A stretch of DNA of 46,831 bases, taken from NCBI GenBank assembly GCA_017458335.1, contig JAFTFT010000001.1, positions 1-46,831 of the forward strand, written 5' to 3'. Position numbers and translations under genes: made by a program. Positions 1 to 46,831 of this stretch are shown here, piece by piece. Numbering within the stretch: position 1 is the first letter of the stretch; each line of letters starts with the position of its first letter. Under the pieces are notes generated by a model. The model was not told where the DNA came from. It saw only the letters and a program-made list of their open reading frames with translations, and made no database searches. This stretch comes from Oscillospiraceae bacterium. Lineage in GTDB: Bacteria; Bacillota; Clostridia; Oscillospirales; Oscillospiraceae.

Positions 1-182
1 GTGTACCCCGTCTCCGAAACCGGGTTCCACGGATTCACCAGCGTAATCAGGCGGGTGCGCGCGCCGTAGCTGCGCCAGGAATAAAACCGGAGTCCGGCAA
101 AAACCATCAGTGCCGCCACCACGATGATCGCGGCGACGCGCACATACGGACTGAGTTTTTTGCTCAGATAGGAGACCGGCAT
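1..182 (-). CDS. VanY-like D-Ala-D-Ala carboxypeptidase, N-terminal part only
   Basis: The gene runs off the left edge, so only about 60 codons are visible. It starts at the ATG whose complement is at 180-182, behind a purine-rich stretch (AGAAGGGAAACGG on the coding strand). The protein opens with a short basic segment and one membrane helix (about residues 15-33). It then reads LVNPWNP, which resembles the opening of the VanY-type peptidase domain (usually LVNxxNPLP). From the family, the likely role is trimming the terminal D-Ala of peptidoglycan stem peptides outside the membrane. No catalytic residues are visible, so the assignment is inference from a short motif. A second, complete VanY-like gene lies at 28289-29140. 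Confidence 0.5.
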   Translation of the reverse strand, partial: MPVSYLSKKLSPYVRVAAIIVVAALMVFAGLRFYSWRSYGARTRLITLVNPWNPVSETGY

Positions 183-502
183 CCGTTTCCCTTCTTTCTT
201 CTTCCCTCTGCTTTCCCTGCCGCAGCCGGAAGCGTTTCCCCTCATCCTGTTGGTCCGCTGCGGTAGAGCTGATTCCCGACGGATCCCGTTTATCTTATCA
301 TATTTATTGTGAAAATGTTTGAAATTCTCCGATCTTTAGTGAATTTTAAGATTTGATCAGAAGAACTCTTCCATCTTTTCCTAGTTTGTGTTATACTGAA
401 CCAATCTTTACATTTTCTTAGCACCGATTTTTTGATTATTAACGTGTTTTTAATGGTCGTTCCCCTGTCTGTCAACACTACCAGTTCATGTGAGGCGTTT
501 CT
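183..502. other. Intergenic region with weak divergent promoters (320 bases)
   Basis: No gene is visible. A possible minus-strand promoter for the left-edge gene is TTTCAA (complement of 319-324) and TATGAT (complement of 297-302), 16 bases apart. On the plus strand TATACT (392-397) could be the -10 of kimA, but its -35 is poor. A 12-base palindrome GAAGAACTCTTC (360-371) overlaps that -35 region. kimA genes are often controlled by a c-di-AMP (ydaO-type) riboswitch. I could not recognise one here. Confidence 0.35.
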
Positions 503-2341
503 ATGAAGAAAAAACTGAAGCAGGTCCTGATCGGGACTCCCCTTGCCGATTCCGAGCTCGGAAACGAGAAGTTTAATGTGCTCTGGGGCATTCCCGTATT
601 TGCCAGTGATGCAATCTCCTCGGTAAGCTATGCCGGTGAAGAGATTCTTCTGGTTCTGATCCCGGTTCTCGGGATGCTGTCCTATCGTTATTTTCTCCCC
701 ATTGTCGCGGCCATCATCGGGCTGCTGCTGATCCTCGTTTTCTGCTATCGTCAGACCATCGACGCCTATCCCCAGGGCGGAGGCGCCTACATCGTCGCGC
801 ATGAAAACCTCGGCCAGACACCCGGCCTGGTGGCGGGCGGCGCGCTGATCATCGGCTACATCCTCACCGTGGCGGTCAGTGCCTGCGCCGGCGCCGCGGC
901 GATCACCTCCGCGTTTCCGGCCCTTCTGCGCTACAAGGCGATTCTCGCCTTCCTGATCATCTGTCTGCTGACCTGGGGGAATCTGCGCGGTCTGCGTGAA
1001 TCCGCCGTGATGTTCGGCGTCCCCACCTACATCTTTATTCTGACGATGATCGCCCTGATTGTCACGGGTCTTGTCAAATATTCGCTCGGCCTCTACTCGC
1101 CGGCGGAACAGGCCGTTGTCGTGCAGCAGACCGGTGAGATGCTTGTCTTTGTGCTGCTGCGCGCCTTTGCCTCGGGTTGCACCGCGCTGACCGGTGTGGA
1201 AGCGGTCTCCAACGGCGTACCGAACTTCAAGGATCCCGCTCAGAAGCATGCCAAGATGGTCCTGTATGCCATGGCCGGGTTTGTTGCCCTGGTTTTCTTC
1301 GGGGTCAGCGCCCTGATCAATCTCTACCAGATTCAGCCCAATGAAGAGGCCACCGCCGTGAGCCAGCTCGCCGGTGCGGTTTTCGGTCACGGCAGCGCCA
1401 TGTATTTTGTCGTGCAGATCATGACGGTCGTGATTCTGGCCCTCGCCGCCAACACCGCCTATGCCGGCATGCCCCTGCTGATGGCGCTGATGGCGGAGGA
1501 CGGTTTTCTGCCCCGCCAGCTGGTTGCCCGCGGAACTCGCCTGAATTATTCCAACGGCATTCTTCTGCTCTTCTTCTCCGCGTCCATTCTGGTTTTCGCC
1601 TTTAACGGTGACCAGCATCTTCTGCTCCCGCTCTATGCCAGCGGCGTGTTTATCTCCTTCCTGCTCAGCCAGTACGGCATGCTGGTTCACTGGGTGAAGG
1701 AAAAGAGTCCCGGCTGGCAGTTCAAGGCCGTCATCAACGGCCTCGGCACCATCGTCACAGGCATCACCCTCGTCGTCATTGTCATCATGAAATTTCTCAG
1801 CGGCGCCTGGGTCACGCTGCTGTGCATCATCGGCCTTGTCTTCCTGATGCGTGCCATCAAGAAGCACTACGATGCCGTCTCCGCCGACCTGCGGATCGAG
1901 AGCGTCGAGGCCGCCAAAGACGTGATCCGGAATGTCGCCTCAGGCAAGGTCATCCTTCCTGTCCAGTCCCTGAACCGCTCCTTCCTGAAGACCCTGGACT
2001 GCGCGCTCAGCTGCGGTTTCCAAAACATCGAGCTCTATCACATCTCGGACAATGAGGAGCGGGCGCTGGCTCTGAAAGCCCAGATCGAGCAGCTCGGCAT
2101 CCATGCCGATTTCCGCTATGAGATCACGCCCTACCGCAACATGAACGAGGTTCTTCTCCGGCACATTGAAGATGAAGCGGAGCATCTCGGCTCCCACCGC
2201 AGTCTGATTGTCATGATGGGTATGCTGGTCGTGACCAATCCCGCGGAGAAACCTCTGCACAACCAGACAACCCAGCGCCTCATGCGAAAGCTCGAGACCT
2301 ACCGCAATGTTTCCGTCTTTACGGTCCCGTATCTGATCTGA
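503..2341 (+). CDS. kimA: KimA-type potassium:proton importer (APC superfamily)
   Basis: This 612-residue polytopic membrane protein matches the B. subtilis KimA (YdaO) pattern from end to end. Near residue 30 is an SDAISSVSY-like motif (KimA has SDALSSVAYG). YPQGGGAYIVAHENLG follows near residue 90, then SGCTALTGVEAVSNGVP in the middle and LPLYASGVFI later. About 12 membrane helices span residues 30-455, and the last 160 residues form the cytosolic regulatory domain typical of KimA. The family imports K+ with high affinity using the proton gradient and is inhibited by c-di-AMP. Some homologues are annotated simply as amino acid permeases, so the substrate is inferred. The gene stands alone and ends at a strong hairpin terminator. 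Confidence 0.85.
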   Translation: MKKKLKQVLIGTPLADSELGNEKFNVLWGIPVFASDAISSVSYAGEEILLVLIPVLGMLSYRYFLPIVAAIIGLLLILVFCYRQTIDAYPQGGGAYIVAHENLGQTPGLVAGGALIIGYILTVAVSACAGAAAITSAFPALLRYKAILAFLIICLLTWGNLRGLRESAVMFGVPTYIFILTMIALIVTGLVKYSLGLYSPAEQAVVVQQTGEMLVFVLLRAFASGCTALTGVEAVSNGVPNFKDPAQKHAKMVLYAMAGFVALVFFGVSALINLYQIQPNEEATAVSQLAGAVFGHGSAMYFVVQIMTVVILALAANTAYAGMPLLMALMAEDGFLPRQLVARGTRLNYSNGILLLFFSASILVFAFNGDQHLLLPLYASGVFISFLLSQYGMLVHWVKEKSPGWQFKAVINGLGTIVTGITLVVIVIMKFLSGAWVTLLCIIGLVFLMRAIKKHYDAVSADLRIESVEAAKDVIRNVASGKVILPVQSLNRSFLKTLDCALSCGFQNIELYHISDNEERALALKAQIEQLGIHADFRYEITPYRNMNEVLLRHIEDEAEHLGSHRSLIVMMGMLVVTNPAEKPLHNQTTQRLMRKLETYRNVSVFTVPYLI

Positions 2342-2435
2342 TCCCTGTCTCCCTGCGATCCGGCATACATTCTTTTCCTCAGGTCGGATCTCGTACAGGC
2401 ATTGCCGGCATCATGAAACATACCTGCAAAACAAT

Positions 2436-2468
2436 CGGCGCCCTTTCGGGCGCCGGTTTCGTTTTTTT
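2436..2468 (+). terminator. Rho-independent terminator of kimA
   Basis: An 8-bp perfect stem CGGCGCCC / GGGCGCCG with loop TTTC is followed by GTTTCG and a run of seven T. It lies between kimA and the convergent end of the Lgt-like gene, with an A-rich left flank that could also serve the opposite strand. Confidence 0.85.
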
Positions 2469-2517
2469 GTTGCATGTTTGGTATGGATTCTGCTTTTTGA
2501 TCAGTTTCCCGGGAGGA

Positions 2518-3558
2518 TTATTCCCCGTCTTCATAGTCGTATTCCTTTGCCACACAGGTGCGGTAGATCAGCCTCACCGTCAGGCAGAGCAGCAGCAGCG
2601 AGCCCCCCTGCCAGAGATAGCAGCGTACATACTGCGCCGTGCGCTGTACCTTGTACTCTCCGAGGTAGCCCGCTCCCACAAAGCAGGCCAGGAAGACCAC
2701 GATCGCGAGGAAGTGATACCAGCGCCAGCCGTTGGTTTTGACGGAGATGCGCATATAGCGGATGAAATGCAGCAGGAAGCACACCGCCGTGAAGATCTGC
2801 GTGATGGAGATAAACGACGCGTATGGATTCAGCTTCTTGATCAGGAAGAAGTGCATCAGGGCCGAGTCATAGCGCGTGGAGTCCGCAATAAACTCCACCA
2901 ACCCCAGCAGGATCAGGAAGAGCCACATCACATTCCCTTCGTTGCGCCAGCCATCCCAGAGGGGTTCCGAGCGGTGGCGGAAGAAGAACGCGCAGAGGAT
3001 CACCGTGATCACCAGCAGGGCGATGAACTCCAGAAAGAAGGTCGCGAGGCGGTATTCCACATTCCCCGCGGCGTCGGTCCACGAAATGGCGTAGGGCAGA
3101 TGCTGAAAGAGCTTATCGGTGATGACGATTCTGCCGCGGCAGTTGGTGTTGAACAGGGAGCTCAGCCGGATCAGGGCCATGCACAGGGCCATGCCCGGTG
3201 CCGCCGCGTCCAGCAGTTCCCCTGCGGTCGGGGTCAGGCGGATCAGCTTCACCAGCAATGCCGCGAATACCGCCCCCAGAATGATGCCCTGTACGCAGTA
3301 GCCGCCGGTCCTGTAGTCCGTCAGCGCCTCCAGCAGCGAGCCATACTGCTCGATGTGGCTGTACCAGTGGATCAGCCTCGAGAGCAGCACGCTCAGCACG
3401 GTTGCAATCGGGAACCAGACCCAGACCGCGGTGTTGTGGCGGTGATCCATCGGATACAGCGCCAACGTCAGGCAGAGGCCCGCGGCGATCCCGAGGCAGA
3501 TGATGATTGCGCTCCAGTAGATCGTCAGGCCGCCCGTAAAAACAGCTATTTCATTCAT
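2518..3558 (-). CDS. Divergent prolipoprotein diacylglyceryl transferase (Lgt)-like membrane protein
   Basis: A 346-residue polytopic protein starting at the ATG that overlaps the stop of the upstream gene (ATGA, 3555-3558), so the two are translationally coupled. The longer frame to 3660 lies inside the upstream gene and is rejected. Its middle aligns with Lgt. GGYCVQGIILG stands where Lgt has the HGG(L/I) box. LLDAAAPGMALCMALIRLSSLFN stands where Lgt has LLDLxAPGLALGxxxGRIGNFxNGE. The histidine is absent, and the Asn and Glu of the GRIGNFxNGE box are replaced. About three extra helices follow at the C-terminus (residues 235-335). It may have lost transferase activity or changed substrate. 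Lgt family membership is moderately supported, function unknown. Last gene of the lepA operon. Confidence 0.6.
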   Translation of the reverse strand: MNEIAVFTGGLTIYWSAIIICLGIAAGLCLTLALYPMDHRHNTAVWVWFPIATVLSVLLSRLIHWYSHIEQYGSLLEALTDYRTGGYCVQGIILGAVFAALLVKLIRLTPTAGELLDAAAPGMALCMALIRLSSLFNTNCRGRIVITDKLFQHLPYAISWTDAAGNVEYRLATFFLEFIALLVITVILCAFFFRHRSEPLWDGWRNEGNVMWLFLILLGLVEFIADSTRYDSALMHFFLIKKLNPYASFISITQIFTAVCFLLHFIRYMRISVKTNGWRWYHFLAIVVFLACFVGAGYLGEYKVQRTAQYVRCYLWQGGSLLLLCLTVRLIYRTCVAKEYDYEDGE

Positions 3559-5135
3559 GGCGTTCCCCCCGAATCCGGAATGGCGGTGGCAAAGTACATG
3601 ATGTCGCTGACTTCCCGTTCTCCGCCGAAGTCGATGTAGTTGAACGGGGCTCCGCGCCACACGATCTCACTGGTCTGGCCGCCGTCCAGGCAGTAAGCCT
3701 GCTGCAGTCCGCGCTCATACATCCGCTCGCCGAAGGTGTTGACCGTCCAGCGGGCTTCCTTGTACGCGGAGTGGTTCAGAGACATGTAGAAGTAATGCAG
3801 ATGATCCTTCTGTCCGATGCCTGCGCGGGAATAACCCCTGTCGATCTCGCCGGCCGGATACCAGTCGCAGGGAGTGAGAACTCCGTCTTCCACCAGGATC
3901 GGCCCGAAAGCGATGGAGAAGAGGATATTGTTCTCCTCGATAAAAGCCCGCATCTGATCCGGTGTTGCTTCCTGCAGCCGGTGCCAGAAGATAAGGTCCC
4001 CCTCTTCGGTGACAAACATCGTGTCCGTGCAGTTGTATTTCTTATACATGCCGGTATAGGTGTCTTCCGAGAAGCGGTAGAGTTCCCGGTCGTACACCAC
4101 GATGCCGAAGTCGCGGAACATGTAGAAGTCCGCGTTCATCGCCACGACGGAATTGACGCTCGCCGCGATCGACGTGGCAAAGAGCTTTCTCGGCGAGCCA
4201 AAGGTGTCGTCCACCAGCTTGCGGCGGAACTGGCTCGCGTCAGCCACCTTGACCTCACAGCAGGTGACGGTGTTTCCGTCAATCAGTTCCTTCCAGATGA
4301 TCGTCAGGATCGTCTCGTCATAGTAGTACTGAATGTTCGTGCTCGGTTCAAAGTTCAGATTCGGATTGAAGATCACGTCCTGCCCTTCCAGCAGTCCGGA
4401 ATCTCTCGCCAGCTGGATCACGTCCATCACATTGGCCGCGTTCTCGGGCGTCACGCTGCCGAAGCTGGTCTCCTGGGGTCTCGGGGCCACGGTCTCGCCC
4501 TCCGGGATGGTATAGTGCTTCGGGATGTACGCGATGTCGCTCAGGGCATTGGCCTTTGCGTTGTTCAGTCCGGTGTCCAGGCGCGAGACCAGGTTGGTAT
4601 TGCCGAGGCTGCGGGCGGATTCCGTCGTCCTGCTGGTGTCAGGATGTACGTTCTGCAGCGTCCAGGCCAGCACTCCGAGGGACACCGCCATAAAGATCAG
4701 GCTCAGCAGCCCGAAGCCGAGCTTTTTACCGAAGCTCTCTTTTTTCGGCTTTTTGCGCCGCTTCTTCTTTGATTCTTTTTGTTCCGGCGTCTCTGCTGCA
4801 GCTGCCTGCCGGCTTTCGGCATCTCTGCGTTCCTGCCTGCTCTCGGTTTTTTCCGGCTTCGGCGCCTTGAAGACTCTCGTCAGCTGCGCATCAGACTCCT
4901 CCAGGGGCGCCTCAGCGGTTTCTCCGGCAGTTTCCGCGTCGTCTGTATCGTAAAACGCTTCCCCGCTCTCTTCCGGCAGGGCGTTCTCTTTCGCCGGGGT
5001 TTCTTCCTCATACGGGTATTCCGCAGCCGCCGCGTTTTCTTCTTCCGGCGGGACGGCCTCTTCCTCAGGCTGAGCCGTCTCTACATTCTCTTCGGCGTAC
5101 TCCGCCAGAATCTCTTCCAGGTCATATTCTCTCAT
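3555..5135 (-). CDS. Membrane-anchored phosphodiester glycosidase (NAGPA-domain) protein
   Basis: The 526-residue protein has three parts. Residues 1-115 are a low-complexity, Glu/Ala-rich tail, and residues 122-138 a Lys/Arg cluster. One membrane helix (about 139-161) follows, so the acidic tail should be cytoplasmic. The extracellular domain (about 320-526) shows the NAGPA/exopolysaccharide-type core: VVAMNADFYMF, SIAFGPILVEDG and QQAYCLDGGQTSEIV. This family (known from N-acetylglucosamine-1-phosphodiester alpha-N-acetylglucosaminidase) cleaves phosphodiester-linked sugars and is common in Bacillota envelopes. Substrate here is unknown. An SD-like GGAGGAG precedes the ATG. It is sandwiched between a TTG-started anchored protein and the Lgt-like gene, which suggests envelope work. 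Confidence 0.75.
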   Translation of the reverse strand: MREYDLEEILAEYAEENVETAQPEEEAVPPEEENAAAAEYPYEEETPAKENALPEESGEAFYDTDDAETAGETAEAPLEESDAQLTRVFKAPKPEKTESRQERRDAESRQAAAAETPEQKESKKKRRKKPKKESFGKKLGFGLLSLIFMAVSLGVLAWTLQNVHPDTSRTTESARSLGNTNLVSRLDTGLNNAKANALSDIAYIPKHYTIPEGETVAPRPQETSFGSVTPENAANVMDVIQLARDSGLLEGQDVIFNPNLNFEPSTNIQYYYDETILTIIWKELIDGNTVTCCEVKVADASQFRRKLVDDTFGSPRKLFATSIAASVNSVVAMNADFYMFRDFGIVVYDRELYRFSEDTYTGMYKKYNCTDTMFVTEEGDLIFWHRLQEATPDQMRAFIEENNILFSIAFGPILVEDGVLTPCDWYPAGEIDRGYSRAGIGQKDHLHYFYMSLNHSAYKEARWTVNTFGERMYERGLQQAYCLDGGQTSEIVWRGAPFNYIDFGGEREVSDIMYFATAIPDSGGTP

Positions 5136-5157
5136 ACCGGTTCGGCTCCTCCTTCCC

Positions 5158-5787
5158 TCAGTTTTCTCCGCCGATCAGGGCGGTCATCAGATTACGGTCC
5201 GTGACGATTTTCCACGTACCGTCCATATACTTCAACTGGATCAGCAGCTGGGTGTCCGAGCAGAGTGTGTCGGTATTCTGCAGCGCCTGGTTCAGTGCTT
5301 CCTTATAGATGGTATCGGTAAAGCTCGTCAGGTAGCCGCCGTTTCCGTCGTAGATCTCGGATTCGGGCATGGTCGTCACCAGCTCTTCCAGAATCCCGTT
5401 CACCCGCTGCTGCACGGCGTTTTCCGTCATCCGCAGGTTCAGTGCCCGCAGGACAACCCGCTGGCTGGCCTCCAGGCCGGTGACGCTGCTGCTTCCGCTG
5501 AGGGTGTAGCTGTAGCTGTTTCGCAGGGCGTCATACATTGCTCTCGCTTCCGCGCTCTCAGGTTCCTTTTCCAGGCCGAGACTGGCATAATCGCTCAGGC
5601 AGGCATAGGCCTCCGGATAATTCCGGGCCCGGATGCTCTCGAAGAACCTGGTCACCGTTTCAGCGGGGTCTGCGTCGGGCCGGTTGTAGATGCTGCCGTA
5701 CATTGCGGCGTAAAAACACGCAACGCCTGCCATACCTGCAAACAGAACCGCCAGAATCAGCCAGAACAGCCGAAATTTTCCTCTCAA
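5158..5787 (-). CDS. Membrane-anchored protein of unknown function (possibly NTF2-like)
   Basis: A 209-residue protein starting at TTG (complement of 5785-5787), preceded by GGAGGGAG at good spacing and 12 bases after the lepA stop. It has an N-terminal membrane helix (about residues 7-30). The remaining domain opens with DPAETVTRFFESIRARNYPEAYACL and ends with YMDGTWKIVTDRNLMTAL. That layout (an opening helix about a growing or changing load, a closing GTWKIV strand) recalls NTF2-like/DUF4878-type extracellular domains. I do not recognise a precise family. No convincing lipobox: a Cys lies in GVACF but the context is poor. Confidence 0.6.
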   Translation of the reverse strand: MRGKFRLFWLILAVLFAGMAGVACFYAAMYGSIYNRPDADPAETVTRFFESIRARNYPEAYACLSDYASLGLEKEPESAEARAMYDALRNSYSYTLSGSSSVTGLEASQRVVLRALNLRMTENAVQQRVNGILEELVTTMPESEIYDGNGGYLTSFTDTIYKEALNQALQNTDTLCSDTQLLIQLKYMDGTWKIVTDRNLMTALIGGEN

Positions 5788-5799
5788 GCCGCTCCCTCC

Positions 5800-7605
<1,806 letters not shown>

Positions 7606-7654
7606 AGTCTCTCCCGCTCCTGTTACGGTCTGCCGCCGAACGGTATCGTTTGCC

Positions 7655-7693
7655 GGGTGCCCTCTCCCCGCCTTCGGCGGGGAGAGGGCACCC
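7655..7693. repeat. GC-rich palindromic repeat between lepA and pta
   Basis: This is an 18-bp perfect inverted repeat with arms GGGTGCCCTCTCCCCGCC and its complement, loop TTC. Outer arms GGTCTGC (7627-7633) and GCAGACC (7694-7700) extend the symmetry. It falls in the 5' UTR of lepA. It shares the CTCTCCCCGCC/GGCGGGGAGAG core with 24814-24838 and the CCCCGCC core with other intergenic hairpins of this window. Confidence 0.8.
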
Positions 7694-7721
7694 GCAGACC
7701 ATTTCATCTGTGAGTCTTATT

Positions 7722-7751
7722 ATTATACCCCAAGGGGTAAGGCCTTGTAAA
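7722..7751 (-). promoter_or_regulatory. Sigma-A promoter of the lepA operon
   Basis: On the minus strand TTTACA (complement of 7746-7751) and TATAAT (complement of 7722-7727) are 18 bases apart. The transcript would start near 7715 and carry the palindromic repeat in its leader. Confidence 0.65.
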
Positions 7752-7801
7752 CAAAAACTCTCCCGAACTAAGACAATTTTAATTTCCTGTGTGCTTAACT
7801 C

Positions 7802-7830
7802 TTGAAAAACCGTTCCCGGCGTGGTACAGT
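7802..7830 (+). promoter_or_regulatory. Sigma-A promoter of pta
   Basis: TTGAAA (7802-7807) and TACAGT (7825-7830) with a 17-base spacer, about 40 bases before the pta start codon. Confidence 0.7.
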
Positions 7831-7869
7831 AAGCTTTGTGATCAAATTAAACATTACGGAGGCATTCTC

Positions 7870-8868
7870 ATGTTTGAAAATCTCGTAGAAATCCTCAAGG
7901 CAAATCCCCGCAAGATCGTCTTCACCGAAGGGCCCGACGCCCGGATCCTGGAAGCGGCTGCCCGTCTGAAGAAGGGCGGATTCCTCACTCCGATCCTTGT
8001 CGGCAATGTGGAAGAAGTCAAGGCTGCCGCCGCGAAGGGCGGTTTCGATATCGACGGTCTGGAGATCCTCGATCCGGCCACCTATCCCGGCATGGACGAG
8101 ATGGTCGCCAAGATGGTCGAGCTCCGCAAGGGCAAGATGACGGAAGAAGAGTGCCGCGCTGCGCTGAGCAAGGGCAACTACTTCGGCACCATGCTCGTCA
8201 AGATGGGTGTTGCCGATGCGCTGCTCGGCGGTGCCACCTATTCCACGGCTGACACGGTCCGTCCGGCTCTCCAGCTCGTGAAGACCAAGAAGGGCGCCAA
8301 CCTTGTGAGCTCCTGCTTCATTATGGTCCGCGGAGACGAGATGCTCGCCATGGGCGACTGCGCCATCAACATTGACTATCAGGACAAGAAGGACAAGGAA
8401 GGCAATGTCACCCTTACCGCCGCGGCTCAGCTCGCCGAGGTCGCCGTTGAGACCGCAAAGACCGCAAAGGTCTTCGGCATCGACCCGAAGGTCGCCATGC
8501 TTTCCTACTCCACCAAGGGCTCCGGCAAGGGCGCCAACGTCGACCTCGTCCGTGAGGCAACCGCCATCGCCAAGGAGAAGGCCCCCGATGTGGCCATCGA
8601 CGGCGAGATGCAGTTTGACGCCGCGGTCTCCCCGGTTGTCGGCCAGCTCAAGTTCCCCGGAAGCAAGGTTGCGGGCTACGCCAACACCTTCATCTTCCCG
8701 GAGATCCAGTCCGGCAACATCGGCTATAAGATCGCTCAGCGGCTCGGCGGCTTCGCGGCTTACGGCCCGATCCTGCAGGGTCTGAACGCCCCGATCAACG
8801 ATCTCTCCCGCGGCTGCGACGCCGAGGAAGTCTATCAGATGTCCATCATCACGGCGGCTCTCGCCTGA
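7870..8868 (+). CDS. pta: Phosphate acetyltransferase
   Basis: The 332-residue protein is of the short, single-domain PTA_PTB type (usual length about 325-335). Motifs include KIVFTEGPDARIL near the N-terminus, GGATYSTADTVRPALQLV, MLSYSTKGSGKG and GELQFDAA-type GEMQFDAAVSPVVGQLKFPGS. The C-terminus reads YKIAQRLGGFAAYGPILQGLNAPINDLSRGC. It interconverts acetyl-CoA and acetyl phosphate in acetate fermentation. The ATG at 7870 follows GGAGG (7858-7862); the upstream extension of the frame is rejected. No acetate kinase gene is adjacent, unlike the usual pta-ackA pair. It ends at a hairpin terminator. Confidence 0.96.
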   Translation: MFENLVEILKANPRKIVFTEGPDARILEAAARLKKGGFLTPILVGNVEEVKAAAAKGGFDIDGLEILDPATYPGMDEMVAKMVELRKGKMTEEECRAALSKGNYFGTMLVKMGVADALLGGATYSTADTVRPALQLVKTKKGANLVSSCFIMVRGDEMLAMGDCAINIDYQDKKDKEGNVTLTAAAQLAEVAVETAKTAKVFGIDPKVAMLSYSTKGSGKGANVDLVREATAIAKEKAPDVAIDGEMQFDAAVSPVVGQLKFPGSKVAGYANTFIFPEIQSGNIGYKIAQRLGGFAAYGPILQGLNAPINDLSRGCDAEEVYQMSIITAALA

Positions 8869-8893
8869 TCGGCTTTCTGATTTCGCATGAAAC

Positions 8894-8925
8894 ATCCACC
8901 CGCGGAAGCCGCGGGTGGATTCTTT
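8894..8925 (+). terminator. Terminator of pta
   Basis: A 12-bp perfect stem ATCCACCCGCGG / CCGCGGGTGGAT with loop AAG, followed by TCTTT. The T-run is short, so termination may be partial and tadA could be read through. Confidence 0.7.
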
Positions 8926-8942
8926 ATCCCGGAGGAATATCC

Positions 8943-9401
8943 ATGGACCCCATTTGCAGAGAACAGAACATGCGCGAGGCGCTCTGCCTCGCGGAAGAAG
9001 CGGCCCGGCAGGGCGAGATCCCCGTAGGCTGCGTGATCACCGACGCCTTCGGGCGCATCATCGGCCGCGGTCGGAACCGGCGGGAAGAGCGTCACGACGC
9101 CACCGCCCACGCGGAGCTCGAAGCCATCCGGGAAGCCTGTGCCTCGCTCGGGGACTGGCGGCTTGACAGGTGCAGCCTGTACGTCACCCTCGAGCCCTGT
9201 CCCATGTGCGCCGGGGCCATCATCAACGCCCGCATTCCCCGGGTGGTCTTCGGCGCCCGGGAGGAGAACACCGGCTCCTGCGGAAGCGTGATCGATCTCT
9301 TCTCCGAGCGCTATGGCCACAGCCCGGCTGTCTTCTCCGGTGTCTGTGAGCAGGAGAGCCGTGAGCTGCTCCAGGGCTTTTTTCAGCAGCGCCGCTCCTG
9401 A
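8943..9401 (+). CDS. tadA: tRNA(Arg) adenosine-34 deaminase
   Basis: The 152-residue protein carries the zinc-dependent deaminase signature: H56-A-E58 and P85-C86-P-M-C89. These give the three zinc ligands and the proton-shuttling Glu. TadA converts A34 to inosine in the anticodon of tRNA-Arg(ACG). The length and the GAREENTGSCGSVIDL segment fit TadA rather than cytidine or guanine deaminase. The ATG follows GGAGGA (8931-8936) at six bases. Confidence 0.93.
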   Translation: MDPICREQNMREALCLAEEAARQGEIPVGCVITDAFGRIIGRGRNRREERHDATAHAELEAIREACASLGDWRLDRCSLYVTLEPCPMCAGAIINARIPRVVFGAREENTGSCGSVIDLFSERYGHSPAVFSGVCEQESRELLQGFFQQRRS

Positions 9402-9427
9402 TTCTCCGGTCTCAAACTTTGAACGCA

Positions 9428-9477
9428 AAAACGATGCTGCGTTGTCCTCCTGTACGGGTACGCGGCATCGTTTTTTG
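9428..9477 (+). terminator. Terminator of tadA, probably bidirectional
   Basis: A 14-bp stem with arms AAAACGATGCTGCG (9428-9441) and CGCGGCATCGTTTT (9461-9474), followed by T residues. The A-rich left arm allows it to act for the convergent trmL transcript as well. Confidence 0.8.
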
Positions 9478-9484
9478 CTTTTTC

Positions 9485-9988
9485 TTATTCTGTCCGCCAG
9501 GTCAGGCGGTGGAGCTCTCCCTGCTTTTCGAGTCCTGCATAACCGGTGTGGCGCAGGGCTTCATACAGGGCGATGGCCACCGCGTTCGAGAGGTTCAGGG
9601 ACCGCTCCCCTTCCGCCATCGGGATCCGGACACAGTAATCCGGATGCGCTGCCAGAATCTCTTCCGGAATCCCCGCGCTCTCCTTGCCGAACATCAGGAA
9701 ATCGCCGTCCCGATAGTCTCCCTCGTCGATGGTGTGTTTTGCCTTGGTGGTGAGGTACCAGATTCTCGCCTCCGGATGTTGGGCCTGGAAGTCGTCCATA
9801 TTTTCATACTCCCGTACGCCCAGTCTCGGCCAGTAATCCAGTCCGGCCCGCCGCACCGACTTCTCGTCCGTGAGAAAGCCCAGTGGCCGGATCAGGTGCA
9901 ACTTTGCGCCCGCACAGATACAGGTTCTTCCTATGGCGCCGGTGTTCCCCGGCTGTTCCGGCTCATGCAGAATCACGCCAAAACTCAT
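9485..9988 (-). CDS. trmL: tRNA (cytidine/uridine-34 2'-O)-methyltransferase TrmL
   Basis: The 167-residue protein is the short SPOUT-family TrmL type. Motifs are HEPEQPGNTGAIGRTC at the N-terminus, FGKESAGIP in the middle and RIPMAEGERSLNLSNAVAIALYEALR at the C-terminus, which form the trefoil-knot SAM site. It 2'-O-methylates the wobble base of leucine tRNAs. I chose the ATG at 9986-9988 because GGAGGACAGA sits directly before it; the TTG four codons upstream overlaps that SD. It is convergent with tadA, another wobble-base modifying enzyme. Confidence 0.93.
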   Translation of the reverse strand: MSFGVILHEPEQPGNTGAIGRTCICAGAKLHLIRPLGFLTDEKSVRRAGLDYWPRLGVREYENMDDFQAQHPEARIWYLTTKAKHTIDEGDYRDGDFLMFGKESAGIPEEILAAHPDYCVRIPMAEGERSLNLSNAVAIALYEALRHTGYAGLEKQGELHRLTWRTE

Positions 9989-10001
9989 TCTGTCCTCCAA
10001 A

Positions 10002-10025
10002 ACACCCCGCCTTTCGGCGGGGTGT
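10002..10025. repeat. GC-rich palindromic repeat upstream of trmL
   Basis: A 10-bp perfect inverted repeat ACACCCCGCC / GGCGGGGTGT with loop TTTC, starting 13 bases upstream of the trmL start codon. It is the CCCCGCC-core hairpin type seen elsewhere in this window. Confidence 0.75.
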
Positions 10026-10040
10026 CGGTATTTCTGATGC

Positions 10041-10097
10041 TTATTCCTGATGCTCCGCTACAAACTTCAGGATCTGCACCGCATTTTTCGAGCATCC
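10041..10097 (-). pseudogene. Duplicated 3' tail of asd (remnant)
   Basis: Read on the minus strand this segment encodes NAVQILKFVAEHQE followed by TAA. It is nearly the same as the true end of asd (NAVQILKFVAEHK, 10132-10173). A 23-base stretch is identical between the copies (10060-10082 and 10148-10170). The copy lacks any start or upstream domain. A hairpin repeat (10100-10125) separates it from the intact gene end. Confidence 0.8.
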
Positions 10098-10099
10098 AT

Positions 10100-10125
10100 T
10101 GTACCCCGCCGACAGGCGGGGTACA
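10100..10125. repeat. GC-rich palindromic repeat between asd and its duplicated tail
   Basis: An 11-bp perfect inverted repeat TGTACCCCGCC / GGCGGGGTACA with loop GACA. It is immediately downstream of the asd stop and could act as a terminator stem, but no T-run follows on the minus strand. The right flank GGTACAGTC is also found beside the hairpin at 26279-26303. Confidence 0.75.
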
Positions 10126-10131
10126 GTCTCT

Positions 10132-11139
10132 TTACTTGTGTTCTGCCACAAACTTCAGGATCTGCACCGCGTTGGATGCAGCACCCTTGCGGATCTGGTC
10201 GCCGCAGCACCAGAGCGTGAGGCCCTTGTCATCCGTCAGATCCTCGCGGATTCTTCCGACCCAGACAATATCCTGATCGCTGGTGTCCAGCGGCGTTGGA
10301 TAGCAGCGTCCCTCATAGTCCTCGATCAGGCGCACGCCGGGATACGCCGCAACCGCCGCCTTGGCGTCCTCCACCGAGACCTTCTCCGCGGTCTTCAGCG
10401 TCACCGCGATGGAGTGAGAGCGCATGACCGGCACGCGGACGCAGGTGCAGTTGACCTTCAGATCCGGCGCATGCAGGATCCTTCGGCCTTCGTTCTGCAT
10501 CTTCATCTCTTCCTTGGTATAGTCGTTGCCGTAAGGGGCGTCGATAAACGGAATCACGTTCAGTGCAATCTGGGTAGCAAAGGTCTTTACCACCGGCTTC
10601 TCCCCTTTGGCAAGCGCGGCCATCTGCTCTTCCAGCTCCTTGAGGCCTGCCTGTCCGGCGCCGGACACCGCCTGATAGGTGCAGGCGATCATGCTCTCGA
10701 TCGGAGAGAGCTTGTTGATGCCGGCCACGGCCATCAGCGCGATGATGGTGCAGCAGTTGGGGTTGGCAATGATTCCCTTGTGCTGCAGGGCGTCCTCGCC
10801 GTTGATCTCCGGTACCACCAGCGGCACGTCCGGATCCAGCCGGAAGGCCGAGCTGTTGTCGATATACACCGCGCCGCTCTTTTTGATCGCCGGGGCAAAG
10901 CGCTGGCTCATGGGTCCCTCAACCGCGCCGAGTACAAAATCCAGGCCATCGAAGCTGTCGTCCGTCGCCTCCTGAATCACGACCTCACGGCCGTTGAAGA
11001 GGACCTTTTCGCCTGCGCTTCGGGCGCTGGCCAACAGGCGCAGCTCCTCGACGGGGATCTCATACTCCTGCAGAATCTTCAGCATTTCCTGACCGACGGC
11101 GCCCGTTGCGCCGAGAATTCCTACCTTGCACTGTTTCAT
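10132..11139 (-). CDS. asd: Aspartate-semialdehyde dehydrogenase
   Basis: The 335-residue enzyme makes L-aspartate-4-semialdehyde from aspartyl phosphate, the branch point to lysine, threonine and methionine. Visible are the NADP-binding ILGATGAVG (residues 8-16), the active-site NPNCCTI with catalytic Cys129, and the TYQAVSGAGQAGL loop. VRVPVMRSHS carries substrate-binding residues. ATG at 11137-11139 follows GAGGAGAAAATATC. It lies 19 bases after lysC in the hom-lysC-asd operon. Its last codons are duplicated downstream at 10041-10097. Confidence 0.96.
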   Translation of the reverse strand: MKQCKVGILGATGAVGQEMLKILQEYEIPVEELRLLASARSAGEKVLFNGREVVIQEATDDSFDGLDFVLGAVEGPMSQRFAPAIKKSGAVYIDNSSAFRLDPDVPLVVPEINGEDALQHKGIIANPNCCTIIALMAVAGINKLSPIESMIACTYQAVSGAGQAGLKELEEQMAALAKGEKPVVKTFATQIALNVIPFIDAPYGNDYTKEEMKMQNEGRRILHAPDLKVNCTCVRVPVMRSHSIAVTLKTAEKVSVEDAKAAVAAYPGVRLIEDYEGRCYPTPLDTSDQDIVWVGRIREDLTDDKGLTLWCCGDQIRKGAASNAVQILKFVAEHK

Positions 11140-11158
11140 GATATTTTCTCCTCTCTTT

Positions 11159-12472
11159 TTATCCGGCGAAGCTGTCGTACAGAACCCGGATCGCGTTTTC
11201 GTACTGTTCATTCTCCACGCCGACCGTGATGGCCAGCTCGTCGGAGCCCTGCGCGATGGTGCGGATGTTGATGCCCTTGTCGCCCAGCGCCTTGAACAGG
11301 CGGCCGGAAACGCCCGGCTGGCTGCTCATCTTGCGGCCGACGGCCGAGACCATCGCGATATTCTCGCGGATCTCCACCTCGTCCGGACGGCAGTTCTTCT
11401 TGATCTCGGCAATCACGTCATAGACCGCGTCGCCCAGCGCCGCCGAAGACGATACCAGTGCGAAGGAGTCCAGTCCCAAGGTAATGTGCTCCACCGGTGC
11501 GTTGTAGCGGTCAAAAATCTCCAGCGCCTGCCGCAGACTGTGGCTGAGCTTCATGGCGTGCTTGTAGACCGTCACGATCGTGAAGTTCTTCCGTCCAGCG
11601 ATTCCCGTGATGAAGCGTTCGCTCTGTTCCAGCTCGCCGACGCTCTCGACGATCATGGTGCCGGGATCCTGCGGCCGGTTGGTGTTGCGGATGTTCAGGG
11701 GGATACCCTTTTCCTTCACCGGCTGCACCGACTCCTCATGCAGGACCGAAGCCCCCATGAAAGCCAGTTCACGCAGCTCCGCGAAGGTAATCTTCTCGAT
11801 GGGCGCGGGGTTGGGGACAATGCGCGGGTCGGCCATCAGGATGCCCGAGACATCGGTCCAGTTTTCGTACACATCGGCCTTGACCGCCGCGGCGGCGATG
11901 GCTCCGGTGATATCGCTGCCTCCGCGGGACATCACGCGAAGCCTTCCGGTGGGGAGCTGTCCGTAAAAGCCCGGAATCACGATCCTGCCGTATTTTTCCA
12001 CCGCTTCGGCGATGGCCGCGTCCGTGGTCTCCCGGTCCAGGGTTCCGTCCAGTCCGAAGAAGATGCAGTCCGCCGCGTCGACGAAGGCATAGTCCAGATA
12101 GGATGCCATCAGCTTGGAAGTAAAATACTCGCCTCTGGACACGATCTCGTCCACGGAGGTGTCTTTGTTGAGTTTGCGCTTAAACTCCTGCAGTTCTCCC
12201 GAGATGTCCACCGGGATCTCCAGTTCGTCGCGGATCTCCAGCAGACGCGTCTCCACCGTTCTCAGGATCTCTTCACAGGACACGCCGTAGGTCAGATGTG
12301 CATGGACCAGATACAGCAGGTCCGTCAGTTTATGATCGTTTCCGTCTCTCTTTCCGGCGGCGGAAATGACGATCACCCGGCGGCTTTCATCCGCCTCGAC
12401 GATCGCCTTGACCTTGCGAAACTGCTCCGCGCCGGCAACGGAGGATCCTCCGAATTTTGCAACCTTCAGCAT
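11159..12472 (-). CDS. lysC: Aspartate kinase
   Basis: The 437-residue monofunctional aspartokinase starts MLKVAKFGGSSV, the KFGGSS nucleotide-binding motif. The catalytic domain continues with VSRGEYFTSKLMASYL and SRGGSDITGAIAAAA. Two ACT domains occupy about residues 305-437, so feedback inhibition by lysine or threonine is expected. It makes aspartyl phosphate. The start codon lies one base beyond the hom stop, so translation is coupled. No lysine riboswitch is seen upstream, which fits co-transcription from the hom promoter. Confidence 0.96.
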   Translation of the reverse strand: MLKVAKFGGSSVAGAEQFRKVKAIVEADESRRVIVISAAGKRDGNDHKLTDLLYLVHAHLTYGVSCEEILRTVETRLLEIRDELEIPVDISGELQEFKRKLNKDTSVDEIVSRGEYFTSKLMASYLDYAFVDAADCIFFGLDGTLDRETTDAAIAEAVEKYGRIVIPGFYGQLPTGRLRVMSRGGSDITGAIAAAAVKADVYENWTDVSGILMADPRIVPNPAPIEKITFAELRELAFMGASVLHEESVQPVKEKGIPLNIRNTNRPQDPGTMIVESVGELEQSERFITGIAGRKNFTIVTVYKHAMKLSHSLRQALEIFDRYNAPVEHITLGLDSFALVSSSAALGDAVYDVIAEIKKNCRPDEVEIRENIAMVSAVGRKMSSQPGVSGRLFKALGDKGINIRTIAQGSDELAITVGVENEQYENAIRVLYDSFAG

Positions 12473-12473
12473 C

Positions 12474-13628
12474 TCAGGCCTCCCTCACCGCGGCGAAGAA
12501 GACCGCGTGGCCGGCTTTGCGCAGTGCGGCGGCGCTCTCATGCATTTTCTGCACGCTGATCTCTTCCGTCAGGATACGAAGTTCTTCCCCGTTGTCCGCC
12601 AGGATTTCCGCAGCCGGGAACAGGTCTCCGCAGGCCTTCGGCAGCCGCACATAATAGGCGTGCTTCGCGGCGCTGTTGTCCGCGCTGCCGTCCACGCAGT
12701 CCGCCGGGAACATGGCGGCTTCTCCCGCACAGATCCCGCTCAGATCCCGCAGCACCGCCGACGCGGTCGGATACCGTCCGGCGCCCTGGCCGATCATGGC
12801 GATGGGGCCTGCGTTCTTTCCCTCATACCGGGCCATGTTATAATTCTTCAGGACGGCGCTTTCGGCATCGCCCGCACGGACCAGCACCGGTTCCACATAA
12901 GCGGAAATTCGTCCGTCTGCGGCACGCTGTCCGCTCGCCACCAGGCGGCAGACCCGGCCTCTCGCCATAAAGTCTTTCACATCCGCGGCGCTCAGGCTGT
13001 CGATCCCCTCATTCAGAAGGCCATCCTGCGGCAGTACGCCCCAGGCGACCGCACAGGCCAGCATGATCTTCCGCAACGCGTCCAGACCTGTGACATCGGC
13101 CGTGGGATCCGCCTCGGCATACCCCAGCTCCTGGGCTTCCTTCAGCGCAGCGGCATAATCCTTGCCCGTGCTCTGCATCTGGTCGAGCATGAAATTGGTC
13201 GTCCCGTTCAGGATCCCGCCGACGGAGAGAATCTCATCCGTCTGTGCCGCTCTGGCCAGATTGTGCAGGAAGGGGACTCCGCCGCCGCAGGCAGCGCTGA
13301 ACAGGAAGCTCACGCCCGCTTCTTTGGCCGCGCGGTTCAGTTCGACGCCTTTCGCCGCCACCAGCGCCTTGTTGGAAGTGACAAAGTGCTTCCCCGCCCG
13401 GATCGCCGCCATGGCATAGGTGAAAGCCGGCTCCACGCCGCCCATCACTTCGGCCACCGCGTCCACAGAGGGATCTTCGGTGATCTTCTCGATGGAAGAG
13501 ACCTTGAATGCTTCGTTCTCCTTGCCCGGCCGGACCAGTACGGGTCCCGCCTCCAGGCCTTTTGCTGCCTTCAGCATCTCATACACACCAACACCGACGG
13601 TGCCGTAACCCAAAACCGCAACTTTCAC
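12474..13628 (-). CDS. hom: Homoserine dehydrogenase
   Basis: The 384-residue enzyme reduces aspartate semialdehyde to homoserine. It opens with the NAD(P) site LGYGTVGVGV and has the hallmark segment SAACGGGVPFLHNL. It also has GGILNGTTNFMLDQM and the substrate loop ELGYAEADPTADVTGLDALRK with the catalytic Asp/Lys. The tail after about residue 310 is shorter than in B. subtilis Hom but still resembles a regulatory ACT region. First gene of the hom-lysC-asd operon, transcribed away from the thrR-like gene. Confidence 0.95.
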   Translation of the reverse strand: MKVAVLGYGTVGVGVYEMLKAAKGLEAGPVLVRPGKENEAFKVSSIEKITEDPSVDAVAEVMGGVEPAFTYAMAAIRAGKHFVTSNKALVAAKGVELNRAAKEAGVSFLFSAACGGGVPFLHNLARAAQTDEILSVGGILNGTTNFMLDQMQSTGKDYAAALKEAQELGYAEADPTADVTGLDALRKIMLACAVAWGVLPQDGLLNEGIDSLSAADVKDFMARGRVCRLVASGQRAADGRISAYVEPVLVRAGDAESAVLKNYNMARYEGKNAGPIAMIGQGAGRYPTASAVLRDLSGICAGEAAMFPADCVDGSADNSAAKHAYYVRLPKACGDLFPAAEILADNGEELRILTEEISVQKMHESAAALRKAGHAVFFAAVREA

Positions 13629-13686
13629 GTCTCTGTCTCCTTATCAGTAAATATCATTGCGTCCGCGGATTCCCCTTTTTTGCTTC

Positions 13687-13701
13687 CCCGCCGAAGGCGG
13701 G
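13687..13701. repeat. Short GC-rich hairpin in the hom leader
   Basis: A 6-bp stem CCCGCC / GGCGGG with loop GAA, inside the predicted 5' UTR of hom. It belongs to the same CCCGCC-core hairpin class as the other intergenic repeats but is short. A direct repeat CGTCCGCG occurs on both sides (near 13661 and 13735). Confidence 0.5.
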
Positions 13702-13745
13702 AGAAACTGCCAAAGCTCTTTGAAAAAAACTTTTCGTCCGCGAAA

Positions 13746-13814
13746 TAAAAACACTTGTTTTTTTACGGGCGACAGTGTATCATATACCTGCCTGAAAAAC
13801 AAGTCTTGTTTTTC
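13746..13814. promoter_or_regulatory. Overlapping divergent hom / thrR promoters with two palindromic operators
   Basis: The minus-strand promoter for hom is TTGTTT (complement of 13797-13802), 17 bases, TACACT (complement of 13774-13779). The plus-strand promoter for the thrR-like gene is TTGTTT (13755-13760), 17 bases, TATCAT (13778-13783). The -10 boxes overlap. Each -35 is buried in a palindrome: a 21-base perfect one (arms GAAAAACAAG / CTTGTTTTTC, 13794-13814) and TAAAAACA-CT-TGTTTTTTTA (13746-13765). Both share AAAAACA...TGTTTTT half sites and their centres are about 50 bases apart. They look like twin operators for one dimeric repressor, plausibly the adjacent ThrR-like protein. Confidence 0.75.
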
Positions 13815-13844
13815 TGATTTTTTCAGAATTGGAGATTTTGAACA

Positions 13845-14282
13845 ATGCTTTCAAATTATTTGATTGTTCATAAAAGCATTTTGCCGGAATATTATGAAAA
13901 GGTCCTCGCCTGCCGCCGGCTGATGGAAAGCGGCAAGTTCAAAGAGGTCAGCCAGGCGGTCAAGCAGGTGGGCATCTCCCGCAGCACTTATTATAAATAT
14001 AAAGATTATATCTTTGAACCCTCTGATCTGAACAGCTCGCGAAAGGCCGTTTTCTCCATGATGCTCGATCACGCGCCCGGTGTGCTTTCCGCCCTGCTGG
14101 CCTGCATCTCGGAGAGCGGAGCCAGTGTACTGACCATCACCCAGAGCCTTCCCATCCACAACAAGGCCAGCGTCACCATCTCCATCGACATCACCGATGT
14201 CACAGAGAGCGTCGACTCCCTCTCCGGCCGTCTTGCGGCCATTCCCGGGCTTGACAATCTGCGCCTGCTCGCCATAGAATAG
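13845..14282 (+). CDS. thrR: ThrR-like HTH-ACT regulator of threonine biosynthesis
   Basis: This 145-residue protein combines an N-terminal helix-turn-helix with a C-terminal ACT domain. The helix-turn-helix, about residues 28-50, reads EVSQAVKQVGISRSTYYKYKDYIF. The ACT domain (about 72-145) starts RKAVFSMMLDHAPGVLSALLACI. This is the UPF0735/PheB architecture, renamed ThrR in B. subtilis, where it represses hom and related threonine genes. ACT domains bind amino acids, so threonine is a plausible effector. It sits between divergent hom-lysC-asd and its own downstream thrC, and faces two palindromes over both promoters. Function is inferred from architecture and context. GGAG lies ten bases before the ATG. 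Confidence 0.85.
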   Translation: MLSNYLIVHKSILPEYYEKVLACRRLMESGKFKEVSQAVKQVGISRSTYYKYKDYIFEPSDLNSSRKAVFSMMLDHAPGVLSALLACISESGASVLTITQSLPIHNKASVTISIDITDVTESVDSLSGRLAAIPGLDNLRLLAIE

Positions 14283-14320
14283 CGGAGCATTGAAAATACC
14301 GACTGAAAAGGAACTGTGTC

Positions 14321-15862
14321 ATGAGTCTGATTGATCTTCTGAAATCCCGTCGTCCCGCCGATGCGCAGCCTTCGTCCGCCGCGCCGGCTTCCGCCCCGTT
14401 CCGGTCCACCCGCAGCGATGCCCGCGCCACCGCGCCGGAAGCGGTGCTCCGCGGTCTTGCGCCGGACGGCGGACTCTATGTTGACCCGGAGATCGCCTCC
14501 GGGAATTTCGACGTGCGGGGCTGTCTCGCGCTGGATCCCCTCGGCCAGTCGGCGAAGATTCTCTCCCGGCTGCTGCCCGGCTTCGGCGATATGGGTTCTC
14601 TCGTACGCCGCGCATATGAGGGCAGGTTCGCCAGCAAGGAACTCACGCCTCTGGTGCCGGTAGGCGAAAATTACGTGCTGGAGCTTTTTCACGGCCCAAC
14701 CGCCGCCTTCAAGGATGTCGCCCTCTGCATGCTGCCGCAGCTCATGACCGCCGCACGGGAGATTACCGGCATGACGGACAAGACCGTCATCCTCACCGCC
14801 ACCTCCGGTGACACCGGTAAGGCCGCTCTCGAGGGGTTCCATGACGTTCCCGGCACCGGGATCATGGTCTTCTTCCCGCACAAGGGCGTCTCCGCCGTGC
14901 AGGAAGCCCAGATGCTGACCCAGGAGGGTGCGAATGTCGCCGTCTGTGCGGTAAAGGGGAATTTCGACGACTGTCAGAGCGCGGTGAAGCAGCTCTTCTC
15001 CCGCTACGCCGACAGCGCCCCCGTTCCCGGCGTCCGTCTCTCCTCCGCCAATTCCATCAACATCGGCCGACTGGCTCCCCAGGTGGTGTACTATTTTCTC
15101 GCATACGCCTCTCTGATGAAGCAGGGCCGCATCACTTACGGCGCTCCGGTGGACTATGTCGTCCCCACCGGGAACTTTGGAGACATCCTCGCCGGCTGGT
15201 ACGCCAAGCAGCTCGGTCTCCCTGTGGGCCGTCTGGTCTGCGCCTCCAACGCCAACCGTGTCCTGACCGACTTCCTCACCACCGGCGTCTATGACCGTCG
15301 GCGGGAGTTCTTCAAGACCAGTTCTCCTTCCATGGACATTCTCGTCTCTTCCAATCTGGAACGCCTGCTCTTCTACGCGGCCGGCGGCGACACCGCCTGT
15401 GTGAAGAACGACATGCTGCGCCTGCAGAACTCCGGCTATTATAAGATCTCGGCCAAAGCGCTGGACTTCATTCGGAAGGATTTCTCCGCCTACTGCTGCG
15501 GCGAGGCGGAAACCCTCGCGGAAATCCGCCGCTGCTTCTCCGAGACCGGCTACCTCCCCGACACCCACACGGCCGTCGCGCTGCACGCGGCGCAGCTCTA
15601 TAAAAAAGAAGAGCACAGCGGCGCCCCCGTGGTGGTGCTCTCCACCGCTTCTCCCTTCAAGTTCCCGGCCGCGGTCCTCACCGCGCTCGGCGAGGCCCCC
15701 GAAGGCGACGCTTTCCAGCAGATGGCGCAGCTCGCCCGGGTTTCCGGGCTGGAACCTCCCGTCTCCCTCTCCGGTCTGCAGGGCAAAGCTTATCTCCATA
15801 ACGACGTCATTGAGAAGGCAGACATCGCCGACTACGTCCTGAAGAACGTCGGCCGGCTCTGA
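14321..15862 (+). CDS. thrC: Threonine synthase
   Basis: The 513-residue PLP enzyme converts O-phosphohomoserine to threonine. PLP-binding K131 lies in FHGPTAAFKDVA, followed by TATSGDTGKAAL and the phosphate/PLP loop SANSINIGRLAPQ. PTGNFGDILAGWYAKQLGLP is typical of the longer ThrC class. Residues 1-30 hold a Ser/Ala/Pro-rich stretch not needed for the fold. It follows the thrR-like gene by 38 bases on the same strand, in one probable transcript, and ends at a strong terminator. Homoserine kinase (thrB), needed to supply its substrate, is not in this window. Confidence 0.95.
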   Translation: MSLIDLLKSRRPADAQPSSAAPASAPFRSTRSDARATAPEAVLRGLAPDGGLYVDPEIASGNFDVRGCLALDPLGQSAKILSRLLPGFGDMGSLVRRAYEGRFASKELTPLVPVGENYVLELFHGPTAAFKDVALCMLPQLMTAAREITGMTDKTVILTATSGDTGKAALEGFHDVPGTGIMVFFPHKGVSAVQEAQMLTQEGANVAVCAVKGNFDDCQSAVKQLFSRYADSAPVPGVRLSSANSINIGRLAPQVVYYFLAYASLMKQGRITYGAPVDYVVPTGNFGDILAGWYAKQLGLPVGRLVCASNANRVLTDFLTTGVYDRRREFFKTSSPSMDILVSSNLERLLFYAAGGDTACVKNDMLRLQNSGYYKISAKALDFIRKDFSAYCCGEAETLAEIRRCFSETGYLPDTHTAVALHAAQLYKKEEHSGAPVVVLSTASPFKFPAAVLTALGEAPEGDAFQQMAQLARVSGLEPPVSLSGLQGKAYLHNDVIEKADIADYVLKNVGRL

Positions 15863-15896
15863 CCCGTTCTCCTCCTCCGGCAGCAACTGAATTGTC

Positions 15897-15931
15897 AAAA
15901 GCGCGATACCGCAGCGGGTATCGCGCTTTTG
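15897..15931 (+). terminator. Terminator of thrC, probably bidirectional
   Basis: A 14-bp perfect stem AAAAGCGCGATACC / GGTATCGCGCTTTT with a six-base loop. The A and T ends make it usable from both strands, between convergent thrC and the transglutaminase gene. Confidence 0.85.
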
Positions 15932-16024
15932 CGTTCTCTGTATACTTTGTTTACTATCTTCGTATACTATTCCGGATCGTTTTGTTCCGGTCATGTTTTC
16001 AGGCGGTTCTTTGCGCCCGGGGCC

Positions 16025-16888
16025 TTATTCCTTCGGTTCCGGGGACGGCAGCGGGCGTCCCTGCTCCTCGGCTTCTTTTCGTTCCGCTTCAAACGGATCG
16101 GTCAGTTCCTGATAGCCGATGCCGGTTACACTGCCGATCTCGTCCTTCGTCTTGTAGAACAGATCGAATTCCTGTTTCATCCAGTAGCTGCGGGCATATT
16201 CCGTCTCCGGATCGCTGTACCAGACCGTCCCGTCGTCATCCACGATCTCGACCCAGCCGTGCTCCTGATCCTCCGATCCGATCAGGCCGGAGGCGGCATA
16301 GGCCTGGAAGCCGACGCCCCGCGCCAGGGCCGCGAAGGTCGACGCGAAGTGATAGCAGTTCCCCGTCCCGTTTTCCAGGGCATAGGTCGCGCATTCCACC
16401 ATCCAGCCGTCCGCCCCGTGGGCCGGTTTGTAGCTGTCCTCGTGATTCCCGAAGCCGACATATTTGATGTTGTCCCGGGTATAGAGATACATGGCACGGA
16501 GCAGTTCCATCCTGCTCATCTTTTCATCCGTATTTTTTCGGATTACTCCTGCCACCAGCCGGTCGAGATCTTCCGAGCCGCTGGTGTAGCGGCCGTCGTC
16601 CCGGAAGTACAGCACGCCGACATAGGCATCGCGGAGCAGCTCTCCGCTTTCGTCCACCGCATAGAGATAGCCCTTGTCCAGCAGGAATCCGTCCTTCTGC
16701 GCATTCAGGCGGGCCAGGCGTTCCTGCCGTACGGCCTCTTCCTCCGGACTCAGTGTCGGGGTCGGTTCTGCGCCCGGCGACGGCTCCGGGGTGGGGGAAC
16801 CGCTGCCCGCCCCGCATCCGCACAGGGATGCGAGAACCAGGATCAGCAGAACAGCTCCGGCGATTTTTCTGCCGATATTCTGCCTCAT
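16025..16888 (-). CDS. Secreted transglutaminase-fold lipoprotein
   Basis: The 287-residue protein has a signal peptide ending in LCGC (a lipobox, Cys near residue 25), then a Pro/Thr/Glu linker and a transglutaminase-like domain. The catalytic triad is visible: C178 in [18 protein letters not shown], His in HGWVEI and Asp in WYSDPETEY. Bacterial members usually act as cysteine peptidases or amidases on wall or protein substrates. The exact substrate is unknown. Its ATG overlaps the glyA stop (ATGA, 16885-16888), so it is translationally coupled to a cytosolic enzyme, an unusual pairing. Confidence 0.85.
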
Positions 16889-18126
16889 AACTCCGGATAG
16901 AGCGGGAACCGGCTGCAGATCTCAAGAACTTCTTCCCTGACCGCCGGGACAGCACTCTCACCCTCCCGGATCAGGCGGGCAATCAGTTTTCCGATCTGCG
17001 TCATCTCCGCTTCCTTCATGCCGCGGGTCGTGCAGGCCGGGGAGCCGAAGCGCATGCCGCTGGTCTCCTTCACCGACAGGGTATCGAAGGGGATGCCGTT
17101 CTTGTTGGCGGTGATGTTCGCCCGGTCGAGAAGCTCCTGAACCTCTTTGCCGGTCTTGCCGCAGCTGTATACATCTGCCAGCATCATGTGGTTGTCGGTG
17201 CCACCGGTGACCAGGCGGACACCCTCCGCCTGCAGAGAGTCCGCCAACGCCGCAGCGTTGTTCACGACCTGCTGCTGATAGAGCTTGTATTCCGGCTGCA
17301 ACGCTTCCTTCAGGGCCACGGCCTTCGCCGCGATCACATGCATCAGCGGTCCGCCCTGGGTGCCGGGAAAGACCGCGCTGTCGATCTTCTTTCCGAGTTC
17401 TTCCGTGCACAGGATCAGCGCGCCGCGGGGGCCGCGCATGGTCTTGTGCGTGGTGGTGGTAACCACATGGGCATAGGGGACCGGGCTCGGATGTACGCCG
17501 CCCGCGATCAGGCCCGCCACATGGGCGATGTCGACCATCAGGTATGCGCCGACCGAATCGGCGATCTCGCGCATCCGCTTGTAGTCGATGAATCTTGAAT
17601 AGGCGCTGGCGCCGCCGATAATGAGCTTCGGTTTTACCTCTTCTGCCTTCTGCTGAAGAGCGTCATAGTCGATCCGCTCGGTCTCGCGGCTGACGCCGTA
17701 GGATTCCGCGTGAAAGTACTTGCCGGAAATGGAGGCCTTGGCGCCGTGGGTAAGGTGCCCGCCTTCCGCGAGGCTCATGCCGAGAATGGTATCGCCCGGC
17801 TTCAGCAGCGCCAGATAAACCGCGACGTTGGCCTGAGAGCCCGCGTGCGGCTGCACATTGACATGTTCGGCTCCGTAGATCTTCTTTGCACGTTCGATGG
17901 CGATCCGCTCGACTTCGTCAACATACTCGCATCCGCCGTAATAGCGCGCCCCGGGATAGCCCTCTGCGTACTTGTTGGTCAGATGGCTGCCCATGGCTTC
18001 CATGACTGCCTCGCTGACAAAGTTTTCCGATGCGATCAGCTCGATGTGATCCCGCTGCCGCTGCAGCTCTCTCATCATCGACTCGTAGATTTCCGGATCG
18101 TCGTGCCGAATATGATCATAGTTCAT
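16885..18126 (-). CDS. glyA: Serine hydroxymethyltransferase
   Basis: The 413-residue PLP enzyme interconverts serine and glycine with transfer of a one-carbon unit to tetrahydrofolate. Motifs are [47 protein letters not shown] and the Schiff-base lysine K228 in [14 protein letters not shown]. Length and all core blocks are standard for bacterial GlyA. Start ATG at 18124-18126. It has its own consensus promoter and overlaps the downstream transglutaminase lipoprotein gene. Confidence 0.97.
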
Positions 18127-18164
18127 TGGCGTTTGCCTCCCTGTATTTTTATAAAGTTCACGGT

Positions 18165-18193
18165 ATTATACCTTTTTCGGTTATTTTTTACAA
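18165..18193 (-). promoter_or_regulatory. Sigma-A promoter of glyA
   Basis: Minus strand TTGTAA (complement of 18188-18193), 17 bases, TATAAT (complement of 18165-18170), giving a leader of roughly 30 bases. Confidence 0.75.
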
Positions 18194-18246
18194 TCGGGCA
18201 GTTTGAACGAAATATTACTCCGGATGACCGGTGGCTGTTGTTTGGT

Positions 18247-18277
18247 GCTTGAAATTCAAGCTTATTGCAAGTATAAT
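18247..18277 (+). promoter_or_regulatory. Promoter of the PAS hybrid kinase with a palindrome over the -35
   Basis: TTGAAA (18249-18254), 17 bases, TATAAT (18272-18277). A 15-base perfect palindrome, arms GCTTGAA / TTCAAGC around a central A (18247-18261), covers the -35 box and looks like an operator. Confidence 0.7.
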
Positions 18278-18329
18278 CAGGAACAGGTTTACCGTTTCCT
18301 CATACCACAACAAGAGAGGAGTACAAAAA

Positions 18330-21300
18330 ATGATGGATCATCATATACCGGCTGCGAAGCTTTCCGAAGCGAGCGCGTCCCATCAGAATTTCATGCAGGT
18401 TGTCTACCAGATCAACAACATTGCCTGCCTGTTCGGGCAAAACGATGACGGCAGTCTATCTGCCGAGTATGTTACGCCGTCCTTTGTCACACTGATGGAA
18501 TGTGAGGCACAGGAAGAAGCGCTGGCGCTCATGGACGGGGACCGGTTGTTTGCGAGCACCTGGCCCGAGGACCGCCCGATCCTGCGGGATATTCTGGCAA
18601 ACCATGTCAGTGCGGACGGTGAACCCGACATCACGATCCGCCTGACTACGCGGAACGGGAATTTGATCTGGTGCGCGATCCATTTTGCGTTTATCGACGA
18701 TTACGGAAAGCATTATATCTATGCGACTTTTGCAGATATCACCCGGTGGAAGCGGTATGAGGAGCAGCTGCAGAGCGTTTATACCAGTCTGGGCGACAGT
18801 TTCCACCAGAGCAACGATGACTTGCTCGCGCGCGTGCGTGCCAACCTGACGGAAAACCTTGTGGAAGAATCAAACGGCACTTCGAATTACATCCCGGAAG
18901 CCAGGCAGACAAGCTATACAGAATATCTTGCGATACGCTCTTCTTATCTTCCGATTGCGGAGGAGAGGCGGCTGTTTCTTGACACCTTCAGCATTGACGC
19001 TCTGACCCGCTCCTATATGGACGGCGTCGTGGCGGTGAATAAGGTGCTGTACTCCCGCCTTCCGAACAATGCCGTGTTCTATGTAAAGATCATCGCCAAC
19101 GTCACCCGGCATCCGATGACCGGCAATCTGATCGTCTTCATCACGGAGGAGTCGAACAACCCGGAAAAGCTGGCCTCCACCATCAACGGCAAGATTCTGG
19201 CCAAGCAGTTCGACCTGGTCGCCTATATTGCCCGTGATATTTACGACGTTGCCATCGGTGACGCCAGCATGATTGCCCACGGCAACATCTTCCCGAAGGT
19301 AAAGCATGGGTCCTATCGGGAATATCTGGAGACCCAGATCATCCCCGCCCTGCCGGAAGATGAGGCATACCGGCACCGGATCCGGGAAGCGATGGACCTG
19401 AAGACCGTGTTCGAGATGTTCAAAGTCAAGGAACCGTATTCGGTGGATATTGAAGTGGACATGGAGGACGGGCATTTTTACAAGCGCTTCGACTTCTACT
19501 CCGTTGACCCGGAATCCGAGTACTGCATTGTTCTGAAAACAGACACGACGGAAGTCCGTCTCGAACAGCTGGAGCAGGAAGAGCGCAAGCTCGAGCTCGA
19601 ATACAGCAAGCAGGAGCTGGCCGACACGGACGGCATTATGGCCGACGCCGGCTTTGGCATGTGGCACATGACGCTGGAGGAGGGGAAAGCCTCGCGGCTT
19701 CGCGCAAACGACAAGATGAAGGAACTCCTTGGCATCGCCGGGCAGGATCTGAGCGAAGAAGAGATCTATGACGCCTGGTATTCCCATGTCCCCGAGACGG
19801 AACGGCCGGGCGTGATGAAGCGCATTGAAGAGATGCTCTCGGGGAAGCTCTCCGAGTGTATCAACCTCTGGATCCATCCGGACGGCCACGAGATGTATAC
19901 GCGCTTTGGCGGCACGGTGGTGGCCGATGAAAACGGACGTCAGAGCCTTCGCGGGTATTACAGCGACGTCACGGAGTCCGTCCGCGAAGACCGGAACCAG
20001 CGGGACGCGCTGGCCGACGCCCTGGTTGCCGCGGAGCATGCCAGCAAGGCCAAGACCGCCTTCCTCAACAACATGTCCCATGATATCCGTACCCCGATGA
20101 ACGCGATTGTCGGGTTTACGGCGCTGGCCATATCCCACATCGACAACCGGGAAGAGGTTCTGGACTATCTGAGCAAGATCACGGTGTCCAGCCAGCATCT
20201 GCTCTCCCTGATCAACGATGTGCTGGATATGAGCCGGATTGAAAGCGGCAAGATGACGATGGATGAGACAGAGGTTCATCTGCCCGACTTGATTCACGAC
20301 CTGCGGACGATTATCCACGCGAACGTGTCCGCCAAGCAGCTGAATCTCCAGATTGAAACCCAGAATGTCGTCAATGAGGACATCATCGTCGACAAGCTGC
20401 GCATGAACCAGGTGTTCCTGAACATTCTGTCCAACGCCATCAAATTTACGCCGAACGGCGGTACGATCAGCTTCTGTGTGGCGGAAAAGAATTCTCCGAT
20501 TCCGGAACATGCCGTGTTTGAGTTCCGCATCAAGGATACGGGCATCGGCATGAGCCGGGAGTTCCAGAAGACGATCTTTGAAGCTTTCACCCGTGAGAAG
20601 ACCAGCACGGTCAGCGGGATCCAGGGCACCGGCCTTGGTATGGCCATCACCAAGAGCATCGTGGATATGATGGGCGGCACCATTTCCGTCAACAGCGAAG
20701 AAGGCAAGGGGACGGAGTTCATCGTGACGATCCCCTGCCGTCTGGGCGGTCATACGGCTGAAGATGAAAGCGTGCCCGAACTTCAGGGCCATCGGGTCCT
20801 GGTCGTGGACGATGATACGGACAGCTGCCTGTCCGTATGCTCCATGCTCCGCAAACTCGGCATGCGGCCCGACTGGACGAGTTCCGGGAAAGAGGCATCG
20901 ATCCGCAGCAAGGAAGCCCGACAGCAGACCGACGCGTTCAGTGCCTATATCATCGACTGGCAGATGCCCGATATGAACGGGATCGAGGTCGTGCGGCGGA
21001 TCCGGAAAATCATCGGAGAGGACGCGCCGATCATTATCCTGACCGCATACGACTGGACGGACATTGAAGAGGAGGCTCTGGAGGCCGGTGTGACAGCCTT
21101 CTGCTCCAAGCCCGTCTTCCTGTCCGAGCTTCGCCAGGTACTGGCCGCGCCGTTCCATGACGCTGCGGGTGAAGCCCGCGTTGAGGAAAAGCCCGTTGAC
21201 TTCACCGGGCGGAAGGTTCTCCTGGCGGAAGACAACGAGATGAACCAGCTGATTGCACAGGCAATTCTCACGGAGTACGGTCTGGAAGTTGTCATCGCCA

Positions 21301-21584
21301 ACAACGGGGAAGAAGCCGTCAGGCTGATGGAAGACGCACCTGCCGGGACTTACGACATCATCCTGATGGATATTCAGATGCCCGTCATGGACGGATATAA
21401 CGCGGCCCGCCTGATCCGGGGAATGGAGGACAGGGAAAAAGCGGAGGTTCCCATTGTCGCCGTTACGGCAAACGCCTTTGAGGAAGACCGGAAGCTCGCG
21501 CTGGAAGCCGGTATGAACGGCCATCTGGCAAAGCCCTATGATATTCCGAAGATGCTGCAGACTCTGACCGAACTTCTGGCGTAG
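18330..21584 (+). CDS. Soluble PAS-domain hybrid histidine kinase with two receiver domains
   Basis: The 1084-residue protein has no membrane helix. The N-terminal half holds PAS-like sensor blocks: one at about residues 20-140 ending FADITRWKRYEEQLQ, a less clear middle region, and one at about 430-550 ending GYYSDVTESVRED. Next is a HisKA domain with H584 in NMSHDIRTPMNA. The ATPase domain has NIFLNILSNAIKF-type NQVFLNILSNAIKF, DTGIGM and GTGLGMAI. Receiver 1 has D876 in YIIDWQMPDMNG and receiver 2 has D1014 in IILMDIQMPVMDG. There is no Hpt or DNA-binding output, so a partner protein must take the phosphate. The first ATG (18330) follows GGAG at eight bases. Signal unknown. Confidence 0.9.
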   Translation: MMDHHIPAAKLSEASASHQNFMQVVYQINNIACLFGQNDDGSLSAEYVTPSFVTLMECEAQEEALALMDGDRLFASTWPEDRPILRDILANHVSADGEPDITIRLTTRNGNLIWCAIHFAFIDDYGKHYIYATFADITRWKRYEEQLQSVYTSLGDSFHQSNDDLLARVRANLTENLVEESNGTSNYIPEARQTSYTEYLAIRSSYLPIAEERRLFLDTFSIDALTRSYMDGVVAVNKVLYSRLPNNAVFYVKIIANVTRHPMTGNLIVFITEESNNPEKLASTINGKILAKQFDLVAYIARDIYDVAIGDASMIAHGNIFPKVKHGSYREYLETQIIPALPEDEAYRHRIREAMDLKTVFEMFKVKEPYSVDIEVDMEDGHFYKRFDFYSVDPESEYCIVLKTDTTEVRLEQLEQEERKLELEYSKQELADTDGIMADAGFGMWHMTLEEGKASRLRANDKMKELLGIAGQDLSEEEIYDAWYSHVPETERPGVMKRIEEMLSGKLSECINLWIHPDGHEMYTRFGGTVVADENGRQSLRGYYSDVTESVREDRNQRDALADALVAAEHASKAKTAFLNNMSHDIRTPMNAIVGFTALAISHIDNREEVLDYLSKITVSSQHLLSLINDVLDMSRIESGKMTMDETEVHLPDLIHDLRTIIHANVSAKQLNLQIETQNVVNEDIIVDKLRMNQVFLNILSNAIKFTPNGGTISFCVAEKNSPIPEHAVFEFRIKDTGIGMSREFQKTIFEAFTREKTSTVSGIQGTGLGMAITKSIVDMMGGTISVNSEEGKGTEFIVTIPCRLGGHTAEDESVPELQGHRVLVVDDDTDSCLSVCSMLRKLGMRPDWTSSGKEASIRSKEARQQTDAFSAYIIDWQMPDMNGIEVVRRIRKIIGEDAPIIILTAYDWTDIEEEALEAGVTAFCSKPVFLSELRQVLAAPFHDAAGEARVEEKPVDFTGRKVLLAEDNEMNQLIAQAILTEYGLEVVIANNGEEAVRLMEDAPAGTYDIILMDIQMPVMDGYNAARLIRGMEDREKAEVPIVAVTANAFEEDRKLALEAGMNGHLAKPYDIPKMLQTLTELLA

Positions 21585-21622
21585 TGCCCGGTGGAAGAAT
21601 GAAAGTGGAAGGAGGCTTCCCG

Positions 21623-22678
21623 ATGAAAAAGGTTCTTACCGTTCTGCTCATTCTTGTCCTCGTAATCGTTGTGGCTTTCGGCGGACTCCTCGGTTTTCTG
21701 ACCGTTACGGAGTATCGTCCCGCCGATGTCGAATCCGTCTCCGTCCGGACCGGCGACGGCGCCGGAAGCACGCCCGTTCCTTCTGACGGCTTTACCGTGC
21801 TGAGCTGGAACATCGGTTATGCCGGGCTTGGAAAGCATCAGGACTTTTTCATGGACGGCGGGAAGAAATCGCGTCCCGGTGATCCGGACGCCGTCTATTC
21901 CTACCTCCGCGGAATCGTATCCTCAGTGGAAGAGACCGGCGCAGATCTTGTAATCCTCCAGGAGGTCGACACCGACTCTGCCCGCACCTACGGCACCGAT
22001 GAAACCGAAGCGCTGGCGCGCAGTACGTCCGCCTTCGCCCTGAACTATTCCTGTCCCTTTGTGCCGATCCCCTTCCCGCCCATGGGAAAGATCCACAGCG
22101 GGCTTTTCACCACCACCGATTTCGCCGTCACCTCCGCGGACCGGATCGCGCTCCCCTGCCCCTTCTCCTGGCCTCTCTCCACAGCCAATCTGAAGCGCTG
22201 CCTGCTGGTAACCCGTCATCCCGTTGCCGATTCCGGGCACGAGCTGGTCCTGGTGAACGTGCATCTGGAAGCCTATGACGACGGCGAAGGAAAAATTGCT
22301 CAGACCCGGCAGCTGATGAACTTCCTTCAGGAGGAGTATCAGAAGGGCAACTACGTCATCACCGGCGGCGACTTCAACCAGATTTTCCCCGGCGGGCAGA
22401 AAGCCTGGCCGAACACGCATCCCGAACTATGGACTCCCGGTGTGCTCGATACTGACATGCTGGGCGGCTTCGGCTGTGCCTATGACCTGACGGTTCCCAC
22501 CTGCCGCCTGCTGAATCAGCCCTATGATCCCTCCGACACCGTGAACACCCAGTACTACGCCATCGACGGTTTTCTGGTCTCGCCGAACGTGGAGGTCTCC
22601 GCGGTCAAAACCCTCGATCTCGGCTTTGAGAACTCCGACCACAATCCGGTTCTGCTGACCGTGAGCCTGAAGACCTGA
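21623..22678 (+). CDS. Exported endonuclease/exonuclease/phosphatase-family hydrolase
   Basis: A 351-residue protein with an N-terminal membrane anchor or signal (about residues 4-26) and an EEP/DNase I-like domain. Catalytic blocks are LSWNIGYAG (metal Asn), ILQEVD (metal Glu), VNVHLEAYDDG (catalytic His), GGDFNQ (Asp/Asn) and SDHNPV (closing Asp-His). EEP enzymes cleave phosphodiesters in nucleic acids, phosphoinositides or sphingomyelin. The external location suggests nutrient or membrane-lipid phosphodiesters, but the substrate cannot be told. The ATG at 21623 follows GGAGG. It begins 38 bases after the kinase stop with no terminator between, so co-transcription is likely. Confidence 0.85.
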   Translation: MKKVLTVLLILVLVIVVAFGGLLGFLTVTEYRPADVESVSVRTGDGAGSTPVPSDGFTVLSWNIGYAGLGKHQDFFMDGGKKSRPGDPDAVYSYLRGIVSSVEETGADLVILQEVDTDSARTYGTDETEALARSTSAFALNYSCPFVPIPFPPMGKIHSGLFTTTDFAVTSADRIALPCPFSWPLSTANLKRCLLVTRHPVADSGHELVLVNVHLEAYDDGEGKIAQTRQLMNFLQEEYQKGNYVITGGDFNQIFPGGQKAWPNTHPELWTPGVLDTDMLGGFGCAYDLTVPTCRLLNQPYDPSDTVNTQYYAIDGFLVSPNVEVSAVKTLDLGFENSDHNPVLLTVSLKT

Positions 22679-22749
22679 GGCATCGTCCGCACTTTTGCGG
22701 CGGTCTTCTGAATTATCTTGAAAAGCGCCGGAATCAGTCAAAAAATCTC

Positions 22750-22778
22750 TTGACAAACGGCACGAAATCGACTATATT
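22750..22778 (+). promoter_or_regulatory. Strong sigma-A promoter of rplJL
   Basis: TTGACA (22750-22755), 17 bases, TATATT (22773-22778): near-consensus, as expected for ribosomal protein genes. The transcript would start just before the L10 leader. Confidence 0.85.
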
Positions 22779-22785
22779 ATTCGAG

Positions 22786-22860
22786 CGCTCCGAAGACAGC
22801 AGGTGGGGATTCCCCATAAATCCTGCCGAGGACATCAACATCATCTTGATTGTTTTTGTA
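22786..22860 (+). ncRNA. Ribosomal protein L10 leader RNA
   Basis: The leader contains CCGAAGACAGCAGGTGGGG and, after a short loop, AAATCCTGCCGAGG. These are the conserved helices (AGCAGG pairing with CCTGC and the kink-turn-like GA elements) of the L10 leader, where excess L10(L12)4 complex binds and represses its own operon. It sits directly between a consensus promoter and an intrinsic terminator before rplJ. Confidence 0.85.
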
Positions 22861-22892
22861 CCTCTGCGTCTTTTGATGCAGAGGTTTTCTTT
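22861..22892 (+). terminator. Attenuator hairpin in the L10 leader
   Basis: A 10-bp stem CCTCTGCGTC / GATGCAGAGG (one G-T pair) with loop TTTT, followed by TTTTCTTT. It lies upstream of the rplJ SD, so the leader probably controls transcription termination in response to L10 binding. Confidence 0.8.
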
Positions 22893-22928
22893 ATGAGCGT
22901 GAGTTCAAGTGTGGAGGTGAAATCACAC

Positions 22929-23456
22929 ATGCCAAACGCAAAGGTTCTCAGCGAAAAGCAGGCGATCGTGGCCGCTCTGGCCGAACGCATCAAGAACGCA
23001 GGTTCCGGTATCCTGGTGGACTATAAGGGAATCACCGTCGAGGAAGACACCGCTCTGCGTACCGAAATGCGCAAGGAGTCCATCGAGTACACCGTCGTCA
23101 AGAACACGCTGACCAGAAAGGCTCTGGATTCTCTGGGAATGGAAGGTCTCGACCACGTTCTCAACGGGACCACCTCTCTGGCTACCACCGCAAGCGATCC
23201 CATCGCTCCGTTCCGCATCGTTACCGACTACTCCAAGAAGCTCGGTGACCGCTTCAACGTCAAGGCCGCGTTCATGGAGGGCAAGATCCTCAATGAGCAG
23301 GAAATCGCAGAGATTTCCGCGCTGCCCGGCAAGGATGCGCTGTATGCAAAGGTTCTGGGCACCATGATCGCTCCGATCACGGGTCTCGCCGTTTGCCTCG
23401 GTCAGATCCTGGAACAGAAGGGTGGCTCTCTCGAGGCCCCCGAAGCTGCTGAATAA
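22929..23456 (+). CDS. rplJ: 50S ribosomal protein L10
   Basis: The 175-residue protein shows the L10 core: [33 protein letters not shown], then [13 protein letters not shown] and [33 protein letters not shown]10 anchors the L7/L12 stalk to 23S rRNA. ATG at 22929 follows an ideal SD GGAGGTGA (22913-22920). It is preceded by its autoregulatory leader and followed by rplL. Confidence 0.97.
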
Positions 23457-23488
23457 GCAGAAACACTATTTTATTGGAGGATATTACA

Positions 23489-23860
23489 ATGAGTGAAAAA
23501 ATCACTGCCATGATCGAAGAGATCAAGGGTCTTTCCGTTCTGGAGCTCGCTGAGCTCGTTCACGCCCTCGAGGACACCTTCGGTGTCTCCGCCGCCGCTG
23601 TTGCCGCTCCTGCTGCCGGTGCCGCCGCTGGCCCGGTCGTGGAAGAGAAGACCGAGTTCGACGTCGTTATGACCGAGTTCGGTGCTGAGAAGATCAAGGT
23701 CATCAAGGAAGTCCGCGCCATCACCGGTCTCGGCCTGGCCGATGCCAAGGCTCTGGTCGAAGGCGTTCCTGCCAAGATCAAGGAAGGCGTCTCCAAGGAA
23801 GATGCGGAAGCCCTCAAGGCCCAGCTCGAAGCTGTTGGCGCGAAGGTCGAGCTCAAGTAA
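23489..23860 (+). CDS. rplL: 50S ribosomal protein L7/L12
   Basis: The 123-residue stalk protein has the N-terminal dimerisation helix region ([31 protein letters not shown]), an Ala/Pro hinge and the C-terminal factor-binding domain ([39 protein letters not shown]). The ATG follows GGAGG at nine bases; the TTG upstream in frame overlaps the SD and is rejected. rpoB, the usual next gene, is not downstream. Confidence 0.98.
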
Positions 23861-23883
23861 GCACGCCCTGTCGAGTCTCTTTC

Positions 23884-23917
23884 GAAACGGCACAGGCGTT
23901 CGGCTTTGTGCCGTTTC
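23884..23917 (+). terminator. Stem-loop after rplL
   Basis: An 11-bp perfect stem GAAACGGCACA / TGTGCCGTTTC with a 12-base loop. There is no proper T-run, so it may be an mRNA-stabilising structure or a weak terminator. Confidence 0.55.
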
Positions 23918-23955
23918 AGCGAAGGCTCTCCCCCTTGTTCCGGAGTATTTTTCGG

Positions 23956-23984
23956 TTGACAAGCTTTTCGCCTTCGACTATAAT
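23956..23984 (+). promoter_or_regulatory. Consensus sigma-A promoter of yceD-rpmF
   Basis: TTGACA (23956-23961), 17 bases, TATAAT (23979-23984): a perfect consensus promoter 35 bases before the yceD start. Confidence 0.88.
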
Positions 23985-24018
23985 ATTTTAGTCTTTGCGG
24001 AGAGCGAGGTGCTGTTTC

Positions 24019-24513
24019 ATGCGGCTTGATCTGCGGGAACTGATCGTAAATCCCGGGCGTCGTCTCCCCTTCCATCTGGAGCTGGAGACAGACAATCTGG
24101 ATTTCCCGTCGGTGCGGGAGTATCTTCATCCGCCCGTTGCGGACGGCGTCGTGTCCAACGAAGCCGGGATCCTGCATATGCGCGGCAGTATCACGGCGGA
24201 CATGCTGTGTGTCTGCGACCGTTGCGGGCAGGAGTTTGAGAGCACAAAGGAAACGGCTGTCGACGCCGTTCTGGTCGAAGAAGAGAGCGAGGATAATCCG
24301 GAGCTTTTTGTCCTCGAAGGGACGGAGATCGACGCGCAGGAGGTCTTGTCTACCTGCTTCATTCTGGACATGGAGACAAAGTTCCTCTGCCGGGAGGATT
24401 GCAAGGGCCTTTGCGCCCGCTGCGGCAGGAATCTGAATCTGGGTCCCTGCGGCTGCGGGAAAGAAATTGATCCAAGATTTGCTGTACTTGAGCAGTTGTT
24501 GGATAAATCATAA
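24019..24513 (+). CDS. yceD: YceD/DUF177 protein
   Basis: The 164-residue protein is of the DUF177 family that is nearly always encoded before rpmF. Family members have been linked to 23S rRNA accumulation and ribosome assembly. Two CxxC pairs (CDRCGQEF in the middle, CARCGRNLNLGPCGC near the end) are seen, together with the acidic loop VLVEEESEDN. ATG at 24019 follows a weak GCGAGGTG. The rpmF gene begins 51 bases downstream, in the same transcript. Confidence 0.85.
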   Translation: MRLDLRELIVNPGRRLPFHLELETDNLDFPSVREYLHPPVADGVVSNEAGILHMRGSITADMLCVCDRCGQEFESTKETAVDAVLVEEESEDNPELFVLEGTEIDAQEVLSTCFILDMETKFLCREDCKGLCARCGRNLNLGPCGCGKEIDPRFAVLEQLLDKS

Positions 24514-24564
24514 TACGGAGAATCGAGCTGCTCAAAACAGCTGTGATCAGGAGGTGTCAACAAC

Positions 24565-24753
24565 ATGGCAGTCCCAAAAGGAAAAGTCTCGAGACAGAGA
24601 CGTGATAAGAGGCGCTCTTCCGTTTGGAAGCTCACCGCTCCCCAACTGGTAGCATGCCCCAACTGCGGCGAACTGGTTATGCCTCACCGCGCTTGCCCGG
24701 CTTGCGGACAGTATAACGGCCGTACGGTCATCAACGTAGAAGAGAGCAAGTAA
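24565..24753 (+). CDS. rpmF: 50S ribosomal protein L32 (zinc-binding form)
   Basis: The 62-residue protein starts MAVPKGKVSRQRRDKRRSS, the L32 signature, and has CPNCGELVMPHRACPACG, four Cys that bind zinc. Start ATG at 24565 follows AGGAGGTG. Second gene of the yceD-rpmF operon. Confidence 0.97.
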   Translation: MAVPKGKVSRQRRDKRRSSVWKLTAPQLVACPNCGELVMPHRACPACGQYNGRTVINVEESK

Positions 24754-24761
24754 GATTTTAG

Positions 24762-24792
24762 AGGAGGAGGGCTTCGCCTTTCCTCCTTTGTT
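24762..24792 (+). terminator. Terminator of yceD-rpmF
   Basis: An imperfect stem pairs AGGAGGA...GGC with GCC...TCCTCCT around loop TTC, followed by TTGTTATTTCT. Confidence 0.65.
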
Positions 24793-24813
24793 ATTTCTGC
24801 CGTTTATCGTGAT

Positions 24814-24838
24814 CTCTCCCCGCCTGCGGCGGGGAGAG
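24814..24838. repeat. GC-rich palindromic repeat between rpmF and the DUF512 gene
   Basis: An 11-bp perfect inverted repeat CTCTCCCCGCC / GGCGGGGAGAG with loop TGC. The same 11-base arms occur inside the longer hairpin at 7655-7693. Confidence 0.8.
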
Positions 24839-24864
24839 CGTTGGCATTCATTTTGGTGAACACT

Positions 24865-26226
24865 ATGGAGAATGTGATCCGCAGCATCGATCCCGGCAGC
24901 CCTCTGGAAAAGCGGGCCGCCGTCGGTGACCGTCTTCTCAGCATCAACGGAAAACGCATCCTCGACGTCCTGGACTACAAATTCTATGCCTATGACCGGG
25001 ATCTGCATCTGCTGCTCGCCCGGCCGGACGGCACGGAATACCGCCTTCATGTTCACAAGCCGGAGGGCGGCGACCTGGGTCTGGATTTTGAGAGCTATCT
25101 GATGGACCGGCCGCGTTCCTGCGCGAACAACTGTGTCTTCTGCTTCATCGACCAGCTTCCGAAGGGCATGCGCCCGACGATGTACTTCAAGGACGACGAT
25201 GCCCGCTTGAGCTTCCTGCTGGGAAACTACATCACTCTGACCAACCTCTCCCCGCGGGAGATCGATCGGATCATCTCCCTTCATGTGAGCCCGGTGAACG
25301 TATCGGTCCATACGATGAATCCGGAGCTGCGTGTCCGCATGCTGCGCAATCCCCGCGCCGGTGAGAGTATCCGCACCATGAAGCGGCTGGCGGAAGCAGG
25401 CATCGTGATGAACTGCCAGATCGTCTGCTGCCCGGGCCTCAACGACGGGGAAGAACTGGATTACAGCATGCGGGAGCTTTCCGCGCTCTATCCCGCGGTT
25501 CACAGTGTGTCCATCGTGCCGGTCGGACTCACGCGCTACCGTGAGGGGCTCTACCCGCTGCGTCCTTTCACGCCGGAGCACGCAGCGTATACCATCGACC
25601 AGGTCACCGCCTTCGGGGACCGCTGTGTAAAGGAACTCGGCTCGCGCATTTTTTTCTGCGGAGACGAGCTCTATCTGAAGGCGGGACGTGAGCTCCCACC
25701 GGATGAGTTTTATGAAGAATATACCCAGTTGGAGAACGGCATCGGCATGCTGCGCCTGCTGGAGACGGAGTTCCGCTCCGCCCTGCGGCTTTCCGACGAT
25801 CCCGGCCCCCTGCGGTGCAGCATCGCGACGGGTCTGGCCGCGGCGCCATGGCTGCAGATGCTGATGGATCGCGCCATGGCGCAGTATCCTGAGCTGAAGG
25901 TCCGAGTCTATCCGATTATAAATGATTTTTTTGGTCATCAGATCACCGTCGCCGGTCTGATCACCGGGCGGGATCTGATCGCTCAGCTTCAGGGGAAGGA
26001 GTTGGGAGAGCGTCTCCTGATTTCGCAGAACATGCTGCGCCGGCAGGAGAGGGACTTTCTCGACGACACGACCCTGGCCCAGGCCGAAGAAAGACTGGGC
26101 GTGCCGATTGTCCCCGTGGAATCCGACGGGTTCGCCCTCTGGGACGCGGTCTGCGGCCTCGCGCCGGAGCCCTCCGTCCCTCACCTGCCGGAAGAATCCC
26201 CGGAGTACTACATCTATAACCAATAA
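24865..26226 (+). CDS. PDZ-radical SAM-DUF512 protein
   Basis: The 453-residue protein has an N-terminal PDZ-like domain (VIRSIDPGSPLEKRAAVGDRLLSINGKRILDVLDYKF). A radical SAM core follows with C86, C90 and C93 in CANNCVFCFIDQLPKGMR, then SFLLGNYITLTNL, HTMNPELRVRMLRN and CQIVCCPGLNDGEEL. The C-terminal DUF512 domain ends in PVESDGFALWDAV. This is a widespread Clostridia/cyanobacteria family (TIGR03279-like) without a settled function. It is often next to der, as here. ATG at 24865 is preferred because the family begins just before the PDZ IxxIxPGSP motif; an upstream TTG exists at 24841. The SD is poor. Confidence 0.88.
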   Translation: MENVIRSIDPGSPLEKRAAVGDRLLSINGKRILDVLDYKFYAYDRDLHLLLARPDGTEYRLHVHKPEGGDLGLDFESYLMDRPRSCANNCVFCFIDQLPKGMRPTMYFKDDDARLSFLLGNYITLTNLSPREIDRIISLHVSPVNVSVHTMNPELRVRMLRNPRAGESIRTMKRLAEAGIVMNCQIVCCPGLNDGEELDYSMRELSALYPAVHSVSIVPVGLTRYREGLYPLRPFTPEHAAYTIDQVTAFGDRCVKELGSRIFFCGDELYLKAGRELPPDEFYEEYTQLENGIGMLRLLETEFRSALRLSDDPGPLRCSIATGLAAAPWLQMLMDRAMAQYPELKVRVYPIINDFFGHQITVAGLITGRDLIAQLQGKELGERLLISQNMLRRQERDFLDDTTLAQAEERLGVPIVPVESDGFALWDAVCGLAPEPSVPHLPEESPEYYIYNQ

Positions 26227-26235
26227 ACTGCTTCG

Positions 26236-26266
26236 GGAGGATTCCTGATCAAGACCGCTTGTTGCC
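26236..26266 (+). pseudogene. Duplicated 5' end of der (remnant)
   Basis: GGAGG (26236-26240) is followed eight bases later by TCAAGACCGCTTGTTGCC. The same 18 bases are codons 2-7 of der (26336-26353) and also follow a GGAGG SD there. In this copy the ATG is replaced (CTGA), so it cannot start translation in the der frame. A hairpin repeat (26279-26303) separates the two copies. Confidence 0.8.
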
Positions 26267-26278
26267 TTTTTCTCTCTG

Positions 26279-26303
26279 ACCCTCATCCCGCAGGGGTGAG
26301 GGT
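26279..26303. repeat. Palindromic repeat between the two der 5' ends
   Basis: An 11-bp inverted repeat ACCCTCATCCC / GGGGTGAGGGT (one G-T pair) with loop GCA. The right flank GGTACAGTC is also found at the asd hairpin (10120-10128). Confidence 0.75.
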
Positions 26304-26332
26304 ACAGTCCACACTTTTATGGAGGTATCCAA

Positions 26333-27658
26333 ATGTCAAGACCGCTTGTTGCCATCGTCGGGAGACCGAATGTCGGAAAATCCATGCTCTTTAACAAGCT
26401 GGTCGGACAGCGTCTCTCCATCGTCGAAGATACCCCCGGCGTCACACGCGACCGGCTCTATGCCTCCGCCGAGTGGCGCGGCCGCACGTTCGACCTCGTC
26501 GATACCGGCGGCATTGAGCCCAGCACCGACAGTGAAATCCTGCTCTTCATGCGCGAGCAGGCCCAGATCGCCATTGACGCCGCCACCGTTATTATCCTTG
26601 TGACCGACATCCGTACCGGCGTTACCGCCGCGGACGAGGATGTGGCCACCATGCTCCAGCGCTCGCGCAAGCCCGTGGTCCTCGCCGTCAACAAGGCGGA
26701 TTCCACCGGCGCCACTGACCCGACGCTCTATGAGTTCTATTCCCTCGGCCTGGGCGATCCCATCGCCGTCTCCGCGGTTCACGGCCACGGCACCGGCGAT
26801 CTGCTGGACGCCTGCTTCGCGTATTTCCCCGAAGAAGAGGAAGAAGACGTCGAGGACGACGTGATCCACGTCGCCGTCATCGGCAAGCCGAACGTCGGCA
26901 AGTCCTCCCTGATCAACCGCATTCTCGGCGAAAAGCGCGTCATCGTCTCGGACCTCGCCGGGACCACCCGCGACGCGGTCGACACACCGTTTGAAAACCA
27001 GTACGGCAGGTACGTCTTCATCGATACAGCCGGCATTCGCCGGAAATCCCGCGTGGAGGAACGTGTGGAGAAGTTTTCCGTCATGCGGGCTCAGCTTGCC
27101 ATTGAGCGTGCGGATGTCTGCCTGATCCTCATCGACGGCCGGGACGGCGTCACCGAACAGGACACCAAGATCGCCGGTCTCGCCCATGAGGCGGGCAAGG
27201 CCAGCATCATCGTCGTGAACAAGTGGGACCTGGTCGAGAAAGAGACCGGCACCCTGGAGAAGATGCGCAAGGATGTCATGCGCGATCTGAGCTTCATGAG
27301 CTACGCGCCCATCGTCTTCATCTCCGCCCTCACCGGCCAGCGCACCGAAAAGCTCTTCGAGCTGATCAACTATGTCAACGACCAGAGCTGCATGCGCATC
27401 TCCACCGGCATGCTCAACAACGTCCTTGCCGACGCTCAGATCCGGGTTCAGCCGCCCACGGACAAGGGCCGCCGCCTGAAAATCTATTACATGACCCAGA
27501 CCGGCATCAAACCGCCCTGTTTTGTAATTTTCTGCAACTCCCGTGAGCTGTTCCATTTCTCGTATCAGCGCTACATCGAAAACCAGATCCGTTCGGTATT
27601 CGGCCTTGAGGGTACGCCGGTTCATCTCATTATCCGGCAGAAGGGAGACCAGGAATGA
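26333..27658 (+). CDS. der: Ribosome-biogenesis GTPase Der (EngA)
   Basis: The 441-residue protein has the unique double GTPase layout. Domain 1 starts with GRPNVGKS (about residues 9-16), TRDR and DTGGI. Domain 2 (from about residue 180) has GKPNVGKSSL, TRDA, DTAGIR and NKWD. A C-terminal KH-like domain ends near IRQKGDQE. Der is essential for 50S subunit assembly. ATG follows GGAGGT at seven bases. Its stop overlaps the next ATG (27655-27658). Its SD and first codons are duplicated upstream across a hairpin. Confidence 0.97.
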   Translation: MSRPLVAIVGRPNVGKSMLFNKLVGQRLSIVEDTPGVTRDRLYASAEWRGRTFDLVDTGGIEPSTDSEILLFMREQAQIAIDAATVIILVTDIRTGVTAADEDVATMLQRSRKPVVLAVNKADSTGATDPTLYEFYSLGLGDPIAVSAVHGHGTGDLLDACFAYFPEEEEEDVEDDVIHVAVIGKPNVGKSSLINRILGEKRVIVSDLAGTTRDAVDTPFENQYGRYVFIDTAGIRRKSRVEERVEKFSVMRAQLAIERADVCLILIDGRDGVTEQDTKIAGLAHEAGKASIIVVNKWDLVEKETGTLEKMRKDVMRDLSFMSYAPIVFISALTGQRTEKLFELINYVNDQSCMRISTGMLNNVLADAQIRVQPPTDKGRRLKIYYMTQTGIKPPCFVIFCNSRELFHFSYQRYIENQIRSVFGLEGTPVHLIIRQKGDQE

Positions 27659-28302
27659 TCGGCTACTGGATTCTGCTGCTGATCATTGCGTTCATCGCCT
27701 ACAACTTCGGCAGCATCAGCACGCTCTCCATTGCCTCGGTCTTCGTCTTTCACCGGGATCTGCACCGGATCGGAAAAAAGAGCATGTTCATCTCGAACTT
27801 CCGCCGCCTTTTCGGCTATACCGGTTTTCTGAAACTCCTGCTGGTAGAGCTGATCCGTGACTTCGTTCCGATCCTGCTGGGTGGCATCCTGATGAGCTTT
27901 AAGGAGCACGCGGATATCGGCATGGCTTTTGCCGGGTTCTGTCTGGTTCTGGGACGGCTCTTTCCGGTATATAACCGTTTCCGCGGCAGCTATGCCACGA
28001 TCTGCCTCGCGGTCACCATGCTGTGCGCAGACTTTTCCCTCGGGATCGCGACGGTTCTCGTCTCCGCTGCGGTAACCTGGTTCTCCAGGTACCTTGCACT
28101 CGGCGCCATCGCCGGCTCCCTCGCGGCCATCCTGGTTGCGGTTCTGGTTGTAGATGGCCAGCTGCTCACCATGCTGCTCATCCTGACGGCGGGCATCGTC
28201 CTCCTGAAAAACCTCCCGGCCATTCCCCGCATCTCCAAGAAGAAGGAAATGCGCATGAGCCTGGAAGAAGACATCAGCTACAAGTTCGATGAGAAGTTCT
28301 GA
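27655..28302 (+). CDS. Degenerate PlsY-like membrane protein
   Basis: The 215-residue polytopic protein sits in the usual plsY place right after der (ATGA overlap) and has the PlsY outline: YNFGSIS at the start and ILLGG in the middle, with LGRLFPVYNRFRGSYAT later. However, the catalytic blocks are changed. PlsY motif 1 (GSGNxGATN) reads GKKSMFISNFRR, and motif 2 (GHxFPxFxxFKGGKG) reads GRLFPVYNRFRGSYAT with the His and Gly-Gly-Lys lost. PlsY acylates glycerol-3-phosphate from acyl phosphate. This copy probably cannot do so and may have another role. A true plsY should exist elsewhere. Confidence 0.65.
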   Translation: MIGYWILLLIIAFIAYNFGSISTLSIASVFVFHRDLHRIGKKSMFISNFRRLFGYTGFLKLLLVELIRDFVPILLGGILMSFKEHADIGMAFAGFCLVLGRLFPVYNRFRGSYATICLAVTMLCADFSLGIATVLVSAAVTWFSRYLALGAIAGSLAAILVAVLVVDGQLLTMLLILTAGIVLLKNLPAIPRISKKKEMRMSLEEDISYKFDEKF

Positions 28303-29140
28303 TTCACCAAAAAACCATTCCTTCCGCAAGGAAGTCATACTGGCTCTCCTGCTGGTAGTCCTGACGCTTGCCTCCGGCTTTCTGATTCAGGTGCTTCTCC
28401 AGATTCAGGCCAACCGCCGCGCCGAGCAGCGCGCCGGTCTCCTGATGGTGGACACGCTGGAAGAATTCTCGGCCTACGCCTGGAACGAGCACGCCCGCAG
28501 CAAGGCTGCGGCGGAGCGTCTGGCAGATCTCCCGAAGAAGAAGCAGAAGCGCCTGGACGACCTGCAGCTGGACCTCCTGACCATTGTGAGCGCCGCTTCG
28601 CCGCTGCAGGAAGGCTATGTTCCGAAGCTCGACACTGTCGTCGAGGAATACCAGCTGGACGCCCGCTGTGCCTCCATCTGCTGGGACATGATGCAGGACT
28701 GCCGGGCAGAGAACGCGGGTTTTCCCATGATCTGCTCCGCCTACCGCACCCAGGCTTTCCAGCAGGAGCTTTTCGACAACAAGGTCGTCCGCGTCATGCA
28801 GGAGCATTACTGCACCGTTGAGGAGGCCACCGCCCTGGCCGCCGAAGAGGTCGCCTACCCCGGCACCAGCGAGCATCAGCTCGGCCTGGCCGCCGACATC
28901 ATCGACGAGACCTATCCCTATCTCACCGAGTGGCAGGAGACCACCGGCACCCAGAAATGGCTGAAGGAGCACGCGGCCGACTACGGCTTTATTCTACGCT
29001 ATCCTCCCGAAAGCAGTGAAATCACCGGCATTATCTATGAGCCCTGGCACTATCGTTATGTCGGGGAAAAGTTTGCCCATGAGATCACCAATATGGGCCT
29101 CACGCTGGAAGAATACGTCGCCTGGCGCAGAGGCAGATAA
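28289..29140 (+). CDS. VanY-type D-Ala-D-Ala carboxypeptidase
   Basis: The 283-residue protein has an N-terminal membrane anchor (about residues 16-36), a charged helical stretch, and a VanY peptidase_M15B domain. Zinc and catalytic motifs are visible: SAYRTQAFQQELF, SEHQLGLAADI (zinc His and Asp) and EPWHYRYVG (zinc His and catalytic Glu). It should remove the terminal D-Ala from stem peptides outside the membrane. Its ATG lies 14 bases inside the end of the plsY-like gene, so der, the plsY-like gene and this gene form one coupled operon ending at a strong terminator. Confidence 0.88.
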   Translation: MRSSDSPKNHSFRKEVILALLLVVLTLASGFLIQVLLQIQANRRAEQRAGLLMVDTLEEFSAYAWNEHARSKAAAERLADLPKKKQKRLDDLQLDLLTIVSAASPLQEGYVPKLDTVVEEYQLDARCASICWDMMQDCRAENAGFPMICSAYRTQAFQQELFDNKVVRVMQEHYCTVEEATALAAEEVAYPGTSEHQLGLAADIIDETYPYLTEWQETTGTQKWLKEHAADYGFILRYPPESSEITGIIYEPWHYRYVGEKFAHEITNMGLTLEEYVAWRRGR

Positions 29141-29177
29141 GCGCTGATTGAAAACCGCATTATTGTGTCTGTGACAG

Positions 29178-29219
29178 ACACCCCGGAATCCGCTTTTCTG
29201 TGGATTCCGGGGTGTTTTA
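29178..29219 (+). terminator. Terminator of the der operon
   Basis: A 14-bp perfect stem ACACCCCGGAATCC / GGATTCCGGGGTGT with a 10-base loop, then TTTT. Confidence 0.85.
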
Positions 29220-29270
29220 AGTTTCTATATTCTTTCTCTCTATCCCACCAATGTCTGGCGGGTTTCGTCC

Positions 29271-30821
29271 TTATTCTTCCTCGTCGTTGCTTTCGTTCTC
29301 TTCCTCTTCGTACCGCTCCTGCATCTCGCGTTCTCTCCGTCTGCGGCGTATGGCAGCGGCTCGTCTGCGGCGGCGCTCCCGCTCTTTCCGGTTATGAATG
29401 ACCAACAGGATAGAACAGATGGCAATCAGCACGAGCAGAATAAAGAGCACAATAAGGATCGGGATGGGCGAGCTCCGCTTCACACCGGTGGTTCCGGCAG
29501 GAAGCGCCTCCTGGGTTCCGGCCGGCGGTGTTTCGGACGACGGCTGAACGATGAGCTGCGTCTCCGGCGTTGGCTCCGCTTCGGCCGCCGGCTGCGCCGT
29601 GGCCGCAGGGGGTGTTATGATCGGCTCCGGTGTATCTCTAGTCTGCTCTATCTCCCCTGTCGTGGCAGCTGTTCCCGCTTCGGTCTCGGCCTGTGCGCTT
29701 TCAGCCGCACTGCCCTCGGTTCCGGCTGCGGGCATAGACGTCGCGCTTTGCGCGCTCCCTGCCGCATTGCCTGTCGTTGCGGCGGTCCCCGTCGTTTCCG
29801 TGCTCTGTGTTTCCGCCGTCGTCTGTCCGTCTGCCGTCGTCTGTGCGTCCGCCGTCGTCTGTGCGTCCGCCGAAGTCTCTGCGGTTTTCGCCGCCTCAGC
29901 GGCCGCAAGTTCAGCCGCCCTCTCAGGGTGCTGCTTCAGATCCAGCTCTTCCGTCAGGTTAAAGAAGTGTCCGGCCACGCCTCCCATGACGTCCAGGTCC
30001 CAGATGTTTTGGGTCATGATCGTCAGGATTGCCGGCGTGGGAGTATAAAAGATCGCTGTACAGTGGATGAGGTCGTCCCCCTCTCCGCCCCAGTCGGCGG
30101 CATGTGTCTGGGCGACTTCCCATTTGGATTGTATGTTCCAGTCCCGCTTGAACATATCGTAGGGCTGGGACTTCTTCATATGCTCCAGCACAAAGGGGAA
30201 GCGGTCTTCTCCCCCTTTGAAAAGGGTTTTGGTAATCTCCATCATGAGACGCGCCGTATAGGCGTTGTTGTAGTATTCGCTGGTGAAATAGCTCTCCGGC
30301 AGGTCGGCATACTGTTTTGCCACGTCCGTATAGCTCAGGCCTTCTCTGTCGGCCAGATCCGTGACCAGGGAGTAGAGGCTCGGTCCGCTGGAGTGTTCCA
30401 GCAGGGTGCTCATGGCATATTCCAGCGTGATTCCCGTGACGACCGTTTCCTTCGTCATCTCGCCGCTCTTCAGCTTTTCCGCATAGTACATGCACAACGG
30501 GAGCTTGTACCAGTTCACGCAGCCAAGCCACTCGTCCGCGTTATAGAACCAGGTCTCGTCCGTGCCGGAGTACCAGTACGCGATCGTCATCTTACAGCCG
30601 GGATGGTTCCAGTAGTTCTCATCCAGATAGGCATCCACCCACTGCGTCAGAAGATCCGCGTCGAAGTGGCCGTCCTCCAGCACAGGGGACGGAAGCGTCT
30701 CCGTCAGAGGGAGCGCTTCGGTCGGAGCCTCTTCGGCAAGCGCGGTCAGGTTCCCCGCCTGCATCGAGAACACAAGCACCAGAGCCAGTAACATCGAAAG
30801 TAGTTTTTGAATATTTTTCAT
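29271..30821 (-). CDS. Membrane-anchored class A beta-lactamase-fold protein lacking the catalytic serine
   Basis: The 516-residue protein has a signal peptide (cut near residue 30) and a globular domain (about 48-290), then a long Ala/Thr/Gln/Glu-rich stalk. A membrane helix (about 450-476) is followed by a 40-residue tail, first Arg-rich then Glu-rich. The globular domain follows the class A beta-lactamase/serine hydrolase order: WFYNADEWLG before the nucleophile position, then a tyrosine-rich helix, and a late strand pair ending ILTIMTQNIW. The SxxK motif reads N103-W-Y-K106, SDN reads SSG (144-146) and KTG reads THA (239-241). So the fold is likely but hydrolysis is not. ATG at 30819-30821 is chosen for the GAGG just upstream and the signal peptide. 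Confidence 0.65.
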   Translation of the reverse strand: MKNIQKLLSMLLALVLVFSMQAGNLTALAEEAPTEALPLTETLPSPVLEDGHFDADLLTQWVDAYLDENYWNHPGCKMTIAYWYSGTDETWFYNADEWLGCVNWYKLPLCMYYAEKLKSGEMTKETVVTGITLEYAMSTLLEHSSGPSLYSLVTDLADREGLSYTDVAKQYADLPESYFTSEYYNNAYTARLMMEITKTLFKGGEDRFPFVLEHMKKSQPYDMFKRDWNIQSKWEVAQTHAADWGGEGDDLIHCTAIFYTPTPAILTIMTQNIWDLDVMGGVAGHFFNLTEELDLKQHPERAAELAAAEAAKTAETSADAQTTADAQTTADGQTTAETQSTETTGTAATTGNAAGSAQSATSMPAAGTEGSAAESAQAETEAGTAATTGEIEQTRDTPEPIITPPAATAQPAAEAEPTPETQLIVQPSSETPPAGTQEALPAGTTGVKRSSPIPILIVLFILLVLIAICSILLVIHNRKERERRRRRAAAIRRRRREREMQERYEEEENESNDEEE

Positions 30822-30861
30822 CTTTGCCTCATTCCATATGCCTGAATTGAATCTGCAGACC

Positions 30862-30890
30862 ATTGTAACGGTCTGAAAAAGCCCTGTCAA
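30862..30890 (-). promoter_or_regulatory. Promoter of the beta-lactamase-fold gene
   Basis: Minus strand TTGACA (complement of 30885-30890), 17 bases, TACAAT (complement of 30862-30867). Confidence 0.82.
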
Positions 30891-30949
30891 GTCATTTCCG
30901 AATCATCTCGCCTGCCCCGCTGATCATGGCAGCATATGACAGTACATAA

Positions 30950-30978
30950 TTGTATTTTATCTCCCGGGATGATATAAT
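30950..30978 (+). promoter_or_regulatory. Promoter of the YGPP lipoprotein / radical SAM operon
   Basis: TTGTAT (30950-30955), 17 bases, TATAAT (30973-30978), giving a leader of about 50 bases before the lipoprotein start. It is divergent from the promoter at 30862-30890 with about 60 bases between them. Confidence 0.75.
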
Positions 30979-31037
30979 ATGGAAACAATTGTTCTATAAG
31001 ATTGCGGCATGCCGGGTACGGAAGCAGGGAGGAGAAC

Positions 31038-31334
31038 ATGAAACCGAGAAAGAAAAAAGCCATTATGGCCGGGCTGCTTGCGGCCTCCGCGGCCCTGATG
31101 TCCGGGTGCGGTACAGGTCCGGCTCCGGCGCTGTACGGGCCTCCGCCGGCGACGCCGTCCGCCTCCTTTGAGCCGGAGAATAACATTCCCGAGACCGTAT
31201 ACGGACCGCCGGAGATGCTTGACCCCCAATTCGTTCCGGAAGAGAACATCCCGGAGGATGTCTACGGCCCTCCGATGTTCTTTGAAAGCCCAGAGGCAGA
31301 ACCGTCCTCCGCTCCGGCGGATGAAAACCCATGA
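31038..31334 (+). CDS. Small YGPP-repeat lipoprotein, possible radical SAM substrate
   Basis: A 98-residue protein with a basic start (MKPRKKK), a hydrophobic stretch and a lipobox LMSGC (Cys near residue 24). It should therefore be lipid-anchored outside the membrane. The mature part is short, Pro/Glu-rich and without predicted fold. It has three YGPP motifs (ALYGPPP, TVYGPPEM, DVYGPPMF), the last two in near repeats NIPETVYGPP and NIPEDVYGPP. The stop overlaps the start of the radical SAM/SPASM gene (31331-31334), so the two are made together. Tyr/Pro motifs repeated in a tiny protein next to such an enzyme suggest a modified (RiPP-like) lipoprotein. That is inference. SD GGAGG at good spacing. 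Confidence 0.8.
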   Translation: MKPRKKKAIMAGLLAASAALMSGCGTGPAPALYGPPPATPSASFEPENNIPETVYGPPEMLDPQFVPEENIPEDVYGPPMFFESPEAEPSSAPADENP

Positions 31335-32401
31335 AGACAGTCAAAGAGCGAAATATGGACATGCTGGCGGACCATATCCGAGGCCTGTACCGGAAACCGG
31401 ATCTCCGTCAGTTGTTTTTGGAGCTCACGCTCCGGTGCAATGAGCACTGCTTTCACTGCGGCAGCAACTGTATGCCCCAATCCGGGGAAGAACTGAGCGT
31501 TGACGAGTACCGGCGGATTCTGGAAGAGGTAAAAGAAGACTTTGACCTCAGGCGTCTTTATCTCTGCATCACCGGTGGAGAACCCCTTCTGCGGCCTGAG
31601 TTTTTTGACATTCTCGGCTATGCCCATGAACTCGGATACCGCTGGGGGATGACGACAAACGCCACCCTCATCACAAGGGAAGTCGCACACCGGCTGGCAG
31701 AGTCCGGGATGCTCACGGTCTCGGTATCCATCGACGGTCTGGGGGAAACCCACGACCGGCTGCGCGGTCTCCCGGGCGGCTATGACGCGGCGATGAGAGG
31801 GATTCAGAATCTCATTGACGAGAAGGCCTTTCAGAACGTTCAGGTCACCACCGTTGTGAACCATGAAAACATCGGGGAGCTGGACGACCTGTTCCGGGTC
31901 ATGGACGGGCTGGATATCGATTCGTGGCGGGTGATCAACTTGGAGCCGATTGGCCGGGCCCTGCAATGGCCGAACCGGATGCTGACACAGGAAGACTACA
32001 GACGGCTGTTTTCCTTTATCCGTGAAAAACGGCTTGCCGGGTATCCGGTGGAATACGGCTGCAGTCATTATCTCGGTCCGGAGCTGGAAGGCGAGCTGCG
32101 GGACTGGTACTGGCTCTGCAATGCGGGAATCTATACGGCCAGCATCATGGCCAACGGAGACGTAGGCGCCTGTCTGGATATCGAGCGCAGACCTGAGACA
32201 ATCCAGGGAAACATCCGGGAAGCCAGGTTCCGCGACATCTGGGAAAATCGCTTTGAGCTTTTCCGGGAAGACCTCTCTTCAGAGTCGGAATACTGCCGTG
32301 GGTGCAGTCATGCGGATCACTGCCGCGGTGATGCGCATCACAGCTGGGATTACGACAAAAACGAGCCGCGGCTCTGTTTCAAAGGCATGCTGTTTGAGTA
32401 A
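31331..32401 (+). CDS. Radical SAM/SPASM enzyme coupled to the YGPP lipoprotein
   Basis: The 356-residue enzyme has the radical SAM cluster motif C36-x3-C40-x2-C43 (CNEHCFHC), then CITGGEPLLRPEF, MTTNATLIT and VSVSIDGLGETHDRLRG. The C-terminal SPASM region has seven Cys: C244, C263 (12 residues before a Gly), C281, C322, C325, C331 and C349. This matches most of the two-auxiliary-cluster pattern, but one Cys (three residues after C331) is missing. SPASM proteins mature peptides and proteins (thioether, C-C and sulfatase modifications) or act in heme synthesis. The translational overlap with the small YGPP lipoprotein makes that protein the likely substrate. Reaction unknown. Confidence 0.88.
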   Translation: MKTVKERNMDMLADHIRGLYRKPDLRQLFLELTLRCNEHCFHCGSNCMPQSGEELSVDEYRRILEEVKEDFDLRRLYLCITGGEPLLRPEFFDILGYAHELGYRWGMTTNATLITREVAHRLAESGMLTVSVSIDGLGETHDRLRGLPGGYDAAMRGIQNLIDEKAFQNVQVTTVVNHENIGELDDLFRVMDGLDIDSWRVINLEPIGRALQWPNRMLTQEDYRRLFSFIREKRLAGYPVEYGCSHYLGPELEGELRDWYWLCNAGIYTASIMANGDVGACLDIERRPETIQGNIREARFRDIWENRFELFREDLSSESEYCRGCSHADHCRGDAHHSWDYDKNEPRLCFKGMLFE

Positions 32402-32510
32402 CCTGCCGCATGGCGTCCGGAACATCTCCCCCGCCCGTACTTCAAAAGTATTGGCGGTGTCTACACAGGCAATACAAAACCATTTACAGTTGAGTGAGGA
32501 AATCGTGAAC

Positions 32511-33677
32511 ATGAAAAAGAATTGGAAAAAGCTGTTATCTGTCCTGCTTCTGTCCGCACTGCTGTGCGCGCTGCCGGGTACTCTGGCCTGGGCCACTGAC
32601 ATCAGTGCGATCACGCCTGACGGTCCTGCTGGCAATCAGGTCGTCGAGGACCAGACCGCTGGAAGTCAGACTGGCGGGACACATTCCGATGGAACAGGAT
32701 CCGGCACCTCCACTGGAACAGATACCACAGGTGGGGATTCCGGCAACACTGGCTCCGGAACTTCTACGGAAGGAAGCGGCGCTACGAGTGGAGATACCGG
32801 TGGAGCCGGCACGGGCTCGGGTGCCGGCACCACGGGTGATACGGGTACTTCTGGAAGCCAGACCAGCGGAACGGGTTCCGGCAGCTCCACAGGAACGGGA
32901 GGCACAACCGGCGGTTCGACCACATCCGATACCACCACAGGTCAGAGCGGTTCCGATTCCGGTTCAACCGCAGCAACGGAGGCCACCCCAACACCGACTA
33001 TAACTCCGACTCCAACTGCAACGCCCACTCCGACCCCTACTCCGTCCAAACCTGTCATAACAAAGGATCCAACGGATGAGACCGTGGATGTGGGCGGCGA
33101 CTGCTGGTTTATTGCATACAGCGACGCCCCTTACGCTGTCTGGCACTTTGTCAGCCCGGACGGGAAGACAGACTACCGTTACGACGCCCAGGAAATTGCA
33201 AAGGCTTTTCCGGGACTTCAGATTGAAAACGGAAACCGGGACAGTCTCCACCTTGTCAACATTCCCGCGGAAATGAACGGCTGGCGCGCCGGCTGTGAGT
33301 TCCGGAACGACATTGGCAGCGTCAGGTCAGGCTATGCCGTCGTTCATGTAAACGGCGCTCCCGCTGCAACGCCGTCGCCGAGTCCGTCCGCCACGCCCAC
33401 TGCGAAGCCGAGCCCGACTCCGACGCCGTCCGCGACTACAACGCCGGCTCCCACTTCGGTCCCGGTTGCCACGCCGAGTCCTGCGGTGAGTCCGACACCG
33501 GAAGGGACCGGCGAGCCGCCCGCAGCGCTGAATCGCGGCGGAAAGATTTTCCTGCTCTTCGGAGCAGCCGCTCTGGTTGTGGGCGCCGCCGCCATCGGGA
33601 CGATTCTCACGGTATCCAAACGGACGTCGGCAAAAGAGGCTTATACCTATAAGAACAGCACAAGACGCAGAAAATAA
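32511..33677 (+). CDS. Mucin-like anchored surface protein with an Ig-like domain
   Basis: The 388-residue protein has a signal peptide (cut after AWA near residue 28). A Gly/Ser/Thr-rich segment (about 45-150) and a Thr/Pro stalk follow. An Ig-like domain (about 180-282) contains two Cys (GGDCWFIAYSDA and GCEFRNDIG) that likely form the core disulfide. A second Pro/Thr/Ser stalk leads to a membrane helix (about 344-368) and a short basic tail. The layout suggests a stalked display or adhesion domain. The ligand is unknown. It follows the radical SAM gene by 109 bases with no clear terminator, so it may be co-transcribed. ATG at 32511 follows GTGAGGA. Confidence 0.75.
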   Translation: MKKNWKKLLSVLLLSALLCALPGTLAWATDISAITPDGPAGNQVVEDQTAGSQTGGTHSDGTGSGTSTGTDTTGGDSGNTGSGTSTEGSGATSGDTGGAGTGSGAGTTGDTGTSGSQTSGTGSGSSTGTGGTTGGSTTSDTTTGQSGSDSGSTAATEATPTPTITPTPTATPTPTPTPSKPVITKDPTDETVDVGGDCWFIAYSDAPYAVWHFVSPDGKTDYRYDAQEIAKAFPGLQIENGNRDSLHLVNIPAEMNGWRAGCEFRNDIGSVRSGYAVVHVNGAPAATPSPSPSATPTAKPSPTPTPSATTTPAPTSVPVATPSPAVSPTPEGTGEPPAALNRGGKIFLLFGAAALVVGAAAIGTILTVSKRTSAKEAYTYKNSTRRRK

Positions 33678-33684
33678 AAAGAAT

Positions 33685-33737
33685 GGGCGCTGTCTCAAAC
33701 CAGCCCGGCAGGCTGAATAAGACAACGCCCTGTTTTT
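33685..33737. terminator. Bidirectional terminator between convergent genes
   Basis: Long imperfect stem pairing GGGCG..GTCT (33685-33695) with AGAC..CGCCC (33720-33730), an inner hairpin CAGCC/GGCTG, and a run of six T at 33732-33737. Confidence 0.75.
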
Positions 33738-33750
33738 TCAATTGATTTTA

Positions 33751-35301
33751 TTATGCGGCCGCCTGCTCGTAGAGGGTCTCCAGCATTTCCGGCGTTACGG
33801 AGCCGCGCTGGTTGTACACGACCTCCCCGTGGCGGTTCAGGACAATGGTCTGCGGCATGGCGGTGGTCCCGCCCACAAGATCCCAGATCACTTCGTCGTC
33901 GTTTTCAACGGCAAATGGCATCACCCAGTCGCTTCCGTGCTCGTTCAGGTATTCCTGCGGGTCTTCGTCCACAATGTCGGAGTGCAGGGCCAGCATCGCG
34001 ATATCGCCCTCATGGACTTTGTACAGCTCGCTGAAATACGGCAGTTCCTTCACGCAGGGCCCGCAGTAGGTGGCCCAGAGGTTGATGAACACGGGCTTTC
34101 CGCGGTAATCGGCAAGGTGGAATTCGCTTCCGTCCAGACAGGTGATCGTGAAATCCTTCAGCTGCTGCCCGACTTCGCTCCCCTCAGGCGCATCGCTCGA
34201 CCAGTCTGCCGGAGCTGCTTCCTGTGCGGATGCTTCCGTATCCGCGGCAACAGGCTCAGCGACGGCGGCCTCCTCCTTATTGATGTTGGGATCGAGGAAG
34301 TTATAGTAGACCAGCGCCGTGCAGAGAACCGCAAGCGCAATCCCCCAGGCAATCTTCCCGAACTTTTTGCGCTTTGCTTCGGAATCGGGTCTGTCGTCCG
34401 CGCAGCCGCCTGCCGGCGCCTTCAGGGTAACGCTTCCGGCCTTGAGGCTGATTGCCTTTTGATTGCACACATCCATGCATTTGGCGCAGTGAATACACTC
34501 GTGGTCGCCCACATGCCGCACGTCCATGCCGCAGTTTCGTACACAGGCGCCGCAGTGGTTGCAGCGGGTGGGATCCACCTTCACGCCCACAACCGCGACC
34601 TTGCTGAAGAGGCCGTAGATTGCGCCGAGAGGGCAGATGAAGCGGCAGAAGCTGCGGTAGCAGAACACGCAGGCCAGGCCGATGACGAGCATGATGACAA
34701 ACTTCCGCGTGAACAGGATGTTCAGCATTCCGAAATCGCCGGCATTGGCGGGATTTGAGAGCAGGAAGATCGCCCCTTCAAAGGTGCCGGCCGGACAGAT
34801 GTACTTGCAGAAGCCGGGGATCGCCACGCCGTGAACGATCCCGTACCAGGCGGTGATCCCGATGACAAAGACGCCGAGGATCACATATTTCAGGTACGAC
34901 AGCGCGCGGGTTGCGCGGCTTTTTTTCATCTTCGGCGTGGGCAGCTTGTGCAGCAGTTCCTGGATCAGCCCCAACGGGCAGAGCCAGCCGCAGATCGTAC
35001 GGCCGAGGATCAATCCGTAGAGCATGAGGATGCCGAAGACGTAGAAACCGATCTGTTTATTCGTGGTACCGATCGCGTTCTGCAGCGCGCCCAGCGGACA
35101 GGCCCCGACCGCGCCCGGGCAGGAATAACAGTTGAAGCCCGGCACACAGATGCCCTTGGTGGTCGGGGTTTTGCTCTTGTAGATTTCACCCTCAAGGAAG
35201 CCCTTGAGGTGGGCATTATACAGCAGCGCACAATAAAGCTGTATGAGCCGTCTCTTGGACGGGCGGTGGGAAGCCCACCAGGATGATTTTACATTATCCA
35301 A
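33751..35301 (-). CDS. Polyferredoxin-thioredoxin (TlpA) fusion membrane protein
   Basis: A roughly 516-residue protein that fuses a NapH/CcoG-like membrane ferredoxin with an external TlpA-type thioredoxin. The N-terminal part has CVPGFNCYSCPGAVGACPLGA, CGWLCPLG, CKYICPAGTFEGA and CRFICPLGAIYG between about five helices. It is followed by two 4Fe-4S motifs (CNHCGACVRNCG and CIHCAKCMDVC). After another helix and an acidic linker comes the thioredoxin domain with C413-G-P-C416 in WATYCGPC and a cis-Pro in TTAMPQTI. Electrons probably pass from cytosolic ferredoxin across the membrane to the external thiol pair. TTG at 35301 is preferred (GGAG ten bases before); GTG 35310 and TTG 35307 are alternatives. 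Confidence 0.82.
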   Translation of the reverse strand: MDNVKSSWWASHRPSKRRLIQLYCALLYNAHLKGFLEGEIYKSKTPTTKGICVPGFNCYSCPGAVGACPLGALQNAIGTTNKQIGFYVFGILMLYGLILGRTICGWLCPLGLIQELLHKLPTPKMKKSRATRALSYLKYVILGVFVIGITAWYGIVHGVAIPGFCKYICPAGTFEGAIFLLSNPANAGDFGMLNILFTRKFVIMLVIGLACVFCYRSFCRFICPLGAIYGLFSKVAVVGVKVDPTRCNHCGACVRNCGMDVRHVGDHECIHCAKCMDVCNQKAISLKAGSVTLKAPAGGCADDRPDSEAKRKKFGKIAWGIALAVLCTALVYYNFLDPNINKEEAAVAEPVAADTEASAQEAAPADWSSDAPEGSEVGQQLKDFTITCLDGSEFHLADYRGKPVFINLWATYCGPCVKELPYFSELYKVHEGDIAMLALHSDIVDEDPQEYLNEHGSDWVMPFAVENDDEVIWDLVGGTTAMPQTIVLNRHGEVVYNQRGSVTPEMLETLYEQAAA

Positions 35302-36058
35302 GGCCAACACACTCCGTACAGATTCTGATCGCCTTGTTGACGACCGCCGTCATGCTGCCGTTGCGGATGCCGGCAACAATAAAGACCACCGCGACGGCCA
35401 GTATCACCCAGCGCAGAACATTCACATTCCGCGTGGGCGCTGCCGTCTGCGCCTCCGCTTTGATTCCGCTTGCCTTCTCTTCCCTGATGCGCTCCATGAT
35501 GGCATCATACTCGCGCTGAATGCTTCTTCCCTGCAGGACTGCCGAGACAATCAGGACGGCAAATCCCAGAATGATCCACGGGAATACATGGACCGCGAGC
35601 GCGCCCATTACCTGCTCAAGGTCTCCGTTGGGGAAATGCTCTCCGTTCGTCATGTAGATCAGAATCGGAAGCATGCACAGGCCAAAGCCGCACCAGCCGC
35701 CGTACAGAAGCTTTTTCTGCATGGCCTGCTCCTTCTTCATGGCATCACTGGGCTGAGCAACGCGCGTACGCATCAGATCACGGTTCAGCTCGATGTCCTT
35801 GACGGGTTTGTTCTCGTTTTCATCCCGGACGTTCAGCACCGCGCAGGCCACAGTTACCGCCACAGCAAGCAGAAATACCGGCAATACGGGTTTCAGCCCC
35901 GCGGCGGCCTTGTCACGGGTATAGACCCAGGCCAGCGGATCTTCCTTCTTTTCGGCAATGCCGTCACGGTAGATCCCGACTGCCGAGACAGCCAGCATCA
36001 CAATCAGCGCCACGCACAACAGTGACTGCGCGATCAGCAGGATCCTGTTTCTTGTCAC
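35294..36058 (-). CDS. Membrane protein ending in a CD1871A-like CXXC segment
   Basis: The 254-residue protein has about five membrane helices. Its last 30 residues read VIAGIRNG-like VAGIRNGSMTAVVNKAIRICTECVGLG. That resembles the whole CD1871A family, a roughly 40-residue peptide with one helix and a C-terminal CxxC, usually encoded beside 4Fe-4S proteins. Here the peptide is fused to a larger membrane protein of no recognised family. The CTEC pair may exchange electrons with the polyferredoxin-thioredoxin encoded by the overlapping next gene. GTG at 36056-36058 is chosen since AAAGGAG lies ten bases upstream; GTG at 36067 is too close to it. Confidence 0.72.
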   Translation of the reverse strand: MTRNRILLIAQSLLCVALIVMLAVSAVGIYRDGIAEKKEDPLAWVYTRDKAAAGLKPVLPVFLLAVAVTVACAVLNVRDENENKPVKDIELNRDLMRTRVAQPSDAMKKEQAMQKKLLYGGWCGFGLCMLPILIYMTNGEHFPNGDLEQVMGALAVHVFPWIILGFAVLIVSAVLQGRSIQREYDAIMERIREEKASGIKAEAQTAAPTRNVNVLRWVILAVAVVFIVAGIRNGSMTAVVNKAIRICTECVGLG

Positions 36059-36209
36059 GTCTATCACGCTCCTTTGAATAACGGGTTCTTAACGCACTTC
36101 ATACCAAACCGATGGTATTATAGCATAAAAGTCACCGGATTGAAACAGTGACATTTCTTCTCTGTGAAAACACGTTTCAGGCCGGCAAAACGGTTCCGTG
36201 TATTTAAAC

Positions 36210-36238
36210 TGTACAAAATTAGATCCGTATTATATAAT
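36210..36238 (+). promoter_or_regulatory. Promoter of the hybrid kinase / binding protein operon
   Basis: TGTACA (36210-36215), 17 bases, TATAAT (36233-36238), in a very AT-rich stretch with further TATAAT-like words. The rest of the 36068-36307 gap holds no gene. Confidence 0.65.
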
Positions 36239-36307
36239 ATATAATGTTATCTCCGTCTCGGAGTTGGAATTTCAGCAAGTATGACTTGGCTTTTGGGAGA
36301 TCAGAGC

Positions 36308-38848
36308 ATGAAAAAGATTTTTATTATCCTTGTCAACGTGATCATCATGGCCGCCATCTTGATCTTTGTTGTTTTCTACTCCAGATTTGAAAGCAGGGAA
36401 TCATACCGCAGACAGGTAGAGCACTTTGAAAACACCATGGTCACGATGGAGAACGTGACGGAGAATTATCTGCAGGGCGAGCAGCAGATCTGCGACGTCT
36501 GGGCGCACTTCATCAACAGCCAGAACATGACAATGGAAGAGGCGGCTGCGTTTATCCGGGCCTCCCATGTGCTTGAGAACGCCTCGGCACATCTGATTTC
36601 CCTCGGCACCCTCACGGGTCTCTCCACGCGCCCGAAACTGGGCACGACGGATGACTATGCTGTTTCCTACCAGCAGATCTCTCTCCTGCAGAATGTGGGC
36701 TGGATCGATGAAATCGGGAACTCCATCAACATCACCCGCGCTTACACCAATCCGATGAACGGCGAGCAATCCCTGGCTTTCTGCAACAGCGTTTCGCTGT
36801 ATCATCCGGAACGCGAAACGTTCGAGACCGCAGTTCTGCTGCGTGTCATTCCCATCTCGGTGCTGGAGCAGAAATGGGTTTTCCCGCAGACGGAACTTGA
36901 GAACGCCGAGCTGTCCATGATCGATGCCAACGGCAATTATATTCTGAAAGGATACAGCTTTAAGAACTCCAGTTTTTTTGAGTTCTACAAATCCTATAAT
37001 CCGACGGATCCTGAATCGTCGAACAACTTGTTTAAAAGAATTACTTCATCGACCGGCTCCATTTCAATGCTCAACTCGCACGGGCAGGAATGCATTCTTG
37101 CCTTTACCCCGGTCTCGGCCACTGCCGGCTGGACATTGTTGGGCTTTGTACCGGCGAAGGATCTCCATGTGGACGCAGAAAACTGGCTGCTGGTCGGTGT
37201 CATTTCTGTCGGTCTCCTGCTTCTTTTCCTGCTTGACCTGTACTATATGCTTTACCTGAACAGGCGGTTTCAGGCCGCAGCACGGGAGGCGGAATCCGCA
37301 AGCAAAGCAAAGACCGATTTTCTCTCCACCATGTCTCACGACATCCGCACGCCCATGAATGCCATCGTAGGCCTTACGACCATTGTCGAGAAGAATCTCG
37401 GAGATGTGGAGTCAACCAGGGAGAGTCTTCGAAAAATCAGCCTTGCCAGCAATCATCTGTTGACACTGATCAATGACATTCTGGATATCTCGAAGGTGGA
37501 AAGCGGGAAACTGAAACTGAGTCCTCTGACATTCTCCATTGTGGAAACCGTTGAGAACCTCGTCAACATCTCACAGCCGATGATCAGGGAAAAGAACATT
37601 GATTTCAGCTTCCACGTCAATCAGATGGAAAAGGAATACCTCTATACGGACCAGCTTCGTCTGAATCAGATTTATATCAACATTCTCTCCAACGCCCTCA
37701 AGTATACGGAACCCGGCGGGAGTGTCACAGTGGACCTGCGAGAGGAAAAAAGCGACGTTCCCGGCTGCATCCGGCTGAGCTATGTTGTCGCGGATACGGG
37801 CATCGGCATGAGCCCGGAATTCATGGCGACCATGTATCAGCCCTTCTCCCGTCAGATTGACAGCCGTGTCAACAGCATTCAAGGTACCGGCCTCGGTCTG
37901 GCCATTACCAAGCAGATGGTCGAGCTGCTTGGCGGAACGATAGACTGTCAGAGCGAGCGGGGCAAAGGGACGACCTTCACGGTCGTGCTGGATATCCCCA
38001 TTGCCGACAGGCAGCGTGAAGAGATGCTGCTTGAACCCATTGACGTTCTGATCGTGGATGACGACGACGTCATGCTTCAGACGGGTGCCGACACGCTTGC
38101 GTCTCTCGGCGTGTCGGCAGAACAGGCGCAAAGCGGTTTGGAAGCGCTTGGCATGATCGAGCACAGGCATCTTTCCGGGAAGGATTACGACATTGTCATT
38201 GTGGACTGGAAAATGCCGGAAATGGACGGTCTTGAGACGATCCGGCGAATCCGCTCGGAGATCGGCACGGATATTCCGATTCTGCTGATCTCCGCCTATG
38301 ACTGGTCGGATGTCGAAGATCAGGCAAAAGAGGCCGGAGCGAACGGCTTTGTCACCAAGCCGCTTTTCCGCTCCACGCTTTATGATAAGATCAACGACCT
38401 GATCGGGAAAGAGTCCGCCTCCCAGGAGCCGGAGGACGATTATTCCGATCTGCAGGGCCTGCGCATTCTGGTAGCCGAGGACAATGATATCAACTGGGAA
38501 ATCATTTCCTCTCTGCTTGCCATGTACGGGATCACGTCCGAGCGCGCCGAAAACGGCCGCGTCTGTGTGGACAGAATGCGCGCGGCTGCGGAGGGCAGCT
38601 ATGCTCTGATCTTCATGGACATACAGATGCCGGAGATGAACGGTCTTGACGCAACCAGAGCAATCCGGAAACTGGAGAACCCCTGGGCGGCTTCCATCCC
38701 GATTGTTGCGATGACGGCGGACGCGTTCTCTGAAAACGTCACGGAATGCATGGATGCGGGGATGAACGGACATATCGCCAAGCCTATCGATATCAAATTG
38801 GTGATCAAAGAGATCCGAAGAATCAAAGACAGGAGAGGACAACGATGA
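36308..38848 (+). CDS. Membrane hybrid histidine kinase (Cache-like sensor, two receivers)
   Basis: The 846-residue protein has one helix at about residues 7-27, an extracellular sensor of about 265 residues and a second helix at about 297-318. The sensor looks Cache-like, with YxxSLYHPERETFETAVLLRVIPIS and SMIDANGNYILKG. Inside are HisKA (H344 in TMSHDIRTPMNA), ATPase (NILSNALKYT, DTGIGM, GTGLGLAI), receiver 1 (D633 in VIVDWKMPEMDG) and receiver 2 (D771 in IFMDIQMPEMNG). There is no DNA-binding output. ATG at 36308 follows GGGAGA at seven bases; an in-frame ATG at 36281 lacks an SD. The stop overlaps the next ATG, coupling it to a solute-binding lipoprotein that may present the signal. Confidence 0.88.
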   Translation: MKKIFIILVNVIIMAAILIFVVFYSRFESRESYRRQVEHFENTMVTMENVTENYLQGEQQICDVWAHFINSQNMTMEEAAAFIRASHVLENASAHLISLGTLTGLSTRPKLGTTDDYAVSYQQISLLQNVGWIDEIGNSINITRAYTNPMNGEQSLAFCNSVSLYHPERETFETAVLLRVIPISVLEQKWVFPQTELENAELSMIDANGNYILKGYSFKNSSFFEFYKSYNPTDPESSNNLFKRITSSTGSISMLNSHGQECILAFTPVSATAGWTLLGFVPAKDLHVDAENWLLVGVISVGLLLLFLLDLYYMLYLNRRFQAAAREAESASKAKTDFLSTMSHDIRTPMNAIVGLTTIVEKNLGDVESTRESLRKISLASNHLLTLINDILDISKVESGKLKLSPLTFSIVETVENLVNISQPMIREKNIDFSFHVNQMEKEYLYTDQLRLNQIYINILSNALKYTEPGGSVTVDLREEKSDVPGCIRLSYVVADTGIGMSPEFMATMYQPFSRQIDSRVNSIQGTGLGLAITKQMVELLGGTIDCQSERGKGTTFTVVLDIPIADRQREEMLLEPIDVLIVDDDDVMLQTGADTLASLGVSAEQAQSGLEALGMIEHRHLSGKDYDIVIVDWKMPEMDGLETIRRIRSEIGTDIPILLISAYDWSDVEDQAKEAGANGFVTKPLFRSTLYDKINDLIGKESASQEPEDDYSDLQGLRILVAEDNDINWEIISSLLAMYGITSERAENGRVCVDRMRAAAEGSYALIFMDIQMPEMNGLDATRAIRKLENPWAASIPIVAMTADAFSENVTECMDAGMNGHIAKPIDIKLVIKEIRRIKDRRGQR

Positions 38849-40140
38849 AAAAGATGATGTGTATGCTTCTGGCGCTGCTGATGATCCTGAGCCTGACCGC
38901 GTGCGGCCAGAAGAAGCAGGAAGAGCCAGCTGAGGAAGGCTTCCGTCCGGCCATGGATACTTCCACCAGCAGCCATATCAGTATTGCCGGCAGTTACAAT
39001 AACTTTGAGGCGCTGGAAGCCGAATTTGACCGATTCAACGAGTATTATCCAAACGTGGAGCTGATGTTTACAAAGGTTGACGACTACAACAACATGATCG
39101 GAACGGTTCTGGACGGAAACGACGCCCCTGATATTTATGTCAATTACTCCTGGATGTATGGCCGGGAGAAGTATAAGGCCGCCATCGACCATGCCGAGAA
39201 TCTGGCCGATCCCGCACTGGGTCTTGACCTGGACTGCATCCGCAGCAATATTATCCTGCGCACGGATGACGATACGTTCCCCATGGTTCCGGTTTTCTCA
39301 AACACCTACGGCATGCTGGTAAACAACAGTCTTTTTGAAAAAGAGGGCCTGAGCGTTCCCACGACCTATTCCGAGATGGTGGCCGTGTGTAACGCGTTTC
39401 GTGAAAAAGGCTATGAAAACCCCATGATGGGCTTCTCCCGTGAAGAGATCACTTCGCTCTTTACGGTGGCCATGTATCCGTTCTTCTGCGGAACCGTGGC
39501 AAATGACGCGGAGGCTGTCAAAAAGCTCAATGCCCTTGATGCCTCGGCCGGCGAATACATGCGGCCAGCCCTTGAGAAGATCGTGCAGTTTCTGAACGAC
39601 GGATGGGTGAATCTTGACGCCTGCGCAGAGATCGAGAACAATTATGACGCCGTGATCCTTCGCTTTTTTGAAGGCGATGTCCCCATGATGATCTGCTCCG
39701 GAGACGCCGTCTCCGGAACGAAGAAGCGGGAGAGCCGTTCCGAGGCTTTTATCGCCAGCCCCTTTACCTACACCTTTGCCCCTGTCCCCATGTCGGACGA
39801 AGGCGCGTACTTCCTTGATATGCCGAATCTGCAGTTCTCGGTCAACAAAGACAGTCCGAATCTGGACATGGCCAACGAATTCATGCGTTTCCTGATCACG
39901 CCGCCGGAACTGAATGAAATGGCGAAGAACAAGGGGCTTATGTCCCCGACGAAAGATCTGTCGTTTAACAGCATGTATGCCGCCTTTGGGGCCGTTCCGG
40001 AGTCCCGGGTTCTGTCCCCGGAAGCATTCGGATTGACGGATGATGCGGTCATCCAGTTCAGGCAGGCGCTTTATGGTGTCGCAACGGGTGCGATGACCAT
40101 AGACGAGGCCATTGCCGCTTTCGGCACGTTTGAGCATTGA
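38845..40140 (+). CDS. Orphan sugar-type ABC solute-binding lipoprotein
   Basis: The 431-residue lipoprotein has a lipobox LTAC (Cys near residue 20) and an SBP_bac_1-type fold. FDRFNEYYPNVELMFTKV precedes the DAPDIYVNYSWMY segment, and VPVFSNTYGMLVNNSLFEKEGLSVPTTYSEM forms the hinge region common in carbohydrate binders. ANEFMRFLITPPELNEMA lies near the C-terminus. No permease or ATPase gene is near. Instead it is translationally coupled (ATGA, 38845-38848) to the membrane hybrid kinase. Binding protein and sensor may form one signalling unit; a separate import role cannot be excluded. Ligand unknown. Confidence 0.85.
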   Translation: MKKMMCMLLALLMILSLTACGQKKQEEPAEEGFRPAMDTSTSSHISIAGSYNNFEALEAEFDRFNEYYPNVELMFTKVDDYNNMIGTVLDGNDAPDIYVNYSWMYGREKYKAAIDHAENLADPALGLDLDCIRSNIILRTDDDTFPMVPVFSNTYGMLVNNSLFEKEGLSVPTTYSEMVAVCNAFREKGYENPMMGFSREEITSLFTVAMYPFFCGTVANDAEAVKKLNALDASAGEYMRPALEKIVQFLNDGWVNLDACAEIENNYDAVILRFFEGDVPMMICSGDAVSGTKKRESRSEAFIASPFTYTFAPVPMSDEGAYFLDMPNLQFSVNKDSPNLDMANEFMRFLITPPELNEMAKNKGLMSPTKDLSFNSMYAAFGAVPESRVLSPEAFGLTDDAVIQFRQALYGVATGAMTIDEAIAAFGTFEH

Positions 40141-40176
40141 CCGTTCTCCGCTAAGCTTACGCTTGAGTGAAAAGAT

Positions 40177-40215
40177 ACCGCCGGGCACAGGTGAAATGTG
40201 CCCGGCGGTCTCTCT
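40177..40215. terminator. Terminator between convergent binding-protein and LysR genes
   Basis: A 12-bp perfect stem ACCGCCGGGCAC / GTGCCCGGCGGT with a nine-base loop, followed by CTCTCT on the plus strand and TATCTTTT on the minus strand. Confidence 0.75.
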
Positions 40216-40243
40216 ATTCATGCTGAACTCTGTTCGGTGATAC

Positions 40244-41155
40244 TCAGACGGCCTGCCGCACGATCTCAATAAAGTCTTCCACGTAGCGGGACAGATAACT
40301 GCGCTTTCGTGTCGCCGCAACAAAGTCATAGCGGGTACAGGGATTTCCGAAACTGTAGCAGTCGATGGGCGTTTCGTCAATCCGGTGCCTCAGATGGGAA
40401 TCAAAAACAAAGGAGACTCCGTAACCGCTGCTGACCAGCCCCATGATGGCCTGGATGTTTGACGTATACAGGATGTTGTCAAAATGAATCCGGTTTTCAT
40501 GCAGAATGGAATCGACGATCTGGCGGGTACGCTGCTCCGGGCGCATCAGAAGGACAAGTTCGTCTTTCAGCATGTTCAGCTCCAGCTTCGGGTAGGGACT
40601 GTGCCCGTTTGAAACCGCTTTCGCTGCGAGCGGATGGTCCCGGCAGGTGCAGATCAGCAGTTCCTCTGAAGCAAGCGTGTGATACTCAATCAGCGGGTTT
40701 TCCTCTCCGGGATAGGTATAGAATGCCACGTCGACCTGTCCCTCCAGCAGGCGGCGGTCGTTCTGGTCCGAGGTGCCCTCGAAGACATTGACCTTGACAT
40801 TGGGATGCCTGGCACGAAAGGCAGGCAGCGTGGCCGGAAGCATATACGAGCAGCGCATATTGGCAAACGCTACGTTCAGAACGCCCACATCCTGTTTGAG
40901 AATATCCGCCATCTCCGCATCCAGATCGTTCTTGAGGCTGAGGATTTGCGCTGCCTTTTCCACATAACGCTCTCCGGCATAGGTGAGCATGTATTTATTT
41001 CCGAGTCTCCGGAACAGCTTGACTCCGAGATCCTGCTCCAGCGTCATCAGGAACTTGCTGAGTGTGGGCTGGCCCACATAGAGCGTCTCCGCGGCCTTGG
41101 TAATGTTCTGGTGCTTGGCAATAGCGATCACATAGTTCAGTGTACGAAAGTCCAC
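40244..41155 (-). CDS. LysR-family transcriptional regulator
   Basis: A roughly 303-residue regulator with the LysR winged HTH at the N-terminus (NITKAAETLYVGQPTLSKFLMTLEQDLGVKLFRR) and a substrate-binding effector domain. The latter shows LLEGQVDVAFYTYP and ASEELLICTCRDHPLA, with SGYGVSFVFD near the end. The GTG at 41153-41155 is preferred: GGAG lies eight bases upstream and the protein then begins MDFRTLNYV, as LysR proteins do. An ATG six codons earlier (41173) has no SD. It is divergent from the secreted flavin reductase, which it probably controls. The likely effector is the reductase substrate. Confidence 0.93.
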   Translation of the reverse strand: MDFRTLNYVIAIAKHQNITKAAETLYVGQPTLSKFLMTLEQDLGVKLFRRLGNKYMLTYAGERYVEKAAQILSLKNDLDAEMADILKQDVGVLNVAFANMRCSYMLPATLPAFRARHPNVKVNVFEGTSDQNDRRLLEGQVDVAFYTYPGEENPLIEYHTLASEELLICTCRDHPLAAKAVSNGHSPYPKLELNMLKDELVLLMRPEQRTRQIVDSILHENRIHFDNILYTSNIQAIMGLVSSGYGVSFVFDSHLRHRIDETPIDCYSFGNPCTRYDFVAATRKRSYLSRYVEDFIEIVRQAV

Positions 41156-41204
41156 CTGCTCATCTCCGTTCATCTCTGATTTTGTTCCGTTTGGCTTCCG
41201 TAGT

Positions 41205-41270
41205 ATTCTATCAGGGAATAATTAAAATGAAAAGCATGAATTTCCATTCCTCTCCATTCTTTGATAAAAT
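41205..41270 (+). promoter_or_regulatory. Candidate LysR site and activator-dependent promoter of the reductase
   Basis: ATTCTATCAGGGAAT (41205-41219) has a T-N11-A core with ATTC/GAAT arms. A -10 TAAAAT (41265-41270) has only a weak -35 (TTCCAT, 41242-41247), typical of activated promoters. The site would be centred about 65 bases before the start of transcription, the classical LysR position. Confidence 0.5.
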
Positions 41271-41318
41271 ATCGGCGAAATCAGGAAAAACCTGAAAAAA
41301 AGAGATGGAGGAAAATCC

Positions 41319-43091
41319 ATGAAGAAGTACCTTGCGCTGATCCTTGCGTTCGTTATGCTCTTCGCCCTGGGCGCGGTTTCTGTCTCCGCCGATGACGGCA
41401 GAGTGACCGCCACCGGCACCGGGCAGGGCATTGACGGCAATGTTGTTGTGGAGATCGAAGCGGATGCGGACACGATCTATTCGGTCACCGTTCTGGAACA
41501 GAACGAAACGCCGGGCATCGGCTCTGTTGCCGTGGAGAAGCTCCCTGGCGCAATTGTCGCGGCCAACAGCATCGCCGTTGACGGCATTTCGGGTGCAACC
41601 GTGACCAGCACGGCCATCAAGACCGCCATCACCGAAGCGCTCACTTCGGCCGGCATCGACCCCGCCCCCTTTGAGATCGCACCGGAAGCTGCCGCTGCGG
41701 CGGAAAAAACCCCCGTAACCCTTGACTGTGACGTTGTGATCGTCGGTGCCGGCGGAGCCGGTCTGACGGCGGCAGTCCGCGCCACCCAGGAAGGCGCGAA
41801 GGTCCTCGTCCTTGAGAAAATGCCCATGGTCGGCGGCAACAGTCTGAAGGCCTCCGGCGGCATGAACTGCGCCGATACCAAATTCCAGGAAGCCGCCGGC
41901 ATCACCGACAGCGGCGTTGAGGAATTCATCGAGGACACCATGAACGGCGGGCACCAGCTGAACGACCGCGCTCTGGTCACCACGCTGGCGGAGAACAGCG
42001 CCGAAGCCGTTGAGTGGCTGGAATCCATCGGCGCGCCTCTGCCCAAGGTTGCCGCAACCGGCGGAACCACCCATAAGTATCTGCATTCCCCCGAGGACGG
42101 AAGTCCGGTCGGAAGCTACCTCGTTGCCAAGCTCAGCGAAGAGGCGGAAAAGCAGGGCATCGAGATCATGCTGAATACGACGGCCACCGAGATTCTGATG
42201 CAGGACGGCGCGGCTGTCGGTGTAAAGGCCGAGGACAGCGCACATGACTACACCATCAACGCCAAAGCCGTAATCCTCGCCACCGGCGGATTCGGTTCGA
42301 ACTTTGATCTGATGTGCAGTTTCAATCCCAGCCTCGCCAACGCCGTTACCACCAACCATCCCGGCGCCACCGGTGACGGCATCATGATGGCCGAGGCGGT
42401 AGGGGCCGCGACGGTCGACATGGACCAGATCCAGCTTCATCCCACCGTGTATCAGGCGACCAGCATGCTGGTCTCGGAAAAGATGCGCAGCCTCGGCGCC
42501 ATCCTTGTCAACCAGGAAGGGAAGCGTTTCTGCAACGACCTCTCTACCCGTGACGCGGTCTCCGCGGCCGAGCTGCAGCAGACCGGCGGCTACGCCTACA
42601 TCATCTTTGACCAGAATCTGGTGGATCATAACAAGTCCGCCCAGGAATACATCAACAAGGGCATGGCGGCCCAGGGCGCGAGCTATGAGGAGCTGGCCGT
42701 GAACATGGGCCTTGAAGGCGATGCCGTCCAGAACTTTGTCGAGACCATGGATGTCTGGAACAAGGCGGTTGCGTCCGGTGTTGATGAGGAATTCGGCCGC
42801 AACAACGGCATGGACGATGATCTCTCCACCGCTCCCTTCTATGCAATTCAGATTGCGCCCGGTATCCACCACACCATGGGCGGCATCAAGATCGACACGG
42901 ATGCCGAAGTCATCAGCACCGACGGCAGCGTCATTCCCGGCCTCTTTGCAGCCGGCGAGACCACCGGCGGCGTGCACGGCGGCAACCGCATCGGCGGCAA
43001 CGCAGTCTGCGACTTCGTGGTCTTTGGTCGGATCGCCGGTCTCAACGCAGCGGACTATGCGGCCGCTCTGGAGCTTGCTCCCGCGGCATAA
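41319..43091 (+). CDS. Secreted FMN/FAD reductase of the fumarate/urocanate reductase family
   Basis: The 590-residue protein has a Sec signal peptide (cut near SVSA-DD, residue 24) and no lipobox. An FMN-binding domain follows with the flavinylation motif D88-G-I-S-G-A-T94, where an ApbE-type transferase would attach FMN to Thr94. After a linker comes an FAD domain (VVIVGAGGAGLTAA from residue 139; MVGGNSLKASGGMN; HHTMGGI; GGVHGGNRIGGNA). This is the fumarate/urocanate/methacrylate reductase layout, which reduces an enoate as terminal electron acceptor outside the membrane. The substrate is not readable. No heme motifs, no apbE nearby. Electrons could come from the polyferredoxin module at 33.7-36.1 kb. 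Confidence 0.9.
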   Translation: MKKYLALILAFVMLFALGAVSVSADDGRVTATGTGQGIDGNVVVEIEADADTIYSVTVLEQNETPGIGSVAVEKLPGAIVAANSIAVDGISGATVTSTAIKTAITEALTSAGIDPAPFEIAPEAAAAAEKTPVTLDCDVVIVGAGGAGLTAAVRATQEGAKVLVLEKMPMVGGNSLKASGGMNCADTKFQEAAGITDSGVEEFIEDTMNGGHQLNDRALVTTLAENSAEAVEWLESIGAPLPKVAATGGTTHKYLHSPEDGSPVGSYLVAKLSEEAEKQGIEIMLNTTATEILMQDGAAVGVKAEDSAHDYTINAKAVILATGGFGSNFDLMCSFNPSLANAVTTNHPGATGDGIMMAEAVGAATVDMDQIQLHPTVYQATSMLVSEKMRSLGAILVNQEGKRFCNDLSTRDAVSAAELQQTGGYAYIIFDQNLVDHNKSAQEYINKGMAAQGASYEELAVNMGLEGDAVQNFVETMDVWNKAVASGVDEEFGRNNGMDDDLSTAPFYAIQIAPGIHHTMGGIKIDTDAEVISTDGSVIPGLFAAGETTGGVHGGNRIGGNAVCDFVVFGRIAGLNAADYAAALELAPAA

Positions 43092-43132
43092 GCGCGCCAA
43101 AGAGTCCGAAGAAAAACAACTCCGAAAAGCAG

Positions 43133-43175
43133 GGAGTCAAGGTCGCCCAAAAGGGTCGCCTTGGCTCCTTGTTTG
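43133..43175 (+). terminator. Terminator of the reductase gene
   Basis: A 16-base arm GGAGTCAAGGTCGCCC pairs with GGGTCGCCTTGGCTCC around loop AAAA, with a three-base internal mismatch, followed by TTGTTTG. The next promoter begins at its end. Confidence 0.7.
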
Positions 43176-43184
43176 TGGTATAAT
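43176..43184 (+). promoter_or_regulatory. Extended -10 promoter of the ROK kinase gene
   Basis: TGGTATAAT (43176-43184) is an extended -10 element. No good -35 is present because that region is the terminator stem, so TG-N-TATAAT should carry recognition. Confidence 0.65.
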
Positions 43185-43212
43185 AGTCGCGTGAACTGGG
43201 AGGTGAACCGTT

Positions 43213-44112
43213 GTGATTGTACTCAGTCTGGATATCGGCGGTACGCATCTGCGCATCGGCGCGATCGATCAAACCGGTACCGTCCTGAAATTTGAGAAGC
43301 TTCCGACCGCTTCCGTGATTTGCTCCGGCAATGTTCTTTCCGATCTGTCCGATTTTCTGCGCTCTTTTTCTGCGGGACTGTCCGTCGATGCCATTGTGAT
43401 CGGATTTCCGGCAACGCTCGACCGGTCCCGGCGGGTTGTTGTCCAGGCTCCCAACATCCCGTTTATGGAGAACCTGCCGGTATGTGACTACCTTCAAAAG
43501 GAATTCTCTGTGCCTGTTTTCGCCGAGCGGGATGTAACATTTTCCCTGCTTTACGATGTAGAAAAGTATCAGCTTCCGAAGGAAGGAATGATCTGCGGCA
43601 TTTATTTTGGAACCGGGATTGGCAATGCGATTCTGCTGGACGGGAAACCGCTGACCGGCAGGCACGGAACCGCCGGAGAGCTCGGTCATATCCCCGTTCC
43701 CGGCTCCGGCATCCCCTGCGGCTGCGGCAACGTGGGCTGCATGGAAGCCTTTGCCGGCGGCAAGGCACTTGTCAGGCTACAGAAAGAGCTGTACCCCGAT
43801 ACTCCCGTCGGAGAGATCTTCACCCGCCACCGCCGCGACCGGCCCCTCCTGGATGTGATTGACGGTATGGCAGTTTCTGTGGCAACGGAAGTCAACATTC
43901 TGGATCCCGACTATATTCTGCTCGGCGGCGGAGTACTGAACATGCCGGACTTTCCCCGCTCTGTCCTTGAAGAGCAGATCATAAAACACGTCCGCAAACC
44001 GCTCCCCTGCAGGGATTTGAACCTGATTTTCACGGAGGACGAACCGGAAAAGAGTGTTCTCGGCGGTTCCGTCTATGCCTGCGGGATTCTGGGAAGCGAC
44101 CACGTCAGCTGA
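43213..44112 (+). CDS. ROK-family sugar kinase, D-allose kinase-like
   Basis: The 299-residue protein begins LSLDIGGTHLRIGAID (ATP phosphate loop) and has FGTGIGNAILLDG, TAGELGHIPVPGSG and the ROK zinc motif CGCGNVGCME. Like E. coli AlsK it has GFPATLD..., APNIPF, the AERDVTFSLLYDV helix and LDPDYILLGGGVLNMPDFPR near the end, so it is closer to allose kinase than to glucokinase. It likely phosphorylates a hexose in the cytosol. No sugar transporter or isomerase is adjacent. GTG start with GGGAGGTG about eight bases upstream. Confidence 0.82.
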   Translation: MIVLSLDIGGTHLRIGAIDQTGTVLKFEKLPTASVICSGNVLSDLSDFLRSFSAGLSVDAIVIGFPATLDRSRRVVVQAPNIPFMENLPVCDYLQKEFSVPVFAERDVTFSLLYDVEKYQLPKEGMICGIYFGTGIGNAILLDGKPLTGRHGTAGELGHIPVPGSGIPCGCGNVGCMEAFAGGKALVRLQKELYPDTPVGEIFTRHRRDRPLLDVIDGMAVSVATEVNILDPDYILLGGGVLNMPDFPRSVLEEQIIKHVRKPLPCRDLNLIFTEDEPEKSVLGGSVYACGILGSDHVS

Positions 44113-44130
44113 AACCGGTGCAACAGTACT

Positions 44131-44164
44131 TCAGGCGGCCTTTTGGCCGCCTGATTCTGTTTCT
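44131..44164. terminator. Terminator between convergent ROK kinase and HipA-like genes
   Basis: A 10-bp perfect stem TCAGGCGGCC / GGCCGCCTGA with loop TTTT, followed by TTCTGTTTCTT. Confidence 0.8.
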
Positions 44165-44229
44165 TCACGGGATCTGCACCTGTCTCCGGAACATGTTCAT
44201 TAAGGTTTTTGACGCTGCTCCACGGGAAG

Positions 44230-45357
44230 TCAGCGTTCTGATTTCACTTCCTCCAGCCTGAGGAAGAACATATCCCGGACGGCAGGGTCCTCAAACCACT
44301 CCGGCCTGACCTCGGCAGTCTGATTCAGCCCCACGGCACAGACGGCTTCGATTGCCGCCTCACGCTGGGAAAGCTTCCGACCGCTTGTCTGGCATCGGGC
44401 GCCGTCGATCGTATCATAGGACAGGAAGGACTTGTTGAAATCCATCAGGGGATAAAGCTTTTCCAGCTTATTTGTATCATTGCTGACCAGGAAGCCCCAG
44501 TTGCCCCAGTGCCGGTCGGTATTGCCCACCAGATAGTCGATCAGGTTCATCATGTGATAGGCGTAGGCGTCCTTCTTCAGCACAAAGGCATCCCGATCCA
44601 GCTCATGATTGGCGCAGTACACGTCCACCGCCTCCATGGAGACGAGGCTCACATCTTTGGAAGTGATGATGCGGCTCCGGGAAACCGGCTTGCCCTCAAA
44701 GGTGGACGGCTCATAGGCCACGCTCTCAGCCCGGAAGCAGCGTGCGATCTTCGAGGCCAGCAGCTCGGCCTTTACGTCGCGCTCATCACCGTTCTTCAGG
44801 AGATAGAATGACCCATTCTCACGAATCCAGGCCTTCGGCGCGACGCCCTGGGTCCCGATATCCCCGGCCGCGTCATTGGGCTTCAGCAGCTCCGTGTTCT
44901 GAACGGTGAGAGACCGGCCGTTCAGACTGACGTCAGCGAACGCTCCGGACAGCGAATGCCGGAACAGGCTGAGATCGGCGAAGCTGACGTTCTCTCGATT
45001 GAACTTAATCCAGTAGACGTCCGTCAGGCTCAGCCCGTGATAGGAAATCGCAATGGCGGCGCGGTCGCGGTCCGTCACGGCCTGCTTCGCCCCTATGCTG
45101 TTCAGAATCTCCTTGGCAAACCTTCTATCCGGTGGCAGCACACGGGAGGCGCACCAATAGTAGAAGTTATTCAGATCGTTGAGCCGTGTGTCCAGATCCT
45201 TTGCCGTCTCTAGATAGAGATTATAGGGCATAAAGGACGGGGCATAGATCGTGCTGGTGCCGTCCTCGCGGATGGCCGCGACCTTGCGATCCTTGTGCAT
45301 GACCGTGAATCGCTCCCAGCCCTTGGCCAAAACGGCATGATTCACAGCAATGCTCAT
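44230..45357 (-). CDS. HipA-like protein kinase
   Basis: The 375-residue protein shows the HipA C-terminal kinase signature. The catalytic loop has D281-R-H283-x2-N286 in YLVGNTDRHWGNWGFLV, followed by the metal-binding D306 in PLMDFNKSF. Upstream, FYLLKNGDERDVKAELLASKIARCF fits the nucleotide-binding Lys and the following helix. HipA kinases phosphorylate targets such as glutamyl-tRNA synthetase and act as toxins with a HipB antitoxin. No HipB-type HTH gene is visible, so this may be one of the stand-alone HipA-like kinases, or it may not be a toxin. ATG at 45355-45357 follows GGGAGGAG; the longer frame to 45546 overlaps hsdR. Confidence 0.75.
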   Translation of the reverse strand: MSIAVNHAVLAKGWERFTVMHKDRKVAAIREDGTSTIYAPSFMPYNLYLETAKDLDTRLNDLNNFYYWCASRVLPPDRRFAKEILNSIGAKQAVTDRDRAAIAISYHGLSLTDVYWIKFNRENVSFADLSLFRHSLSGAFADVSLNGRSLTVQNTELLKPNDAAGDIGTQGVAPKAWIRENGSFYLLKNGDERDVKAELLASKIARCFRAESVAYEPSTFEGKPVSRSRIITSKDVSLVSMEAVDVYCANHELDRDAFVLKKDAYAYHMMNLIDYLVGNTDRHWGNWGFLVSNDTNKLEKLYPLMDFNKSFLSYDTIDGARCQTSGRKLSQREAAIEAVCAVGLNQTAEVRPEWFEDPAVRDMFFLRLEEVKSER

Positions 45358-45403
45358 ATCAGCAACTCCTCCCATTCCGAATGCATAGCTGATTTCGTAA
45401 AAA

Positions 45404-46675
45404 TTAAACTCTTGAAGCCGCACGCATCTCTCTGTACACGATGCTGCCGAGGGCGTGCATGATGGCGTTGTACTTGGCTTGATCTTCAAACAGCGTGGTA
45501 TAGGTATCTTGCGATTCCATGTAGCTGTCCTGCGCTGCTGTTCCAAACGCTTTCGGGAAGATGCTCTCTGCGAAAATCTGCGGGTCGCTGGTCTTTGCCA
45601 TGGTCTGCAGTTTGGTATCGCTCATAAGCTTTGCCCTCAGTGCCGTCAACAGCACCTTATCGGCATCGGTGAACTGGCCTTTGTACTGCTCGTTTATCTT
45701 CTCGATGATTTCATCAAGCGGCTGCTTTTCTTCGGGCTTCACCGCACCTTTGGCGCTGGCAGGCGTATAGACGCCAGTTTCTTCTTTCAGCATGATTGCC
45801 CCTTCAAAGGTCTTTTGCAGCTTATAGTATTCAAGCTGCAGCTTCCCTTCAAGATCAATCATGGTCGTTGTTTCAGGCGGAATAAGTCCCAGCAGGTAAC
45901 TAAGGAACACATATTCCTTATGCAAGTCCGTATCGAACATCCGCACCACCTGAGAGATATAGCCGTACCACTTAATCATATTGCGGCACAGGCGGCGGAA
46001 CTGATAACGCTCGTCAGGGGTCAGCTTGTTATAACGGTCAGCAACAGGCTTCAAGATGCTGGTCATACGTCCCATTGACCGTGAATCCTGCCTGCCGTAG
46101 CTGAAATACTCCCCAGAGAATGCTTCAATATCAGCATCGGAGTAGATGGAATAGCCCCGCAACTCCTTCTGCACCTGATACAGAAGGTCGGTGTTGACTT
46201 CGCGCTCCAGCATGGTTTCCTGATAGAACGGCTGGAATGCATCCTGAATATCCTCCTGCTTGTTGATGAAGTCCAGAACAAAAGTGTCGGTCTTGCCTTG
46301 GCAGGTGCGGTTCAGGCGGGAAAGCGTTTGAACCGCCTTTACGCCACGGAGCTTCTTATCAACAATCATCGTATGCAGCAGCGGTTCATCAAAGCCTGTC
46401 TGGTACTTCTCAGCCACGATAAGCACATTGAAATTCTCATGGAATTCAGCCTTGGTCTGGGATTCCCCGATATGGCTGCCGTCTTTGCGAACGTTCAGCT
46501 TCGGTTCGGTGTATTCCTCGCCGCCGTCATTGACTGAGCCAGAGAAGGCCACCAGTACGCCGATATCGTTATACCCTTTTTCCTCGATATACCGTTTGCA
46601 CTCATGATAATAGCGTACGGCTGCCAGACGGGAAGAAGTGATGACCATCATCTTGCCGCGCCCACCGATTTTGTG
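45404..46675 (-). pseudogene. hsdR: Type I restriction endonuclease HsdR, C-terminal part only
   Basis: About 420 residues match the last part of Hsd[69 protein letters not shown] (helicase motifs V and VI), then the C-terminal helical region. The nuclease domain and the first helicase lobe are absent. The frame is open only to 46717, where a TGA stands. Between that stop and HKIGG the 14 residues do not look like HsdR, so the gene is broken near 46676 or joined there to foreign sequence. HsdR cleaves DNA with HsdS/HsdM; neither is in view. The end lies 46 bases before the HipA-like start. Confidence 0.8.
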
Positions 46676-46831
46676 CCGTGTCGTTCCCAGACTTGAGAGT
46701 GAAAAGTTTGCCTGAAGTCACAAGCTGAAAAAAGCGCGCACGAAGCCAAAGGCATATCATCCAAATTTGTGAGAATCCGGATCAAACACCCAACAAAGTG
46801 CTGTATTCTGGAACATAGGGATAGCTACGGA
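46676..46831. other. Non-HsdR sequence at the right edge
   Basis: The last 156 bases have no HsdR coding in any frame I can read. Plus-strand reading gives a short frame ending in TGA near 46727 and nothing else. It could be the end of an inserted element or a contig join. No terminal inverted repeat can be judged because the window stops. Confidence 0.4.

What the first reader, a model, noticed from the sequence alone, without database searches (positions are those of the whole stretch)
31038..32401. YGPP-repeat lipoprotein overlapped by a radical SAM/SPASM enzyme: candidate undescribed modified-lipoprotein system
A 98-residue lipoprotein has an almost unstructured mature part with three YGPP motifs, two of them within near repeats (NIPE[T/D]VYGPP). 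Its stop overlaps the start of a SPASM-type radical SAM enzyme, and one promoter serves both. Tiny repeat-bearing proteins fused in translation to SPASM enzymes are usually their substrates. But known SPASM substrates are leader peptides or sulfatases, not lipoproteins that are exported and lipidated. If right, Tyr or Pro in YGPP is modified before export and shown on the cell surface. I know of no named system with this motif.
Basis: partly seen in the sequence, partly recalled or inferred. Interest (0 to 1): 0.85.

Follow-up and report, generated by a model that had tools for sequence, protein, structure and literature searches.

The report
Surface lipoprotein with radical-SAM-modified tyrosines
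A small surface-anchored bacterial protein carries three copies of a Tyr-Gly-Pro-Pro motif next to a radical enzyme that probably rewrites them, perhaps by a chemistry so far described for a class of natural-product peptides, and the same pairing occurs in many bacterial groups.

Summary
A 98-aa lipoprotein (31038-31334), whose only three tyrosines all lie in YGPP, overlaps by ATGA a 356-aa radical SAM/SPASM enzyme. The pairing is real: in 98 homologous loci YG-x-P tops all 8000 ab.c patterns in neighbouring exported-looking ORFs (76 of 98; scrambles at most 7). In 391 genomes of the class, the YGPP repeat was found in 7, all among the 16 with the enzyme. No third gene recurs. The system is not unnamed: the best family is NCBIfam TIGR04133 (rSAM_w_lipo), partner family TIGR04134. 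The window pair falls below both cut-offs and is a diverged branch with tandem sites. The near-invariant core is X-Tyr-Gly, usually with Pro at +3. This resembles the substrate of cyanobacterial spliceases, SPASM enzymes that excise tyramine and leave a backbone ketoamide: PlpA2-derived tags read PIRP(L/G)YGLPI, and a Nostoc precursor ends LYGLPPELF. I propose that the enzyme splices each YGPP in the cytosol and the exported protein displays ketoamides. The chemistry is inferred, not shown: enzyme sisterhood with spliceases is unresolved, and Scott 2022, the paper most likely to overlap, could not be read.

The parts
30950..30978 (+). possible promoter: weak -35 TTGTAT, extended -10 TGATATAAT
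   Evidence: read by eye; not reported by the scan
31038..31334 (+). YGPP lipoprotein, 98 aa, lipobox Cys24, proposed substrate
31134..31145 (+). YGPP site 1 (L-Y33-G-P-P)
31167..31229 (+). repeat unit with YGPP site 2 (V-Y55-G-P-P at 31200-31211)
31230..31295 (+). repeat unit with YGPP site 3 (V-Y76-G-P-P at 31263-31274)
31331..32401 (+). radical SAM/SPASM enzyme, 356 aa; CX3CX2C at residues 36-43 and six Cys of the SPASM region invariant in a 21-row alignment (263, 281, 322, 325, 331, 349)

Best explanation
A two-gene, leader-independent modification system for surface proteins. [quoted passage not shown] The protein is then exported, lipidated on Cys24 and displayed, presenting three electrophilic ketoamides on a disordered tether, perhaps to inhibit or trap proteases. 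Shown: pairing, motif conservation, co-occurrence. Inferred: that Tyr-Gly is modified (very likely), the splicing chemistry (about even), the protease role (speculative).
For: (1) YG in an exported-looking neighbour ORF at 90 of 98 loci (GY 39); YG.P at 76 of 98, first of all 8000 ab.c patterns, with GY.P 7, PY.G 5, GP.Y 5, PG.Y 3, YP.G 0. (2) YGPP-repeat profile: 7 of 391 genomes of the class, all among the 16 enzyme-bearing ones; hypergeometric 4e-11, or 2e-6 for the four genomes that gave no rows to the profile. (3) L090 and L074, without an adjacent partner, have unlinked YGPP proteins in their genomes. (4) The carrier changes (lipoprotein, TM, dockerin, CarboxypepD_reg-like), the motif stays. 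(5) Of 20 examined TIGR04134-like loci, all 14 with a radical SAM gene in the locus have the N-terminal YG, but only 2 of 6 without (L121 and L131 have it; L127, L129, L132, L133 lack it). (6) No third gene family recurs in more than 3 other loci. (7) The characterised splicease PlpXY acts naturally on MYG and LYG and does not need the leader; PlpA2-derived tags read PIRPGYGLPI and PIRPLYGLPI (PMC10533398, passages); a Nostoc precursor beside a nif11-class maturase 3 ends ALYGLPPELF. (8) TIGR04103 is the second-best model for two of nine scanned relatives (L019, L043).
Against: No mass data. In the tree the YG clade (100/98) and the splicease+GDL clade (97/99) are separate and their sisterhood is unresolved. 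For the window enzyme TIGR04103 is only the eighth model (113 bits, cut-off 725), behind heme b synthase and mycofactocin maturase, and at E <= 1e-30 it is not listed for L070, L077 and L092. PlpX acts with the RRE protein PlpY; nothing like the small protein beside the Nostoc maturase is near these enzymes. Nine of the 16 enzyme-bearing genomes gave no hit to the repeat profile, their partners being more divergent. Some partners carry YA (L018, L062, L097), and DUF1843 precursors near splicease-like enzymes vary at the Gly. L131 has the N-terminal YG without an enzyme in its locus. For L093 no partner was found, though its contig ends at the enzyme's end. All 98 loci were found by enzyme similarity; the 80 named ones are the best of 404 confirmed candidates from a capped list, and partners were picked by a heuristic.
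Confidence: 0.5

Rival explanations
1. The enzyme modifies the YG motif by another reaction: a Tyr-centred crosslink (C-C or ether), Tyr beta-carbon oxidation or desaturation, epimerisation, or a Pro modification.
For: SPASM enzymes are known for several of these (recalled). The AlphaFold model is close in the PDB to SuiB, BlsE, SkfB, the sactipeptide-type enzyme 5why, anSME and PqqE alike. The mycofactocin maturase, which acts on a C-terminal Val-Tyr (MftA ends GVY; its chemistry is recalled), is the third-best family. A [YF]xP lies 11 residues before Tyr in 66 of 148 YGPP sites and could be a crosslink partner.
Against: By eye no partner residue at a fixed distance is common to all carriers: only Tyr, Gly and mostly Pro are. 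The window protein's one Cys is the lipid Cys, so a thioether there is unlikely. A Gly after Tyr is part of the known splicease motif.
Confidence: 0.38
2. The lipoprotein is not a substrate but an accessory or carrier protein, the YGPP repeat being a docking site for the enzyme, which acts on a small molecule or another protein.
For: Tandem Pro-rich motifs are typical docking sites (recalled); no product was seen.
Against: The partners look exported while the enzyme has no signal peptide, so a lasting docking role is unlikely. No other gene recurs at the loci. Unlinked YGPP proteins occur in enzyme-bearing genomes, as for several substrates of one enzyme.
Confidence: 0.09
3. Chance neighbourhood of a low-complexity Pro-rich lipoprotein and an unrelated SPASM enzyme.
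For: YGPP does occur by chance elsewhere: one profile hit (L111) is a zinc-ribbon-like protein.
Against: Motif rank 1 of 8000, presence at 76 of 98 loci, co-occurrence 7 of 7.
Confidence: 0.01

Closest known systems
NCBIfam TIGR04133 (rSAM_w_lipo) with TIGR04134 (lipo_with_rSAM, 'radical SAM-associated putative lipoprotein')
   Same: Best family of the window enzyme (251 bits, E 1.3e-74); same two-gene layout; partner lipoproteins carry MYGQP, CYGMPP or EYGMP near the lipid Cys; the 20 YG enzymes sampled form one clade of a 32-row tree.
   Different: Window enzyme below the curated cut-off (425); its lipoprotein has no TIGR04134 match; it has three tandem YGPP sites where Bacteroidota partners mostly have one.
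Spliceases PlpX/PlpY and spliceotides (IPR026482; nif11-class peptide radical SAM maturase 3, TIGR04103; that the two labels are one family is recalled)
   Same: SPASM radical SAM enzyme; substrate X-Tyr-Gly, in the PlpA2-derived tags and the Nostoc precursor with Pro at +3; leader not needed.
   Different: No Nif11 or NHLP leader, no PlpY-like ORF found, substrate is an exported anchored protein, several sites in tandem, separate clade.
GDL-motif peptide / DUF1843 radical SAM maturases (TIGR03913)
   Same: Radical SAM/SPASM enzymes about 48% identical to the Nostoc maturase, with precursors that hold MLYGG, RPYGPA or KPYGVA near the N-terminus.
   Different: Small precursors without an export signal noticed, Gly not invariant (YAAG, YMAT), different clade.
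Mycofactocin maturase MftC
   Same: SPASM enzyme acting on a Val-Tyr (MftA ends GVY; chemistry recalled); third-best family for the window enzyme.
   Different: C-terminal Tyr, MftB chaperone gene, separate branch.

Membership tests
TIGR04133 rSAM_w_lipo | whole-protein score at or above the curated cut-off (425 bits) | tested here: not met
   251.3 bits; Bacteroidales L029, L032, L043 reach 470-567 and Treponema L070 451
TIGR04133 rSAM_w_lipo | gene beside a small exported lipoprotein | tested here: met
   ATGA overlap
TIGR04134 lipo_with_rSAM | score at or above 39.8 bits | tested here: not met
   no match in G000 (where no control rang; the same model rang in 11 of 15 genomes) nor for the window protein at E <= 1; the relative L019 scores 52.3
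TIGR04134 lipo_with_rSAM | YG-x-P motif in the exported part (seen in its members, not a stated definition) | tested here: met
   three YGPP; members CMYGQPHAD, CYGMPEN, CEYGSPHAN
Splicease PlpX / TIGR04103 | family score (cut-off 725 bits) | tested here: not met
   113.2 bits for the window enzyme
Splicease PlpX / TIGR04103 | substrate motif X-Tyr-Gly | tested here: met
   LYG, VYG, VYG in the window; PlpXY acts on MYG and LYG
Splicease PlpX / TIGR04103 | partner RRE protein PlpY | tested here: not met
   no blastp hit at E <= 1 to the small protein beside the Nostoc maturase among 3193 ORFs of 97 loci; that this protein is PlpY-like is inferred from its position
Splicease PlpX / TIGR04103 | tyramine excision, about -135 Da | not testable with these tools
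   needs mass spectrometry
Radical SAM/SPASM | CX3CX2C, SPASM domain with auxiliary-cluster Cys | tested here: met
   Pfam PF04055 and PF13186 over cut-off; invariant Cys; model mean pLDDT 91.4

The most novel reading that the evidence does not exclude
A widespread family of surface-protein spliceases, seen here in Bacteroidota, Bacillota, Spirochaetota, Coriobacteria, Fibrobacter and a bin labelled Ktedonobacter, excises tyramine from YGxP sites of lipoproteins, TM-anchored and dockerin proteins, so that gut and rumen bacteria display arrays of backbone ketoamides (made from Val in about half of the sites) on their surface as covalent protease traps or adhesive electrophiles.
Probability: 0.4. 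Interest if true: 0.92.

Novelty: new variant of a known kind. Interest (0 to 1): 0.72.

Why it matters
The pair rSAM_w_lipo / lipo_with_rSAM has names in NCBIfam, but the searches of the held library found no paper that names it, so its chemistry and function appear open. The X-Tyr-Gly(-x-Pro) match to the characterised splicease substrate gives it a specific, mass-testable hypothesis: -135 Da per site, -405 Da for the window lipoprotein. If right, backbone-edited ketoamides are not confined to RiPP peptides but are displayed on cell surfaces of gut and rumen bacteria, and enzymes that work without a leader or PlpY partner would be useful for protein labelling.

Tried and rejected
Chance or low-complexity origin was rejected. 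A third partner gene (RRE, transporter, protease) was looked for: no ORF family recurs in more than 3 other loci at blastp E <= 1e-6, the one recurring in 3 being itself another YGPP protein, and no ORF resembles the small protein beside the Nostoc maturase. The flanks searched are short (1.5-2.5 kb per side, less at contig ends). Sisterhood of the YG enzymes with spliceases was tested with a 32-row tree and not resolved. A phage link was tested: two distant hits (27.8 and 28.8% identity) among 50,697 records. Foldseek gave only generic SPASM and radical SAM neighbours. One unlinked profile hit (L111, G367:C39) is a zinc-ribbon-like protein. The phylum search with the TIGR04133 model gave 2 of 398 genomes at E <= 1e-60, none over the cut-off, and 0 of 14 controls. 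A Bacteroidales RiPP-mining paper (PMC10352776) holds none of the terms lipoprotein, lipobox, TIGR04, signal peptide, spliceotide.

Rows dropped or doubtful: L002 (25% identical stretch of another enzyme), L020 and L021 (duplicates) were left out of all partner counts. L055 is the same record as L004 (identical enzyme, 82,515-base contig); its automatic partner pick is a wrong frame, and L066's pick has a spurious N-terminal part; both stayed in the counts of 90 and 98. Of the 98 loci, assigned no partner to L018, L028, L062, L067 (269 bases before the enzyme's frame), L074, L090, L093 (contig ends at the enzyme) and L097. On reading, L018 has YAPP and then MYGSP, L097 and L062 have YAGP, L028 has VYGTP in a downstream cytosolic-looking protein; L074 and L090 have unlinked YGPP proteins. 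The permutation counts use partners chosen for YG; the unselected test is. The background contains a few real YGPP ORFs (L055, L092, L096), so it overstates chance. Of the 26 TIGR04134 matches listed, 20 had loci and were examined.

A3 was rebuilt from real 22-mers.

Full report
OBSERVATION. ORF 31038-31334 (+) gives a 98-aa protein with a lipobox ending at Cys24 and YGPP at residues 33, 55 and 76. Those are its only tyrosines, and Cys24 its only cysteine. Of 200,000 shuffles of its residues, 7 held two or more YGPP and none held three. Its stop overlaps the start of ORF 31331-32401 by ATGA. That ORF encodes a 356-aa enzyme matching Pfam Radical_SAM and SPASM above their cut-offs. The promoter claim is weak: the scan found nothing on the + strand, though an extended -10 is visible by eye at 30970-30978.

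WHAT FAMILY. The best of 81 NCBIfam families for the enzyme is TIGR04133, rSAM_w_lipo (251.3 bits, E 1.3e-74, cut-off 425). A companion family TIGR04134, lipo_with_rSAM, exists too. RefSeq annotates the pair side by side in Parabacteroides distasonis and Treponema saccharophilum. So the general system has been named, as a 'hypoth_equivalog'. In the held library no paper was found with these accessions or names. The window pair is a diverged branch. Relatives run from 567 bits (Bacteroidales L043) and 451 bits (Treponema L070) through 386 bits (L019) and 334 bits (L047) to 267 bits (Ruminococcus flavefaciens L092) and 251 bits (window). L019 is a bridge: its enzyme is 37% identical to the window's, and its lipoprotein (GCGMYGPPPRSYY...) passes the TIGR04134 cut-off with 52.3 bits.

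RELATIVES. The enzyme is sporadic: 3 of 60 genomes (the window's own and two of 36 others of its genus), and 16 of 391 genomes of the class at E <= 1e-50. The class is Clostridia by NCBI's lineage of a same-genus record, L055 'Oscillospiraceae bacterium'. Their titles name Bacteroidota, Clostridia and other Bacillota, Spirochaetota, Coriobacteriaceae/Eggerthellaceae, Fibrobacter and a bin labelled Ktedonobacter. Together with 18 loci from whole genomes this gives 98 loci; L055 and L004 are the same record.

THE PARTNER. Among 210 exported-looking ORFs, not chosen for the motif, near the enzyme in 95 of the 98 loci, YG occurs at 90 loci and GY at 39. Of all 8000 patterns of the form ab.c, YG.P ranks first with 76 of 98 loci. 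The next three (DV.G 43, VY.P 42, GP.P 34) can overlap it, and scrambles of the same letters reach at most 7. Of 90 assigned partners, 68 lie upstream within 60 nt or overlapping and 12 downstream. They hold 231 YG motifs. The residue before Tyr is V 119, L 30, A 17, M 16, C 13. Position +3 is Pro in 182 of 231. The carriers differ: 53 of 90 have a strict lipobox and 10 have a TM segment after residue 45. Three tested Ruminococcus-type partners carry Dockerin_1 over its cut-off. L031 carries CarboxypepD_reg over the cut-off; L032 has it only below. The motif is constant, the carrier is not, which is what is expected of a modification site. The motif's core is Tyr-Gly: clades with KYGVYEP, AYGMREP or TDYGIEE lack Pro at +3.

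SPECIFICITY. A profile of the 22-residue clostridial repeat (A3) was run over what is, by count and handles, the same 391-genome sample of the class. It hit 7 genomes, all among the 16 enzyme-bearing ones, and none of the other 375. Nine of the 16 were not hit. If hits were random the chance of 7 in 16 would be 4e-11. Four of the seven (G146, G256, G258, G367) contributed no row to the profile: chance 2e-6. One extra, unlinked hit is a zinc-ribbon-like coincidence. Of ten further enzyme-bearing genomes five have the repeat. Among them are the genomes of L090 and L074, whose enzymes have no adjacent partner: there a YGPP lipoprotein and a YGPP membrane protein lie elsewhere. In 15 enzyme-bearing genomes TIGR04134 rang in 11, in 9 over its cut-off. 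Of the 20 loci examined, all 14 with a radical SAM gene in the locus have the N-terminal YG. Of the 6 without, L127, L129, L132 and L133 lack it, and L131 and L121 have it; L121 lies about 1.9 kb upstream of L126 in the same cluster.

NO THIRD GENE. All-against-all blastp of 3193 flanking ORFs from 97 loci found no family present near the enzyme in more than 3 other loci. The one present in three is another YGPP protein. No ORF resembles the small protein beside the Nostoc maturase. Within these short flanks it is a two-gene system without a conserved RRE, transporter or protease.

MECHANISM. A SPASM enzyme that acts at Tyr-Gly is known: PlpXY excises tyramine at XYG and leaves a ketoamide. 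I read this in passages of PMC10533398 and PMC11002830. The latter calls the modification widespread and mentions its use for protease inhibition; PMC11117315 (one passage) states that spliceotide products are protease inhibitors. [quoted passage not shown] The tag table of PMC10533398 lists PlpA2-derived PIRPGYGLPI and PIRPLYGLPI, i.e. Y-G-x-P, and AVAAGYGVVFP; in FtsZ 2 of 16 placements, both with PIRPGYGLPI, were accepted. Independently, a Nostoc plasmid carries a Nif11 precursor ending ALYGLPPELF beside a 'nif11-class peptide radical SAM maturase 3'. Compare VAMYGMPIASY (L024), ILYGPPQPLYGIPP (L022) and VYGPPEWF. I therefore propose splicing at each YGPP in the cytosol before export. That Tyr-Gly is the modified site I hold very likely (about 0.9); that the reaction is tyramine excision, about even. 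A surface role as covalent protease trap is speculation; Val before Tyr would place Val in the position that faces an elastase-like protease (recalled).

AGAINST. The 32-row tree gives the YG enzymes as one clade (100/98) and the splicease plus GDL enzymes as another (97/99) but does not join them. For the window enzyme TIGR04103 is only the eighth family. PlpX acts with PlpY; nothing like it was found here. A few partners have YA instead of YG. The AlphaFold model (mean pLDDT 91.4) resembles SuiB, BlsE, SkfB, anSME and PqqE alike and does not choose a reaction.

NOVELTY. Known: the family names and the pairing in Bacteroidota and Treponema. Not found in the held library: any chemistry for the family, the clostridial YGPP branch, or its link to spliceases. 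Scott et al. 2022 (Chem 8:2659), whose title speaks of 'peptides and proteins' (reference list seen), is not held. It may cover part of this, which lowers my novelty claim.

Noticed in passing
L062 429-1898 (-): A 490-aa protein divergent from the enzyme carries VVYAGPSYF three times and VLYAGPP once: a YAGP variant of the motif in a carrier without Pfam match.
   Followed up: partly
L077 3518-3988 (+); L028 3513-4346 (+): Cytosolic-looking proteins with VLYGPPKT or KVYGTPRS next to enzymes of one small clade; the modification may also serve intracellular proteins.
   Followed up: partly
L063, L065, L072, L073, L080, L083, L086, L092, L098, L100: Ruminococcus-type partners combine YG sites with dockerin-like repeats (by eye; Dockerin_1 confirmed in the three tested: L092, L063, L098), suggesting attachment to cellulosomes; L092 and L096 have further YGPP ORFs nearby.
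   Followed up: partly
L141 28-743; L143 2153-2866; L145 2287-2742: DUF1843 precursors next to splicease-like enzymes hold MLYGG, KPYGVA, RPYGPA, QPYGAG or YAA/YMA variants near the N-terminus: a likely X-Tyr-Gly site.
   Followed up: partly
G853 (genome of L101), loci L153 and L157: One coriobacterial genome appears to carry two YGPP lipoprotein/enzyme pairs.
   Followed up: no
window 33751-35310 (-): Fusion of a NapH-like membrane polyferredoxin with a C-terminal ResA-like thiol-disulfide oxidoreductase in one 519-aa ORF.
   Followed up: no
window 29271-30824 (-): Exported-looking protein with a Beta-lactamase2-type domain (26.2 bits, cut-off 22), a long Ala/Thr/Glu-rich linker and a C-terminal TM segment.
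   Followed up: no
window 32511-33677 (+): Gly/Ser/Thr-rich and TPTP-rich exported-looking protein with a C-terminal TM segment, downstream of the enzyme.
   Followed up: no
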